Shown: piece after piece, positions 1-54,347 of the stretch
Numbering within the stretch: position 1 is the first letter of the stretch
How the letters are laid out: each line of letters starts with the position of its first letter
Source: Candidatus Nitrosocaldus sp.
GTDB taxonomy: Archaea > Thermoproteota > Nitrososphaeria > Nitrososphaerales > Nitrosocaldaceae
Length of the DNA: 54,347 bases
Assembly: GCA_025054855.1 (NCBI GenBank)
Contig: JANWZS010000012.1
Location: 1-54,347 of the forward strand
Reading direction: 5' to 3'
Position numbers and translations under genes: made by a program
The notes under the pieces: generated by a model
The model's database searches: none
Told to the model about the DNA's origin: nothing
What the model saw: the letters and a program-made list of their open reading frames with translations, nothing else

Positions 1-287
1 CCTTCTGCTGTTAATGGACCTAATGTCATGAATGCGATATAACGTGTGATATTTGACCATCGTACGTCTTGTAGAGTAAACCGCCATAGTTCGCTACGAA
101 CATCGCTAGACCACCGCTCTAGTTCATCACTAACCACACGGGTGATGTAATTCCGCTTCCTACCTACATAATTAAGGTAAGACATTGAGAATTGTAATAG
201 GTCATTATCATAGATCTCCTTATTATATAATCTATAAAACATCTCTTTAACCACCTCCATATTCTTACTATTATTATATTGTGGCAT
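1..287 (-). CDS. Unknown protein, C-terminus cut by window edge
   Basis: An open frame of 95 codons runs without a stop from ATG at 287 to the left edge, so the gene continues outside the window. The visible N-terminus is polar and helical, rich in Tyr, Arg and Trp, with no signal peptide or membrane segment and no domain I recognise. The start is supported by an AT-rich TATA-like element centred about 25 nt upstream, which would give a leaderless transcript. Codon use is more AT-rich than in its neighbours, which may point to an accessory or mobile origin. Confidence 0.55.
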   Translation of the reverse strand, partial: MPQYNNSKNMEVVKEMFYRLYNKEIYDNDLLQFSMSYLNYVGRKRNYITRVVSDELERWSSDVRSELWRFTLQDVRWSNITRYIAFMTLGPLTAE

Positions 288-305
288 AGCAATCTTCTGA
301 TTATG

Positions 306-317
306 TATATATAAATA
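306..317 (-). promoter_or_regulatory. TATA box for the partial gene at the left edge
   Basis: On the minus strand the element reads TATTTATATATA and lies about 25 nt upstream of the ATG at 287, the usual archaeal TATA spacing for a leaderless message. The rest of 318-512 holds no gene I can support. Confidence 0.5.
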
Positions 318-512
318 CTTTACGAATAAACCAAACGATTATGTCAAGACAAGAACTTATGCCTTGTCAATCAGCATATTGCTAACCTCTATCTAGATAA
401 GCATGATAGATAGCATTTGCAATGGCTAAAGAAGGAGCATGGACTCTTCAAGCGTAACGGTACTGGATATAAGGGTGATAGATAGCAGCACCGATCTACC
501 AGCTGGTCTATC

Positions 513-859
513 TTATAGGAAGGTAGCAATGCTCGGTAGGTTCTCGCATGCTGTTAGGCTAGTATGCATTAAGTGTACTACATGCCCAATGACCTCTCTC
601 CTGCTCTCTGGGTTACTTGAGAGCTTGCACTCTATTATCGCTATCTCGCCAAAGTCGAATGCAAGGATATCAGCAGAACCAGAGCCATGCACTGGGAACT
701 CGCTTACTGCAAACGCTAACTCCGATGAATCCTCAACCATGTCCTTGAACGGTATTATAGATGGATACTCTGCTATGAGGTTCTTAATTCCTCCTCATTC
801 CTCATGCTGGAAGATTCTGCTATCCTGAACCCTGCTGGTTCACGTACAAGGACCCTCAC
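513..859 (-). pseudogene. Decayed PD-(D/E)xK-type nuclease-like gene
   Basis: The downstream frame contains a core with Asp followed about 11 residues later by the triplet Glu-Cys-Lys, the pattern of PD-(D/E)xK nuclease folds, then a helix typical of small archaeal nuclease-like proteins. The N-terminal part is in another frame: a GTG start at 857-859 overlaps the cofH stop codon and reads on to about 780, where it meets a stop. Joining the frames with a one-base correction near 780 gives a continuous protein. The C-terminus is also short and runs into unrelated sequence. The overlap with cofH suggests it was once the third gene of the cofG-cofH operon. A sequencing error could explain the internal frameshift but not the missing C-terminus. 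Confidence 0.55.
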
Positions 860-2151
860 GAGTATGGATGGGAACGCTTGTACTTAAATCTATCAAGCCT
901 GATGAGTTCATGATAGGATCCGAAGATAGATGTATCCTCAACCGTATCGAGAGGGTCCTGATGATGCTCTTCCTTACCATCGAAGACCCTCAACCTCCTG
1001 TACAGTGTATCCCTCTGCACTGGTACCCTGCCTATTCCCCTTATCAGCGCTCTGATCTCCCTTGGCCTGAGCATCTGCCCATTCATTGCTCCTGCTGCAG
1101 TCGATATGCTCTCGTTTATGAGCGTACCTCCCATGTCATTCGCACCAGCATTCAGCAGCACCCTGCACATGTCCAGCCCCTCCTTGACCCATGATACCTG
1201 TATGTTGGGGATGTGGTTATTGAGCATGATCCTTGCTATGGAGTGCATCTTCAGCACCTCATCCCTGCTGGGCCCTGCCCTCACGCCCTTCACAAGCCCA
1301 TACCTGTACATTGGCGCTTCCCTGTAAACGAAGCTCAATGGCACGAACTCTGTGAACCCATGGGTCTCCCTCTGTATATCCCTTATCAGTGCTAGATGCA
1401 TTGCCTTGTGCATTGAACTCTCCACATGCCCATACATTATGGTGGATGTAGAGGGTATGCCTAGCCTATGCGCCATCTTCACTATACTCACCCAGTCCCT
1501 GACCTTGATCCTGCCAGGGGATATGGTATCCCTGACCTCCTGGACGAGTATCTCAGCAGCTGTACCAGGTATGCTACCAAGCCCAGCATCCTTCAGCGCC
1601 TTAAGGTACTCCTCCACACTCATGCCTGCCCTCAAAGCCCCATACTTTATCTCCTCGGGCGAGAATGCATGTATGTGCATATCTGGAATGGCACGCTTTA
1701 TGGCCCTGCATATGTCTATGTAGAGCATCCCATCCATCCTGGGCATCAGCCCAGCCTGTATGCATACCTCTGTAGCGCCAAGCCTGTAGGCCTCTTCAGC
1801 CCTCCTAACTATCTCCTCAACCGGTAGAAGGTAGCCCTCATCCTCCCTGAAGTCCCTGGAGAATGCACAGAACCCACAGCGCTTTATGCATACGTTGGTG
1901 AAGTTTATGTTCCTGTTCACAACATAGGTGACATGATCCCCAACCCTAGTTCTTCTCAGCATATCAGCAACCATAACCATGGCATCAACCTCGTCCTCTC
2001 TACTGCACTCGAAGAGTTCGCATGCCTCCTCAACCTCTACATCCTTTCCATCTATGGCCCTGTTCAGTACACCAGCGATGACAGGGTCTATGCTATGCAG
2101 CATCCTATCCAGCGCACTATCGATCGCACCACCAATCGATCTGTCGATCAA
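856..2151 (-). CDS. cofH: FO synthase subunit 2 (F420 biosynthesis radical SAM protein)
   Basis: CofH transfers a hydroxybenzyl unit from tyrosine to the diaminouracil substrate, giving the intermediate that CofG converts to FO, the deazaflavin core of coenzyme F420. The 431-residue protein has the radical SAM motif CIKRCGFC (Cys88, Cys92, Cys95) binding a 4Fe-4S cluster. Further conserved stretches include HIHAFSPEE, the SIPGTAAEIL segment and GGTLINESIS near the C-terminus, all typical of the CofH/MqnC family. It overlaps the end of cofG by 4 bp, so the two are probably translationally coupled. The N-terminal region is slightly longer than in many CofH proteins. F420 synthesis is a known trait of ammonia-oxidising archaea. 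Confidence 0.95.
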   Translation of the reverse strand: MIDRSIGGAIDSALDRMLHSIDPVIAGVLNRAIDGKDVEVEEACELFECSREDEVDAMVMVADMLRRTRVGDHVTYVVNRNINFTNVCIKRCGFCAFSRDFREDEGYLLPVEEIVRRAEEAYRLGATEVCIQAGLMPRMDGMLYIDICRAIKRAIPDMHIHAFSPEEIKYGALRAGMSVEEYLKALKDAGLGSIPGTAAEILVQEVRDTISPGRIKVRDWVSIVKMAHRLGIPSTSTIMYGHVESSMHKAMHLALIRDIQRETHGFTEFVPLSFVYREAPMYRYGLVKGVRAGPSRDEVLKMHSIARIMLNNHIPNIQVSWVKEGLDMCRVLLNAGANDMGGTLINESISTAAGAMNGQMLRPREIRALIRGIGRVPVQRDTLYRRLRVFDGKEEHHQDPLDTVEDTSIFGSYHELIRLDRFKYKRSHPYS

Positions 2152-3263
2152 TAACCCTTCACCAGCCCATGCTCATCCCTCATCCTATTTATAACCTCCA
2201 TCACCCTGCTCGATAGGTACTCATCCCTTATGTACTCAGGGTAGACTGGGAACCTTGCCCTGAGCCTGAAACCCTTGCCCTCTGTTATGCGCCTTAGATG
2301 CTCTATCTCTGGCCATGGGGCCTCTGGGTTAACATGGTCTATGGTCACTGGAGAGATTCCTCCCCAGTCGTTTATCCCAGCGTCCAGGAATGCTCCAAAT
2401 GCAGGGTTCAGGTTTGGGGGCGCCTGTATGTTCATATAAGGCATCATGAGCCTAGCCAATGCTACTATCCTGAGCATGTACCGCCTCTCTGGCCTTGGAT
2501 GCCCTGCCATGGGTGTGTGTGGCTTTGGGTTGAAGTTCTGTACTATGATCTCCTGTATATGCCCGTACCTCTTATGCACATGCATTATCGCTTCGAGCGA
2601 GTCCAGCACCTCATCCATACTCTCCCCTATGCCTATCAACAGGCCAGTGGTGAAGGCTACCCTTGCCTTACCAGCACTCTCCATAGTGCTCAGCCTGAGC
2701 GATGGATGCTTGCTTGGGGCATGCTCATGAGCCATGCCTCTACCCATCAGCCTAGCACTTGCGTTCTCAAGCATGAGGCCTATGCTCGCATTGTACTCCC
2801 TGAGCATACTTATCTCATCCAGCGTTAGGTTACCAGCGTTTGTGTGTGGCAGCAGCCCAACCCTCTCCAGCACCATTCTGCTCATATCCGCTATGTACTC
2901 TATGGTACTTGCATAACCCCTCTCCCTCAGCCATGCCCTGGCCTCTGCATAGCGCTGCTCTGGCCTCTCACCAGCCATGAAGAGCGCTTCGGTGCACCCT
3001 GCCCTCCTGCCCTGCTCCGCTATAGCAAGTATATGCTCAGGCTTGAGCATCACCTCATCTACATCTGATGGCTCCTTCCTGTACGTGCAGTAGGAGCAGT
3101 GATCCCTGCAGAGATATGTTACTGGTATGAAGACCTTCCTCGAGTAGGTCACTACCCTGCCCTTGATGGCATCCCTGAGCATGGATGCCCTATGGATGAG
3201 TTCATGATCTGACCCGTAGGCAAGCATGCGAGCCTCATCCATGCCTATACCACTCAGTAGCAT
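2148..3263 (-). CDS. cofG: FO synthase subunit 1 (F420 biosynthesis radical SAM protein)
   Basis: CofG is the radical SAM partner of CofH and closes the deazaflavin ring to make FO. Counting from ATG 3263, the cluster motif CRDHCSYC gives Cys52, Cys56 and Cys59, preceded by the family signature GRVVTYSRKVFIPVT. The segment ending NINDWGGISPVT-like near the C-terminus is also typical. The frame extends upstream to a TTG at 3302, but that would leave only 8 bp to the divergent gene at 3311. ATG 3263 matches the usual CofG N-terminus and leaves room for an AT-rich promoter at about 3282-3292 that could serve both directions. It is the first gene of the cofG-cofH operon. Confidence 0.93.
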   Translation of the reverse strand: MLLSGIGMDEARMLAYGSDHELIHRASMLRDAIKGRVVTYSRKVFIPVTYLCRDHCSYCTYRKEPSDVDEVMLKPEHILAIAEQGRRAGCTEALFMAGERPEQRYAEARAWLRERGYASTIEYIADMSRMVLERVGLLPHTNAGNLTLDEISMLREYNASIGLMLENASARLMGRGMAHEHAPSKHPSLRLSTMESAGKARVAFTTGLLIGIGESMDEVLDSLEAIMHVHKRYGHIQEIIVQNFNPKPHTPMAGHPRPERRYMLRIVALARLMMPYMNIQAPPNLNPAFGAFLDAGINDWGGISPVTIDHVNPEAPWPEIEHLRRITEGKGFRLRARFPVYPEYIRDEYLSSRVMEVINRMRDEHGLVKGY

Positions 3264-3310
3264 AAATGGAGTGGCGATGCATTCAATAATAACCTTTCCC
3301 AAGCAGAGCC

Positions 3311-5254
3311 ATGGATTACGTATTCAAGCCATCTGATGACTTGACGGTTAACAGCAACATAGCGAGGTTCATGGCCAACCATGGGATCAAGGATCACAGG
3401 GAACTCATCAAGTACGCAGCATCCAACGTAGAGTGGTACTGGGATGCGGTATGCACAGACCTGGGTATAGAGTGGTTCAGGCGATACTCTAGCGATAGGA
3501 TACTCGATACATCCAATGGTATGGAATGGGCGAGGTGGTTCGTGGATGGAAGGTGCAATATAGCATACAACTGCCTCGACAGGTATGTGAAGGCTGGGGA
3601 TGGGGACAAGACCGCACTTATATGGGAGGATGAGCATGGTTCAAGGCGGAGGGTAACCTACAGTGAGCTCTACAGCATGAGTTGCAGGATAGCCAATGCC
3701 CTAGCCAGCATGGTCAGCAAGGGGGATGTAGTGTGCATATACATGCCCATGGTACCCGAGGCCATAGCATCCATGCTTGCATGTTCAAGGATAGGTGCGG
3801 TGCACTCAGTAGTCTTCTCTGGCTTCAGTGCGAAGGCACTGGCAGATAGGCTGGACGACTCTAGGGCTAGGGTGCTGATAACCGCAGATGGCTACTACAG
3901 GAGGGGTAGAGTCGTGAGGCTGAAGGATTGTGCAGATGAGGCTCTGAGCATGAGCATGAATGGTACTGTGGAGAAGGTTATAGTGCATGAGTACTCTGGC
4001 ATAGACTTCAATGAGGGCAGAAGGGATGTGATGATGAGCGGTGTGATGAAGCAAGAGTCATCGCACTCTGATTGTGTAGAGATGGATGCAGAGGATAGGC
4101 TATTCATCCTCTACACCTCTGGCACCACAGGGAAGCCTAAAGGTACTGTACATGTGCATGGGGGGTTCATGGTCTTCGCTGCGCAGCAGGCAGCGTACCT
4201 AATAGATATGAGGGAGGATGATGTGCTACTCTGGCCAGCGGATATAGGGTGGATAACTGGGCAGACATGGGGTGTATATGGCTCGCTGATTATGCATGGA
4301 ACCTCCGTAATATACGATGGGGCCATAGACTACCCATCTGCAGATAGGATACTGAGGATGGTCGATGAGTATGGCGTTACCATACTAGGCATGGCACCTA
4401 CTGCACTGCGATTGATCATGCGCTCTCTACCAGATGAGGTCATCGATGGGTACAGGTTGGATACGCTCAGGATACTCGCATGCACTGGCGAGGTTATACA
4501 TGAGGATGAGTGGTTCTGGTACTTCAGGCTCGGGCGTGGATGCTCTCCAGTGGTGAACCTATCTGGAGGGACAGAGGCCGGTGGGGCAATACTTAGCGTT
4601 CTTCCAGTCATGCCCCTCAAGCCGTGTACTGTAGGCTTACCTGTACCAGGGTTCGATGCTGATGTTGTAGATGATGCATGCAACCCTGTCAGGGGGAGCA
4701 AGGGCTACCTTATAGTTAGGAGGCCATGGCCTGCTATGACCAGAGGGATATGGAACGATCCTGCAAGGTACATAGAGGCGTACTGGTCGAGGTTCAAGGG
4801 TGTATGGTTCCATGGAGACTATGCTTCAATAGATGGGGATGGGCTATGGTATCTGCATGGCAGGGTGGATGATGTGATCAAGGTTGCAGGGCACAGGTTC
4901 TCGAGCGCAGAGCTTGAAGCAGTGCTTGCTATGCATGATGCAGTAGCAGAGTCCGCAGTGATAGGTGTGCCAGATGAGTTGAAGGGTGAGAGGATCATAG
5001 CATACGTTGTGCTCAAGCCATCTCGCAGGGCCATGCATAACATACTCAGGGATGAGTTGAAGAGGCATATCGAGGCTACCTTGGGCAAGATAGCAAGGCC
5101 AGATAGCATACTCTTCGTAGATGACCTACCGAAGACCAGGAGCGGGAAGGTGATGAGGAGGCTTGTGCGGGCAAAGGCCACTGGTATGCCACTGGGCGAT
5201 ACGTCGAGCATAGAGAACCCTGGTGCACTGACTATGCTCGATAGCCCATACTGA
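3311..5254 (+). CDS. AMP-forming acyl-CoA synthetase (acetyl-CoA synthetase family)
   Basis: This 647-residue protein activates a short carboxylic acid to its CoA thioester through an acyl-adenylate. It has the N-terminal Acs cap, the P-loop YTSGTTGKPKG, the GWITGQTWGVYG segment, the GGTEAGG core motif, the hinge region near HGRVDDVIKVAGHR and the C-terminal catalytic lysine in PKTRSGKVMRR. In true acetate enzymes the core motif is WWQTETGG, where a Trp closes the acyl pocket; here the equivalent residues are Ser-Gly-Gly. Loss of that Trp is known to admit longer acids, so propionate, 3-hydroxypropionate or 4-hydroxybutyrate are better guesses than acetate. A role in the 3-hydroxypropionate/4-hydroxybutyrate carbon cycle is inference. 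It is monocistronic and divergent from cofG. Confidence 0.88.
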   Translation: MDYVFKPSDDLTVNSNIARFMANHGIKDHRELIKYAASNVEWYWDAVCTDLGIEWFRRYSSDRILDTSNGMEWARWFVDGRCNIAYNCLDRYVKAGDGDKTALIWEDEHGSRRRVTYSELYSMSCRIANALASMVSKGDVVCIYMPMVPEAIASMLACSRIGAVHSVVFSGFSAKALADRLDDSRARVLITADGYYRRGRVVRLKDCADEALSMSMNGTVEKVIVHEYSGIDFNEGRRDVMMSGVMKQESSHSDCVEMDAEDRLFILYTSGTTGKPKGTVHVHGGFMVFAAQQAAYLIDMREDDVLLWPADIGWITGQTWGVYGSLIMHGTSVIYDGAIDYPSADRILRMVDEYGVTILGMAPTALRLIMRSLPDEVIDGYRLDTLRILACTGEVIHEDEWFWYFRLGRGCSPVVNLSGGTEAGGAILSVLPVMPLKPCTVGLPVPGFDADVVDDACNPVRGSKGYLIVRRPWPAMTRGIWNDPARYIEAYWSRFKGVWFHGDYASIDGDGLWYLHGRVDDVIKVAGHRFSSAELEAVLAMHDAVAESAVIGVPDELKGERIIAYVVLKPSRRAMHNILRDELKRHIEATLGKIARPDSILFVDDLPKTRSGKVMRRLVRAKATGMPLGDTSSIENPGALTMLDSPY

Positions 5255-5340
5255 GGGTATCTGCTTATTCGTATGCCATCGCATCTAAAATTATGTAATT
5301 GGTATTATCTATCCCCTATCATATATCTCATATTACACGC

Positions 5341-5350
5341 ATATTTATAT
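5341..5350 (+). promoter_or_regulatory. TATA box for the secreted protein gene
   Basis: ATATTTATAT lies about 28 nt before ATG 5374. It supports that ATG over the TTG at 5299 and implies a leaderless transcript. Confidence 0.55.
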
Positions 5351-5373
5351 ACTCACGTACAATTGCTCTGGTA

Positions 5374-6471
5374 ATGCTGCCCAACAAGGCACTACCCATA
5401 CTAGCAGGTTTGATGGCTGTACTTATACTGAATCCATTCCAGTTCATTGAGAGGGCATATGCAGCTTCAACAACCATAGTGGTAGGTCCCGGAGCTATGC
5501 ATGGCTGGACTTTCCTGCAGGAGCCCGTAGGCACTGGTACAGGTACGGGCTCCATGGTCCTAGGCCCTGGTACACCACCAGCGGGCAAGGGGAGTCTCAA
5601 CCTGAAGGTCAATGCCGCATCCGATGGTATGCTACTGGGCCTCCAAGGGTACAACGGTGTTAAACTTGCAGATATAGAGGAGTTGAGGTACTGGACGTAT
5701 AGGACAGCAGGCTCAAACCCGTTCCTAGCTGTCAGCCTCCAGTTCGTCATAGACAAGGATGTCACAGATGCAGTCAATATTCCCCAAGGTAGACTAGTCT
5801 TCGAGCCATACTACACAGCGGGTGCACTGCCAGATAATACATGGCAGGAATGGGATGCAAAGGCTGGTAAGTGGTGGTTCACACATCCTGCAATCATTGG
5901 AACATCATGCACCATCCATACCCCATGCTTCTGGAATGATATAATCACAGCATTCCCCAACATAGGTATACACAATACATTCGGTGCTGTAATACTGAAG
6001 GCTGGTAGCGGCTGGGCCTTCTTCGATGGCAACGCTGACAAGCTCACCATAAGGGTGAACGGTGAGAGCATAACTTATGACTTTGAGCCATCGTTTTACA
6101 CGCTGACGCTCTCCGACCCTGATGCAACGATAAACATTGGCGACCCTATGACCGCATTCACTGAGACCAACGACTACACCAACGATACAGTGAGGTTCAG
6201 ATGGTTCGATCCATTCGGCACGGAGGTTAGAACCCAGACCGTAAGCACCGTATATGATGGTCTTACGGATACGTACAAGGCTAGTGATACCTTCATACCT
6301 AACGCCGTTGGGACATGGCAGATCATAGCAGAGTTCAACAACGGTACTATACTTATAACAACGTTAGATGTCAAATTCCAGGTGGTTCCAGAGAGCGTGA
6401 TAGGTGCTCTAGGCGTGGCGGGAACAAGCATCTCTATACTGGCGATGAGAAGGTTGATGAGGAGGCAGTAA
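5374..6471 (+). CDS. Secreted protein with C-terminal membrane/sorting tail
   Basis: The protein begins with a Sec-type signal peptide (LPILAGLMAVLIL core, cleavage probably after ERAYA) and ends with Pro-Glu-Ser, a hydrophobic helix and a basic RRLMRRQ tail. That layout resembles the PEF-type C-terminal sorting signals of thaumarchaeal envelope proteins. The first 220 residues of the mature part are Gly/Trp-rich beta structure with possible carbohydrate-binding character. The last 110 look like an immunoglobulin-like domain (motif TLSDPDATINIGD, FRWFDPFGTEV). The frame opens further upstream at a TTG (5299), but ATG 5374 gives the clean signal peptide and fits the TATA box. Function is unknown; it should sit on the outer face of the membrane or in the S-layer. 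Confidence 0.8.
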   Translation: MLPNKALPILAGLMAVLILNPFQFIERAYAASTTIVVGPGAMHGWTFLQEPVGTGTGTGSMVLGPGTPPAGKGSLNLKVNAASDGMLLGLQGYNGVKLADIEELRYWTYRTAGSNPFLAVSLQFVIDKDVTDAVNIPQGRLVFEPYYTAGALPDNTWQEWDAKAGKWWFTHPAIIGTSCTIHTPCFWNDIITAFPNIGIHNTFGAVILKAGSGWAFFDGNADKLTIRVNGESITYDFEPSFYTLTLSDPDATINIGDPMTAFTETNDYTNDTVRFRWFDPFGTEVRTQTVSTVYDGLTDTYKASDTFIPNAVGTWQIIAEFNNGTILITTLDVKFQVVPESVIGALGVAGTSISILAMRRLMRRQ

Positions 6472-6507
6472 CCAGTCAGATACGCTAGTAGTAAACCATA
6501 ACCATAA

Positions 6508-6523
6508 TTTTTACATCTTTTAC
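6508..6523 (+). terminator. T-rich terminator-like tract after the secreted protein gene
   Basis: Two runs of T (TTTTT and TTTT) lie 36-52 nt after the stop codon, as expected for archaeal intrinsic termination. The tract overlaps the end of the convergent nitroreductase gene. Confidence 0.35.
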
Positions 6524-7068
6524 AGCCCGCCCAAGCCTACCCTATTACCATACCTGTTCAGGTGCACCAACTGCTCCAGCGGTAGCCTCTCATACATTGG
6601 GGGCCTCTCATCAGGGTAGCCTATTGGGATTATGCCTATGGGCCTGACATGCCTGGGCAGTGCAAGTATCCTTGATACCTCGTCATCCCTGTATGCACCT
6701 ACGAAGCACGCTCCAAGCCCTAGGTCCCTCGCAGTGAGCAGTATCAGCAGGGAAGCGTATGCAGCATCTATGATGCTGTAGAACCCCCTACCCCTATCAC
6801 CATACCTTGATGCTGAGCGCTCCGTATCTGCGCATGTGACTATCACGACTGGGGCATCTGCTATGAACATCTGCTTGAGTGCTGCCTCTGCAAGCCTCCT
6901 CTTCACATCCCCATCCTTGACCACTACAAACTCCCATGGCTGAAGATGGCCAGCGCTTGGCGCTCTAACGGCATTGGCAAGTATCTTGAGTAGTTTCTCA
7001 TGCTCAACTGGCCTATCCTTGAACCTCCTCACCATCCCACGCCTCCTAACCAGCTCAGAGAACTCCAT
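6520..7068 (-). CDS. Nitroreductase family FMN-dependent oxidoreductase
   Basis: The 182-residue protein has the nitroreductase fold signatures: an N-terminal RRxMVRRFKDRPV phosphate-binding segment, the APSAGHLQPWEFVVV motif that contacts FMN, a central hydrophobic dimer helix (AAYASLLILLTARDLGLGACFVGA) and the C-terminal IIPIGYPDE. Such enzymes use NAD(P)H to reduce nitro compounds, quinones or flavins; the natural substrate cannot be read from sequence. It stands alone and is convergent with the secreted protein gene. Length is normal for the short archaeal members. Confidence 0.88.
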   Translation of the reverse strand: MEFSELVRRRGMVRRFKDRPVEHEKLLKILANAVRAPSAGHLQPWEFVVVKDGDVKRRLAEAALKQMFIADAPVVIVTCADTERSASRYGDRGRGFYSIIDAAYASLLILLTARDLGLGACFVGAYRDDEVSRILALPRHVRPIGIIPIGYPDERPPMYERLPLEQLVHLNRYGNRVGLGGL

Positions 7069-7180
7069 ATGATAGCATCATGCTGGTGGGAGATAAGGTT
7101 ATAGATGCTTGTGTCGTATTCTCAACCTTAGTATTTTCCGAAAAACGTAAATAATCTCTCCACCATAATGAGTACTGGTG

Positions 7181-7450
7181 ATGGGTATGAGGATCGCACT
7201 AGCACTCCCCGTGGGTAGGTGGTTCAGGGTAGGCTTGGGTCTACTCGCTGGAGGTATAGCACTGCTGGTATACAATGTGATGAACGTAAGATGGGAGCCG
7301 TACATAAGCGTCACTGGTCAGGTGGTACCAGAGATAATGATGGTGCCTGTATTCAACCTCATGCTTGGGATACTTAGTGCAGGGCTGATAGTTGCTGGTA
7401 TAGTAGTGATGATAAGGGAGATGGTGAGGGGCAGGAGTGAGGTAAAGTAG
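7181..7450 (+). CDS. Small two-helix membrane protein
   Basis: The 89-residue product has two predicted transmembrane helices (about residues 14-34, GLGLLAGGIALLVYNVM, and 55-75, FNLMLGILSAGLIVAGIVVM). A short loop of about 20 residues between them contains VRWEPYISVTGQVVPE, and the tail is basic. The frame opens at GTG 7178, but ATG 7181 is next to it and more likely. It lies just upstream of taw1 in the same direction with its own gap, so co-transcription is uncertain. No family is recognised. Confidence 0.6.
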   Translation: MGMRIALALPVGRWFRVGLGLLAGGIALLVYNVMNVRWEPYISVTGQVVPEIMMVPVFNLMLGILSAGLIVAGIVVMIREMVRGRSEVK

Positions 7451-7535
7451 GCGTAGGTATAGCGTAGGGTAGAGGGAGGGTAGATCCAGGCCTATCCACC
7501 AAAGGTTAATATTTTTATTTGTTCATCAGGGGTCT

Positions 7536-8537
7536 ATGAGTTGCTCGGATGAGCATACACACGATCTTATACAGATAAGGCCATTGATAGCAGAGCAGCT
7601 GAGGAACGCAAAGTATGGCGTGTATAACCACTCCACTGTAGAGTTGTGCCACTGGACCAAGAAGTCTTTCATGGATGGGGGCTCATGCTACAAGCACAGG
7701 TTCTACGGGATAGATACGCACAGGTGCATGGAGTTCTCCCCAGCGGGTATGTTCTGTGAGAACAGGTGCGTATACTGCTGGAGGCCCATGGAGTTCTACG
7801 AGCATGTGGAGATGCCCATGAGCGCTGTTGATGAGCCCAGGGCTATAGTGGATAACCTGATGAGGGAGAGGTTCAGGCTCATGAGCGGGTACTTTGGGAA
7901 CGCCAATGCAAACAAGGCGAAGCTGAAGGAGGCTATGAGGCCAACGCACTACGCAATATCGCTCTCTGGAGAACCAACCATGTACCCAAGGTTACCAGAG
8001 CTGATAAGGTACCTGAAGGGCCTCAAGGATACAAGATCGATATTCCTGGTCACTAATGGGCAGGAGCCGGAGATGCTCTACAGGCTGGAGGAGGAGGATG
8101 CGCTACCAACACAGATATACCTGTCTACTAATGCACCCAACAAGAGGCTCTACTACCTCATAAACAGGCCGAGGCTGAGGGATGCCTGGGAGAGGTGGCT
8201 GAGGAGCATGGAGTTCCTTGCAGGTACCAGGGCAAGGACGGTGGTGAGGATAACCCTCATCAGGGGCTACAACTATGGGCTCGATCTGGCAAGGGAGTTT
8301 GCAGATATAATAGGCTTGGGGAACCCACACTTCATAGAGGTGAAGTCCTATATGCATGTTGGCAACTCCATAAACAGGTTACCTGCAGATGAGATGCTAA
8401 GCATGGATGAGGTTCTTGCATTCACCAAGGCACTAGAGTACAACCTCGATGGCTACTCGCTATATGACTGGAGCGTACCCTCAAGGGTTGCTGTACTGCA
8501 GAATAGGAGGAGGTATGTGGATCCTGTAATACACTAA
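7536..8537 (+). CDS. taw1: 4-demethylwyosine synthase, tRNA-Phe modification
   Basis: Taw1 (archaeal TYW1) is a radical SAM enzyme that builds the tricyclic 4-demethylwyosine on m1G37 of tRNA-Phe using pyruvate. The 333-residue protein shows the radical SAM motif CENRCVYC (Cys74, Cys78, Cys81). Three upstream cysteines at 38, 51 and 64 have the 13-residue spacing that binds the second 4Fe-4S cluster in this family. SLSGEPTMYP and the FIEVKSYMHVGNS segment are further signatures. A TATA-like stretch (TAATATTTTTATTT) precedes the ATG by about 25 nt, so the message is probably leaderless. Confidence 0.95.
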   Translation: MSCSDEHTHDLIQIRPLIAEQLRNAKYGVYNHSTVELCHWTKKSFMDGGSCYKHRFYGIDTHRCMEFSPAGMFCENRCVYCWRPMEFYEHVEMPMSAVDEPRAIVDNLMRERFRLMSGYFGNANANKAKLKEAMRPTHYAISLSGEPTMYPRLPELIRYLKGLKDTRSIFLVTNGQEPEMLYRLEEEDALPTQIYLSTNAPNKRLYYLINRPRLRDAWERWLRSMEFLAGTRARTVVRITLIRGYNYGLDLAREFADIIGLGNPHFIEVKSYMHVGNSINRLPADEMLSMDEVLAFTKALEYNLDGYSLYDWSVPSRVAVLQNRRRYVDPVIH

Positions 8538-8554
8538 CCAACCTACTACCACAA

Positions 8555-9115
8555 CTATGGATTGAACCATTTAGCAAAACCATCCAGTGCCAGCCTCCTA
8601 TGCGATACCCTACTCTTATCATCCCTCATCTCAGCGTATGTTCTACTGCTACCCTTTGGTATGAATATTGGATCGTAGCCCCATCCATCGCCTCTCATGG
8701 TGTATGCTATAGTACCATCTACTCTACCAGTGAACGTTACAGGCTCAACTATATCGCTACAGTATGCCACAACAGATATGAAGTATGCACTCCTCTCCTC
8801 TATACCATACATGAGCCTTAATATACCCTCATTGCCTATCGTCCTGAAGACATAGGATGAGTATGGTCCAGGGAAGCCCTTCAGTGCATGTATGGATAGT
8901 GCATCATCCTCAACGATGACACCCCTACGCAGCCTCTCGTAAGCGCTCCTGACCTTTGCTACCGCTATCTCCTCTATACTAGATGCCTGTATCTCTACTA
9001 TATCTAGAGGAGAGTGATCTACGTAGATGCCATACCCTTCAAGTATCGCCTTGACCTCTCTGAACTTATGCTCGTTCGATGTTACAAATGATACCCTTCT
9101 TGCGTACTCTATCAT
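8555..9115 (-). CDS. XTP/dITP pyrophosphatase (RdgB/HAM1 family)
   Basis: This house-cleaning enzyme hydrolyses deaminated purine triphosphates (XTP, ITP, dITP) to monophosphates. Family signatures are SFVTSNEHKFREV at the N-terminus, EDDALSI with the metal-binding acidic residues, GFPGPYSSYV, and GWGYDPIFIP. Length (186 residues) is normal. It lies 19 bp downstream of rfcS on the same strand, so the two may form an operon linking nucleotide-pool cleaning with replication. Confidence 0.92.
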   Translation of the reverse strand: MIEYARRVSFVTSNEHKFREVKAILEGYGIYVDHSPLDIVEIQASSIEEIAVAKVRSAYERLRRGVIVEDDALSIHALKGFPGPYSSYVFRTIGNEGILRLMYGIEERSAYFISVVAYCSDIVEPVTFTGRVDGTIAYTMRGDGWGYDPIFIPKGSSRTYAEMRDDKSRVSHRRLALDGFAKWFNP

Positions 9116-9134
9116 GGCTCCACTACTTGCCCAC

Positions 9135-10109
9135 TCACTTGCTTACCTTGCCTGCCTTGCCTATCCTCGCCAACTCTGCGAGGAGTGCTGTAAGCTGTAT
9201 ATCTGGGTGTGCACCAGCCACTAGCCTGTAATCGTACTCTGCAAGTACCCTCAGCAGTTCTGCGCTCTTTGCACTACTGCTATCCCTCATTATCTCCTCA
9301 CCTGCGAACTTGATGAAGTCCCTCTCGGATAACCCATAAACCCTGGTAAGTTCAAGCATCTTCAGTCTGGCATCGTTGAAGTTCCCCTCCAGCGCAGCCC
9401 TTATGACCTCTCCAACCCTAGCCTTGTAGGATATGCCTAGTGCAGATCTAACGCTGGAATCGTTCACAGCACCATGGCTCGCTGCTGCCTGGAGCACGTT
9501 TATCGCATGCCTAAGGTCACCTGAGGTGAACTCATATACCATCTCAAGCGCCTTATCCTCATACTTGACGCCTTCACGCCTGCATATGTTTGCGAGGTGG
9601 TTCACGACATCCTCCCTTGCAAGGCTCTTGAACCTGAATATCACGCATCTACTCTGTATGGGCTCTATTATCTGGGAGATGTAGTTGCATATCAGTATGA
9701 ACCTGCTGGTACCAGCACTATCCTCCATTATCCTCCTCAGCGCTGTCTGTGCCTCAGGGGTCATCTCATCAGCCTCATCCAGTATAACTATCTTGAATGG
9801 TATGCTCCCTATGCTTGTGTACCTGGTGAACATCTTCACCTTCTCCCTGACCATGTTTATGCCCCTCTCATCCGATGCGTTCAACTCAAGCGTGTAATCC
9901 CTCCAGTACTCACCCAACACCTCCCTTGCTATGCACAGTGCAACTGTTGTCTTGCCCACCCCTGCAGGGCCAGCGAAGAGCATGTTGGGCATCCCCCCTG
10001 CAGATCCCATTATCCTCTTCAACCCCTCTACTATCTCCCTCTGGTTCACAACCTCATCCAGCCTCTTCGGCCTGTACTTCTCTACCCACATAAGATGCTC
10101 TATGCTCAT
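9135..10109 (-). CDS. rfcS: Replication factor C small subunit (clamp loader)
   Basis: RFC-S, with RFC-L, loads the PCNA clamp onto primed DNA. The 324-residue AAA+ protein has the RFC box WVEKYRPKRLDEVV, Walker A GPAGVGKT, Walker B ILDEADEM followed by TPEAQTALRRIME, and the SRC arginine-finger motif IQSRCVIFRF. The C-terminal collar domain is present. No intein interrupts it. The gene is divergent from gins23-mcm-hel308. A perfect palindrome begins 2 bp upstream of its ATG, between the start codon and a TATA-like CATTTTATT (about 10131-10139), so expression may be controlled there. Confidence 0.95.
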   Translation of the reverse strand: MSIEHLMWVEKYRPKRLDEVVNQREIVEGLKRIMGSAGGMPNMLFAGPAGVGKTTVALCIAREVLGEYWRDYTLELNASDERGINMVREKVKMFTRYTSIGSIPFKIVILDEADEMTPEAQTALRRIMEDSAGTSRFILICNYISQIIEPIQSRCVIFRFKSLAREDVVNHLANICRREGVKYEDKALEMVYEFTSGDLRHAINVLQAAASHGAVNDSSVRSALGISYKARVGEVIRAALEGNFNDARLKMLELTRVYGLSERDFIKFAGEEIMRDSSSAKSAELLRVLAEYDYRLVAGAHPDIQLTALLAELARIGKAGKVSK

Positions 10110-10110
10110 A

Positions 10111-10126
10111 CCTGCTCTAGAGCAGG
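10111..10126. promoter_or_regulatory. Perfect 16-bp palindrome between rfcS and gins23-mcm
   Basis: CCTGCTCTAGAGCAGG is a perfect inverted repeat without spacer. It starts 2 bp upstream of the rfcS ATG and lies where the leaderless transcript should begin, just downstream of the TATA-like element. This is a typical position for a repressor operator. It could also form a short hairpin in a longer transcript. The binding protein is unknown. Confidence 0.55.
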
Positions 10127-10176
10127 GATGAATAAAATGCTAACTCAATAGTTCATATACTTGGTTATGGTAGTGG

Positions 10177-10743
10177 ATGTGTATGGGTATAGGGATGATG
10201 GCTAGGGTTCATGCCATCGGCTACATGCTCGAACCCGTGAAGGTGAGGTTCAGGAAGGGTGTGAGGATAAACCTTCTGGATGTTAGGCTTGATGCAGCAG
10301 AGGATGAGAGCAGGATGGTCCCAAGGTGGCTTGCAAGGATACTCCACACCAATGGTATGGTGGAGGTTCAGGAGCAGGATATGGGTATAGAGCTGGTTAG
10401 AGCGTTGAGCAGGGAGAGGATAGCAGGTGAGCAGTTGACCTCGCTCAAGGGTGACTTTTACATAAGCCTGAAGGAGTTCATCTCGAGGCAGCAGGGTCAG
10501 AGCAGGGATAGGCTCATGGTATCGCTCCATGATGTGATAACGCTCAGGCTCAAGAAGATGATGGATTACTCTAGGTTGATGGGTGCAGATACCATGGCAG
10601 AGGTGGAGCAGAGGTTGAGTGTTGAGGAGAGGGTACTCTTCAGATCACTGCATGATGCTGTGAGGGAGTTCAGGGAGTACCTGCTCGATGGTGATGAGGT
10701 GAAGAGGCCGGGGTTGGGGGGTGAGCGTGATGCTCAACGATGA
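10177..10743 (+). CDS. gins23: GINS complex subunit, Gins23 (Psf2/Psf3) type
   Basis: GINS bridges the MCM helicase and other replisome proteins in the archaeal CMG-like complex. The N-terminal 60-70 residues form the small beta domain (VKVRFRKGVRINLLDVRL and PRWLARILHTNGMVEV). The rest is the helical A domain (DFYISLKEF, then LMVSLHDVITLRLKKMM and FREYLL). The order beta domain then helical domain is that of Gins23; Gins51 has the reverse. Its 3' end overlaps mcm, an arrangement also seen in crenarchaea. Several ATGs (10177, 10183, 10195, 10198) are possible starts; an AT-rich CATATACT at about 10155 favours the first two. Confidence 0.75.
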   Translation: MCMGIGMMARVHAIGYMLEPVKVRFRKGVRINLLDVRLDAAEDESRMVPRWLARILHTNGMVEVQEQDMGIELVRALSRERIAGEQLTSLKGDFYISLKEFISRQQGQSRDRLMVSLHDVITLRLKKMMDYSRLMGADTMAEVEQRLSVEERVLFRSLHDAVREFREYLLDGDEVKRPGLGGERDAQR

Positions 10744-13700
10744 TGCAGTGAGCAGGAGCGTATACGATGGGATAGTAGAGTTCATCAAGGGATTCAGGGA
10801 TGCCACTGGCGCATACAGGTACAGGGAGCAGGTTGAGATGCTCAAGGTCAACGATGCCAGATCCATAACCATAGATCACAACGATCTGGCCATGCATAGT
10901 CAGGAGATGGTGAGTAGGCTTGCGAGGGACCCACGGAGCATGATGAGGGAGTTCAACAATGCAGTATACGAGGTTCTAAGGGAGATAGATGCAGGGTATG
11001 CAGATAGCATCAGGGATGAGTTGATGGTCAGGATATCCAACTACCCCTACCAGGTGAAGATGCGTGATATAGATGCCGATCTCATAGGGAGGATGATAAG
11101 CACGGCTGGCATGGTGGTTAGAGCATCCGAGGTGAAGCCATTCATCTCTAGGTACTACTACAGGTGTGTGAATGGGCACGATGGCTACATAAGCAGGGTA
11201 GACTACCATAGGGGGAGGAGAGGAGGCTTCGCTCGCAGCACAGGTAATGATGCCAGGGAGGATGATAGAGGGGAGAAGGGTAGCGAGAGGAGGCTCGTAT
11301 GCAAGAAGTGTGGAGAGGAGATAAGCGTGGAGATAGAGAGGAGCAGGTTCAGCAACATGCAGATGATAAGGATGCAGGAGCTCCCGGAGGACCTACCCCC
11401 TGGGCAGTTGCCATATCACATAGATGTTATACTCGTGCATGATCTGGTCGATTACGCTAGACCTGGTGATAGGATAATACTCACGGGTATAGTGGATGTT
11501 GAGAGGGATGTGGAGGGTAGTAGGCTAGATGTACCATTGTTCAGGATAAGGATAGAGGGTAATAACATAGAGTTCCTTGCGAGCAGGGAGGGCAACAAGG
11601 ATGGAGGGGCAAGGAGCAATGGCAGGTTCGTTATAAGCGAGGATGATGAGAGGGAGATAAGGAGGCTGGCATCAAGGCCAGAGGTGTACAGCATACTCAT
11701 CTCCTCATTCGCTCCCCACATATACGGGCATGAGATAATAAAGGAGGCCATACTGCTCCAGATAGTGGGTTCACCACAGAGGGAGTTGGAGGATTCTACG
11801 AAGCTTAGAGGGGATATAAATATACTGCTCGTTGGTGACCCTGGTACTGCGAAGAGCGAGTTGCTCAAGTACGCAGCAAGGATAGCACCAAGGGGGCTCT
11901 ACACATCTGGGAGAGGGAGTACGGCAGCTGGGCTCACCGCTGCTGTGATAAGGGATAAGAGTGGCATGATGATGCTGGAGGCTGGTGCGGTCGTGCTTGG
12001 GGATCAAGGTTTAGTATGCATAACAGAGGATACGGAGATCTATACAGGAGATGCGCTAGTACAGGTTGGTAGGTTATGGGAGAGGATAGATGGCAAGGTA
12101 TACATGACGAGGTCTGGCAGGGAGGCGAAGCAGGAGCTCGTACCCGTGACCATATACGATGGTAGTAGTGAAGGGGATATCTCTGGCTATGCATTTGCAG
12201 TAATGAGGAGATGGTATTCTGGTGAGATAGTAAAGATAACCTTCGCATCTGGCCTAACACTCAAGGTTACGCCAGAGCATCTGCTCATGCTTGCTAGGAG
12301 TAAGAAGAGGAGATGGATAAGGGCCCGTGATATCAAGCCTGGAGAGAGGCTGAGGTCTCCAACAAGGGTCTTCAAACCAGTACATACTCTCGATGTAAGC
12401 CCAGATGAGGCATATGTTGTAGGCTGCGTATATGGGGACGGGCATATCAATACATACAGTATAACCATAAGCCAGTCCAAGGCCAACAGGGAGGTTGTGG
12501 ATAACATACAGGCGAGGGCATCTGGCATATTCTCCCCGTACGATAAGGGCGAGAGGGTCAGAGAGGTTAATGATTACATGCTTGTGTCTAGGATGTTCCA
12601 ACTCTACACATCTGATAAAGCGATGTTAAGGAAGACCAGAATGCTCATACGTAACCCATCCATAGATGGTATACTGATGCTATCAGATGATGCGCTCTGG
12701 GCCTTCCTTGCTGGTATCTTCGATACGGATGGGGATGTTAACATGGTTCATGGCAAGGCGTACTCTGCTAGACTCTACCCAACACGCTCTGAGCATGAGT
12801 TGAGGGTCCTCCTGTATGCCCTGAGAAGGCTGGGCATATATGCAAGGATACATGAGGTGGATGGGCTTCCAATGATACAGATAACTGGCAGGGACCTGGT
12901 TGACTTCATTGAAGGGATAAGGGGATACAGCGCGAAGGTGAAGCGTGTACCTGTTGAGAGTATAGCAGTGGATAGGAAGAGCCCGAGTAGGGGTGTTGAG
13001 AAGGTCGTTAGTGTTGAGACCATGCACTACGAGGGTTACGTGTATGATCTTAGCGTTGGCAAGTATCACAACTACGAGGCTGCTCTAGTGTACATACACA
13101 ACTGCATAGACGAACTCGACAAGATGAGGGCAGAGGATAGGAGTGCCCTGCATGAGGTCATGGAGCAGCAGACATGCTCAGTAGCAAAGGGTGGTATAGT
13201 AGCAACGCTCAATGCCAGAACCAGCATACTCGCAGCAGCGAACCCGATACTCGGCAAGTACGACCCCTACAGGAATATAACTGAGAATGTCAACCTACCA
13301 ATACCACTACTCACAAGGTTCGATCTCATATTCGCAATAAGGGATGAGCCCAGCAAAGAGGGTGATGCCAACCTTGCTAGGCATATACTTGGAATACACA
13401 GGCGTATAGGCTATGAGCACCTCCCACCCATCCCCATAGACCTTCTGCGCAAGTACCTAGCATATGCCAAGAGGTTCAACCCTGTATTGAGCAAGGAGGC
13501 TGAGGATAGGATATTCGAGTACTACATGCAGATGAGGGCAAATGCAAGCCCAGATGCCATAACCATAACCGCTAGACAGCTCGAAGCGCTCATAAGGCTG
13601 GCAACGGCAAGGGCAAGGCTGATGCTCAGGAACACTGTGACTGCAGAGGATGCAGAGAGGGCCATATACATATTCAATGTTATGCTCAACAAGGTCGGGA

Positions 13701-13960
13701 TAGATGTGAAGACTGGCAAGGTTGATCTGGGTGTGTTGCATGGGATGCCATCTAGCGAGAGGAGCAAGATGCAGCTCTTCCTGGATGTCTTCAATGCGCT
13801 ATCAGGCAAGGACCAGAACCCAGTTGAGGAGCAGGCACTCGTAGCAGAACTCGTCAAGACTGGCAAGTTCACGGAGGATGAGGCAAGGGAGTGGATAAGG
13901 AAGGCCAACGCCAATGGCATGATATATGAGGTCAGGCAGGGCTTCTACAAGAGGGCCTGA
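10730..13960 (+). CDS. mcm: Replicative helicase MCM, intein-containing precursor
   Basis: MCM is the hexameric 3'-5' helicase of the archaeal replication fork. The precursor has an N-terminal domain with a Cys/His zinc-binding region (about residues 147-197), Walker A GDPGTAKSELL, the arginine finger PLLTRFDLIFA, and a C-terminal winged helix. An intein (12017-13102) splits Walker B between GDQGLV and CIDELDKM; splicing gives a mature protein of about 714 residues, normal for the family. A GTG at 10721 is in frame, but ATG 10730 has GGTGA a few bases upstream and overlaps the end of gins23 by 14 bp. A charged linker after the zinc region (about residues 165-190) is longer than usual. Confidence 0.96.
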   Translation: MLNDDAVSRSVYDGIVEFIKGFRDATGAYRYREQVEMLKVNDARSITIDHNDLAMHSQEMVSRLARDPRSMMREFNNAVYEVLREIDAGYADSIRDELMVRISNYPYQVKMRDIDADLIGRMISTAGMVVRASEVKPFISRYYYRCVNGHDGYISRVDYHRGRRGGFARSTGNDAREDDRGEKGSERRLVCKKCGEEISVEIERSRFSNMQMIRMQELPEDLPPGQLPYHIDVILVHDLVDYARPGDRIILTGIVDVERDVEGSRLDVPLFRIRIEGNNIEFLASREGNKDGGARSNGRFVISEDDEREIRRLASRPEVYSILISSFAPHIYGHEIIKEAILLQIVGSPQRELEDSTKLRGDINILLVGDPGTAKSELLKYAARIAPRGLYTSGRGSTAAGLTAAVIRDKSGMMMLEAGAVVLGDQGLVCITEDTEIYTGDALVQVGRLWERIDGKVYMTRSGREAKQELVPVTIYDGSSEGDISGYAFAVMRRWYSGEIVKITFASGLTLKVTPEHLLMLARSKKRRWIRARDIKPGERLRSPTRVFKPVHTLDVSPDEAYVVGCVYGDGHINTYSITISQSKANREVVDNIQARASGIFSPYDKGERVREVNDYMLVSRMFQLYTSDKAMLRKTRMLIRNPSIDGILMLSDDALWAFLAGIFDTDGDVNMVHGKAYSARLYPTRSEHELRVLLYALRRLGIYARIHEVDGLPMIQITGRDLVDFIEGIRGYSAKVKRVPVESIAVDRKSPSRGVEKVVSVETMHYEGYVYDLSVGKYHNYEAALVYIHNCIDELDKMRAEDRSALHEVMEQQTCSVAKGGIVATLNARTSILAAANPILGKYDPYRNITENVNLPIPLLTRFDLIFAIRDEPSKEGDANLARHILGIHRRIGYEHLPPIPIDLLRKYLAYAKRFNPVLSKEAEDRIFEYYMQMRANASPDAITITARQLEALIRLATARARLMLRNTVTAEDAERAIYIFNVMLNKVGIDVKTGKVDLGVLHGMPSSERSKMQLFLDVFNALSGKDQNPVEEQALVAELVKTGKFTEDEAREWIRKANANGMIYEVRQGFYKRA
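12017..13102 (+). other. Intein with LAGLIDADG homing endonuclease in MCM Walker B
   Basis: The 362-residue insert starts with Cys (CITEDTEIYTG) and ends VYIHN, with Cys as the first C-extein residue, so all class 1 splicing residues are present. Block B is VTPEHLLML with the catalytic His. Block F reads VYDLSVGKYHNYEA. Two LAGLIDADG-like helices, VVGCVYGDGHI and FLAGIFDTDGDV, both keep the acidic residue, so the endonuclease may be active. The insertion point is in the most conserved part of the ATP site, a position also used by other archaeal MCM (CDC21) inteins. The reading frame is intact throughout. Confidence 0.95.
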
Positions 13961-13990
13961 TCATACAAGTTTGCACATGAGGAGTTGTTG

Positions 13991-16240
13991 ATGGTCATGG
14001 GGCATGCAGATCGGCCTATGGGCAGTATGCCCATAAAGGACCTACCAGTAAGCAGAGGGTTCAGGGAGCTGCTTGAGGGTCTGGGATACTCTACACTCTA
14101 CCCTCCACAGCAGGATGCGATAGAGGCAGGGCTGCTCGATGGTAGGAGCATGCTCATAGCAACACCTACTGCGAGTGGCAAGACCCTCATAGCCATGATC
14201 GCATCTGTTAAAGCACTGGAGTATGGGAGCAAGGTCGTGTACATGACCCCTCTTAGAGCACTTGCAAGTGAGAAGTATGAGGAGTTCAGGTTGCTTGAGA
14301 AGCTTGAGTACAATGGGAGAAGGGTCAGTATTACTATCTCAACTGGAGACTATGACTCAAGTGGGGAGGAGTTGGGTGATGCAGATGTTATAATAACTAC
14401 CAACGAGAAGATGGACTCACTCTTCAGGCATGGAGCATCGTGGATAGGCAGCGTTGGGCTATTTGTATTCGATGAGGTGCATCTGCTATCAGATAGGGAG
14501 AGGGGTGCAACTCTAGAGATGATGCTTGCTAGGGCAGCTATGAGCAGTGCACAGATACTTGCCCTCAGTGCTACAGTCAGCAACGCTGAGGAGATAGCAT
14601 CATGGCTCAACTGCATGCTTATAAACACTAGATGGAGGCCAACGAGGCTGGTTGAGGGTGTGTACTCACATGGCCTGATACACTATAGCGATGGCAGTAC
14701 TGTGAAGATAGCAACCAGCAGTTACGGTGCGCCTATAGACCTTGCCATAGATGCGCTCAGGGATGATGGTCAGGCACTTGTATTTGCCGAGAGCAGGAAG
14801 AGGGCTGTATCACTTGCCTTAAAGGCATCAGAGGCATTAAGGTCGATAGTAGGAGAGAGGGATAGGGAGAGGGTCAAGCCTTACATAGATATGCTAGTGG
14901 AGAGGGATGAGAGCGAGCTTGCAAGGACCCTCGCAGGGGTCATGGGCATGTGCGTAGCATTCCACCATGCTGGTCTGAGCCCTACAGCAAGGAGGATCGT
15001 TGAGAGGGCATTCAGGGATAGAGCGCTCAAGATACTGACGGCTACCCCAACCCTTGCTGCTGGAGTAAACCTCCCAGCAAGGAGGGTCATAGTATCTAGC
15101 ATAAGCAGGTACGATCAGGAGTATGGTGCAAACATGAGGATAAGCATCAACGAATACAAGCAGATGTGTGGTAGAGCAGGAAGGCCAAGGTATGACGCCT
15201 ATGGAGAGGCTATAATAGTCGCTGGTTCGTATGATGTTGAGGAGTTGATGGAGCACTACATACATGGGGAGCCAGAGCCCTTGAGATCCACACTTGCGGA
15301 TGATAGGATGCTCAGGAGGCACATACTTGCATCCATAGCGATGAGTGAGAGCATGAGCATGAAGAATCTGCACGATCTCTTTGCACATACACTTCTGGCA
15401 AGGCAGTACAGTGCAAGGTACATAACCCCAAAGTTCGAGTCTGCACTAGAGTACCTTGTGGTTGAGGGGCTAGTTGAGGAGTCCGATGGGAGTGCAAGTG
15501 GTCCAAGCAGTGATAGGCTGAAGGCAACCAGATTCGGCCGAAGGGTTGCTATGCTCTACATAGACCCAGATACAGCAGTACTCATGAGGGATGCACTGAG
15601 CAGGTTAAGTAGGGTAAGTAGGGTAAGTAGGGTAAGGAAAGGGGAAGAAGATGGGAACCTAACACTAGCACTACTCCACATAGTAACTGAGTGCCCTGAC
15701 TTCTATCCTAGACTGCAGTTGAGGAGCAGCGATGTTGATGAGGTTAAACTGCTTATAGATGAGTATGCAGATGCTTTCATATATGATGCTGATGAGCATA
15801 GCATATCCAGAAGCCTCCTAGCACTGTATGCTTGGATAGAGGAGTACAGTGATAGGCACCTGCTCGAGAACCTTGGTGTTGAGCCTGGAGATATGTACAG
15901 GATGGTTGAGAGTGCCGATTGGTTGCTCTATGCTATGAGGGAACTCGCATTGCTTCTAGGTAAGAGGCATCTAATCCATGCAGTGGATACTCTAAGGGCA
16001 AGGGTTAGATATGGTGTTAAGGAGGAGTTGCTTGAACTCGTTAGGCTTGAGGGCATAGGAAGGGTCAGGGCAAGGGCACTCTACAATGCTGGCTTCCATG
16101 ATCTGAAGAGCATAGCAGATGCATCAGAGTCCACGCTGACCGCTGTAAGAGGTATAGGACAGACTCTAGCATCCAAGATAATAGAAGGGTCGAGAATACT
16201 ATTGAATAGGGAGATGGATGGAGATTATATAAAGGATTGA
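13991..16240 (+). CDS. hel308: ATP-dependent DNA helicase Hel308
   Basis: Hel308 is a superfamily 2, 3'-5' helicase that acts on stalled forks. Motifs in order: Q-type YPPQQDAIEAG, Walker A ATPTASGKT, PLRALASEK, DEVH box VFDEVHLL, LSATVSN, AFHHAGLSPTARR, and QMCGRAGRPRYD. These are followed by a winged helix, a ratchet helical bundle and a C-terminal helix-hairpin-helix (GIGRVRARALYNAGF, VRGIGQTLASKI). ATG 13991 is preceded at good spacing by GAGGAG; upstream TTG codons are less likely. It follows mcm by 30 bp and is probably co-transcribed with gins23 and mcm. A 9-bp tandem repeat inside the gene inserts a Ser-Arg-Val repeat. Confidence 0.94.
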   Translation: MVMGHADRPMGSMPIKDLPVSRGFRELLEGLGYSTLYPPQQDAIEAGLLDGRSMLIATPTASGKTLIAMIASVKALEYGSKVVYMTPLRALASEKYEEFRLLEKLEYNGRRVSITISTGDYDSSGEELGDADVIITTNEKMDSLFRHGASWIGSVGLFVFDEVHLLSDRERGATLEMMLARAAMSSAQILALSATVSNAEEIASWLNCMLINTRWRPTRLVEGVYSHGLIHYSDGSTVKIATSSYGAPIDLAIDALRDDGQALVFAESRKRAVSLALKASEALRSIVGERDRERVKPYIDMLVERDESELARTLAGVMGMCVAFHHAGLSPTARRIVERAFRDRALKILTATPTLAAGVNLPARRVIVSSISRYDQEYGANMRISINEYKQMCGRAGRPRYDAYGEAIIVAGSYDVEELMEHYIHGEPEPLRSTLADDRMLRRHILASIAMSESMSMKNLHDLFAHTLLARQYSARYITPKFESALEYLVVEGLVEESDGSASGPSSDRLKATRFGRRVAMLYIDPDTAVLMRDALSRLSRVSRVSRVRKGEEDGNLTLALLHIVTECPDFYPRLQLRSSDVDEVKLLIDEYADAFIYDADEHSISRSLLALYAWIEEYSDRHLLENLGVEPGDMYRMVESADWLLYAMRELALLLGKRHLIHAVDTLRARVRYGVKEELLELVRLEGIGRVRARALYNAGFHDLKSIADASESTLTAVRGIGQTLASKIIEGSRILLNREMDGDYIKD
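15607..15636 (+). repeat. 9-bp tandem repeat inside hel308
   Basis: The unit AAGTAGGGT occurs three times in a row plus a partial copy. It keeps frame and encodes repeated Ser-Arg-Val in a loop between the winged helix and the ratchet domain, which suggests recent slippage expansion. Confidence 0.8.
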
Positions 16241-16412
16241 GATGGTTAGTTATTACGAGCTGTTTATGTTAATCTATTATTCATCATCCCATCTGTTTAA
16301 TTCATATATTTAGAATATAACAGCACCTATACTGTGCCCCCACTATAATGTACCTAACCTCAGTTATGCTTATCACATCTATCTGAAGACCATACATTAA
16401 TTAACTTATAAG

Positions 16413-17804
16413 ATGCACCAGTTACAGATGGGAATGGATAGATCTGTATGGAAGACCCTTGCAATATTGAGTTCCATAGCAACTATGGCCATGTACGCTG
16501 AGACAATGCTCATCCCTGCTATACCAGATCTCATAGAGGAGTTCAGACTATCATACAGTATAGCACCTTGGATACTTACGATATACCTCATAACTGGAGC
16601 AGTGATAACCCCTATCTGTGGAAGGTTGGCAGATATGTATGGCAGGAAGAGGATGTTACTCCTCATACTACTGATATACTTCGTGGGTCTTTTGATAGGA
16701 CTCTCTTCAGTTGATATACGTATGCTCCTACTCGCTAGAAGTATGCAAGGCGTAGGCATAGCGATCTTCCCTGTGGCATTCAGTATAGTTAGAGAGCAAT
16801 TCCCAAGGGAGAAGATGGCCATTGGTCAGGGCATAATCAGCTCCATGTTTGCTACTGGCTCAATGCTAGGCCTGTTGATAGGTGCAAGCATCATACATCA
16901 CTTTGGTTGGAGAGCGGCATTCCTCTCCATAATGCCAGTAACAATACTCCTCATACTCATGATATGGAGATTCATCGACATTAAGCGTGTTGATGTCAAG
17001 CAAGGTATAGATGTAAAGGGTAGCATAATGCTTGCAGTATTGATTGTATCATTCCTATTGGCACTAACATCCCTTGAGGACTCTAGCCTCGCAGATATCC
17101 GCTGGATCATGTTCTCGTTAAGTGCCATCTCGATGATACTACTGATACTGATAGAGAAGAGGACTGAGAACCCCCTGCTGAACCTCAACCTACTACTTGA
17201 TAGATCTGTCCTTGCCTCTGCGATCATGATCATGCTTGTAGGGCTTTCCATGTTTATGGTATTCCAGACCATTCCTATATTAGTGAAGAGTCCCATCCCA
17301 TTCGGTTTTGGAGGAGATGAGTTGGATGTAGCAAGTATACAGTTACCATTCTCCCTAGTACTACTAGTGTTTGGTCCACTATCTGGATTTATGATATCTA
17401 GATTGGGCTCTATCAGACCAGTGATATTTGGGAGTATTGTTACAGCACTAGCGTTCCTAGCAATGTTACTCTATCACTCCTCACAATTTCTCTTGGCATC
17501 TACCTTGATGCTTGTTGCAGTTGGATTATCATTTATCAACATCGGTACAATGAATATTATAATACTTAGAGTACCCAGTGAGCAGAGCGGGACCTTGCTT
17601 GGTATGGTAAGTCTGATAAGGATAATAGGCTCATCTATAGGCCCAGTTATTGCCGGGGTTCTGATGCAGATATTCAGTGTAGGTGATGAAATGGGTAACA
17701 TATTTCCGTCGGCTTTAGCATATGATATGATATTTCTAACCGCCCTTCTCATATCTCTGCTCTTAATCATACTCACATTGGTACTAAGGAGTAGACTGAC
17801 ATAG
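16413..17804 (+). CDS. Major facilitator superfamily transporter (drug:H+ antiporter type)
   Basis: The 463-residue protein is almost wholly hydrophobic helices, compatible with 12-14 transmembrane segments. The MFS motif A appears in the loop after helix 2 as GRLADMYGRKRML. The helix 4-5 region carries GQGIISSMFATGSMLGLLIG, the motif C-like antiporter signature. The N-terminus starts directly with a helix after a short basic segment. Such proteins export hydrophobic compounds by proton antiport; the substrate is unknown. The gene is monocistronic. It lies downstream of a 170-bp AT-rich gap (16241-16412) in which I see no other gene. Confidence 0.88.
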   Translation: MHQLQMGMDRSVWKTLAILSSIATMAMYAETMLIPAIPDLIEEFRLSYSIAPWILTIYLITGAVITPICGRLADMYGRKRMLLLILLIYFVGLLIGLSSVDIRMLLLARSMQGVGIAIFPVAFSIVREQFPREKMAIGQGIISSMFATGSMLGLLIGASIIHHFGWRAAFLSIMPVTILLILMIWRFIDIKRVDVKQGIDVKGSIMLAVLIVSFLLALTSLEDSSLADIRWIMFSLSAISMILLILIEKRTENPLLNLNLLLDRSVLASAIMIMLVGLSMFMVFQTIPILVKSPIPFGFGGDELDVASIQLPFSLVLLVFGPLSGFMISRLGSIRPVIFGSIVTALAFLAMLLYHSSQFLLASTLMLVAVGLSFINIGTMNIIILRVPSEQSGTLLGMVSLIRIIGSSIGPVIAGVLMQIFSVGDEMGNIFPSALAYDMIFLTALLISLLLIILTLVLRSRLT

Positions 17805-17821
17805 CAATATCAATAGGCAGA

Positions 17822-18055
17822 TCATGCGTCAAGTCTATCCCTCCACCTGTTGAAGAACTCCTGCTCCATCTTCTTATCCCTCAACTCATCTGGAAGGAGG
17901 ACTGGTATGCCCTTTGTTATAGGATACAGCCTCTTGCATTCTGTGCATGTCAGCAAGCCTTCAACTATCTCATCATCCCTCTCCTCGAATACCCTCAACT
18001 GCAGTACGCTCTTGTCCATAGGGCATACGAGTATGTCTAGGAGCCAGCGCCTCAA
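17822..18055 (-). CDS. Trm112-like zinc-binding activator protein
   Basis: The 77-residue protein matches the Trm112/DUF343 family: it starts MRRWLLDILVCP, continues with EGLLTCTECKRLYPI and then GIPVLLPDE. Trm112 is a small stabilising partner for several SAM-dependent methyltransferases that modify tRNA, rRNA and release factor. The three visible zinc-ribbon cysteines (Cys11, Cys37, Cys40) are present, but the usual fourth (in CPxC) is Met. It sits 19 bp downstream of the Gfo/Idh-type gene on the same strand. Confidence 0.8.
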   Translation of the reverse strand: MRRWLLDILVCPMDKSVLQLRVFEERDDEIVEGLLTCTECKRLYPITKGIPVLLPDELRDKKMEQEFFNRWRDRLDA

Positions 18056-18074
18056 CTCTGCTCACCTGCAGCAG

Positions 18075-18989
18075 TCAATCTGGTGCATGTACGTACACCT
18101 GTGACCCTATCCTGATCGAGAGTAGTGCTGCATCTGCTACGCTCTCAGTCACAAGGGCATCCCTAGCAGTGATCCTTGGCTTATCCCTACCCTCAACCGC
18201 ATCTATGAAGTTGCTCAATGCAAGTGAGATGGGCTCAGCATCAATCCTTACGGTTACGGTATCCTCGCCCTCCACGCTCATCTCCTGCCTCACAAGGTCA
18301 CACCTCACGATACACCTCTCCATCACCATATCTATCCTCTTGAACGTCTTGGCCCTGGTTGAGGTTATGCATGCGATCCTCCTATCCCTGAATCCAAGCA
18401 GGATGGCAACTGCGCTACCATCCACACCATCGATAGCAGATACGAGATCTGGATAGGTGGAGAGTATGTGTAGCACAGAATCTACACCATCCACTGCAGT
18501 AGAATACATGAACTCTCTTGCATCTGAAGGGCCTCTATCGTAACCGTTATGGACCTCTAGCATGAGCATCCTGCCACACCTGCCATTGGAGATCAACTCT
18601 CTAGCCCTCCCGAGTATGGGGCTGAACCTATCGAGGTACCCTGGCATGAGTATGAGCCTGCTCCTCTCAGCCATAGCATAGATCTCCCTGCACTCCCTGA
18701 ACGAACTCCCCAATGGCCTAGCAACGAATACACCCCTCATCCCATGCTCCACCGCAGCAGATACCATGGCTAGGTGTGTATCTGCTGGTGTGGCAACCAC
18801 CAACCCATCTGGCCTAAGTGATTCAAGCATCTCATGGAGCAAGGTGTAGTGTGGTACTCCATATGCTGCTCCATACTCCCTTGCCTTCTGTGCATCTGGA
18901 TCATATATACCTGCTAGAGCACTCAATCTGCTCAGTACTCTAGCATACTCATAACCATCCTCTGCACCTACAACGCAGACCCTTACCAT
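18075..18989 (-). CDS. Gfo/Idh/MocA family oxidoreductase, atypical active site
   Basis: The 304-residue protein has an N-terminal Rossmann-like domain (VRVCVVGAEDGYEYARVL, then VVATPADTHLAMV) and a C-terminal alpha/beta domain, as in the Gfo/Idh/MocA sugar dehydrogenases. The conserved Glu-Lys-Pro is Ala90-Arg91-Pro92, so the usual catalytic Lys is absent, and the Gly-rich loop is also non-canonical. Either the protein has a changed reaction or it is a non-catalytic relative. It lies between ilvE (10 bp upstream, same strand) and the Trm112-like gene, and may share their transcript. Confidence 0.75.
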   Translation of the reverse strand: MVRVCVVGAEDGYEYARVLSRLSALAGIYDPDAQKAREYGAAYGVPHYTLLHEMLESLRPDGLVVATPADTHLAMVSAAVEHGMRGVFVARPLGSSFRECREIYAMAERSRLILMPGYLDRFSPILGRARELISNGRCGRMLMLEVHNGYDRGPSDAREFMYSTAVDGVDSVLHILSTYPDLVSAIDGVDGSAVAILLGFRDRRIACITSTRAKTFKRIDMVMERCIVRCDLVRQEMSVEGEDTVTVRIDAEPISLALSNFIDAVEGRDKPRITARDALVTESVADAALLSIRIGSQVYVHAPD

Positions 18990-18999
18990 GGATACGGTA

Positions 19000-19917
19000 T
19001 CACCAGACTGGAGTGAGCCAGTCCATGTATGCCTTGACCTCTGCCCTGACGGTCTTTGCGTACATCTCCCTTATGCTCCTTGTGACCCTGCCCTCGCTCC
19101 CATCACCTATGATGTGATCATCTATGCTCACCACGGGGGTTATCTCTGCTGCTGTACCAGTGAGGAATACCTCGTCGGCAACGTACAGTTCGCTCCTCGG
19201 CACATTCCTCTCCTCCACACGGTAACCCATATCCCTCGCTATCCTCATTGCGGTATCCCTGGTTATACCTTCAAGGACGCATGATGCGAGCGAGGGTGTA
19301 ACAAGCGTGCCATTCCTCACGATGAAGACGTTCTCCCCTGGCGCCTCGCTCACCATGCCACTGCTATCCAGGAGTATGGCCTCATCGTAACCTCTCCTCC
19401 TGCATTCCTGTGTTGCAAGGACTGAGTTGAGGTAGTTCGCACCAGCCTTTGCTAGCGGTGGTAATGAGAGGTCGTTTATCCTCCTCCATGATGAGATGCA
19501 TGCCCTTATACCCTTGGAGTTGAAGTACTGGTCGAACCTGAATGCAAGTATGGCTATGTGCGATGGAGAGTCCTCCCTAACGTACAGGTCTATGCCATGT
19601 AAACCAACGAATGCTATCGGCCTTATGTAGCAGGAGTCTCTGGCATTGTTCCTCCTGAGGAGTTCTACTACGCCATCCATCACATCCCTCACAGTGTGCT
19701 TGAGCGGGATGGAGTGTATGCCTGCTGACCTGAAGAGCCTCTTCACGTGATCCTCTAACCTGAATATGTAGAGGTTGCCCTTAGATGCATATGCCCTTAC
19801 ACCCTCTATGACGCTTGTACCGTAGTGGAGTGCATGTGTCATGAGCGGTACCTTAGCATTCTCATACTCTATGATCTTACCATCTAACCATACATAGGGG
19901 TACTCCTCCAGCCTCAT
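19000..19917 (-). CDS. ilvE: Branched-chain amino acid aminotransferase
   Basis: IlvE transfers amino groups between glutamate and the keto acids of valine, leucine and isoleucine using PLP. Signatures of fold-type IV aminotransferases are present: LMTHALHYGTSVIEGVRAY, the PLP lysine in PLAKAGANYLNSVLA, SEAPGENVFIV and EVFLTGTAAEITPV. Length (305) is normal. A TATA-like CTTTTATATCC is about 27 nt before the ATG, so this is the first gene of an apparent ilvE - Gfo/Idh - Trm112 transcript. Confidence 0.94.
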   Translation of the reverse strand: MRLEEYPYVWLDGKIIEYENAKVPLMTHALHYGTSVIEGVRAYASKGNLYIFRLEDHVKRLFRSAGIHSIPLKHTVRDVMDGVVELLRRNNARDSCYIRPIAFVGLHGIDLYVREDSPSHIAILAFRFDQYFNSKGIRACISSWRRINDLSLPPLAKAGANYLNSVLATQECRRRGYDEAILLDSSGMVSEAPGENVFIVRNGTLVTPSLASCVLEGITRDTAMRIARDMGYRVEERNVPRSELYVADEVFLTGTAAEITPVVSIDDHIIGDGSEGRVTRSIREMYAKTVRAEVKAYMDWLTPVW

Positions 19918-19976
19918 CGCTCCGCTCTACTGCACCTTCATGGATATAAAAGGATATTGAAACCAAGGGTGCTGAG

Positions 19977-19996
19977 GGATGGATGGATGGATGGAT
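19977..19996. repeat. GGAT simple repeat in the ilvE - tRNA-Gly gap
   Basis: Five tandem GGAT units. The surrounding non-coding stretch 19918-20181 shows nothing else apart from the ilvE promoter. Confidence 0.8.
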
Positions 19997-20181
19997 TGTC
20001 TGACCATGGGATTGTATGAATAGACAGTACATATCTAGCAACTAGATGAGCATCTCTGTATACGTAGCAGTATGATCCTAGGACCCACTCCAACATCACT
20101 TCTGCTTATGCTATGGTTGAGTCCTCACGCTAGTATACTAATCTGGTCATGCTAATACACATCAGATCCGATCATATATGG

Positions 20182-20256
20182 TGCGGTGGCCGGGATTTGA
20201 ACCCGGGTCAGCAGCGTGGCAGGCTGCTGTCCTAGACCATGCTAGACGACCACCGC
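20182..20256 (-). tRNA. tRNA-Gly (GCC)
   Basis: The minus strand folds as a full cloverleaf. The acceptor stem is GCGGTGG with CCACCGC and discriminator A. The anticodon stem GCAGC/GCTGC encloses the loop CTGCCAC, giving anticodon GCC. The T arm is CCGGG TTCAAAT CCCGG. No intron is present and CCA is not encoded. An AT-rich TATA-like element (TTATAAATAA) lies about 40 nt upstream. Confidence 0.96.
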
Positions 20257-20376
20257 AAGCGCAAGCAGGCTAACGTTACTGCAGATGTGTATGCTCTTTA
20301 TTTATAACTTTGCTGCTAGCAATCACAACTATACTATAAAGAGATAAATAGACTATCCTGGTGAGTCTTTACCCAT

Positions 20377-20634
20377 ATGAATAGGATAAGGAGGATAGCC
20401 ATGCAGTTGCTAGAGAGGTATGATGGTATGTTCACTGCAGACTTTGAGAGCAACAAGGAGTTGCTCGATAAGATAGCCGTATTCAGATCGAAGGAGTTGA
20501 GGAACGAGGTTGCAGGGTACATAACAAGGCATATAATGAGGAGGTCCCACGCAGGTCAACCCACTACAACAGATACTGCGAGCATGGGTGAGGATGTGGA
20601 GCAGGTCAAGGCTGAGAGCGCTGTAGAGGAGTGA
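20377..20634 (+). CDS. rps17e: Ribosomal protein S17e
   Basis: The 85-residue protein matches the archaeal/eukaryotic S17e family of the small ribosomal subunit. It starts RIRRIAMQLLERYDGMFTADF and has the signature LRNEVAGYITRHIMRR. The C-terminal 25 residues are an acidic, low-complexity tail not needed for the fold. The initial MNRIRR matches the short thaumarchaeal N-terminus. It has its own AT-rich promoter region next to tRNA-Gly. Confidence 0.88.
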   Translation: MNRIRRIAMQLLERYDGMFTADFESNKELLDKIAVFRSKELRNEVAGYITRHIMRRSHAGQPTTTDTASMGEDVEQVKAESAVEE

Positions 20635-20682
20635 TGTTAGTTAGTATGGCATGGATGGGTGATAGTAGGCTCATGATTGGGC

Positions 20683-20979
20683 ATGGTAAGGGTTAGACTA
20701 AGACTGCTCGGAGGGGTTAAGAGGGTATTCGGGAAGGAGGCTATGGATGTGGAGGTTGATGGAGAGTTGATCCGCCTCAGGGACCTGCTTGCACATCTGG
20801 CATCCATGAGCAGTGATGCCCATGGCATAATGAACCCGAGCAACCTCATAATCGTTATAAACGGAAGGGAGGCATCGCTCCTAGGAGGGCTTGATGCAGT
20901 GATCAACGATGGGGATCGGGTTAGCATACTAACTGTTGTGCATGGGGGTTGCCTGCGCTATGATGGTGAAGTTGAGTAA
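20683..20979 (+). CDS. MoaD/ThiS/SAMP-like ubiquitin-fold protein with tail after Gly-Gly
   Basis: The 98-residue product has the beta-grasp pattern of sulfur-carrier and ubiquitin-like modifiers: VRVRLRLLGGVKRVF, LRDLLAHLA, LIIVINGREASLLGGLD and DGDRVSILTVVHGG. The active form of such proteins ends in Gly-Gly. Here nine more residues (CLRYDGEVE) follow, so maturation by a protease would be needed, as for ubiquitin precursors. It could be a molybdopterin-synthase small subunit or a protein modifier; neighbours do not decide. ATG 20683 is preferred to TTG 20677. Its 3' end overlaps cgi121. Confidence 0.72.
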   Translation: MVRVRLRLLGGVKRVFGKEAMDVEVDGELIRLRDLLAHLASMSSDAHGIMNPSNLIIVINGREASLLGGLDAVINDGDRVSILTVVHGGCLRYDGEVE

Positions 20980-21646
20980 CGATGGGCGCATATATCATGC
21001 TATGCTCCTCTACATGGATGTCTCGCTGGATGATCCAGAGGAGTTCGTGAGGAGTGTCAGGAGTGTTGCTGAGGGACTGCACAGGAGAACGATGGTGCAG
21101 ATGGTGGATGCGCATAGCATCGCTGGAGTGGAGCATCTCCTGGAGATCCTTACCCAATCACTTGAGGCTGAGAGGAGATCATGCATGCTAGCAAGGATGG
21201 TTGAGGTGGATATGATGCTGAGACTTGCATGTACTAGGCAGATATCAGAGGCCATAGAGAGGGTTGGGTTGAAGAGCGGTAGCAGGAGGGCTGCGCTTGT
21301 AGCGGTAGTGTATGACGATGATGATGGTGGTGGTAGTGGTTATGGTAGAGGAGGGCTGGATGATGCTGTTGATGTTGGTGGTAATGTTGATAGGGATGGA
21401 GGTAGGAAGAGTGGTGAGCGAGAGATGGATCACCAGAGCATCCTCTTGATACTCAGAGATAGGTTGAAGGAGGTTGATGGGGTGATCAGGGTGTTGGATG
21501 GCGATGATGGGGTCAATACAGGAGATGACCTGTATGAACGTATAGCACACATCCATGGACTGAGTGAGCAGGAACTGGACTCATGCATAAGTAGCAACAG
21601 GCTCGTGAGCATACTGGCAGAGAGGGCCAACATACTACACAGGTGA
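20960..21646 (+). CDS. cgi121: KEOPS complex subunit Cgi121
   Basis: Cgi121 is the regulatory subunit of KEOPS, which makes the t6A modification at tRNA position 37. The core matches the family: MVQMVDAHSIAGVEHLLE, a helix with ARMVEVDMMLRLACTRQISE, the AIERVGLKSGS segment that docks on Bud32, and AALVAVV. After this a 45-residue insert rich in Asp and Gly (about residues 117-155) interrupts the fold before the C-terminal helical part. The start is uncertain (ATG 20942, 20960 or 20963); all overlap the upstream ubiquitin-like gene. The Sua5 gene nearby (22307-22915) supplies the substrate of KEOPS. Confidence 0.78.
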   Translation: MMVKLSNDGRIYHAMLLYMDVSLDDPEEFVRSVRSVAEGLHRRTMVQMVDAHSIAGVEHLLEILTQSLEAERRSCMLARMVEVDMMLRLACTRQISEAIERVGLKSGSRRAALVAVVYDDDDGGGSGYGRGGLDDAVDVGGNVDRDGGRKSGEREMDHQSILLILRDRLKEVDGVIRVLDGDDGVNTGDDLYERIAHIHGLSEQELDSCISSNRLVSILAERANILHR

Positions 21647-21651
21647 GCGAG

Positions 21652-22221
21652 TCAGATTGAACGCTTCAACTTGATGCTGCTGAATAGATCATCATCCTTG
21701 AGTACCGCAACCCCCGTAACCTGACCGACCACCTCTACAAGCACCAACCAGTCATAGTTCACCAAATCCACTCGCCTGTCTATCCTTGATGCAACCGCCC
21801 TTATGATCTCCATGCTGTGTATGGTATGCATCCTCTTCTCAACAGTTATCCTGAAGCTCTCATCCTTGGATATCTTCTTGGATGCCAACTCACTGCACGC
21901 ATCGCTTATCTCCTCTAGGCTTGTGTTGACAACCTTCTCTATCGGTATGAGTCTGAGCACGTACCTGACCCTCCACGGCTCCTCCCTGACCAGATCCCTG
22001 AACGATCTGATTACGCTGAATGGATCTATGCTCGATCTACAGGCAAGTAGGCCCGAGATCCCTGTATACCATACATCCATCATGGCATCAGATACTCCAT
22101 GGCTATCACCATACAACTCGTTCATCACTGCCATGACCTCATCCCTAGCGCTCCTCTCCTCATGCCTGTACGTTGTAAGCAGCATATTAAAGTCAGATCT
22201 CATGCCGAATCTACCATCCAT
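21652..22221 (-). CDS. THUMP-domain protein, Tan1-like tRNA acetylation factor
   Basis: The 189-residue protein has a pattern typical of the archaeal THUMP/Tan1 family: an N-terminal LLTTYRHEERSARDEVMAVM, then RYVLRLIPIEKVV, SFRITVEKRMHTIHSMEII, and the terminal VEVVGQVTGVAVLKDDDLFS. THUMP domains bind the acceptor region of tRNA, and Tan1 assists N4-acetylcytidine formation. It is convergent with cgi121, with only 5 bp between the stop codons. Confidence 0.8.
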   Translation of the reverse strand: MDGRFGMRSDFNMLLTTYRHEERSARDEVMAVMNELYGDSHGVSDAMMDVWYTGISGLLACRSSIDPFSVIRSFRDLVREEPWRVRYVLRLIPIEKVVNTSLEEISDACSELASKKISKDESFRITVEKRMHTIHSMEIIRAVASRIDRRVDLVNYDWLVLVEVVGQVTGVAVLKDDDLFSSIKLKRSI

Positions 22222-22306
22222 AATCTAGTGGCACTCATCTTCTTCCTCCCATCATCCATCCATTACATCACATCCATCAATCCCCATACACCCGTGTTGC
22301 ATCCAC

Positions 22307-22915
22307 TCAGTGATGCATAAGGCACCTCTCGATCTCCTCCCTTGCTATAGCCCCTTCCCTTATAACCTTACCCTCATCCACATCGTATACAGTTGATGCC
22401 CTACCTATCTGTGCTGCTCCACAGTCGAGCACCGCATCCAGCCCCTTTAACATGGATATGACCTGCCCTGCATCTATTGCTGGGCTGACCCCAGACGGGT
22501 TGGCACTGGTACCAACCAGCACACCACCGCACAGGCTTATCAGCCTCCTTGCGTGATCGTGTCTAGGTACCCTGACCCCAACCTTACCATCCTTGATGAT
22601 CTTGCCTGATATCCTGACGTCCTTCAGCCTGGCAACTATGGTCAATGCACCAGGCCAGAAGTGCCCAGCAAGCCTCAACGCCCTCTCATCCATGTATGCT
22701 ATCCTCACTGCATCCTCAACGCTAGAGCAGAGCAGTGGCATGGCCTTGCCCTCCTCCCTACCCTTTATCCTGAATACCTTCTCCACGGCATCATCGTTGT
22801 ATGGATCGCATCCAAGGCCATACACTGTATCTGTAGGATACGCTACCACTCCTCCATCCCTCACCACTGCAGCAGCCCTCGCTATACCCTGCTCATCGCA
22901 CCGTAGTATCAGCAT
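22307..22915 (-). CDS. sua5: Threonylcarbamoyl-AMP synthase (Sua5/YrdC)
   Basis: The enzyme makes threonylcarbamoyl-AMP from threonine, bicarbonate and ATP, which KEOPS then transfers to tRNA. The YrdC signatures are VAYPTDTVYGLGCD, a KGREEGKAMPLL loop, FWPGALTIV, VGVRVPRH and LVGTSANPSG. From ATG 22915 the protein has 202 residues and consists of the catalytic domain only; the Sua5 C-terminal domain is missing, as in YrdC-type proteins. The open frame extends upstream to 23089, but that part is antisense to a small acidic gene and gives an implausible Leu-rich peptide. Confidence 0.93.
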   Translation of the reverse strand: MLILRCDEQGIARAAAVVRDGGVVAYPTDTVYGLGCDPYNDDAVEKVFRIKGREEGKAMPLLCSSVEDAVRIAYMDERALRLAGHFWPGALTIVARLKDVRISGKIIKDGKVGVRVPRHDHARRLISLCGGVLVGTSANPSGVSPAIDAGQVISMLKGLDAVLDCGAAQIGRASTVYDVDEGKVIREGAIAREEIERCLMHH

Positions 22916-22953
22916 GCAATCTCTAACCAACAAAATACTTATTAATAGATTGC
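22916..22953. promoter_or_regulatory. Inverted repeat in the shared sua5 / acidic-protein promoter
   Basis: GCAATCT (22916-22922) and AGATTGC (22947-22953) form a 7-bp inverted repeat. They enclose an AT-rich core (AAAATACTTATTAATA) that can hold TATA boxes for both directions. The left arm touches the sua5 start codon. This looks like an operator or the mirror-symmetric edges of a divergent promoter. Confidence 0.45.
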
Positions 22954-22969
22954 TTGCTGGTAAAGAGTC

Positions 22970-23080
22970 ATGTTGGAAGAGGAGGAGATGGAAGAAGAGG
23001 AGGAGTTCGAGGAGGATTTTGAGGAGGATTTTGAGGAGGAGGATTACGAGTACGAGGAAGAGGGAGAGGAAGAGTACTGA
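22970..23080 (+). CDS. Very small, extremely acidic protein (36 residues)
   Basis: The product consists almost only of Glu, Asp, Phe and Tyr: it opens MLEEEEMEEEEEFEED, then repeats FEED and ends in EEEY. There is no basic residue. A TATA-like element (ACTTATTAATA) is about 32 nt upstream of the ATG, and the frame is complete. Such composition suggests a disordered nucleic-acid mimic or a binding tail for a basic partner, but this is inference. The high GAGGA repetition means that a non-coding explanation cannot be fully excluded. Confidence 0.6.
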   Translation: MLEEEEMEEEEEFEEDFEEDFEEEDYEYEEEGEEEY

Positions 23081-23175
23081 TCTGGTCACTATTTTTATAT
23101 TTACAGCACTTCAATATGCTGACTGATATAATGCAGGGCGACATGACACTAACACCATTGTAGGCAACCGATATG

Positions 23176-23787
23176 TTATGCGTTGACCCTCACCATACTC
23201 CTGATGAGCATGTATATGGTCAGGAGTATGAGCGATATGCCAGAGACCTTGAGGAGATCTGCCAAGTATGTGTAGAGCGCACTGTAGAATATCATCCCGT
23301 ACCAGTCCATGAACTCTGCTACGGCCATAAGGCCTATGCCCGATGCTATCATCAGCGAACCTGCCCTCCTACCTGCCAGTGAGATGACCATGCACTGCGT
23401 TGAGCCATAAACTATGAGCATGAAGGCTATGGCCTTGGTTACGTACTCGAGCGAGTTGCCAGAGATCGTGAAGAAGGGGTAGATGAGGAATGTCAGCAGG
23501 GTCAGCAGTGGTACCATGTACTTGAACCCCTTCTGCACGCTGTATGCTAGCGCAATGAACGCATAGCCTACAGCACTTAACGTGGTCGATAGCATGCTGT
23601 AGGAGCCATCGATGTAGGGGTCAACGGTATCTACCATGAAGCCCAGGCCTATGGATACGAATGCTACGGTTAGCCTTAGCATCGTAGGGCTTCTGGTTAT
23701 CGTATAGCCCCTGTATGTTAACCAGCCTATGGATAGGCCTAGGAGCATCCCTAGGATATGGATCGAGATCTCTGCTACTATAACCAT
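23176..23787 (-). CDS. Polytopic membrane protein, seven-helix type, unknown function
   Basis: The 203-residue protein has about seven hydrophobic helices with short loops, starting directly at the N-terminus (MVIVAEISIHILGMLLGLSIG). Polar features within helices include VDTVDPY, EFMDWYG and a basic loop after helix 1 (YRGYTITRSP). The layout resembles small archaeal integral membrane proteins with histidine-kinase-sensor-like seven-helix folds, but no catalytic signature is seen. It is monocistronic. Confidence 0.72.
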   Translation of the reverse strand: MVIVAEISIHILGMLLGLSIGWLTYRGYTITRSPTMLRLTVAFVSIGLGFMVDTVDPYIDGSYSMLSTTLSAVGYAFIALAYSVQKGFKYMVPLLTLLTFLIYPFFTISGNSLEYVTKAIAFMLIVYGSTQCMVISLAGRRAGSLMIASGIGLMAVAEFMDWYGMIFYSALYTYLADLLKVSGISLILLTIYMLIRSMVRVNA

Positions 23788-23892
23788 CCAGCAGCACCAC
23801 CCTCCTCATCCATCCACTTATCCATACATCCATTCATCTATCCATACCTGATCATTGCTAGCGATACATCATTCATCCTGTGCTTGCTGCTG

Positions 23893-24060
23893 TTACAACT
23901 TGTAGTCGTTGAGTACATCCCTGTACCTTGGATCCGTATAGGCTAGGATCTTAACGTACTCGCCATAAGTTACGTCGAGCATGCACTTATCACACCTCAC
24001 ACGGGAGAAGTTGTTCTCCAGCACCGCTATCGAACCACACCTGGGGCATTTAACATGCAT
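23893..24060 (-). CDS. Small zinc-ribbon protein (55 residues)
   Basis: The protein starts MHVKCPRCGS and has a second pair in VRCDKCMLD, giving two CxxC knuckles 15 residues apart that should bind one zinc ion. The rest is a short amphipathic tail with YTDPRYRDVLNDY. The family is unknown; such single ribbons often contact RNA, DNA or RNA polymerase. The gene is complete with TAA stop. Confidence 0.65.
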   Translation of the reverse strand: MHVKCPRCGSIAVLENNFSRVRCDKCMLDVTYGEYVKILAYTDPRYRDVLNDYKL

Positions 24061-24207
24061 ATGTTAGAATATGTAAGGAAACTAATAACGGTTTTGGCGG
24101 AGTGCTATGCTAAATCAACTATATGGATGGTGAGCATCTGCGTAGTATGGTAGGGTGCAGATTCCTGAGGTAACAATATATAATAATCATGGGTATCAAG
24201 CCTTGAT

Positions 24208-24477
24208 ATGGTAAGGTGTGTCAAGTGTGGTACCGAGATAGATGAGAGTATAGAGAGGAATGCTAGGGCAAAGAGCTACGGTAGTTGCAGCAACTGCTGG
24301 AATGAGTGGACGAAGTACAGCATAATGGTGATAAACGATCTGAGGCTGGATATGTCTATACCAGAGCACAGGCAGATGCTCAAGAGGTATGAGAGGATAT
24401 TCTTTGGGCTGGAGCAGATAGGGCAGGGGATGAGGGATGTGAGCAAGGAGGACGAGAGGGTTCCAGATAAGAAGTGA
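24208..24477 (+). CDS. Zinc-ribbon plus YggX-like helical protein
   Basis: The 89-residue protein begins with MVRCVKCGTEID and a second CSNCWNEW, forming a CxxC...CxxC ribbon. The following part, WTKYSIMVINDLRLDMSIPEHRQML, resembles the Fe(II)-trafficking/oxidative-damage protein YggX in its conserved Trp, Asn-Asp/Glu, Leu and His-Arg positions. A role in iron-sulfur protection is therefore possible but not proven. The ATG is preceded by an AT-rich TATA-like stretch (ATATATAATAAT) about 30 nt upstream. The non-coding gap downstream (24478-24665) holds only a short TAG repeat. Confidence 0.6.
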   Translation: MVRCVKCGTEIDESIERNARAKSYGSCSNCWNEWTKYSIMVINDLRLDMSIPEHRQMLKRYERIFFGLEQIGQGMRDVSKEDERVPDKK

Positions 24478-24665
24478 TCTGGAGAACAGATCATACATGC
24501 TAACTGATACCCACCATGGAAAGCAAGTAGTAGCATTGGCATGACAGTAACAGTAGTAGTAGTAGCGATGATATGATATTACAGATGGTGGCCAGGATTA
24601 CTATGACTGTGCATATAAATGGTTGTATGTGTATATAATGTGATTGGCCTGATCTGCATAGATGC

Positions 24666-25172
24666 TCATACCAGACCTATGCTCCTCCGAACAGCCTCTG
24701 GGATGCTCCTAATCAAGGTACCTCTACTCTCCCCATCCATGCTCTGGAGCACACGCTTTATACTTGCTATGGTTGCGCTCCTTGTACCATCATCGAGGGA
24801 GTTGAGTACATCCAGTAGCGGGGCAAAGTCTATCCTTGCAACCCTACCTGTATCACCTGCCATGACCCTTGCGTATATGCTGAACATGGCGTCCCTCTTC
24901 TCATCACCAAACTCGTGGAGCAGTTCGAGCCATGTCTTGAACAGCCTTGCTACAGTGCCCATCTCCATACCGGGGAGCGCATCCACCACACTCCTTATCA
25001 CCTCCACCCTATCCCCATCCTCCATAGTGAAGAACTCGTTCAGCCTGTTCCTCATCATAGGCTTCCTGAGGAACTCTGGGAGCCCAGCGAGTATGTATAT
25101 TATGTTACCAGCGTAGTTTGGATTACCCTTGTTGGTACTCTCCCTATCAGAACCAGCACCAGCAGCATCCAT
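24666..25172 (-). CDS. Helical protein of unknown function
   Basis: The 168-residue protein is predicted to be soluble and all-helical, with a disordered Gly/Ser/Asn N-terminus of about 20 residues. Repeating units of about 30-35 residues, each with a hydrophobic LL...L/IRSVVDAL-like helix, suggest a small HEAT-like or antitoxin-like bundle. It is divergent from the DUF373 gene with 55 bp between starts. I do not recognise the family. Confidence 0.6.
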   Translation of the reverse strand: MDAAGAGSDRESTNKGNPNYAGNIIYILAGLPEFLRKPMMRNRLNEFFTMEDGDRVEVIRSVVDALPGMEMGTVARLFKTWLELLHEFGDEKRDAMFSIYARVMAGDTGRVARIDFAPLLDVLNSLDDGTRSATIASIKRVLQSMDGESRGTLIRSIPEAVRRSIGLV

Positions 25173-25227
25173 CTCTCATACTATACCCCTATAAGGTTAT
25201 ATCTCTTTTCTCTTCACAGTATAGCAG

Positions 25228-26430
25228 ATGATCACCAGGGAGATGGAAGGCACTGAAGGAGGAGGAAGCGGAGGGAGGAGCATACTCGTGCTCTGCATAG
25301 ACAGGGATGATGATATAGGCTCAAAGGCAGGCATAGGCACACCAGTCATAGGCAGGGATGAGTGCATAAACGCTGGGATAAGGCTTGCCATAGAGGACCC
25401 AGAGGATGCAGATGCCAATGCTATATTCGCTGCGGTGAAGGTGTACGAGGAGCTGGCAAGCAAGGGGTACAGGAGCGAGATAGCGCTGCTCTCAGGTTCA
25501 TACAAGAGGGGTGTGGAGGCTGACGAGAGGATAGTGGGCCAGTTGCATAACGTGCTGAAGAGGTTCAACGCTGATGGGGTTGTTATGGTATCCGATGGCT
25601 CCGATGATGAGTCTGTGCTCCCAGTGATACAGGGTATAGTGCCAGTGATATCTGTGCAGAGGGTCGTGATAAAGCACAGTAGGAGTGTGGAGTACTCATA
25701 CGCAGTCCTTGGGAGGTACCTGAGATCCCTTATATACGATCCAAGGTACTCCAAGTTCTTCCTCGGCATACCTGGGGCACTACTGGTAGCAGGAGGGCTC
25801 TCCATAGTACTCAACCTTGCCGATTACGCTCTCCCAGTACTTGCCATAGTACTTGGGGCGATATTCCTTGTAAGGGCATTCGATGTGGATAGGACGCTGC
25901 TGAGCATAACCAAGAGCACAACCCCATCCAGCTTCGTCAGGATATTCTCGATAATAGCAGGGATAATAATAATCATAGCATCTGTAGAGACTGGGTATGT
26001 GAATGTGCAGGGCATGCTTGAAGGGCATGATCTGCTGGGCATAGTGCTGAACAAGGACATAATAACCGTGTTCCTGATCAACATGCTCCCCCTGCTCTGG
26101 ATAGGCATAGGGGTGATATTCGGAGGCAAACTACTCAGTGATCTGTTCAGGAGTAGCATAAGGGTGCTGAGCGATGCATTGAGGCTCGTTGTGCTTGGGC
26201 TCTTCTACATACCAGTGCAGCAGCTCATACTCATGATCAAGGGCGATGCCAACCCATTCAGCCTGGTCTCATCGCTACTCTTGGGGTTTGCTGTAACGCT
26301 TATAGCAGCAACACTGGTCTATGAGTACTACAGGAAGAGGGTGAAGATGGGTGCAGGCAAGGCAAAGACCGATACGGGTAAGAGTGGTGCTGGAGAGAGG
26401 GATGGAGAGGGTAGGGATGATGAGAGTTAG
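25228..26430 (+). CDS. DUF373 family membrane protein
   Basis: The cytoplasmic N-terminal half (residues 18-170) is the DUF373 domain: ILVLCIDRDDDIG, TPVIGRDECINAGIRLA, PEDADANAIFAAV and DGVVMVSDGSDDE. Six or more transmembrane helices follow, from about GIPGALLVAGGLSIVLNL to the tail, which is Lys/Gly-rich and disordered. The acidic motifs resemble a metal or nucleotide site, but the function of DUF373 is not known. The family is widespread in archaea. A TATATC element about 30 nt upstream supports ATG 25228. Confidence 0.88.
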   Translation: MITREMEGTEGGGSGGRSILVLCIDRDDDIGSKAGIGTPVIGRDECINAGIRLAIEDPEDADANAIFAAVKVYEELASKGYRSEIALLSGSYKRGVEADERIVGQLHNVLKRFNADGVVMVSDGSDDESVLPVIQGIVPVISVQRVVIKHSRSVEYSYAVLGRYLRSLIYDPRYSKFFLGIPGALLVAGGLSIVLNLADYALPVLAIVLGAIFLVRAFDVDRTLLSITKSTTPSSFVRIFSIIAGIIIIIASVETGYVNVQGMLEGHDLLGIVLNKDIITVFLINMLPLLWIGIGVIFGGKLLSDLFRSSIRVLSDALRLVVLGLFYIPVQQLILMIKGDANPFSLVSSLLLGFAVTLIAATLVYEYYRKRVKMGAGKAKTDTGKSGAGERDGEGRDDES

Positions 26431-26599
26431 AGGAGGCAGAGTGAGTGAAGGATGGAGAAAGAGGGAAGGGGAGGTGTAGATATTCCAAAGGCAGGTATGG
26501 ATACTGTGTATACCAAGGGCTAGGTATAGGTGGGTAGGAGCCTACATGATGGCATCATCGCATATAAAATATATAAAAAGTAACGTATGCAGATAAGAT

Positions 26600-27037
26600 A
26601 TGTTAGAGGAGCGTTCTGCGGGAGCAGTGCTCTTCCGCCTCCAAGATAGAGAGCCCATATACCTCATACTGCACTACCATGCTGGGCATTGGGACTTCCC
26701 CAAGGGCAACATAGAGGAGGGGGAGGATGAGGTGAGTACCGTGAAGAGGGAGATAAGGGAGGAGACTTGTATAGATGACGTTGAGTTGGTGCAGGGGTTC
26801 AGGAGGATAGTTAGGTACATGTACAGGAGGGCTGGGAGGCTCGTGCACAAGGAGGTAGTCTTCTATCTGGCGAAGACCAGCAGGGGTGATGTCAGGCTAT
26901 CGTATGAGCATAATGATTACAGATGGAGCAGGTTCGATGATGCCCTCAACCTCCTCACCTACACCAACTCGAAGGTGATACTCAGGGATGCCGACTCGTT
27001 CCTCAGAGGCATACTATCCTCATCATCCACATCCTAA
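26600..27037 (+). CDS. Nudix hydrolase, Ap4A-pyrophosphatase-like
   Basis: The Nudix box is complete: GNIEEGEDEVSTVKREIREE continues into TCID, with the Glu residues that bind magnesium. The N-terminal SAGAVLFR and GHWDFPKG match archaeal bis(5'-nucleosyl)-tetraphosphatases of 130-150 residues. It would hydrolyse Ap4A or related nucleotides, although Nudix substrate specificity is hard to predict. A strong TATA box (ATAAAATATATAAAAAG) lies about 25-35 nt before the ATG. Confidence 0.85.
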   Translation: MLEERSAGAVLFRLQDREPIYLILHYHAGHWDFPKGNIEEGEDEVSTVKREIREETCIDDVELVQGFRRIVRYMYRRAGRLVHKEVVFYLAKTSRGDVRLSYEHNDYRWSRFDDALNLLTYTNSKVILRDADSFLRGILSSSSTS

Positions 27038-27067
27038 TAGTCCCAATCCTCCTCTTGATGTGCTCAC

Positions 27068-27964
27068 TCATCTGTTGGTGGTGGGTCTGGATGATATCTT
27101 GGCCAGTCTAGAGGCTTCATCCACCGGATCATCTGCATAGAGTATGCTCCTACCAACGATTATGTAGTCTGCCCCATTGTTAAGTGCAAGGGATGGATCG
27201 CCTCCCTGTGCACCACTCCCAGGCGAGAAGAGTGCAGGTCTATACCCATGCGTATATGCTCCCAGCATGTAGGACTTGCACTCCCTTATCGTCTCTGGCC
27301 TAGTTGCGCCCACGACTACACCATCCGCATGCGATGCCAGAGCCCATTCAAGGAATACCCTGTACAGTCTGCTGGATGAGCCATGCTTCCCTTCTACCCT
27401 ACCAACCTGCATCCCGTAACTACCCTCAGCGCTCCTATGGCTCATGTACACAAGTGCTATCGCACCCATACCTCTGCTGTGCGCATTGCAGATGGCATCG
27501 TTGAGCGCATCTGGCCCGATTATGGGGTTGATGGTCAACGCATCGAAGTTGGAGTCTGCTAGGTGTGATATGGCAACTGTGTTAGTGCTAGGGATATCGT
27601 TCAACTTGATATCTGCGATGCTTGGTAGCCCGTGCGAGTGTGCATATCCGTTTATATGCTTTATCTCATCCATGCTCAATGGGAGGAGGAGGTGCATGTT
27701 GATCTTAACGCTGCATATGTACCCTGCCAAGGCATCGATGGTAGAGCATGCCCTCTCAACCATTGCGCTACCGCTACCATCCCATGCGAAGTCCAGTGCA
27801 AGAACCACCCTGCTACCATCATGCTCCCCAACGGATGCATAGAGCCTCTCGAGGAATACGGACTCTTGCTTGTGTGGAGCAGATGCTGGTGCATGTGATC
27901 TCATACTATGTGCCTCATCACCATCGTCATCATCATCAAGCCCATCCATCCCCTTGCCGCTCAT
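27068..27964 (-). CDS. pyrF: Orotidine 5'-phosphate decarboxylase
   Basis: PyrF makes UMP, the last step of pyrimidine synthesis. The TIM-barrel signatures are LALDFAW, VKINMHLLL, the catalytic IADIKLNDIPSTN, and the phosphate-binding SPGSGAQGG and ADYIIVGRSIL. The protein has a 50-residue N-terminal extension rich in Asp (GLDDDDDGDEAHS). The ATG overlaps the stop of the upstream gene in an ATGA arrangement, which supports the long form. An insertion near SAEGSYGMQVGRVEGK is also seen. Confidence 0.9.
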   Translation of the reverse strand: MSGKGMDGLDDDDDGDEAHSMRSHAPASAPHKQESVFLERLYASVGEHDGSRVVLALDFAWDGSGSAMVERACSTIDALAGYICSVKINMHLLLPLSMDEIKHINGYAHSHGLPSIADIKLNDIPSTNTVAISHLADSNFDALTINPIIGPDALNDAICNAHSRGMGAIALVYMSHRSAEGSYGMQVGRVEGKHGSSSRLYRVFLEWALASHADGVVVGATRPETIRECKSYMLGAYTHGYRPALFSPGSGAQGGDPSLALNNGADYIIVGRSILYADDPVDEASRLAKISSRPTTNR

Positions 27965-28665
27965 GCCTGCTGATCCTTCATCCTTATAACCTTCATGTAT
28001 ACGTATCCATGCCCATCTATATCGTTAGTGAACTCTGGCTCTTCCCCGCTCTGGCTGGAGTACATCACAAAGTTACCCTCTGGCATATGATCCAGAGGAG
28101 TGTAGCAGAAGTACGGTACGCCATCCTCATTGCCATGCATGAACATGCCTATGGTGATCGCATCTGCCCCATCACCCTTCTTGCCCTTATCACTACCAGT
28201 CTTGCCATCTATACCATGCCTCCTCATCAGGAATAGCGGTGTTAGGACCTCCTCCCTCATGTACCTGTAGAGCACCAACTTGGCTAGACTGGCAAGGTCT
28301 CTCATCACTATGCTCTCAGGCTGCATATCCCTTCTACCCTTGAAGAACCTCCTCGGCATCTCCGTAACCCTTATTATCGGGGCATAGGCGTATGCAGGGT
28401 TACTCGCTGCATTGACCATGCTCACCTCCTCACTGCCCATGTACACCCTGTACGCTATGAACTCCCCAGTGCATTCAGCATTGATGTAGCAGAATAGTGG
28501 CCTTGTCAAGCCTATGTTGATGCCTACTGCCAGCACATCCGTATTCTGGAGCCTGAATGAGTAGACTGGTAATGGTACGACTTCTAGTGCAGATGCTAGC
28601 CTTGCAAGATCGTTCATGCTGGCCAATGGCATGTAGTAGGGTATCTTCACCATCAACATAAGCAT
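27961..28665 (-). CDS. Conserved protein of unknown function upstream of pyrF
   Basis: The 234-residue protein is soluble and mostly beta in prediction (VLAVGINIGLTRPLFCYIN, EFIAYRVYMG). A charged low-complexity loop (TGSDKGKKGDGAD) lies in the middle, and the C-terminus ends HGYVYMKVIRM. No catalytic signature is visible. The 4-bp overlap with pyrF implies an operon and perhaps a link to nucleotide metabolism, but that is only context. Start choices ATG 28665, 28659 and 28653 are close together. Confidence 0.6.
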   Translation of the reverse strand: MLMLMVKIPYYMPLASMNDLARLASALEVVPLPVYSFRLQNTDVLAVGINIGLTRPLFCYINAECTGEFIAYRVYMGSEEVSMVNAASNPAYAYAPIIRVTEMPRRFFKGRRDMQPESIVMRDLASLAKLVLYRYMREEVLTPLFLMRRHGIDGKTGSDKGKKGDGADAITIGMFMHGNEDGVPYFCYTPLDHMPEGNFVMYSSQSGEEPEFTNDIDGHGYVYMKVIRMKDQQA

Positions 28666-28726
28666 GGAAGAGTAATTAAAGGGTTACATCGTGTTATCGT
28701 CTTGCTTCCCTCTCCATTAACCCTTT

Positions 28727-28744
28727 CTATCTATCTATCTATCC
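28727..28744. repeat. CTAT simple repeat
   Basis: Tandem CTAT/TATC units in the gap between the frameshifted NHL gene and the pyrF operon, followed by more pyrimidine-rich TCTATC text to 28764. Confidence 0.7.
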
Positions 28745-28791
28745 GTCCTTCTGTCCATCTATCTATATGCATATCCTGCTCTCCATAATAA

Positions 28792-30920
28792 TCATCGTAA
28801 TGAGCGGAATGCTAGCACCATCTTGTTGTTGTATGCAACGTATACATTGCCATCATCTCCTATATCAAGCCCAATTATATGCATATCTGGATTGCCATAC
28901 ACTAGTGAGAGTGGGTATGATGAGCATGCACTCTGATCTGCTGGGTGGCATATGCTCCCCATGATGCAACCAACCTGCCACTATCGTTATCTATAACCAT
29001 GATGCTCTTCGTTGTTGCTATGTATATATAGCCATTATCATCCACATCCATATCAACTACAGCATCTATCTGGCGATTAGGGTTTGGGAGGTTCATGAAA
29101 TCCAGTTTATCTATGAACATCAGATCCCTGTTGAATACCTGTATCCTTCTATTGGCTTCGTCAAGCACATGTATGTGCCCATCTGCATCTACCGCAATAT
29201 GGCCTACTCCAAAGAACTGCCCATCCCCAACCTCCAATGGACCGTCATCACCATCTGGATCACTACAGTTAGTGCCAGCAGGTACAGGCTCCTCCCACTC
29301 GATCTCGAATGGGCCCCCTGGAAGAGGACCATACATACCATAATCAGGCTTGTAATGCGGTATAACATAACCATACATGGTGCATTTGCCTGTGATCCAT
29401 ATCCTCTTCACTACTGTACCATCCTTCATCACTGCTAGACCATCGTTGAGTGCAGCGTATACATAGCCATCAGAGTAAATATCAACATCTATAGCATGAC
29501 TGCCCAATGTAGAGTCTAGCGTATACTCTGTTAACTTGCTACCATGCTCATCGTAAACCTTCACAGTTCTATCGTTGTAGAGAGCTACGATAACCTTTCC
29601 ATCTCCATATGCTATTCTTGCAGTCTCCCATTCAATGTATTCTTCCTTTGGCACTACTACCCATTCACCAACCTTAACACCACTATGCTTATCATACTTG
29701 TATATCTTGATCTCACCCCTATCGTATAATGCTATGAATATGTTATCCCTGCTCACAGTTATATCATGTACTTTACTGTAATCTAGTATCTGCCTGTACA
29801 CCTTCCACACCTCAAGACCATTCTTGCTGTATTTCTTTATTGCACGTGTCTCACCAAAGCTATCATCCATTATGTAGATGGCATCATTACTAACAGCAAA
29901 GTCTATACCGCCATCCACATCTATCCTATCCACAAGAGAACCTGAATCGGTGAATATACGAATAGTACCTTCAACATCAAGAACATATACATGACCGTTG
30001 TGAACCCTGATCTCCATTGGATAGTTGTTCTGTATGTAATACTCATACATACTCCAAGTTGCTGTTATCCTCCCCTCCTCGTCCAACTTGTATACATTAT
30101 AACTCTCAGCCTCCAGCACGTATAGGTTATCATCCTCATCCATTGCAATATCAATCACTGAACTAATCTCGCTATAGCATGGATCTACATACATTGCAAT
30201 GAACTTGCCATCTCTACTGAACCTCTTGATCACATCATCGCCAGCAATTGCTATATCGCCATTGCTGTAGGCTGCTATCTCCCTGACTATAGTAAATGAA
30301 TCCTCAACATAATAATAGTCCTCATCACATGACTTCTCATAGACTTGCGTTGTCCATACCTCTATCAGGTCTCCATTTCTATTAAATATGCTTAGTAAAC
30401 TCACATATTCCCAATCAACCATGTAGGCATTATGATCGTGTAAGTAGATATTGCCGCTACCATCAACAGCAGTAACATCAGAATACTCATCAAACGATAA
30501 TGGATGGAATGTATCAACATCTGCACCTATCCCAATCGTTAGCATCTCCCTTCCATTAGAATCCATCTTTACTATTCTGCCTGTTGCACTTACCACTATC
30601 ACATTACCCTCTCCATCAGTGAATATACCTATAGGATACACACCATCGTAGTTCTGGTTATCTATGGCAATGTATGAACCGTCTAGCATGTAATGCCTTG
30701 ATTCAGATCCACCCAGCATATTACTCATTATACGTTCATCAACGAGCCTGTTGGTCATCCTTATCTGCTCAACCAGTTCAGGGTTGAGCCTCTTCATCCT
30801 ATCGTTGAGTTCTGCTATCTCCCTATCCTTGGAATCAACCTCGATGGATCTGAGTATGTATAGTGCAAGTAATGCGCTAGCGATGGCAATAACTACATAT
30901 GTTACGCCAATCCTATTCAC
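28792..30920 (-). CDS. Membrane-anchored NHL-type beta-propeller protein, frameshifted near the C-terminus
   Basis: The N-terminus is a signal anchor (VTYVVIAIASALLALYIL) followed by a short coiled coil and then about ten NHL-like repeats with motifs such as DGSGNIYLHD and DEDDNLYVLEAE. The propeller should be outside the cell, where it may bind proteins or sugars. The main frame stops at 28902 with a His-rich nonsense tail. The next frame, from about 28945 to TGA at 28792, continues the protein (SSYPLSLVYGNPD, then LDIGDDGNVYVAYNN), which is exactly one more NHL repeat. A single missing base near 28935-28950 explains it. This may be an assembly error, a real mutation or phase variation. Confidence 0.8.
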
Positions 30921-30951
30921 ATTTATAGATATAAAAGGTTAAGATATATAA

Positions 30952-31734
30952 ATGGTGAGATACGTTGGGTGCTGCGGTAGAAGGGTTGCATGGGAGGAGT
31001 ACTCGAGGCTATTCGATGCGATAGAGGTTGACAGCACATTCTACAGGCTCCCCAGGGTTGGGACGGCAAGGCGATGGGCTGAGAGTACTGGTGGCAGGGT
31101 AATCTTCTGCATAAAGGCGTTCCAAGGCATTACCCATCCCATAAGCAGCCCAACGTGGAGGAGGGCAGGAGTACAGAGGCCAAAGGTTAATACTGATAGG
31201 TATGGGCACCTCAAGCCAACGGAGGAGAACTTTGCTTGCTGGGATGCAACCCTAGCCATATGTAGAGCAACTAACGCACGCATCTGCGTTGTGCAACTGC
31301 CCCCATCATTCATATGTAGCGATGATAACGTTACAAACACTCTAGCATTCTTCTCAAGCATAAAGAGGGATGGCATTAGGATAGGCATGGAGTTCAGGCA
31401 TAGATCATGGATGATGGACGAGAATAGGAGTAGATTGCTTAGAGTACTGGATATCGGTGTTATGCATATAGTTGATCCATTCACGTGGATGCCAGCAGTC
31501 GAGCAGGGTTCGATCTACTGTAGGTTGCATGGAAGGCTCTCTAGCAGATATGATACAATAGCATACGAGTACTCATACAGGTACAGTGATGATGACCTAG
31601 CAAGACTGAAGCAGGTTGTGGGTGCACTTTGTGCCGATGAGGTCTTTGTTATGTTCAACAACATAAATATGCATGAGGATGCTCTACGCTTCAGATCAAT
31701 GCTCTACTCCAACTATAAACCTGCGTATGGCTAG
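30952..31734 (+). CDS. DUF72 family protein (TIM-barrel)
   Basis: The 260-residue protein has the DUF72 signatures: RYVGCCGR at the start, the AIEVDSTFYRLP motif, RVIFCIKAFQGITH, QLPPSF, IGMEFRHRSW and the YCRLHGR segment. DUF72 proteins resemble xylose-isomerase-like barrels and are very widely distributed, but no reaction is established. A TATATAAATG overlap at 30944-30953 places the TATA-like element close to the start; the facing NHL gene has its own promoter in the same 31-bp gap. The 3' end overlaps the convergent gene by 39 bp. Confidence 0.85.
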   Translation: MVRYVGCCGRRVAWEEYSRLFDAIEVDSTFYRLPRVGTARRWAESTGGRVIFCIKAFQGITHPISSPTWRRAGVQRPKVNTDRYGHLKPTEENFACWDATLAICRATNARICVVQLPPSFICSDDNVTNTLAFFSSIKRDGIRIGMEFRHRSWMMDENRSRLLRVLDIGVMHIVDPFTWMPAVEQGSIYCRLHGRLSSRYDTIAYEYSYRYSDDDLARLKQVVGALCADEVFVMFNNINMHEDALRFRSMLYSNYKPAYG

Positions 31735-32556
31735 AGATGCAAGCAATGATGATGCAAATACAGATACTATAGTTAGAGGAAACTCTGGTATCACATAAGT
31801 GCCAGAGATTTCAACCACTGCAGAGCCATCATCGCCACCATCCCTGAGCGGGAACTCGAGTATCCTTGCACCTGCAGAGTCCTGATGCTCCCTATGCTCA
31901 ACCACCACACCATCAACCATCACAGCCAACCTCCCTGGAGAGTCTATAACCTCTCGTGGGAGTGCAAGTATGGCACCTGCCCTATCACCAACGTCGACGA
32001 ACATCATAGTGAGGGATCTGTTGCTGCCATCAACTGTGATGGGCTCTCCAGATAACCTTGAGTCTATGCTCATAACTGTAAGTGGATATATGCTTATGCA
32101 CTCCCCACCTACTAGGCATAGTCTGTCTACACTGGCCTCCTCGTACACAGCAACCTCAAGCATGGTGCTCTGATACGTGCATATATTTCTGTGCACATCC
32201 CTGCAGTGGCTCGTTGCGGTTATCGTGTAGTACCCCTGTGCCATTGGCTTGAATCCTATAGTGAACCTACCATCACCAGCGCTCCTTGCGTACTCTGTAT
32301 ACGAGCCATAAGGGGTATCTATCCTCACCTCCACCAGTATATCCGATGTTGGCTGCCCATTGTACAGCATCACCCCCCTCAGATCGTATGCCTTGCCTGC
32401 AATGTAACGCTCTAGAGGCTCTATAACCGGTACTGAGGTATGCGTTGCATAAGCATCCATCGCATGCATGAGGATGAGGAGTGCAGATAGTGATATCAGT
32501 AACTGCACACTAGATATCATTCCATTGCCCTTACCTGCACTGTCGCTGTTACCCAT
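31696..32556 (-). CDS. Secreted protein with PEF-type C-terminal sorting tail
   Basis: The protein has an N-terminal hydrophobic signal (VQLLISLSALLILMHAMDAYA) and ends with IPEFP, a transmembrane helix and RRFIVGVEH. This tripartite tail is characteristic of thaumarchaeal cell-surface proteins. The mature part begins with an Ig-like/carboxypeptidase-regulatory-like domain (GVMLYNGQPTSDILVEVRI, DGRFTIGF, GYYTITATS), then a second beta domain of unknown type. The first ATG may be later, at GMISSVQ. Four cysteines could form disulfides outside the cell. It overlaps DUF72 tail to tail. Confidence 0.8.
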   Translation of the reverse strand: MGNSDSAGKGNGMISSVQLLISLSALLILMHAMDAYATHTSVPVIEPLERYIAGKAYDLRGVMLYNGQPTSDILVEVRIDTPYGSYTEYARSAGDGRFTIGFKPMAQGYYTITATSHCRDVHRNICTYQSTMLEVAVYEEASVDRLCLVGGECISIYPLTVMSIDSRLSGEPITVDGSNRSLTMMFVDVGDRAGAILALPREVIDSPGRLAVMVDGVVVEHREHQDSAGARILEFPLRDGGDDGSAVVEISGTYVIPEFPLTIVSVFASSLLASLAIRRFIVGVEH

Positions 32557-32563
32557 CTCTATC

Positions 32564-33574
32564 TTACCCTCCCCTCCTCCTATCCACCATATCGTATATA
32601 TCCTCCCCAGTGCCTATCAGTGTGACACTGACCCTCAACTCATCCTCTATACTCTCTATGAACCTCCTTGCAGCAGTGCTCAACTGCTCATACGCCCTAG
32701 CATGCTTGCACTCAGGGAAGAGCACATCTATCTTGGTCACTGCTATCTGTGTTGCGCTGTTCAGCATAACCGCCCTCTTCGCCAGTGCCATGTTGAATGG
32801 CGCTGCCCTCCTCTCCCGCCCTGTAACTGTTGCCACCTCGAGCCAGCCTCTCCTCCTCGCCTCCTCCCTATCAAGTTCGTTCTCAAGCGTACCAGCGCCT
32901 ACCCTGGTCACGTAGGCCTTGAATACCAGCAAGACATCATCGACCCTCTTTGGGCCTATGCCCACATCGGAGCATATGGCTGATGCTGTTACATCCTTCG
33001 ATGTTACGAATGGATACGTGCCATGGTAGAGCGAGAGGAATGTGCCTTGTGTACCCTCTACTAGGACATGCTCCCCCCTGTCAAGTGCCTCGTTCACGAG
33101 TAGGGAGACATCACCAGCAAGTCCTGCCAGTCCTTCATCCCTCAGATCCCTCACGAGCTTGAGCATCCTTGATACCCTCTCTGCATTCGCTGGTCCGCTA
33201 CCAGAGCCTGTGGTGCCTATAACCCTAGCATGCTCACTCCTGTCCATCTCCTTATGCCTATGCTCTATCACCCCTGCATTAGCATCCACCACAGTCCTTG
33301 CTCTAGCATCGAACTCCTCGACCTCCTTCAGGAGTACCCCTGGGTCCACGAGCACACCAGCCCCTATCATGAGCCTGCACCCCCTGTATGCTACAGCGCT
33401 AGGCAGCATCCTTACCTTGTATGCCCTGCCATCGATGGTGAATGTATGCCCAGCGTTCGGGCCTACTCCTCCTCTAACCGCTATGCTAGGCCTATCCCTC
33501 AATGCCATATACGCTATCACCTTACCCTTCCCCTCATCCCCGAAGAACCCCCCGACCACCACTGTAGCAGGCAT
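32564..33574 (-). CDS. purA: Adenylosuccinate synthetase
   Basis: PurA joins IMP and aspartate with GTP in AMP synthesis. Signatures are GGFFGDEGKGK at the N-terminus, GGVGPNAGHTF, VEGTQGTFLSLYHGTYPFVTS, and TVTGRERR near the substrate loop. From ATG 33574 it has 336 residues, the short archaeal form, compared with about 430 in bacteria. The upstream extension of the frame to 33697 is antisense to other sequence and has no family match. It lies 31 bp downstream of the TatD-like gene in the same direction and 8 bp upstream of the secreted-protein gene. Confidence 0.94.
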   Translation of the reverse strand: MPATVVVGGFFGDEGKGKVIAYMALRDRPSIAVRGGVGPNAGHTFTIDGRAYKVRMLPSAVAYRGCRLMIGAGVLVDPGVLLKEVEEFDARARTVVDANAGVIEHRHKEMDRSEHARVIGTTGSGSGPANAERVSRMLKLVRDLRDEGLAGLAGDVSLLVNEALDRGEHVLVEGTQGTFLSLYHGTYPFVTSKDVTASAICSDVGIGPKRVDDVLLVFKAYVTRVGAGTLENELDREEARRRGWLEVATVTGRERRAAPFNMALAKRAVMLNSATQIAVTKIDVLFPECKHARAYEQLSTAARRFIESIEDELRVSVTLIGTGEDIYDMVDRRRGG

Positions 33575-33605
33575 ACCCTCTCCCAACACTAGTGCACAAC
33601 CATAT

Positions 33606-34385
33606 CTATAGGTTAAGGCCCAGGTACCTCCCTGCGTTCCCAAGCAGTAGCGCTTCAGCATCACCATAGTTAAGGTCGAGTGTATTGGCAAATGCATAGG
33701 CTACGCTGGCAAGGAATGATGGCATGGCAGTTCTGTCTGAGAAGCATGAGCCATACCTTACTGGCCCATCGGTCTCTACAAGAACCAACTCCCTATCCGT
33801 ATGCCTGAGGAGTACCTGCTTATCCTTCGAGTACACCAGCACTGGCCCGTATGATACATAGTAGCCCCTGCCATTTGCAGTTGCCAGTTGCTTCTTGCTC
33901 CCAGAGAACCAGTGCAGGAGTACACCCCTTATGTTGTATGAGGTTAGAATGGATATCACATCATCAACAGCACGCCTTGAGTGTATGGAGACTGGCTTTG
34001 AGTGCTTCTCTGCTATGCCCAGCATGGTCTCGAAGACCCTAACCTGTGCCTTGAATCCATCACTGCTGCTATCGCTCGCTATTGCTCTATCCAGCCCTAT
34101 CTCCCCTATCCCCTTTATCCTAGCGATATTAGCCTCTATGAACGAGCATATACCATCTAGGGTATCTGCATAGCCATCGCTCGTAACGCACCATGGATGT
34201 AGTCCAGCGAATGGTATGATGATATGCCCGTACTTCTCTGCCAGTACAAGGTTCCTCTCCGCAGTCTCCAGATCCATGGATACAGATACTGCCCTGATAT
34301 CCATGGATCTGAGCATACCTACTACCACATCCTCCATCCCATCGTACTCCCTATCCGTAAGGTGTACATGGGCATCTACCAGCAT
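33606..34385 (-). CDS. TatD-related metal-dependent hydrolase
   Basis: The 259-residue protein is a TIM-barrel amidohydrolase of the TatD DNase type. Metal ligands are seen in VDAHVHL, FAGLHPW, IGEIGLD, VSIHSRRA, LLHWFSG and ETDGPV. TatD proteins have 3'-5' exonuclease or AP endonuclease activity in several organisms; the exact role is unknown here. The open frame extends to 34658, but that region is antisense to the histone gene, and ATG 34385 gives the family N-terminus. It is divergent from the histone gene. Confidence 0.88.
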   Translation of the reverse strand: MLVDAHVHLTDREYDGMEDVVVGMLRSMDIRAVSVSMDLETAERNLVLAEKYGHIIIPFAGLHPWCVTSDGYADTLDGICSFIEANIARIKGIGEIGLDRAIASDSSSDGFKAQVRVFETMLGIAEKHSKPVSIHSRRAVDDVISILTSYNIRGVLLHWFSGSKKQLATANGRGYYVSYGPVLVYSKDKQVLLRHTDRELVLVETDGPVRYGSCFSDRTAMPSFLASVAYAFANTLDLNYGDAEALLLGNAGRYLGLNL

Positions 34386-34449
34386 ACCTGTCTGTAGACC
34401 CTCTGCATCGTAAATAAACTTTAATACCGCATCCACGCTATGCCTAGGG

Positions 34450-34680
34450 ATGCCAGAGCAGGGTGTTGAGTTGAGCCTTGCACCTATGTACAGGATAATA
34501 AAGAAGGCTGGTGCAGAGAGGGTCAGCGATGATGCCGCAGATGAGCTGAGGAAGGTGCTTGAGGAGGTTGGGAGCATGCTGGCCAAGCATGCGGTTGAGC
34601 TTGCAGAGCATGCAGGTAGGAAGACAGTGAAGGCTGAGGATATAAGGCTCGCATCCAAGTCGATGCTGAAGATAGGTTAG
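34450..34680 (+). CDS. Archaeal histone
   Basis: The 76-residue protein is a single histone fold: [19 protein letters not shown], the long central helix from [18 protein letters not shown], then the [13 protein letters not shown] loop and last helix. Residues for dimer formation and the RxTVKxED DNA-binding loop are intact, so it should form nucleosome-like polymers. The N-terminus is slightly longer than in euryarchaeal histones (PEQGVE). A TATA-like CTTTAATA lies about 30 nt upstream of ATG 34450. Confidence 0.95.
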
Positions 34681-34684
34681 ATGG

Positions 34685-34690
34685 TTTAAA
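34685..34690 (+). promoter_or_regulatory. TATA box of tRNA-Cys
   Basis: TTTAAA lies 26-31 nt before the mature 5' end of tRNA-Cys, the expected distance. The nearer TTTATATA (34704-34711) is too close to be the promoter. Confidence 0.45.
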
Positions 34691-34715
34691 TCCTTCTCAT
34701 CGCTTTATATACCAT

Positions 34716-34787
34716 GGTGGGGTGGCAGAGCGGCTATGCGCCCGCCTGCAGAGCGGGTATACAGGGGTTCGAATCCCCTCCCCACCT
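34716..34787 (+). tRNA. tRNA-Cys (GCA)
   Basis: Full cloverleaf: acceptor GGTGGGG/CCCCACC with discriminator T, anticodon stem CCCGC/GCGGG with loop CTGCAGA, so anticodon GCA. T arm AGGGG TTCGAAT CCCCT. No intron and no encoded CCA. The conjugative-element-like block begins directly downstream, and tRNA 3' ends are common integration sites. No second copy of the 3' end was found on the far side of the block. Confidence 0.95.
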
Positions 34788-34886
34788 CCTCTGCATATAA
34801 TGGCATGCTGATAGCATGTGAGCGGATCATCACTCCAGCATGATTATTGCTCCAGCATTACCTAGTCTCACCAACCAACCAACCAA

Positions 34887-36677
34887 CTACATCTCTAACG
34901 ACAGCCTGCTAGTAACACCAGCCATATCGAATGCACTACCAGACCTTATCCAGGCCTCCTCTACAAGGTACCTCAACGCAAGTGCCAGAGCCTGCTCATC
35001 TATCCTGATCACATCACTGCCCGAGAAGAACCTTAGGAGTGAGAGTGATGAGGCCAGTTGGAGTGCCTTCTTCTCAAGCCTCACCGAGAATGGTACTCTA
35101 TGCCCACTGCTCATACACTCTAGCATGAGATCCACAGCATCCCTTATCCTATCCACAGCCTTATCATCGACCACGATGGGTTTGGGCTTGAAGCCGTTGA
35201 TAGATGGATTGCCCCTCTGTATGGCATACACCAGTGTCACATGGTCCCTTATCATGCTCGCTGTGTGCATCATGCTCTCCTGCAGTAGACCCTTCATGAG
35301 GTTGCTCTGCCTCCTTGCAAGTTCGCCATACCTCTCCCTCGTGAGTATATGCAGTCTGCAGAGCATCCTATCCTCCAATGCCCTGAAGTTCGGATCCCTA
35401 ACGGTCACCTCATATACGCCCCAATCACCATGCACCGTCGTATTGTAGTTGACCGAGAAGAACGATGTGAACCTGTAAGGCCTTATGGTGTATGACTTGG
35501 TCTCATACCTTATTATGCCCCTCTCCATCGCTATCTTCAGTGGCTCGACCATACCCTTGTACTTGAACCACTCGTTGAACTCTGTGACTATGAAGTTGAC
35601 CGATCTCCCCTCGTATGCTTCTCCTATGGCGATGAACTTGGCTGGGGTTATGCCACCACAGTACCTGTTCATCCCAGGCAGCCCATGAGCAGGCACTCCA
35701 TCTGAGCCGAGTATGAGGTCCTTCACTGCGAACGTCTTACCGCTACCTGGGTCACCGAAGAGCGCTATGCTGAAGCCAGTGCCCATGACCCTGCTATGGT
35801 TCTTCTCATTCATGATGCTCGAGTCGGTGAGGGAGTACTGCTGTGCGATGGCAAGCAGGGGATCGAAGTAGAGCGACCCGAAGAGGTCCCTGAGGTATCT
35901 TAACATGTAGCCTACCGTGAGGCTCCTGCCGAATGCCATGGCCTCCTCATACCTCTCCTCCATGAGGTGCTCGAGGTGGGACCTGAACTCCTCATCCATC
36001 CTCCTCACCTCATACTCGAACTCCATATACGCATCCCTGGTGCTCAGCCTCGGAATATGCTGCATGCGATCGAGAACCTCCCTGAGCAGTGGCCTCACCT
36101 CCTCCAACAGCATCCATGCAACCCTCCTAATCCTCCTACCCTCAGCAACCTCTGCACTGTACACGAGGTTGTACACATCCCTCAGCTCTATAAGCAGGTT
36201 CAGGGGGTTGATCCTCTCACCGTACACCTCGCTGGCCCTTGCCGCTATAACCGCCATGGTGGAGTCATCGCCATCCATATCCGCAAGTGCTCTGAGCAGT
36301 GCGTAACCCTTCCTTCCATGGGATGCAAGGAAGCTGTGGATATCGCTCCTGACATCATCCCATGAGCCTCTATGCTGGAGCATCCCATCGGTGAATGTGT
36401 AGTACCTCCCCCTGAATACAGCACTGGTGTCCGGGCAGGTGAGCATGAGCATACGCTCTAGATGCTCATCATCCAGCATGTACGCTATACTCCTACTATC
36501 TACATCGATGCTGAGCCCCTCCTGCCTAAGGTAGTTGGCCACCCTAGCCCTGAGCATATAGTTCTCTGGCCTATCTAGCCCTGGGAGCAGCCTCCTGAGC
36601 AGTAGGAGCCTCTCCCTCGCCCTCTCCTCCGCCTCATCACCCAGCATACCCTTACCACTACCAGCACCCTCTATCAT
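34887..36677 (-). CDS. AAA+ ATPase of MCM/MoxR-like type, mobile-element associated
   Basis: The 596-residue protein has a long helical N-terminal region (1-290) and an AAA+ core with Walker A GDPGSGKT at 308-315. The Walker B position reads FIVTEFNEW (362-370): Thr replaces the usual Asp before the Glu. The C-terminal lid (RLEKKALQLASSLSLLRFF, then IRIDEQALALALRYLVEEAW) resembles the lid of MCM and related AAA+ proteins. It may be the replication or loading ATPase of the element. There is no zinc finger or primase domain. It reads toward tRNA-Cys and may share a transcript with the RHH gene upstream. Confidence 0.65.
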   Translation of the reverse strand: MIEGAGSGKGMLGDEAEERARERLLLLRRLLPGLDRPENYMLRARVANYLRQEGLSIDVDSRSIAYMLDDEHLERMLMLTCPDTSAVFRGRYYTFTDGMLQHRGSWDDVRSDIHSFLASHGRKGYALLRALADMDGDDSTMAVIAARASEVYGERINPLNLLIELRDVYNLVYSAEVAEGRRIRRVAWMLLEEVRPLLREVLDRMQHIPRLSTRDAYMEFEYEVRRMDEEFRSHLEHLMEERYEEAMAFGRSLTVGYMLRYLRDLFGSLYFDPLLAIAQQYSLTDSSIMNEKNHSRVMGTGFSIALFGDPGSGKTFAVKDLILGSDGVPAHGLPGMNRYCGGITPAKFIAIGEAYEGRSVNFIVTEFNEWFKYKGMVEPLKIAMERGIIRYETKSYTIRPYRFTSFFSVNYNTTVHGDWGVYEVTVRDPNFRALEDRMLCRLHILTRERYGELARRQSNLMKGLLQESMMHTASMIRDHVTLVYAIQRGNPSINGFKPKPIVVDDKAVDRIRDAVDLMLECMSSGHRVPFSVRLEKKALQLASSLSLLRFFSGSDVIRIDEQALALALRYLVEEAWIRSGSAFDMAGVTSRLSLEM

Positions 36678-36729
36678 ATCCAGCGTTGGTAATACGTTTA
36701 GAGCATCTGCTCAACCTACCTGCATCACT

Positions 36730-37122
36730 TCACTTCTCATCCCCGACTATCTTCTTCGGCTGCTTGAAGCCCCTCTCGCTCAACACCCTGTACAGTTCTG
36801 GTACGGCGAAGCAGAACCCTATATGAGCACACTCTGAGTTGCCGTGGTACCTGCAGTACAGCATCCTATCGTGCACCTCAACCTCGACTATCCTGTCTAT
36901 GAAGTGATCGTATATGAAGATGAGATTCCCCTCAGCTCCTATGAACTTGAGGAATGGCCCGTACCTCCTCAGGTAATCATGGTACTCTATGTACTCCAGG
37001 AGTATGGTCTTAGCTGCGTTGCTGAACGTCCTGCCCTTGAACCTCTCATCGCTCCTTATGAACTCCTCTATCCTCCTAGCCTCCTCCTCCTTCAGCACTA
37101 TCTGCGTGTACCCCTTTCGCAT
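36730..37122 (-). CDS. Ribbon-helix-helix regulator with Cys/His-rich C-terminal part
   Basis: The N-terminal 50 residues match a ribbon-helix-helix DNA-binding domain: the strand YTQIVLKEEEARRIEEFI, then FSNAAKTILLEYIEY. The remaining 80 residues contain LYCRYHGNSECAHIGFC, which has Cys, His, Cys, His, Cys ligands that may bind zinc. The operator repeats directly upstream of its ATG suggest that it represses itself and the divergent TFB-like gene. It is probably the first gene of a transcript that includes the AAA+ gene 53 bp downstream. Confidence 0.7.
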   Translation of the reverse strand: MRKGYTQIVLKEEEARRIEEFIRSDERFKGRTFSNAAKTILLEYIEYHDYLRRYGPFLKFIGAEGNLIFIYDHFIDRIVEVEVHDRMLYCRYHGNSECAHIGFCFAVPELYRVLSERGFKQPKKIVGDEK

Positions 37123-37177
37123 GGTACATTATAGAACAGTCCCATACATATACTTTATTCTGGTACATTATGGAACA
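37123..37177. promoter_or_regulatory. Paired 16-bp operator repeats in a divergent promoter
   Basis: GGTACATTATAGAACA (37123-37138) recurs as GGTACATTATGGAACA (37162-37177), one mismatch, 39 bp apart. Each copy contains the imperfect dyad GTwCwwTAwwGwAC. Copy 1 touches the start codon of the RHH gene. Copy 2 overlaps the TATA-like CATTTAAATA that serves the TFB-like gene. A TATA-like TATATGTA for the RHH gene lies between them. Binding by the RHH protein would shut both promoters. Confidence 0.75.
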
Positions 37178-37198
37178 TTTAAATAGTACTATATTATT

Positions 37199-37852
37199 AT
37201 GGTATGTATGAACAAGCTGGTACAATTGGAGTACGGTGGTAGGTGCCCGTTCTGTAGCAACACCACACTCCACCATGTGGATAGCGAGGTGGTATGCTCC
37301 AGGTGCGGAGCCGTGCTGGGGTATGACTACGATGGCAGTAATGGTAGTGGTTGGAGGGGCAATGTGAACCTCTACAACTCTGTGCGTCTGGGTTGCAGTG
37401 CGAATGACCCACCAGATGGTAGGCAGTTGATGCGTGAGAGGGATCGTCACCTCTCGCTCTTCTCTAACCTATGTGAGAAGCTCTTTCTCCCAAGGCACAT
37501 AGCACTCGAATGCTGGAGGAACTACCGCAGACTGCTCAGATGCACAGAGATGGGTGCAGCTGAACTCGCATTGCTCGTGATCCACATGGCATCCAAGAGG
37601 TACTCGATGCGGAGGAGTTATGAGGAGGTGAGGGATGCCGTGGCATCGATATATGGGAGGAGGTGTATACCAACTATAGAGAGGATACTATCCAACTTCG
37701 CTGACGAGGTATACAGATGCAGGGATGCTGACAGGGCTGAACTGTACATGGAGTTCCTTGAGATGGATGAGAGGAGCAGGAGGAGGGCAAAGAGGATCCT
37801 ATCCCTGCTAAACGGTGTGGATCTGAGGAGGGTGATTGACATTGCTTATTGA
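37199..37852 (+). CDS. Truncated TFB-like transcription factor
   Basis: The protein has a TFIIB-type zinc ribbon, CPFC followed after 17 residues by CSRC, with GAVLGYD after it. A helical region (LFLPRHIALECWRNYRRLL through IERILSNFADEV) resembles one cyclin-like repeat. A full TFB has two cyclin repeats and about 300 residues; this has 217 and no clear B-reader. It may act as an element-specific initiation factor or a decoy. A TATA-like element about 20 nt upstream overlaps operator copy 2. It heads the cluster TFB-like, ParB-like, wHTH-like and VirB4 with overlapping genes. Confidence 0.65.
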   Translation: MVCMNKLVQLEYGGRCPFCSNTTLHHVDSEVVCSRCGAVLGYDYDGSNGSGWRGNVNLYNSVRLGCSANDPPDGRQLMRERDRHLSLFSNLCEKLFLPRHIALECWRNYRRLLRCTEMGAAELALLVIHMASKRYSMRRSYEEVRDAVASIYGRRCIPTIERILSNFADEVYRCRDADRAELYMEFLEMDERSRRRAKRILSLLNGVDLRRVIDIAY

Positions 37853-38858
37853 TGTAGAGATTGAGAGGCTCAAGAGTGTGGATCGCATAGTGACCATATC
37901 CACCCAGCCGATGATAAGGAGCATGGCAGAGTCGTTGAGGAGGGGTATATCATCCATCCAACCGATAATGGTTGGAGAGGTTGGTGGCGAGTACTACATA
38001 CTCGATGGTTATGCGAGGGTTCAGGCGTGTAGGCTGGCGGATGTTAAGAGCATCAAGGCATATGTAGTGCAACTGGCAAGCAGAGAGGATGCGCAGAGAT
38101 GGCACATAAGGCTCAACATAAGATCTACGCTCAATATACTCAAGCTCTATGAAGCGATAAGGAATGATATCCATGGAAGCGGGGAGGTTGAGGTGTGTAG
38201 TAGGTATGGGATGGACGTAACCATGGTGAGACTGCTGAAGAGGCTGGAGAGGATAAAGGGTAGGGCATATGCAAAGATATGCACGTATATGAGCAGCATC
38301 ACTACAAGATTCAACAGGGTTCCACCGATCCCCTACTACATAATAGTGCTGATATCTGAACTGGAGGATGAGGAGTTGCAGGAGAAGGCTGTCGACTTTG
38401 CGTTCATCAACGTAGATGATAGAGAGGATGTATTCTCATTCCAGGATTACGATAGGATGCTAGCGTTCATAAAGATGCTCAAGTCGAGTCACAGAAGGGC
38501 TGAGGCTGTAAAGGGCTATGCACATGCAGATGGCGTGATGGGTAAGAGAAGGGTGAGGGATAAGGGTAGGGATAAGAGCAGAGAGGGGAATCTCCTGCAC
38601 CTTAGATGCTCATGTGGAGCCTCATACGTGATAGATGCGATGATGCATAGCATAAGCAAGATAGAGGAGAGGGATGATCTGATAATCCTGAAGGATATCG
38701 AGAGCAGGAGATTGCATGTAGTGCCAGATGAGGTTATACAAGCACTCGAACTGGATGAGAATGATGTCAGATGGTATGTAACTGATCGTTCAGGTGTAAA
38801 CTCATTGATCGAATCACTGAATCCTACAAGGATAGCCCTGCTGGCTGTGGTGTGCTGA
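37836..38858 (+). CDS. ParB/sulfiredoxin-domain protein
   Basis: The N-terminal 90 residues form a ParB-like nuclease-domain fold: SMAESLRRGISSIQPIMVGEVGG, then YYILDGYARVQACRLADV. A helical DNA-binding part (YGMDVTMVRLLKRLERIKG) follows. The C-terminal 100 residues contain LHLRCSCGASYVID and a beta-rich end of unknown type. ParB proteins help segregate plasmids or recruit other factors; no ParA is found here. The TTG start at 37836 overlaps the TFB-like gene by 17 bp and no ATG lies near, which makes the exact start uncertain. Confidence 0.7.
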   Translation: MTLLIDVEIERLKSVDRIVTISTQPMIRSMAESLRRGISSIQPIMVGEVGGEYYILDGYARVQACRLADVKSIKAYVVQLASREDAQRWHIRLNIRSTLNILKLYEAIRNDIHGSGEVEVCSRYGMDVTMVRLLKRLERIKGRAYAKICTYMSSITTRFNRVPPIPYYIIVLISELEDEELQEKAVDFAFINVDDREDVFSFQDYDRMLAFIKMLKSSHRRAEAVKGYAHADGVMGKRRVRDKGRDKSREGNLLHLRCSCGASYVIDAMMHSISKIEERDDLIILKDIESRRLHVVPDEVIQALELDENDVRWYVTDRSGVNSLIESLNPTRIALLAVVC

Positions 38859-38859
38859 T

Positions 38860-39414
38860 ATGGAGGCGCTGAAGTGGAGGTTCAGAAACAACGCCAGACT
38901 GGTTGAGAAGATAGTAACGTGCATTGCTCTAGGGCAAAAGAGCAAGAGCGATCTCCATCATCTGTTCAATGATATGCATAAACTGTCTGTGATAATGAAT
39001 AGGTTGAAGCGATGCAACATCCTGAGCTATGATGCATGTTCTAGATACTCACTGACCCAGTACGGGAGGTGGCTCCTGATCTGCTACACGCTTGGGATAA
39101 GGCCCGTACAACTTGCCATACTTGCATTATTGTACAACAACTATCATAGGTCCATCGCTGGCAACCTAGGCTGGATAGTGCCTGTGATAAGGAGGGAGGT
39201 TGAGAGGTTATCCGTAGAGCACAGGGTGTACGATGGGGAGTATGCATGGAAGCAGGCCAAGGCCCTCTGTGCCATTGGTTGGTGTAGGCGCTATGGTAGG
39301 GATGGCATAATCCTGGAGGATGCTACGTATGAGATGCTCAAACAGTGGCACGACGATATATACGCACTGTATAGACACCTGAGGAGTGCTGATTGCTATG
39401 AAGTATGTGTATGA
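38860..39414 (+). CDS. Probable winged-helix protein of unknown function
   Basis: The 184-residue protein starts 1 bp after the ParB-like stop codon. The first 70 residues suggest a winged helix-turn-helix (KSDLHHLFNDMHKLSVIMNR, then YSLTQYGRWLL). The middle is helical with aromatic residues, and the C-terminus is Cys-containing. It overlaps the start of virB4 by 17 bp. It could be a regulator or accessory factor for transfer; there is no relaxase signature (no HUH or Tyr motif). Confidence 0.55.
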   Translation: MEALKWRFRNNARLVEKIVTCIALGQKSKSDLHHLFNDMHKLSVIMNRLKRCNILSYDACSRYSLTQYGRWLLICYTLGIRPVQLAILALLYNNYHRSIAGNLGWIVPVIRREVERLSVEHRVYDGEYAWKQAKALCAIGWCRRYGRDGIILEDATYEMLKQWHDDIYALYRHLRSADCYEVCV

Positions 39415-41236
39415 AGTTAGGCCCATAGACCTTCTCTCACTACCAGAAGAGAGGCAGATGAGCATAGTCACGAATAGATTCCTGACTCTGCTGAACTGGC
39501 TCGATGGCCCAATGTCGATATACATGGTCAAGGATCACCTCAGCATAGCTACAAGGGAGTTGAGGGCTACGTTACCAGTTATGAGAACGTTCCTGGAGAG
39601 CCATGAACCCATGGAGCATGTACTCGACTCATTGGGTTACGAGTACTCCAGGATACTGGATAGAGGGCTGCTGAATATAAGCCTGCGCCATAGAAGGTTG
39701 ACCGAAGGCCTAAACCATATCATCATCAACAACAACGATGATGATGAGGAGGAGGATGAGGATGAGGATGAGGAGGGCGATTCGCCTAGATACGCTAGGT
39801 GCTTCATACTCTATAGACTACCGACCAACGCAAACATAGCCTGGATATATGGCATTGCAAGGCTCGCAGATGAGACCATAATAGATGTCATGCCTCTAAG
39901 GCACGATGCTGCACTGAGCAAGATGAAGAGATATACGAGCCTGATGAAGGCTGCCTCCATGAAGTACTCCTCACTAGCATACAAGGCAGGCATAGCGGAG
40001 ATGACTCTGCAAGCGCTGGAGAAGCATGAGACCAAACTATTCAGAGTATGCATAATACCAGTGATAAAGGCCAGAAGCACAAGGGAACTGAATGAGAAGA
40101 GCAGGAGGTTCGTTAGGGATGTGAAGCACCATGCATCACTAGATCCAGTGATGGGGAGGCAGTTGGACCTTCTCATGGGTAACATCAGGAGTGTCATAGT
40201 GGAGCTTGGGAGCATGAGCATACTCTACCCATTCGTGAGTAGTGATATGCTTGAGGTACCTAATGGTATAGTACTTGGTATAAACCTCAACACCGATGCG
40301 CCAGTGATATACGATTACTCGCTTAGGGATAACTATAATGTTATAATACTGGCATCCTCTGGCGCTGGCAAGTCAATGACTGCAAAGATAATGCTCAATA
40401 GACTCCTCGAGAAGATCCCTGATTCTTACGCCTTCATAATAGATCCACAGGGCGAGTACGCAAAGATAGCGGATTATATGAGCGCTGATACCATAGATGT
40501 AGTTAACAACAGTGAGATTGGACTTGATCCATTGAAACTATTTGATGCAGTAACGGCAGGTGATGTTATAGCGGATATAACAATGGCGCCATTGCTGGTT
40601 AGGAAGGAGATAGCGGTTAATGCAGGTAAGGTCGATAGCATCTTCTCACTCTATAATATGCTGAGCGATAGGGCAAAGCCGTACTTGATGGATGTGGTGA
40701 ACAACCATGCCAACGTGTTTAGAGGCGATGCCAGGATGGACAGGAGGAGCGTACTGATGCTGAAGGGGATAAGTTCTACCAATGGATTATCGATGCTATT
40801 ACTGCTATCACTCGCCAAGGTATGGAATGAGATAAACTCACTCAAGGATAACACGCTGAAGATACTACTTGTGGATGAGGGATGGATGCTCTTCAACATC
40901 CCATCCGCTGCAAGATTCGTGAATCTAATAGCCAGAGTAGGGAGGAAGCTTAACGTACTGTTCATCTTCATAACACAGAGACCAGAGGATGTTATAGCGA
41001 ATGAGTATGGTAGAGCACTGTTGGATAATGCTGACACAAAGGTACTGCTGAGGAACAATGAACTGGCAGCTATGAAGATAGCAGAGGCGCTGCAACTCTC
41101 CAGTAAGGAGAGGGAGATGCTCACGACATTCAACAGAGGGGAGGCATTACTGCTTACGAAGGGGCACAGGATCAGGCTCCAGATGGTTGCAGGGGAGAAG
41201 GAGATGAGGCTGTTCTCAACAGACCCGAACCAGTGA
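39398..41236 (+). CDS. VirB4/TrbE-like conjugation ATPase
   Basis: VirB4 powers assembly of, or transport through, type IV secretion systems. The N-terminal 290 residues match the poorly conserved VirB4 domain, with an acidic low-complexity loop (DDDEEEDEDEDEEGD) at about 115-130. The C-terminal RecA-like ATPase has Walker A SSGAGKSMT (about 321-329), AFIIDPQGEYAKIADY, Walker B ILLVDEGWML and the motif FIFITQRPED. ATG 39398 is preferred over GTG 39386. It is the last gene of the plus-strand TFB-like cluster. Confidence 0.85.
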   Translation: MKYVYEVRPIDLLSLPEERQMSIVTNRFLTLLNWLDGPMSIYMVKDHLSIATRELRATLPVMRTFLESHEPMEHVLDSLGYEYSRILDRGLLNISLRHRRLTEGLNHIIINNNDDDEEEDEDEDEEGDSPRYARCFILYRLPTNANIAWIYGIARLADETIIDVMPLRHDAALSKMKRYTSLMKAASMKYSSLAYKAGIAEMTLQALEKHETKLFRVCIIPVIKARSTRELNEKSRRFVRDVKHHASLDPVMGRQLDLLMGNIRSVIVELGSMSILYPFVSSDMLEVPNGIVLGINLNTDAPVIYDYSLRDNYNVIILASSGAGKSMTAKIMLNRLLEKIPDSYAFIIDPQGEYAKIADYMSADTIDVVNNSEIGLDPLKLFDAVTAGDVIADITMAPLLVRKEIAVNAGKVDSIFSLYNMLSDRAKPYLMDVVNNHANVFRGDARMDRRSVLMLKGISSTNGLSMLLLLSLAKVWNEINSLKDNTLKILLVDEGWMLFNIPSAARFVNLIARVGRKLNVLFIFITQRPEDVIANEYGRALLDNADTKVLLRNNELAAMKIAEALQLSSKEREMLTTFNRGEALLLTKGHRIRLQMVAGEKEMRLFSTDPNQ

Positions 41237-41243
41237 AGCATTC

Positions 41244-41266
41244 CATCATATCATATCATATCATAT
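41244..41266. repeat. CATAT tandem repeat between convergent genes
   Basis: About four copies of TCATA fill the 30-bp gap between the end of virB4 and the end of the surface-protein gene. It could act as a bidirectional terminator region, though it lacks a T run. Confidence 0.65.
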
Positions 41267-43357
41267 CTACATATCATGCCTCCTCCTACCTACCAATATG
41301 GTATATGCTGTGAAGAGTGTGAGTGCTAAAGTGCCTACGAGCAGGAACTCACCAACATACCTATCTAACGCCCGATAATCACCATGACCATCCTTCTTAC
41401 CACCATCACTACTACCATCACTAACCTCTGCATATGCCCTGCCACCCCACCCATTGAAGACCTCAACCATGGCACTCCTACCATGAAACGGTATCATGCA
41501 TGAACTGCTGCAGTACCTCTGGGGATCATATGATACTCCATTCACAACTATACCTGTAACCTCTCCAAACCTCTCACCCACATCGAATACGATCTTACCA
41601 TCAACTAGCGAGATATCCTCTATCCTGTTATCACGATCCATGTTGATCACTATCCTATAATCCCTGTAGAATGAGAATGTATACTCGTCGTATACATGCA
41701 TGGTATCCCCAGCAGTGATCTTCAGCCTATATGGTGTCAGCGTATCGAGTGCTATGTGTAGCGGGATGTCTAGCAGTGCATACCTAGCCAGTACATATGC
41801 AGGTATATGATGTGATGTGTAGTTTACCTGCATCCTCATGTGCCCATAACCAGTGGCATGGTTCTCCCTTGGATACATATCCCCTATAACCATCTCTGCG
41901 AACATCTCATGCTGGGTATCATGGAGTACCTTGCTTCTGATGTAATCATGGAGGTAACCGTAGAGAGGATGCATCACAACCTCGATCGGCAGATATCTTA
42001 TGTTACCATCTGATCCATAAACGGTAACCTCTATGGATGTTGAGAACCTGACTAGAGGGTATACGTATTCAGTGTTAATAACCTCCATCGTATCATGCCC
42101 AGCAAAGTTGATCGAGTAGAGTCTTGTTACTAGCGTTAGGTTATATAATGGTAGTCTGATATCATCCTCTATCACTGGTGAGAATACGATCTTTCCATAA
42201 CCTGCGTGTTCAAATAGCACTGCTCCAGTATCAGCATTGAAACCATGGGCATCAACACCATCAAGCGTTAGATGTGTCACCTGCATATCATGATTCATGT
42301 AGATGTAATGCTCATAGTGGTTGATCTTGCTCCTCCTCAAGGGGTGTATGAGCGTATCGTCGTGATCATCCCTACTGCCATGATAGTGTAGTGCTATAGC
42401 GATACTCTTGTTATATGACCATGGCGCATCATCGTTCAGCATGAGATATACGTAGTGATGGTATACTGGTATGTACCTAACAATCTTTACATCTATGCTA
42501 ACGCTAGAGGTTGCTATGACCTTGTCTATGTTCATGAGCCTGATGGTGTACACTATGGTATGTGTGCCAGGAGAGGATCTGCTAGTATCATACAAGGTTA
42601 CACCATCACCATACCCAAGATCCACGGTGGAACTATACTCCTCATACCCAACGCTATGATCGCATGACTCTCTCATGCAGTTATGCTCGTATGCAACGTG
42701 CATATCATCATACTCACTCTCAACCACTACCCTCAGTGTGCCTATCCTCTCATCCTTGAATCTGTAATGGGAGGCATGCAGTATGGCAATTGGATCCCCT
42801 ATGTAGTATGTCCCATCCCTGTTCATCGCCATGAACCCATCGCCATCCATGAGTTGGATCTTGCTCAGATGAACTCTGAACGCTGGATCTGCAACAGTAT
42901 ACGTATAGGATGTGCTCTTTGAGTATCTTAACTTGTAGCAGATGCTATCCTCTCCTACAGGTATGCAGATCAGATGCACTATACTCTGATGGAATCTGAT
43001 GGTATGTTGGCCTATCCTTGCACCATCACTTATCTCAATCACACCAGATGTGCTCGAACCATACCTTGTGGCATCGCTACCAACCTCAAGCCAGTATGAG
43101 TAATCTATGCATGATCCATAGGGAGCAGTTCCATACCAATGCTCCACCCTGTATGCAAATGCATCGCCAGGATAGTATGTCCCATCTGGATTCTGTCTTG
43201 AACTACCATTGTAGTATACAGATGAGACTGTTATATCTGCATGTAGTTCACAGGCATCCATGGCATATGATGGTATGCTGTGGATATCAATGACAATGGT
43301 GAATAGTGTGAAGATGCAGGGCAAGTATACCAAGCCCATAATAACACTGCTCATCAA
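41267..43357 (-). CDS. Large secreted surface protein with Ig-like repeats and C-terminal anchor
   Basis: The 696-residue protein has an N-terminal signal (VIMGLVYLPCIFTLFTIVI) and a C-terminal helix (FLLVGTLALTLFTAYTILV) ending in RRRHDM. Two related segments, QNPDGTYYPGDAFAYRVEHWY-like near residue 57 and MNRDGTYYIGDPIAILHASHY-like near residue 180, show that domains of about 120 residues are repeated. The rest is beta-rich and full of Tyr, His and Asp. It is oriented with the VirB6-like and other T4SS genes, so a role as a mating-surface adhesin is plausible. No family is recognised. Confidence 0.75.
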   Translation of the reverse strand: MMSSVIMGLVYLPCIFTLFTIVIDIHSIPSYAMDACELHADITVSSVYYNGSSRQNPDGTYYPGDAFAYRVEHWYGTAPYGSCIDYSYWLEVGSDATRYGSSTSGVIEISDGARIGQHTIRFHQSIVHLICIPVGEDSICYKLRYSKSTSYTYTVADPAFRVHLSKIQLMDGDGFMAMNRDGTYYIGDPIAILHASHYRFKDERIGTLRVVVESEYDDMHVAYEHNCMRESCDHSVGYEEYSSTVDLGYGDGVTLYDTSRSSPGTHTIVYTIRLMNIDKVIATSSVSIDVKIVRYIPVYHHYVYLMLNDDAPWSYNKSIAIALHYHGSRDDHDDTLIHPLRRSKINHYEHYIYMNHDMQVTHLTLDGVDAHGFNADTGAVLFEHAGYGKIVFSPVIEDDIRLPLYNLTLVTRLYSINFAGHDTMEVINTEYVYPLVRFSTSIEVTVYGSDGNIRYLPIEVVMHPLYGYLHDYIRSKVLHDTQHEMFAEMVIGDMYPRENHATGYGHMRMQVNYTSHHIPAYVLARYALLDIPLHIALDTLTPYRLKITAGDTMHVYDEYTFSFYRDYRIVINMDRDNRIEDISLVDGKIVFDVGERFGEVTGIVVNGVSYDPQRYCSSSCMIPFHGRSAMVEVFNGWGGRAYAEVSDGSSDGGKKDGHGDYRALDRYVGEFLLVGTLALTLFTAYTILVGRRRHDM

Positions 43358-43405
43358 CAGGATAATGCATACAATAATAAGATAGCGTGAGTAGCCATTA
43401 CTACA

Positions 43406-45163
43406 TCACATTGGGGTGCCATCCCTCCTACTACCTCTGCTGTCCTGTGCATCTCCCTCAGCATAATCATCATCAACCCAGACTGTAAGGTCTATAACCT
43501 CGAAGTTCGGGTTTGGTAGCCTCACATTGTACATCTCCTCAACCTTCTCCCTGTTCTCATCCCTCTTACCTATCATCTCCTTCAACAGGCTTGCATCTGC
43601 CAACCTGTTTATGCCTCCCCTCTCACGCATCTGCTCCAGCCAGTAGTACAGGTTCGTTAGAGGTCTCCTATCGCTACCTATATGCATTATATACTCACCA
43701 AATACCCTGCCGAACAGCTCCTCCTTGCCATGGAGTATGCTATCTGGCAGTTTGAAGTAGTCATTGGCAAACCTTGCGAGTGCTACATAGTCCCCATCAT
43801 CGTACATGTGCTTCACAGTGTAGAACCATCTGTTCACAGCACTCGCATCTACAGCAGTGCTAGGCTTCAAGGCTGCATAGTATGCTATGGCACCCTCGAT
43901 CAGCGACCCAGCAAAGTTCCTAACTATCTCCATCCCATGCGCTCTACCTTCATCGCTGGCAGTTGCAAGCGTGCTCCTCGCAGCGCTATCGGTGAACCTG
44001 CTCACGCTTGGTATGCTCAGAACCTCAGTAGCAGGCCTTATAGATGCCAGCAACCCTCCCAGTGTACCAGCACCAAACCCCGCTGCTGCAGTCCTGCCTA
44101 TGGTCTTGATCGCTGGAGCGCTCATCGCAGCCCTTGCCAGTTCCAGTGTAGATGGTGAGCGCCCTAGCGTAGACTCTAGACCAGATGCTATGGTGCCTAT
44201 ACCTGCCATGGCACCCCTCGCTGCGCCTGCTATGGAGCCACCTGCAAGCAGTATCCCAGATACACCAGCACCAGTGACCCATGCACTTATGGATGTGACG
44301 AGCGAGCCTAGTGTGGGCGCCAGCAGTGTAGGGAAGTACACTGCTAGCGAGGCTATAGCTACACTTGCTATCCACAACTGGAGAGGCTCCAGTCCAGCAC
44401 TCATCACGTACGCAGAGCCAGCGGTGATGGTGAGGCTTGAGAGTATGGGGGATATGCTCAGGCCTATGAGCGTGTTGATCAGCATATCACTTATCCTCTT
44501 CAGGAATGGTACAAGTGATATCATCAGTATTAGGGGTAGGCCTATGATGAGCACTGCAGTGAGCACGAGCCTTATGGTACCCACGAGGTAGAGGCTGATC
44601 ATGAGCACTAGTGCTATGAACGATTTGAATGCCCCCATGAAGACATCTACGAACAGGCGCTCAGATAGCCTAGCAGGATCGAGCAGTTCCATGGGATCTG
44701 GCATGCTTGGTGAACCTATAGCAGATATATTCTCCCATATCCATCTTATCCTCTCAGTGGCATTGGATGGGTCTTCTGGGCTGAGTATGTACAGACTGAA
44801 CTCCTCTACACTGTATGCTATGGGGTCCCAGAGTAGTGGGAATGCGAAGAGCAGTAGAACGAACAGAACGCCCTTCGATATCATGGAGTATGCTGTGTGC
44901 CTTGGAAGTAGTGCTATGTTCTCAAGCATCAGGGATACACCTGCCAGAGTCATGACCATCACGAGTATGTAGAGCGAGGTGTCCCTGAAGAACCCGTACA
45001 TGGTCATGTTCATGCTGTTATCATGCAACTTCGGTACAACTATGGCTACATCAACGAATGTGCTGCCTATGGTATTGACTATTCCTATACTCAACGATAT
45101 CAGTGCTATTACTGCAAGTACCGCTATCACTGTAAGCAGCCCAGCACTCAGCCCGAATACCAA
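43406..45163 (-). CDS. VirB6/TrbL-like polytopic membrane protein
   Basis: The 585-residue protein has an N-terminal helix, then about six to eight transmembrane helices within residues 50-320 (for example FIALVLMISLYLVGTIRLV and AVLIIGLPLILMISLVPF). An Ala/Gly-rich stretch (GGSIAGAARGAMAGIGTIASG) follows and then a soluble C-terminal domain of 200 residues. This layout is that of VirB6/TrbL channel proteins and the archaeal CedA type. The TTG start at 45163 has a good SD (GGAGTGATC) at suitable spacing. It lies 31 bp from the PrgI-like gene on the same strand. Confidence 0.68.
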   Translation of the reverse strand: MVFGLSAGLLTVIAVLAVIALISLSIGIVNTIGSTFVDVAIVVPKLHDNSMNMTMYGFFRDTSLYILVMVMTLAGVSLMLENIALLPRHTAYSMISKGVLFVLLLFAFPLLWDPIAYSVEEFSLYILSPEDPSNATERIRWIWENISAIGSPSMPDPMELLDPARLSERLFVDVFMGAFKSFIALVLMISLYLVGTIRLVLTAVLIIGLPLILMISLVPFLKRISDMLINTLIGLSISPILSSLTITAGSAYVMSAGLEPLQLWIASVAIASLAVYFPTLLAPTLGSLVTSISAWVTGAGVSGILLAGGSIAGAARGAMAGIGTIASGLESTLGRSPSTLELARAAMSAPAIKTIGRTAAAGFGAGTLGGLLASIRPATEVLSIPSVSRFTDSAARSTLATASDEGRAHGMEIVRNFAGSLIEGAIAYYAALKPSTAVDASAVNRWFYTVKHMYDDGDYVALARFANDYFKLPDSILHGKEELFGRVFGEYIMHIGSDRRPLTNLYYWLEQMRERGGINRLADASLLKEMIGKRDENREKVEEMYNVRLPNPNFEVIDLTVWVDDDYAEGDAQDSRGSRRDGTPM

Positions 45164-45194
45164 TCAGATCACTCCATTCTTACCTTATCTTACC

Positions 45195-45857
45195 TTACCT
45201 TACAGTGATCTGCTCCTCAAGCAGTGGTCTGCTGTAGCCATCTACATACACACGCAGGGTACCCTCCTTGACACCATCATCCAGAGCCAGCATAACATCC
45301 AGCTCCCCGTTAGAGTCTGAGGTTATGCTCGTGAGCAGTGCATCATCCATGTATATCCTAGCCAGTCTGTTGGCTACAGCCCTGCCATCCCTGGTCAGCA
45401 GTCTCAGCCTCAACCTCACGGGGTTATGCATGGGTATGATAACGTTGCCATCACCTGCGATCCTCACCATCATCCTCCTCCTATCCCTACCCCTACCTCT
45501 ATTCAGCACCCTTACTCTCAACCCCTGTATTACCCTAGGCATCCTACCATCGAGCAGCCTGGATGCTATGATGCCCACAAACCTTCCCACATAAGGGTAC
45601 ACCTTGTATCTCATAGCATACAGCAGTAGCGAGTAGATCAGTTCATCCATGCCCAGTGCCCTGTACCTGAACATGGCTATGAAGAGTGCTACCGTTAACG
45701 ATACCATAGCCACAAGTATATCTCTACTCGATAACGATATGATAAGCGCTGATCCTATTATGCACATCTGCTTCATGCTTATTCTTCCGAGTAGTGGGAA
45801 GTCGAACACAGGCTGCCTCAGAGGCTCTATATCCTCAAACCACAGTACCTCAACCAT
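45195..45857 (-). CDS. PrgI/VirB3-like membrane protein with Ig-like C-terminal domain
   Basis: The first 100 residues contain two adjacent hydrophobic helices (MKQMCIIGSALIISLSS, ILVAMVSLTVALFIAMF) preceded by a short segment with PVFDFPLLGRI. This matches small PrgI/VirB3-type T4SS proteins. The C-terminal 100 residues are a beta sandwich (NVIIPMHNPVRLRLRLL, SDSNGELDVMLALDDGVKEG) like an Ig or invasin-type domain. ATG 45857 is preferred to the TTG at 45869 used by the longer frame. It is part of the minus-strand T4SS operon. Confidence 0.6.
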   Translation of the reverse strand: MVEVLWFEDIEPLRQPVFDFPLLGRISMKQMCIIGSALIISLSSRDILVAMVSLTVALFIAMFRYRALGMDELIYSLLLYAMRYKVYPYVGRFVGIIASRLLDGRMPRVIQGLRVRVLNRGRGRDRRRMMVRIAGDGNVIIPMHNPVRLRLRLLTRDGRAVANRLARIYMDDALLTSITSDSNGELDVMLALDDGVKEGTLRVYVDGYSRPLLEEQITVR

Positions 45858-45869
45858 CACCAACAACAC

Positions 45870-46307
45870 TCAGCAGATATATAATGTGTGTAAACGATAA
45901 AGTCCAAAATAAATGGATCTGTTCGTTGACCTGAACCTGCTATTGGATATCGCAGCGTATGTATGGAGCAGCCCCGTGACCATGGCCATGAACGCACTGG
46001 CCTCAACACTCAGCATCCGCAAGAACACGAACGGTATGAATGCTATGAACGTTACCTCTACAGCGAAGTGCACTGCAAGTGCTGGAACTGGGCCTATAGC
46101 CCTGGCTATTACTGCGAAGAACCCATTGGTCTCATGTGATATGTTCCTGCTGCGTATGGTGCTTATAGCATCACATGCATATGCAAATATCCAGAAAATA
46201 AAGAAGGTTGTGATGAGTGGCTGCTCTATACTTGGAAGTACAGCGAAGTACACCAGTACCAGTGCCACCGCAACCAGATCTATCTTCCTTATTGCATGCA
46301 TGGGCAT
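45870..46307 (-). CDS. Four-helix membrane protein of the T4SS-like cluster
   Basis: The 145-residue protein has about four transmembrane helices, the first near LVAVALVLVYFAVLPSIE. No catalytic motif is seen. Its ATG overlaps the stop codon of the upstream two-helix gene by 1 nt (TGATG), so the two are translationally coupled. Its end is 12 bp before the PrgI-like gene. Position suggests a small channel or assembly component; no family is assigned. Confidence 0.6.
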   Translation of the reverse strand: MPMHAIRKIDLVAVALVLVYFAVLPSIEQPLITTFFIFWIFAYACDAISTIRSRNISHETNGFFAVIARAIGPVPALAVHFAVEVTFIAFIPFVFLRMLSVEASAFMAMVTGLLHTYAAISNSRFRSTNRSIYFGLYRLHTLYIC

Positions 46308-46561
46308 CAGAGCTTGATCACCCCCACTATAACCCCGATGGTTATTATCGCTCCCCCAAAGTACCTAGTCAGCATGAATACCATGCCAACCCTATCCACC
46401 AGCGATCTCGGTATGTTGCCCTGGGGGTTATCTATGCTTATCCCTGTTATCCACGCTGTTATCTCTGGTGCAGCGAAGACTATGAGCCCTGCTATCACAG
46501 CACTTATAACTATCCTGAGCCATCTCACCCTCTCCTCTTCCGTGAGTTCTCCCAGCATCAT
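46307..46561 (-). CDS. Two-helix small membrane protein, VirB2/TedC pilin-like
   Basis: The 84-residue product has two transmembrane helices: about residues 14-36 (VISAVIAGLIVFAAPEITAW) and 62-84 (FGGAIITIGVIVGVIKL), with a polar loop containing DNPQGNIPRSLVDR. This architecture and size match T4SS pilins (VirB2) and the Ted/Ced small subunits, although sequence identity cannot be judged. It is the first gene of the minus-strand cluster; an AT-rich promoter lies in the 42-bp divergent gap with 46604. Confidence 0.55.
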   Translation of the reverse strand: MMLGELTEEERVRWLRIVISAVIAGLIVFAAPEITAWITGISIDNPQGNIPRSLVDRVGMVFMLTRYFGGAIITIGVIVGVIKL

Positions 46562-46603
46562 ACACCAAATCCTGCGCTTTAAAAGTACACCTTGCTATTA
46601 TGG

Positions 46604-47458
46604 ATGGGGATGAAGTGGATGGGTATGGGATGGTATGAGTTGAGGCTGCACCCCAACTTCAAGGACGGGGAGGAAGAGATGCTCAACCTACTCTACAGGG
46701 TAGACGAGTTTGCGGTATTCATACTACGCAAGGGTCATGCTACAAGGATACTTGTGAGGGCGGATGACATCAATGCCATACACTTTGCAGGGATAGGCAA
46801 TGCCAGGCTTGAGAGGCTCGAGTGGTATCCATCTCTACGCTATAGGTTCGCCCGTTACTACAGGTTGAGGATGCACCATGCACTACCAATAGTGCAGGAG
46901 GTAAGATCAAGCACGATCTACAGTGTCATGGAGGAGTTGGATGGGAGTGGTGATGTAGAGTGTATCATGGCATGCTATGCAAAGTACAGAGATGAGGCAT
47001 ACTCGATAAGCAGGTGGATAATGCAAAGGGAGGGTGGTGAGCATACTCTTGTAAAAGCACTGAAGAGCCTGTTTACACACAGTGCCAGTAGTAGTGGGAA
47101 GAGCAGGAGGCTATCCCCGCTCACTGAGAGCCTGGTTGAGAAGGCTAGGTGGAAGATGAGGCTCAAGCACTTCCACACCGTGATAGCGCTGGGGGCAGAT
47201 GATGCTAGAGTGCTGGATATGCTGGAGGGTGCACTTCCATATGGGCTAGTTGCATACAAGAGTGTAGGGGATGGTGACCATGAGTCAGATCTGGCCAGCA
47301 TGGTTGAGTGCTCATCCATGCTGAAGAGGTGCATACTGAGCGATGTAGAGTTGGCTAGCATAGTGGCACTACCAAAGGATGCATCTACGCTGAGACTGGT
47401 TGCGGCAGATACAAGGACATTCACAACAGGGGTTGTGGTGGATGCTGATACACTCTGA
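46604..47458 (+). CDS. VirD4-partner protein of unknown function
   Basis: The protein has 284 residues from ATG 46604, chosen because the TTTAAAA at 46579-46585 lies about 22 nt upstream. It is soluble, with a beta-rich N-terminal part (FKDGEEEMLNLLYRVDEFAVFILRK). The C-terminal domain (HFHTVIALGADDARVLDMLEG, then LRLVAADTRTF) resembles the accessory domain often found before VirD4/HerA-type ATPases. It sits 12 bp upstream of the coupling-protein gene and is surely in its operon. It may correspond to the N-terminal half of longer fused homologues. Confidence 0.6.
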   Translation: MGMKWMGMGWYELRLHPNFKDGEEEMLNLLYRVDEFAVFILRKGHATRILVRADDINAIHFAGIGNARLERLEWYPSLRYRFARYYRLRMHHALPIVQEVRSSTIYSVMEELDGSGDVECIMACYAKYRDEAYSISRWIMQREGGEHTLVKALKSLFTHSASSSGKSRRLSPLTESLVEKARWKMRLKHFHTVIALGADDARVLDMLEGALPYGLVAYKSVGDGDHESDLASMVECSSMLKRCILSDVELASIVALPKDASTLRLVAADTRTFTTGVVVDADTL

Positions 47459-47470
47459 TACATCTGAAGC

Positions 47471-48853
47471 ATGAGTGGAAGAAGAAGTGATCGCATGATA
47501 GATGTCATCGGGTTCAGTAGCGATGGCAAGGCATACGGAATACCGAGCAGTGATAGGATACATACTGCTATATTCGGTGAGAGCGGTGCAGGAAAGTCGG
47601 AGACGATGAAGCTGCTGATCATGCAGTGTATAAAGCGCAGGCAGGGGTTCATGCTGATAGATGCACATGGCATGCTTGCCAGGGATGTACTCGCTCTGAT
47701 GCCAAGAGAACTGTGGAGCAACACAGTGTACATAAACCCTGCGACTGCCCTATGGTTCAACAGAGCGATCAGCGTGAACCCACTGGCGTATAGAGATGAG
47801 GAGGAGAAGCATGTAGTGATGATGTCGTTCATAAACGTGCTCAAGAACCTCTATGCTGACTCGTGGGGTGATAGGCTCGAGACGATACTGAGGAATGCGG
47901 TGAACGTGCTATTAGATAGCAGCAGGGATGTGACGCTCAAGGATATCAGATCCTTCATAATAGATCCGGAGTTCAGGGACTCCCTGCTCAGGAATGTTAC
48001 GGATCTTGATGTGCTCCACTTCTGGTACGATATATTCGAGAAGAACTACAAGAGGGAGGCTGTTGGAGTTGTGTACAACAAGCTCGATAAGGTACTCTCC
48101 ACACCACTGGCCATGGTCATGCTCGGCTCAAGATCTACCATAGATATCGGGCAGTGCATGAGGGATGGGAGGTTCATACTCGTTGACCTTGCAGATGTAG
48201 TATCTGATGATATAGTGGCATTCCTAGGTTCTTTGCTCATACACCTTGTATATGTTGAGGCGAAGAGGAGCATGAGATCGCAATCATCGCAGAAGAGTAC
48301 ATTCGACCTGTTCATAGACGAGGCCCACCTCTTCCCCTCATTCGCTATAAGGGAGGTGTTGAATACCCTCAGGAAGTTCAATGTGAAGGTTACGATAGCA
48401 ACGCAGAGCATCAACTCGCTCCCAGGCAGCATAGCCAAGGAGATACCTGCGCTATGCAGAACCATAATCTGCTTCAAGTGCGATATCCCAACCGCTACAC
48501 TGCTCAAGGACCTCATGCCACTGAGCAGGGATGAACTCCTATCTCTATCTCTCCACGAGTTCGCATTCTACTCACATGCCTCCCCTCCGGTCACTGGTGT
48601 AGCCATGAGCAAGAGGATAACTGCGAGGGAGTGCAACGACTGGCTCGATGCTGCAAGGTTGAGCGTCGATGTGTATGGTGGCGATGCAGTCCTCATACGT
48701 AGATCCGGGAGTACCAGGATGATGGATCTGCATGTTAATACCAAGACCGGTACAAGTGGGGCTATGAACGATCAGAGCGTGATGAGGGATGGTGCAGCGC
48801 TAGCAGGGCTGGATGCCATGGCAGATGCGAGGAGGGGGAGGCAGAGGGGATGA
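47471..48853 (+). CDS. VirD4/TraG-like coupling ATPase
   Basis: Coupling proteins bring DNA to the conjugation channel. The 460-residue protein has Walker A FGESGAGKSETM (about residues 35-46), FMLIDAHGMLARDVL, Walker B LFIDEAHLFPSF (about 276-287), and the VKVTIATQSINSLPGSI segment that is typical of TraG/TraD C-terminal regions. There is no N-terminal transmembrane helix, unlike bacterial VirD4, so membrane contact may come through partners. It is the last gene of the block; the stop at 48853 is 43 bp before a chromosomal-type gene. Confidence 0.85.
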   Translation: MSGRRSDRMIDVIGFSSDGKAYGIPSSDRIHTAIFGESGAGKSETMKLLIMQCIKRRQGFMLIDAHGMLARDVLALMPRELWSNTVYINPATALWFNRAISVNPLAYRDEEEKHVVMMSFINVLKNLYADSWGDRLETILRNAVNVLLDSSRDVTLKDIRSFIIDPEFRDSLLRNVTDLDVLHFWYDIFEKNYKREAVGVVYNKLDKVLSTPLAMVMLGSRSTIDIGQCMRDGRFILVDLADVVSDDIVAFLGSLLIHLVYVEAKRSMRSQSSQKSTFDLFIDEAHLFPSFAIREVLNTLRKFNVKVTIATQSINSLPGSIAKEIPALCRTIICFKCDIPTATLLKDLMPLSRDELLSLSLHEFAFYSHASPPVTGVAMSKRITARECNDWLDAARLSVDVYGGDAVLIRRSGSTRMMDLHVNTKTGTSGAMNDQSVMRDGAALAGLDAMADARRGRQRG

Positions 48854-48896
48854 TCCATGATATCACACTTTTATCTACCATCGCTGGAGTGTATCC

Positions 48897-49580
48897 ATGC
48901 ACAGTGGTCACAGAATAGCGGTGAGGTTCTTCAGGCACACATCAGGCACGTACGATAGGGTTGTGAGACTGACCACGTTCGGGAGGGATGGTGCATGGAA
49001 GAGGTTCATGCTTGGGCTCATCCCGCATGGCGATTACACTGCGCTCGATCTCGCATGTGGTACAGGTATACTGACCATTGCGTTGAGGGAGAGGGTCTCA
49101 ACTGTCTATGGGCTGGATCTGATTCATGATAGCTTGGTGATAGCGGATGGCAAGGCCAAGGGTCTCAACTACTCTGATGTGATGCTCATGAATGCTGCAG
49201 CAGAGTTCATACCGTTGAGGGATTGCACAGTTGATGTGATAACGGCATCGTACCTCGCAAAGTACTGCGATATAGAGAGGGTAGTTAGGGAGTGCAGGAG
49301 GGTTCTGAGGGATGGAGGAGTGATGGTGATGCACGACTTCACTTATCCAGGGGGTGTGATGCGCTACCTGTGGCATGCGTACTTTGCACTTCTAAGGTTC
49401 ATTGGGGTCTTCGTGAGCGAGTGGAGGCCAGCATTCAATGAACTGGATAGGGTTATAGTGGAGAGGAGGGGCTGGGTTGATGAGCTGATGGATGCTCTTA
49501 AGAGGAACGGGTTCAGGGATATAAGGTGCGTAAACCTCACATTCAATACGGCAGCAGTTGTTTATGCAAGGAAGGGCTAG
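48897..49580 (+). CDS. UbiE/MenG-like SAM-dependent methyltransferase
   Basis: The 227-residue protein is a class I methyltransferase: motif I LDLACGTGILTIAL, then GLDLIHDSL and the post-motif DVITASYLAKYCDIERVVRECRRVL, similar to quinone C-methyltransferases. Its N-terminus (FFRHTSGTYDRVVRLTTFGRD) matches the UbiE family opening. Thaumarchaea use menaquinone, so methylation of a quinone precursor is a reasonable guess. It has a TATA-like ACTTTTATC about 25 nt upstream. The nearby chorismate-lyase-like gene strengthens a link with aromatic metabolism. Confidence 0.8.
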   Translation: MHSGHRIAVRFFRHTSGTYDRVVRLTTFGRDGAWKRFMLGLIPHGDYTALDLACGTGILTIALRERVSTVYGLDLIHDSLVIADGKAKGLNYSDVMLMNAAAEFIPLRDCTVDVITASYLAKYCDIERVVRECRRVLRDGGVMVMHDFTYPGGVMRYLWHAYFALLRFIGVFVSEWRPAFNELDRVIVERRGWVDELMDALKRNGFRDIRCVNLTFNTAAVVYARKG

Positions 49581-49594
49581 TGTGCATGATATGA

Positions 49595-49639
49595 CATGCT
49601 ATGATACTACATGTTATGATACTATATGGTATGATATGT
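49595..49639. repeat. 15-bp tandem repeat, three copies
   Basis: CATGCTATGATACTA is followed by CATGTTATGATACTA (one change) and a decayed third copy, TATGGTATGATATGT. It lies in the gap between the convergent methyltransferase and SDR genes. Confidence 0.75.
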
Positions 49640-49663
49640 GGGTGGTGTATCATTGCAGCGATG

Positions 49664-50632
49664 CTATCCCCTCCTCACGCTCTTCACCTCATCCATAACC
49701 GCCCTCACACCCATCCTGTAATCTGGGTATCTGAGCCCCAGACCCAGCATGCTCTTCACCTTAGTGTTGCTTGCCCTCACCGATGCTGTCAATGTATCTA
49801 TAATATCGCTACCTAGAATAAGCCTGGCAAGCCACAGTGGCACCCTGTATGGTCTACTGACACCAAGCATATCTGCTGTGTAGTACACAAAGTCCCTGAA
49901 CATACATGGCTGATCATCGCACACTATGAACCTCTCATCCCCTGGATAGTCCACCTCAACCATGAGCGCTAGTGCATCCACAGCATCATCCACATGGACG
50001 AAGCACCTGTAGTAATCCCCAGAGCCCGGGATCATGAACCCCAGCCTACCCCTCCTCAACCCATCGACCAGTATGCTTGTGAACCATCCTCCATTCCCGT
50101 ACACATCCCCAAGTATGGCAACGCTCAGGGCGAAGCCGTTCCTCCTGCTCGCTTCCCAGAGCAGATTCTCAGCATCACTCCTGAGCCTCGCGAACCAGGT
50201 ACCTGGCCTGTATGGGCTACCCTCATCCACCACCGAGCCATGCACATCACCGAACACACCGGTACCCTGTGCGTACACTACCCTGCTCACCCTACCCTTC
50301 GCACATACTACAGCATCCATAACATTCCTCACCCCATCGATGTTGACTGCGTACTGCAGCCTCCTATCCCTTATCAGTGGGTTCAGTGCTGCAAGGTGGA
50401 AGAGCGCATACGTGCCTATATCATCGGTGATATGCTTCACAGCCCTCATCACACCATCCCTATCGGTTATATCTGCTACGGCGCACCGCCTCACCCCCAT
50501 GGCAGTCAGTCTGCTTGCTGCATCCTGCCTCCTCACCAAGCACCTAACCTCATGCCCCCTCTCCAGAAGCCTCCTCACTAGCCTAACACCTATGAACCCA
50601 GATGCCCCGGTCACAAGCACATCCATGCTCAC
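49664..50632 (-). CDS. NAD-dependent epimerase/dehydratase family (SDR), atypical catalytic residues
   Basis: The 322-residue extended SDR has the NAD motif VTGASGFIGVRL at residues 7-18 and continues with the usual ADITD and FHLAALNP segments. The active-site YxxxK is F147-A-R-L-R151: both the catalytic Tyr and Lys are replaced. A Thr replaces the Ser near GTGVFGDV. The enzyme may have a changed mechanism or be non-catalytic, like the RNA-binding atypical SDRs. Family length and the C-terminal substrate domain are normal. It starts 82 bp from a divergent membrane-protein gene. Confidence 0.85.
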   Translation of the reverse strand: MSMDVLVTGASGFIGVRLVRRLLERGHEVRCLVRRQDAASRLTAMGVRRCAVADITDRDGVMRAVKHITDDIGTYALFHLAALNPLIRDRRLQYAVNIDGVRNVMDAVVCAKGRVSRVVYAQGTGVFGDVHGSVVDEGSPYRPGTWFARLRSDAENLLWEASRRNGFALSVAILGDVYGNGGWFTSILVDGLRRGRLGFMIPGSGDYYRCFVHVDDAVDALALMVEVDYPGDERFIVCDDQPCMFRDFVYYTADMLGVSRPYRVPLWLARLILGSDIIDTLTASVRASNTKVKSMLGLGLRYPDYRMGVRAVMDEVKSVRRG

Positions 50633-50731
50633 CTTTAATATTTCAGGTAATATTAATCATCTCTTGAATTAAGTATAGAGCATTGGCATCGATAAATAAC
50701 TTTTTATCTATGTATGGGCCTATATATTGTA

Positions 50732-51427
50732 ATGTATGATAGCAGGCTGAATGAGTGGTTCGTGCCCAAGTTCGGCCCCCTAAGGTTCAGGGTAGCCATG
50801 GGGATGCTCTTCCTACCATACACTGGTATGTGTGTATCCTTCACAGTGATGGGCTCACTGCTTGCAGATGACCTGCTGTGGGATAGGCTTGCTGCCATAG
50901 TCATAATATACATGCTTGCACTTGGTGTATCTGCACACGCACTCGACAGCATAGGCTCTAGGCGCAAGCCATGGGGGAGTGTGTTCAGCAGGAGATCGCT
51001 CTTGATGGTAGCGGTTGCATCACTCGCAATAGCATACGCTATAGGCATATACTACATAGTGCTTTACGTGCCACTCCTTGCGGTGATAGCTGTGCTGGAG
51101 GGGTTCTTCCTCCTCGCATACAACCTAGAACTCTTCAATGGCAGGTTCCATAACAACCTCTGGTTCTCCATATCGTGGGGAGGTCTTCCCCTGCTCGCTG
51201 GATACATTATGCAGACCAACAGCGTATCCATACCTGCACTCATGGCATCTGCAGCAACCGCACTGGTAGCGTATGCAGAGATAAGGGTCTCGAGGCCGTA
51301 CAAGGAGTTGAAGCGCTCTGGTGCACGGGATGCAAGGATCATCAGGTATGAGAGGATACTCAAGGCTCTGAGCGCTGGTAGCGTGGGGGTAGCGGTACTC
51401 ATGGTCATAGCGAGGTTGGTGGTGCAC
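50732..51427 (+). CDS. Polytopic membrane protein, weak UbiA-prenyltransferase resemblance
   Basis: The protein (start at ATG 50732 from a TTTTTATCT box about 25 nt upstream; ATG 50714 is in frame) has about seven to eight transmembrane helices. The cytoplasmic loop VSAHALDSIGSRRKPWG and the later LAYNLELFNGRFHN hold Asp/Asn at places where UbiA enzymes bind prenyl diphosphate, but the classic NDxxD motif is not intact. The stop codon TGA shares one base with the ATG of the chorismate-lyase-like gene (the reading frame ends at 51430), so the two are coupled. A prenyl or lipid transfer role is plausible only. Confidence 0.6.
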
Positions 51428-51429
51428 TG

Positions 51430-52014
51430 ATGCAGGTATCTGTCAAGGTAGGTGCAGATGGGGACTTTGGGAGCGCAATGCTCATGATGCTGAGGGAGTT
51501 GGAGGAGAGATCATCTATCAGACTTGCCAAGGTCGAGAGGCTTCTGCTTGCAGAGGTGGGCACGGTGGAGCAGATGCTGAGCATACTGATAGATGGCCCC
51601 GTGAGTGTCGATGTGCTGAGGCAGGAGGAGGATATCGGCGAGGGGATCATTGAGAGGGAGGTCAACATATGCAGTCATTCAGGGGAGGTGCTCATGCATG
51701 CAACTAGCATGATAGATGTGGATGCGCTACCTGAGAGCGTGCTGGAGGATATAAGGGCTAGGAGGCTGGGCATAGGGAGCATAATAGCCAAGCACAGGCT
51801 AGAGACTTTCAGGAGGATAGTAGAGGTGGGGTGCAGTTACATGGCCGATGGGTCAGGGCACCGTGAGGAAGGAGGAGGTGGAGGTGGAGGAGGTGGAGGG
51901 CGCACAGTGACAGTCCATAGAGTCTACAGTATAATCTACAATGGTAGGGATGCATTCACAATAAGGGAGGAGTTCATATCTGATGTCATAAGGAGGCTCG
52001 CATCGCTTTCATGA
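51430..52014 (+). CDS. Chorismate pyruvate-lyase-like protein (DUF98)
   Basis: The protein matches the DUF98/chorismate lyase fold: LLLAEVGTVEQMLSILIDGPV, SVDVLRQEE, IIEREVNICS, ATSMIDVDALPESVLEDI, then the signature IGSIIAKHRLETFRRIVEVG and VYSIIYNGRDAFTIREEF. Such enzymes make 4-hydroxybenzoate and pyruvate from chorismate. A Gly-rich run (ten glycines, about residues 148-157), coded by GGA/GGT repeats, is inserted before the last strands. It is the second gene of a coupled pair with the membrane protein. Confidence 0.78.
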   Translation: MQVSVKVGADGDFGSAMLMMLRELEERSSIRLAKVERLLLAEVGTVEQMLSILIDGPVSVDVLRQEEDIGEGIIEREVNICSHSGEVLMHATSMIDVDALPESVLEDIRARRLGIGSIIAKHRLETFRRIVEVGCSYMADGSGHREEGGGGGGGGGGRTVTVHRVYSIIYNGRDAFTIREEFISDVIRRLASLS

Positions 52015-52044
52015 CCGTACTACAGTAGAGTCAAGCCAAGGATA

Positions 52045-52470
52045 CTACACGGTCTTAGCCCTCTTATCCTTCACCCTGGTAGTGAACCTGCTCCTACTGA
52101 TTATGAACCTCTCATGCACAGCCTCCCCGACCTTCTCACGCTCATCGTGCACTTCCACATGGAAGAGGAGCCTCCTACCATCTATGCTTGCTAGTGATGC
52201 ACGTACCCTTATGCTCATACCTAGGGGTGTCGGGGCGATATGCCTTGCATCTATCCTCACACCTACCGTATCCTCATCATCGTGAAGGTATGGCTTGACC
52301 ATATCCCTGCAGAGCCTCTCCATTGCATCTATCATGCTTGGTGTTGATAGCACTCTCCCATCATCTCCGAGGAAGTCTATGACCATGTTAGCGTTCACAC
52401 TCACAACCCTCTCCATCTCCAGCCCTGGTCTGAGCCCTGGGTTCACATCATGGCCTCTCATCTCTGCCAT
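52045..52470 (-). CDS. Hotdog-fold thioesterase, FlK-like
   Basis: The 141-residue protein (ATG 52470, with TTTATCTTA about 25 nt upstream) resembles fluoroacetyl-CoA thioesterase-like hotdog proteins: VSVNANMVIDFLGDDGRVLSTPSMIDAMERL, then VGVRIDARHIAPTPLG and FHVEVHDEREKVGEAVHERF. The FlK catalytic set of Thr, Glu and His appears as T in STPS, E in MERL and H in ARHIAPTP. The frame extends to 52587, but that would cover the CRISPR-like repeat and has no family match. It may clear an unwanted acyl-CoA. It faces the chorismate-lyase-like gene, 30 bp away. Confidence 0.82.
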   Translation of the reverse strand: MAEMRGHDVNPGLRPGLEMERVVSVNANMVIDFLGDDGRVLSTPSMIDAMERLCRDMVKPYLHDDEDTVGVRIDARHIAPTPLGMSIRVRASLASIDGRRLLFHVEVHDEREKVGEAVHERFIISRSRFTTRVKDKRAKTV

Positions 52471-52580
52471 TGGGACGGGTGTGGAATGGCATAAGATAAA
52501 TGTTCTGTCAACACTCGATTTACTGGTAGATGGGGATAGCATACGCATCAGTCCGTCCGTCTGCTCAGGAGTAGATCGAT

Positions 52581-52613
52581 CTCTCAATTCCCTGAACGTA
52601 GCCTATCTACTAC
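52581..52613. repeat. Degenerate solitary CRISPR repeat
   Basis: The first 18 bases, CTCTCAATTCCCTGAACG, equal those of the array repeat 1.1 kb to the right. Six bases of the middle (GAGTTA) and one further base are missing, and the end is TAGCCTATCTACTAC. Orientation is the same as in the array. It lies about 110 bp upstream of the thioesterase start. The surrounding gap 52614-52993 holds no gene that I can support. Confidence 0.85.
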
Positions 52614-52993
52614 AGTAAGGTCAATGCATGTGTAGCCAGCATCTTAATTCAGCATGGGGCATAAGGAAGAGGAGAGGAGGGTATCTATACCACCACCATC
52701 AGATGCAAGGAGTCAGATGCTTCAACTACATGATGATCTGAGAGGCTCATAACATCTGCGGTTATAGATTGCGTGCTGGATGGAGGATGGGTATGTGGGT
52801 ATGGCAGGCTTGTGCCGTTGAGTACAAGTTAATGCTGGTAAGGCATACAGCTACCATAGGCATGATAGCACTGCTGCACTGCTGGAGGATGTATGCAAGA
52901 GGGTCCCTTCTGCATGTGAGAATATATATGAAGAGGCATACCATGAACCTGGATGTTGTAAACTTTATATTGGTGGGAATGTAAGTGGGAATT

Positions 52994-53239
52994 ATGGATT
53001 CAGTTATGAAGATGGATGAGAAAGGAAGGATAACCATCCCCAAGGAGATAAGGGATAGAGTACGATCCAAGAGGTTTAGGATAGATGTTGAGGATGAGAA
53101 GATCATCCTTCTTCCCATTAGAAGCGAGGCTGAGATCGAGAGATACTATGGCATATTCTGTGGGAATGTTGGGGATATGGATGTGGATAAGATTCTTCGG
53201 GATGGTTTAAGGAAACGTGCTAGAGAATTGATGAGATAA
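52994..53239 (+). CDS. AbrB/SpoVT-type antitoxin (VapB-like)
   Basis: The 81-residue protein starts with the swapped-hairpin AbrB motif KMDEKGRITIPKEIRDRV, which binds DNA. The C-terminal 40 residues (IERYYGIFCGNVGDMDVDKIL) form the toxin-binding tail typical of VapB proteins in archaea. ATG 52994 is chosen over the GTG at 52985. It is followed 57 bp later by the PIN-domain gene. VapB would neutralise VapC and repress the operon. Confidence 0.85.
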   Translation: MDSVMKMDEKGRITIPKEIRDRVRSKRFRIDVEDEKIILLPIRSEAEIERYYGIFCGNVGDMDVDKILRDGLRKRARELMR

Positions 53240-53296
53240 GATGAATGCTATTAGAACATCTACTACTAAGCGAGGATTAGAAAAGAGTGATGTGTG

Positions 53297-53677
53297 ATGA
53301 GAAGATACTTTGATGTCAACGTATTCGTCTATTATCTTATTGCAGATAAGAAGTTCGGCGAGATAGCAAAGAGATGGTTGAAGGAGAGCGAAGAGGTATT
53401 AACGGCCCAGATCACTGTATTCGAGTTATATGTGATTCTGCAGGAGTTGACCAATGCAGAGGAGAGCAACCTTGTAAAGAATATAATAGGTGCCATGGAG
53501 GCTTTGGCAGTAGAGTTTATCCCAATAGATGACTGGTCTAAAGTGATAGATGTTATGAAGAGATATGGTCTAGATTTTGAGGATTCTATTCACGTCTACT
53601 CTGCAATCAGTGCCAATGTGGATGAGATAATAAGCAATGATGATGAACTTAAGAAGAAAGTAAATGCTAGATTCTGA
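53297..53677 (+). CDS. PIN-domain ribonuclease toxin (VapC-like)
   Basis: The 126-residue protein has the PIN fold with acidic residues at Asp6 (RRYFDVNVFVYYL), Glu in ITVFELYVIL, Asp in LDFEDSIHVYSAI and Asp in EIISNDDELKK, the four that hold catalytic magnesium. The length is normal for VapC and the gene looks intact, so an active toxin is likely. The stop codon is only 4 bp before the first CRISPR repeat. Start: ATG 53297, with GTG 53294 adjacent. Confidence 0.88.
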   Translation: MRRYFDVNVFVYYLIADKKFGEIAKRWLKESEEVLTAQITVFELYVILQELTNAEESNLVKNIIGAMEALAVEFIPIDDWSKVIDVMKRYGLDFEDSIHVYSAISANVDEIISNDDELKKKVNARF

Positions 53678-53681
53678 CTTG

Positions 53682-54347
53682 CTCTCAATTCCCTGAACGG
53701 AGTTATAGCCTGTGCTACTCGTGTGCGATGGCAGTACACTGCGAATGGTTGATAAGCCTCTCAATTCCCTGAACGGAGTTATAGCCTATGCTACACAGCG
53801 TCTCATTCAACGCATAACGTCGTCGTTATTACGCACTCTCAATTCCCTGAACGGAGTTATAGCCTATGCTACAATTGAGTAAGTATACATTTAATCAGTT
53901 CAAGTTGAGTGCCTCTCAATTCCCTGAACGGAGTTATAGCCTATGCTACTCCTTCTGAATATTCTCCAGTAACTCCTCAATCTTCTGTATGCTCTCAATT
54001 CCCTGAACGGAGTTATAGCCTATGCTACATGGGTCTTCTTGATAAGGGTAGTCGACGAATGGGACCTACCTCTCAATTCCCTGAACGGAGTTATAGCCTG
54101 TGCTACATCTCTGCAAAAACATCTGCGAAAGGTTGCTCGCCGCAAAAACTCTCAATTCCCTGAACGGAGTTATAGCCTGTGCTACCGTAAAAAGCTGGAC
54201 TTTCGTACCTGAAACGAGTATGCTCTATATTGTCTCTCAATTCCCTGAACGGAGTTATAGCCTGTGCTACAGCAAATACTGCAGGCGCAGCATAGAAATA
54301 CTAAGTATCTCTCAATTCCCTGAACGGAGTTATAGCCTGTGCTACTA
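53682..54347 (-). CRISPR. CRISPR array, at least nine 37-bp repeats, runs past the window edge
   Basis: Repeats start at 53682, 53758, 53836, 53913, 53992, 54070, 54149, 54234 and 54309. Spacers are 38-48 bp. Repeats are identical except for base 32: A in repeats 2-5, G in repeat 1 and in 6-9. Read on the minus strand the repeat begins GTAGCAYAGGC and ends GGGAATTGAGAG, like archaeal repeats whose last 8 nt (ATTGAAAS type) form the crRNA 5' handle. Transcription is therefore probably leftward, with the leader beyond the right edge and the oldest spacers next to vapC. No cas gene is in the window, so the subtype cannot be set. Confidence 0.97.

Follow-up and report, generated by a model that had tools for sequence, protein, structure and literature searches.

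Can an ammonia-oxidizing archaeon build a prenylated aromatic compound from 4-hydroxybenzoate? This question is raised by a gene cluster in a 54,347-nucleotide contig of a Candidatus Nitrosocaldus sp., hereafter called the window, from a genome that carries AmoA (2.0e-107) and thus belongs to an ammonia oxidizer. The original prediction for this DNA combined a DUF98 chorismate-lyase-like gene, an overlapping gene for a polytopic membrane protein with UbiA-like features and a nearby UbiE-like methyltransferase gene into a UbiC-UbiA-UbiE route, and pointed to a FlK-like thioesterase close by. The ORF listing of the window confirmed all four genes where they had been placed. The cluster and its surroundings are composed as follows.

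47471..48853, plus strand: HerA/VirD4-like ATPase of the flanking conjugative element, context and not part of the module (PF01935, 1.7e-7; PF10412, 6.8e-5)
48897..49580, plus strand: MT, UbiE-like SAM methyltransferase, core partner of MEM (PF01209, 75.9 bits)
49664..50632, minus strand: SDR, NAD-dependent epimerase-reductase located between MT and MEM (PF01370, 99.7 bits)
50732..51430, plus strand: MEM, polytopic membrane protein with a predicted UbiA fold that lacks the Asp motifs (predicted model and alignment)
51430..52014, plus strand: DUF98, PF01947 chorismate-lyase-like protein (31.9 bits)
52045..52470, minus strand: FlK/4HBT-like thioesterase, probably outside the module (PF22636, 121.1 bits)

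The TGA codon of MEM ends at 51430, where the ATG of DUF98 starts, so that the predicted overlap of these genes amounts to one base. The longest ORF of MEM covers 50714-51430 (plus strand), and a start at 50732 agrees with the starts in relatives. For the FlK-like gene the longest ORF is 52045-52587 (minus strand); alignments to relatives begin only at residue 40-44, which probably puts the true start near 52470. The SDR gene occurs between MT and MEM in the Nitrosocaldaceae and near MEM in L076, with tblastn identities of 64-70% in Nitrosocaldus loci, 41% in L130 (Nitrosothermus) and 48% in L076 and L046. The HerA/VirD4-like gene also precedes MT in loci L066, L067, L068 and L187.

Whether MEM can be called UbiA-like is left unsettled by its sequence, because its score against PF01040 was only 17.3 bits at a curated cut-off of 34.2; the predicted fold backs a UbiA assignment. 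MEM of loci L132 and L129 scored 22.2 and 17.3 bits. The weak Pfam alignment covers residues 91-192 of the longer ORF and profile positions 64-160, which by our reading would be the region between the two UbiA motifs. An hhalign comparison with five ordinary UbiA proteins gave a probability of 3% (E 0.013), although the PWG of MEM was aligned with PSG, and sequence profiles alone thus do not prove kinship of MEM and UbiA. A search of PDB sequences with the MEM profile gave no match up to E 10. The structure model of MEM had a pLDDT of 92.9. In the VIA comparison it aligned to 4tq4_A (288 residues) over 202 residues at 3.4 Å with a Z score of 15.2, which is not far above the typical best Z of 14 for mostly helical models that lack a clear Foldseek match. 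Ranks 1-9 were all UbiA-family chains, and soluble prenyl synthases followed at a Z of about 12. The Foldseek E value was only 0.01. Taken as a prediction, the model supports a UbiA fold for MEM and relates it to the superfamily of AfUbiA (4tq3-6), ApUbiA (4od4/5), UBIAD1 and DGGGP synthase (PF01040; Z 13.7-15.2). MEM differs from this superfamily in its score below the Pfam cut-off, its size of about 232 residues, the unmatched profile beyond position 160 and the lack of the Asp motifs.

The missing motifs were examined in an alignment of 80 related loci. The first UbiA motif, NxxxDxxxD, was found in none of them, and D72 is the sole invariant acidic residue in the stretch 62-82. The second, DxxxD, is not kept at positions 178-197; there only E183 is acidic in most rows (72 of 80), position 192 is acidic in 39 rows, and R188 is present in 77 of 80. 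Instead of the Asp motifs MEM carries H69, D72, KPWG and the series E183 I S R x Y K. Residues H69, D72, W81, S187, Y190 and K191 are invariant in all 80 loci, and the polar residues E123, N131, E133 and H140 are invariant too. By inference from the Pfam alignment, some invariant residues would fall at UbiA active-site motif positions. The five ordinary UbiA proteins of the genome served as a control: N/SxxxDxxxD occurs in four of them (L001-L004), with NDYWDYRSGID in L005, and DxxxD is present in three. Since L001 and L002 are also devoid of DxxxD, loss of the second motif in MEM alone means little. All five proteins above the PF01040 cut-off are encoded on contigs other than that of MEM, and the cluster contains no canonical UbiA. 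The UbiA-like character proposed for MEM thus stands as a predicted fold, not at the level of the Asp motifs, and because these are absent the designation 4-hydroxybenzoate prenyltransferase is not established.

The DUF98 protein is a more conventional family member. It passed the PF01947 cut-off (31.9 against 22 bits), its best structural match was 2nwi_A (E 4e-8, TM 0.59/0.71), and a profile search reached the same chain (7e-13). Residues R76 and E180, which we take to be equivalent to the substrate-binding Arg and Glu of E. coli UbiC, are invariant in an 18-row alignment; each of them also lines up in a single column with three UbiC of the PF04345 type, four sequences from Nitrospirota and two stand-alone sequences from archaea. 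Loss of the chorismate-binding Arg and Glu, which the original prediction had named as a weak point, was not seen. The protein thus resembles the DUF98/Rv2949c-like chorismate pyruvate-lyases (PF01947; AF1396, 2nwi) in family cut-off, fold and the Arg and Glu positions. It differs from the cyanobacterial chorismate-lyase equivalog, against which it scored only 13.3 bits, and stand-alone DUF98 and UbiC rows carry 13-15 columns that are missing from five archaeal rows of MEM-linked loci. For the alignment (A2 to A3) a candidate from L061, unrelated and cupin-like by eye, and the short L063 row were dropped; L063 was kept in a later comparison. A first scan of genome contigs with DUF98 as query found nothing. 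In the window genome DUF98 probably cleaves chorismate to 4-hydroxybenzoate, as judged from these sequence features.

The predicted UbiE-like methyltransferase is likewise borne out. MT passed the PF01209 cut-off of 20.1 bits and keeps a SAM stretch of the GTG type across the alignment; it has both features in common with the UbiE/MenG C-methyltransferases, to which MpqE of the methyl-plastoquinone pathway belongs. Its scores against the NCBIfam models remained below their cut-offs, with 99.7 bits for TIGR01934 (158), 94.6 for PRK00216.1-5 (216) and 73.1 for MpqE (335), and by these scores MT is a subfamily apart from UbiE, MenG and MpqE. The MT of Nitrospira (L129) reached 76.0 bits against MpqE.

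To what extent do these genes travel together? In a survey set of 101 genomes, the window's own included, single-sequence searches found MEM in 56 and DUF98 in 31, and the MT profile found MT in 52, a recurrence beyond chance. Both MT and MEM are present in 51 genomes, and in 46 of these they are no more than 2 kb apart, 29 times co-directional, 13 times divergent and 4 times convergent. The three orientations indicate that the adjacency was re-formed or was kept through inversions. The pairing is nearly constant in the archaea examined, with adjacent genes in several other families, and in bacteria the two genes are often near each other. Of the 31 genomes with DUF98 in the single-sequence search, 22 have it next to MEM, as do 40 of 46 archaeal loci; in Nitrosocaldus and in several further archaeal lineages DUF98 directly follows MEM. 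A lack of linkage in relatives, another concern attached to the prediction, is contradicted by these counts. Organisms with and without each module gene are known.

The association with DUF98 is less general. Ten ammonia oxidizers with MEM gave no single-sequence DUF98 match. With PF01947 alone all ten appeared to lack the gene, a statement that was dropped when the A3 profile found divergent copies in G058 and G079, about 56-58 kb from MEM; this profile was more sensitive than PF01947 here and recovered DUF98 in five of five positive controls. The other eight remained without DUF98 by either profile, and seven of them have MT at E 1e-20. The A3 profile also found DUF98 in G037, a genome in which MEM is absent. 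With eight of ten carriers lacking DUF98 and two having a distant copy, 4-hydroxybenzoate is not demonstrable as the general substrate of MEM. Furthermore, 13 of 42 AmoA-bearing genomes gave no MEM match at the threshold used, so ammonia oxidation does not depend on the MEM product. A PF02621 menaquinone-pathway gene is present in 41 of the 42. In five g8 genomes (Nitrosocosmicus) it lies about 9-15 kb from MEM, with MqnC/MqnE-like genes between them in G078. A link of MEM to menaquinone synthesis was set aside, as MEM is absent from several PF02621 genomes and present in bacteria with other quinones.

MEM and MT are also present in bacteria, some of them nitrifiers. In 34 bacterial loci, kept as best matches, MEM is 52-61% identical to the window protein. 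Genome screens used 33 of them, L135 being the same isolate as L128 (Bin_24_1). Isolates seem to be among the bacterial carriers: two Ramlibacter records bear no MAG label. PF01947 was found in 14 of the 33 genomes and not found in 19; PF04345 was found in four and the A3 profile detected DUF98 in five, all among the 14. These counts (PF04345 4/33, PF01947 14/33) did not support the idea that bacteria skip DUF98 because a ubiquinone route supplies 4-hydroxybenzoate. In four Nitrospirota loci (L172, L174, L176, L177) the neighbor of DUF98, at a distance of about 1 kb or less, is a canonical UbiA and not MEM, the UbiA identity having been tested by family for one of the four. The bacterial genes form one side of a branch in the MEM tree and in the MT tree (100/99). 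The MEM tree groups by host family, with support of 97/86 for the Nitrosocaldaceae and 99/94 for the Nitrososphaeraceae and allies; long branches come together in it (L060 with L061 and others), which makes the branching order among the outer archaeal groups uncertain.

Genes for prenyl chain formation and reduction occur beside MEM in part of the loci. Next to MEM, a gene for a polyprenyl-diphosphate synthase (PPS; at least 170 bits) was found in L067 and in eight of the 34 bacterial loci, and one for a geranylgeranyl-reductase-like (GGR-like) protein in L087, L125 and L067; the small models used for both had been derived from members of these very loci. A PPS and/or a GGR-like flavoprotein adjoins in Nitrosocaldus, in one of two f2-lineage genomes and in some bacteria. 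The one-contig genome G001 has the order MT-SDR-MEM-DUF98-FlK-PPS-GGR, G007 has the run MEM-DUF98-PPS-GGR, and G000 carries the PPS-GGR pair on contig C37. Among all loci compared, FlK homologues (72-76%) were found beside MEM only in Nitrosocaldus. The predicted thioesterase is thus present, with linkage confined to this genus; it is a genus-level neighbor only and was dropped as a module member.

The UbiC/UbiA/UbiE idea is not wholly new. In Abby et al. 2018 (PMC5797428) a figure legend gives the gene labels UbiC, UbiA, RmlB, UbiE, CHLP and GGPS for two integrated elements of N. cavascurensis; the passages considered here discuss no pathway and mention metabolic genes and a topoisomerase IA on ICE-2. 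The SDR gene is probably the RmlB of that legend. The label set is the same as here, but as far as these passages go the genes appear as labels only and as element cargo, whereas we find MT-MEM widespread outside such elements and MEM without UbiA motifs. Within the portions covered of the openly licensed literature, neither the MEM family nor a 4-hydroxybenzoate route in ammonia-oxidizing archaea is described beyond this legend.

Our preferred reading, to which we give a probability of about 45%, is that MT and MEM form the core of a membrane-lipid module that makes a methylated prenyl-aromatic compound, with MEM as a non-canonical UbiA-fold enzyme. DUF98 would convert chorismate to 4-hydroxybenzoate and the prenyl synthase would make the chain. 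MEM would join the chain to the ring or rearrange the joined product, with His, Lys and Arg residues standing in for the Asp-Mg2+ grip on the diphosphate. MT would methylate the ring and the GGR-like reductase would saturate the chain, the end product probably being a methylated prenyl-aromatic membrane lipid. That it acts as a redox carrier or antioxidant is a guess. In view of the MEM carriers devoid of DUF98, the presence of PF01947 in only 14 of 33 bacterial genomes and the occurrence of DUF98 without MEM in G037, 4-hydroxybenzoate may not be the substrate of MEM. Of the route first proposed, the gene linkage, the predicted fold and the Arg/Glu pair hold up; the UbiA motifs and a general partnership with DUF98 do not.

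A different role is conceivable, if somewhat unlikely: MT and MEM could modify one of the host's own isoprenoids or quinones (menaquinone in archaea, methyl-plastoquinone or ubiquinone in bacteria) independently of 4-hydroxybenzoate, with DUF98 as a lineage-specific neighbor supplying something else. The persistence of MT-MEM in ammonia oxidizers with no detected DUF98, the 19 bacterial genomes with MEM and no PF01947 match, and the proximity of MEM to PF02621 in the g8 genomes all fit this role, as does Nitrospira, a carrier that according to PMC12324825 has methyl-plastoquinones only. It is harder to reconcile with the frequent position of DUF98 beside MEM and with the adjoining prenyl synthase genes, which suggest synthesis from scratch. 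That MEM is an ordinary prenyltransferase in a UbiC-UbiA-UbiE route to a 4-hydroxybenzoate-derived respiratory quinone of ammonia-oxidizing archaea we find improbable. All three homologues are linked, a UbiA fold is predicted and DUF98 keeps its Arg and Glu, but the Asp motifs of MEM are gone, MT scores far below the ubiquinone and methyl-plastoquinone equivalogs, and no decarboxylase or hydroxylase was recognized in the cluster. Moreover, nearly all AmoA-bearing genomes have the PF02621 gene, 13 show no MEM, and menaquinone is reportedly the quinone of these organisms (Elling 2016).

There is also little likelihood that MEM serves as a pseudo-enzyme or scaffold, keeping MT at the membrane while MT does the chemistry. 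Lost Asp motifs and near-constant pairing agree with such a role, but many polar residues are invariant (H69, D72, E123, N131, E133, H140, Y190 and K191), and an identity of 52-61% in the bacterial loci, albeit in best matches, is high for a scaffold. Finally, the VirD4-like gene preceding MT in Nitrosocaldus and the similar gene set shown among the integrated elements in the legend of Abby et al. 2018 (PMC5797428) could mean that a conjugative element picked the genes up recently as cargo and that they have little meaning for the host. The grouping of the MEM tree by host family and the adjacency of MT and MEM in several other families make this very improbable.

Going beyond the preferred reading of a lipid module, MEM might be the first of a new UbiA-fold class in which a His/Asp plus Lys/Arg site replaces the Asp-Mg2+ grip on the prenyl diphosphate and which together with MT makes an undescribed methylated prenyl-aromatic lipid. 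This class would have arisen in the Nitrososphaeria and been passed once, with the methyltransferase, to bacteria, among them nitrite oxidizers and other lithotrophs; we consider this extended scenario speculative and rather unlikely. If the lipid-module reading is true, ammonia-oxidizing archaea and Nitrospira-type bacteria, which both drive nitrification, share a lipid for which we found no description, and MEM would widen the mechanistic range of the UbiA superfamily.

The host genome of the window (1.56 Mb in 42 contigs) encodes archaeal AmoA. Its nearest genus-named relatives are Candidatus Nitrosocaldus species, whose copies of the polytopic membrane protein (MEM) are 79% (L066) and 77% (L068) identical among the best 80 of 213 loci. 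The genes around MEM are arranged as follows.

48897-49580, + strand: UbiE-like SAM methyltransferase (MT)
49664-50632, - strand: NAD-dependent epimerase-reductase (SDR)
50732-51430, + strand: MEM
51430-52014, + strand: DUF98 (PF01947) chorismate-lyase-like protein
on the strand opposite to MEM and DUF98: FlK-like thioesterase

A single base is common to the stop codon of MEM and the start codon of DUF98, the pattern expected for co-translated genes.

The original prediction gave MEM UbiA-like loops, and our modeling supports a UbiA fold well without proving it. An AlphaFold2 model built from 30 homologues had a mean pLDDT of 92.9, and its top Foldseek matches, with weak E-values, were UBIAD1 (E 0.01) and DGGGP synthase (E 0.02). 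Realignment by VIA-align 2 placed UbiA-family chains at ranks 1-9, with AfUbiA best (Z 15.2 across 202 residues) and soluble prenyl synthases lower (Z ~12). The fold is predicted rather than proven because mostly helical models with no clear Foldseek match typically reach a best Z of 14. Pfam scored MEM as UbiA at 17.3 bits, under the cut-off, and by our reading the aligned stretch (residues 91-192 in longer-ORF numbering) appears to cover only the region between the two Asp motifs.

Inspection of the active site spoke against an ordinary UbiA prenyltransferase. The NxxxDxxxD motif was found in none of the 80 MEM loci fetched from named records. In its stretch D72 is the sole invariant acidic residue, and H69 is invariant too (numbered from the start at 50732); sequence does not fix the register of this motif, and in no register do two conserved acidic residues appear. 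The second site likewise held no conserved DxxxD in the 80 loci; S187, Y190 and K191 are invariant there and residue 188 is Arg in 77/80. With the same script, motif 1 was seen in four of the five ordinary UbiA proteins of the host genome, the fifth having a variant of it, and the DxxxD of motif 2 in just three, which makes motif 1 the more informative of the two. Since the Asp motifs are missing, MEM must, judging from its sequence, differ in mechanism from an ordinary Mg-dependent prenyltransferase or have another activity altogether.

The core partner of MEM is the METHYLTRANSFERASE. MEM was matched in 56 of 101 genomes, the host included (four matches are weak, E 4e-5 to 8e-9), and an MT profile, with a threshold of E 1e-20, had matches in 52; both occurred together in 51 (Fisher's test 9e-22 over the 101 genomes, with kinship ignored). 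The predicted linkage of the UbiE-like gene to MEM was borne out, as the two lie <2 kb apart in 46 of these 51 genomes (29 pairs co-directional, 13 divergent, 4 convergent) and on separate contigs in the other five. At the same threshold G010, G011, G023, G028 and G047 have MEM without MT, and only G003, an incomplete genome, has MT without MEM. Among the 80 named loci the fetched stretch contained MT in 44/46 archaeal and 21/34 bacterial cases, counts obtained with some loci ending early and with an MT model derived from these same loci. Pairwise distances of MEM and MT correlated over 63 loci (r 0.88), which fits co-inherited genes, with no control gene for comparison.

DUF98 is by its predicted fold and alignment a genuine chorismate-lyase relative, but an optional member of the module. 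The fold matches AF1396 (2nwi) with E 4e-8, and a sequence profile finds the 2nwi chain too (7e-13). The expected Arg and Glu are retained: R76 and E180 align with those of three UbiC-type proteins, four Nitrospirota proteins and two stand-alone archaeal DUF98 proteins. Its proposed linkage to MEM held in part. By single-sequence search DUF98 adjoins MEM in 22 of 31 genomes with a match, but among ten ammonia oxidizers with MEM and no DUF98 match by that search, neither PF01947 nor the DUF98 alignment profile, which recovered 5/5 positive controls, detected it in eight; in the remaining pair, G058 and G079, a divergent copy lies 56-58 kb away from MEM. DUF98 is present in 40/46 archaeal and 0/34 bacterial MEM loci, PF01947 matches in 14/33 bacterial genomes with MEM, and G037 has DUF98 and no MEM. 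In four Nitrospirota loci (L172, L174, L176, L177) DUF98 lies ~1 kb or less from a UbiA with the usual NDxxD; one such UbiA, a fragment cut by the locus end, scored 256 bits as 4-hydroxybenzoate octaprenyltransferase against a cut-off of 275. Two Nitrospira are reported to contain methyl-plastoquinones only (Bale et al. 2025, PMC12324825).

The window DUF98 protein contains an eleven-glycine run (~51866-51902) in a loop that holds other inserts in Nitrosocaldus relatives and is modeled with low confidence. G047 has two DUF98 matches, one adjoining MEM and one elsewhere (C24:16593 and C22:7175), and the MEM-linked form thus looks like a separate paralogue.

The wider cluster is best seen in G001, where one contig carries in order VirD4-like, MT, SDR, MEM, DUF98, FlK (- strand), prenyl synthase, geranylgeranyl-reductase-like and topoisomerase IA-like genes, the last identified by eye. 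MEM, DUF98, prenyl synthase and reductase-like genes also follow each other on one contig of G007; neither of the last two was found beside MEM in L076, of the same family (f2). In the window genome both are on contig C37. In 8/34 bacterial loci the gene after MEM is a prenyl synthase scoring >=170 bits, and in 2/34 a reductase-like gene is near MEM. The prenyl synthases match PF00348 and, read by eye, retain both Asp-rich motifs, DDxxD at the first site and either DDxxD or DDxxE at the second; the top NCBIfam match of the flavoprotein, under the cut-off, is the geranylgeranyl-reductase superfamily. SDR is common to Nitrosocaldaceae and the f2 lineage. The FlK thioesterase, proposed as a neighbor, is one in Nitrosocaldus but not beyond it among the MEM loci compared. 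The reductase-like flavoproteins form two families (at L190:246-1277 and in ten genomes searched): four of the ten genomes gave two matches (G006, G007, G012, G056), five Nitrosocaldus genomes the cluster-linked one only, and G058 one match at 39%.

The window also encodes a TraG/VirB4-like ATPase (39386-41236), a HerA/VirD4-like ATPase (47471-48853) and probably a VapBC-type pair (52985-53677), with a small AbrB-like ORF identified by eye (52985-53239) shortly before a PIN-domain toxin-like gene (53294-53677, PF01850). A CRISPR-like array (53671-54346) with nine copies, spaced 75-85, of a repeat that includes CTCTCAATTCCCTGAACG extends to the contig end, and one isolated copy of the 18-mer (52581-52598) adjoins the thioesterase gene. 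The contig may have broken at these repeats, because the prenyl synthase follows the thioesterase in G001 and is on another contig here.

Within the class MEM matched in 152/300 genomes, some weakly. Single-sequence searches of 42 AmoA-bearing genomes found MEM in 29 and DUF98 in 19; the menaquinone gene PF02621 is in 41, exactly once in 40 (in the host at C8:20646-21425), and lies as two side-by-side genes in some other Nitrososphaeria (G008, G009, G016, G042). Futalosine-pathway genes have been reported from Thaumarchaeota (Genome Biol Evol 2014, PMC3914697). In an 86-row MEM tree a single branch (100/99) separates the 34 bacterial sequences from all others. They group with Thaumarchaeota isolate SAT137 (87/79), and midpoint rooting leaves other archaea outside; the MT tree recovers this bacterial group as well (100/99, 20 rows). 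The trees fit a single joint transfer of MT and MEM from Nitrososphaeria to bacteria, read with a midpoint root only, some long outer branches and the best 80 of 213 loci. The bacterial carriers are unlikely all to be products of mis-binning, since two are Ramlibacter records without a MAG label and another is a MAG with a complete chromosome (L113, L123, L094).

The module is placed within a conjugative-element region resembling the N. cavascurensis elements. A figure legend on two integrated elements lists UbiC, UbiA, RmlB, UbiE, CHLP and GGPS, so the Nitrosocaldus gene set is already in print as labels, and ICE-2 is described as encoding metabolic proteins of various kinds (Abby et al. 2018, PMC5797428). 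In the portions of the literature searched, we found no earlier description of the MEM motif loss, the MT-MEM pairing or the bacterial spread.

The predicted fold, the lost motifs with their conserved substitute residues, the MT-MEM pairing and the DUF98 overlap form the observed basis for a proposed route. DUF98 would yield 4-hydroxybenzoate, the prenyl synthase would make the chain, MEM would join or rearrange chain and ring, MT would methylate and the flavoprotein would saturate the product; no decarboxylase or hydroxylase was recognized in the cluster. A strong rival explanation, favored by the absence of DUF98 from many MEM carriers, is that MT and MEM act on a different ring or on an existing isoprenoid. 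For the route starting from 4-hydroxybenzoate, the simplest product would be a methylated prenyl-aromatic lipid.
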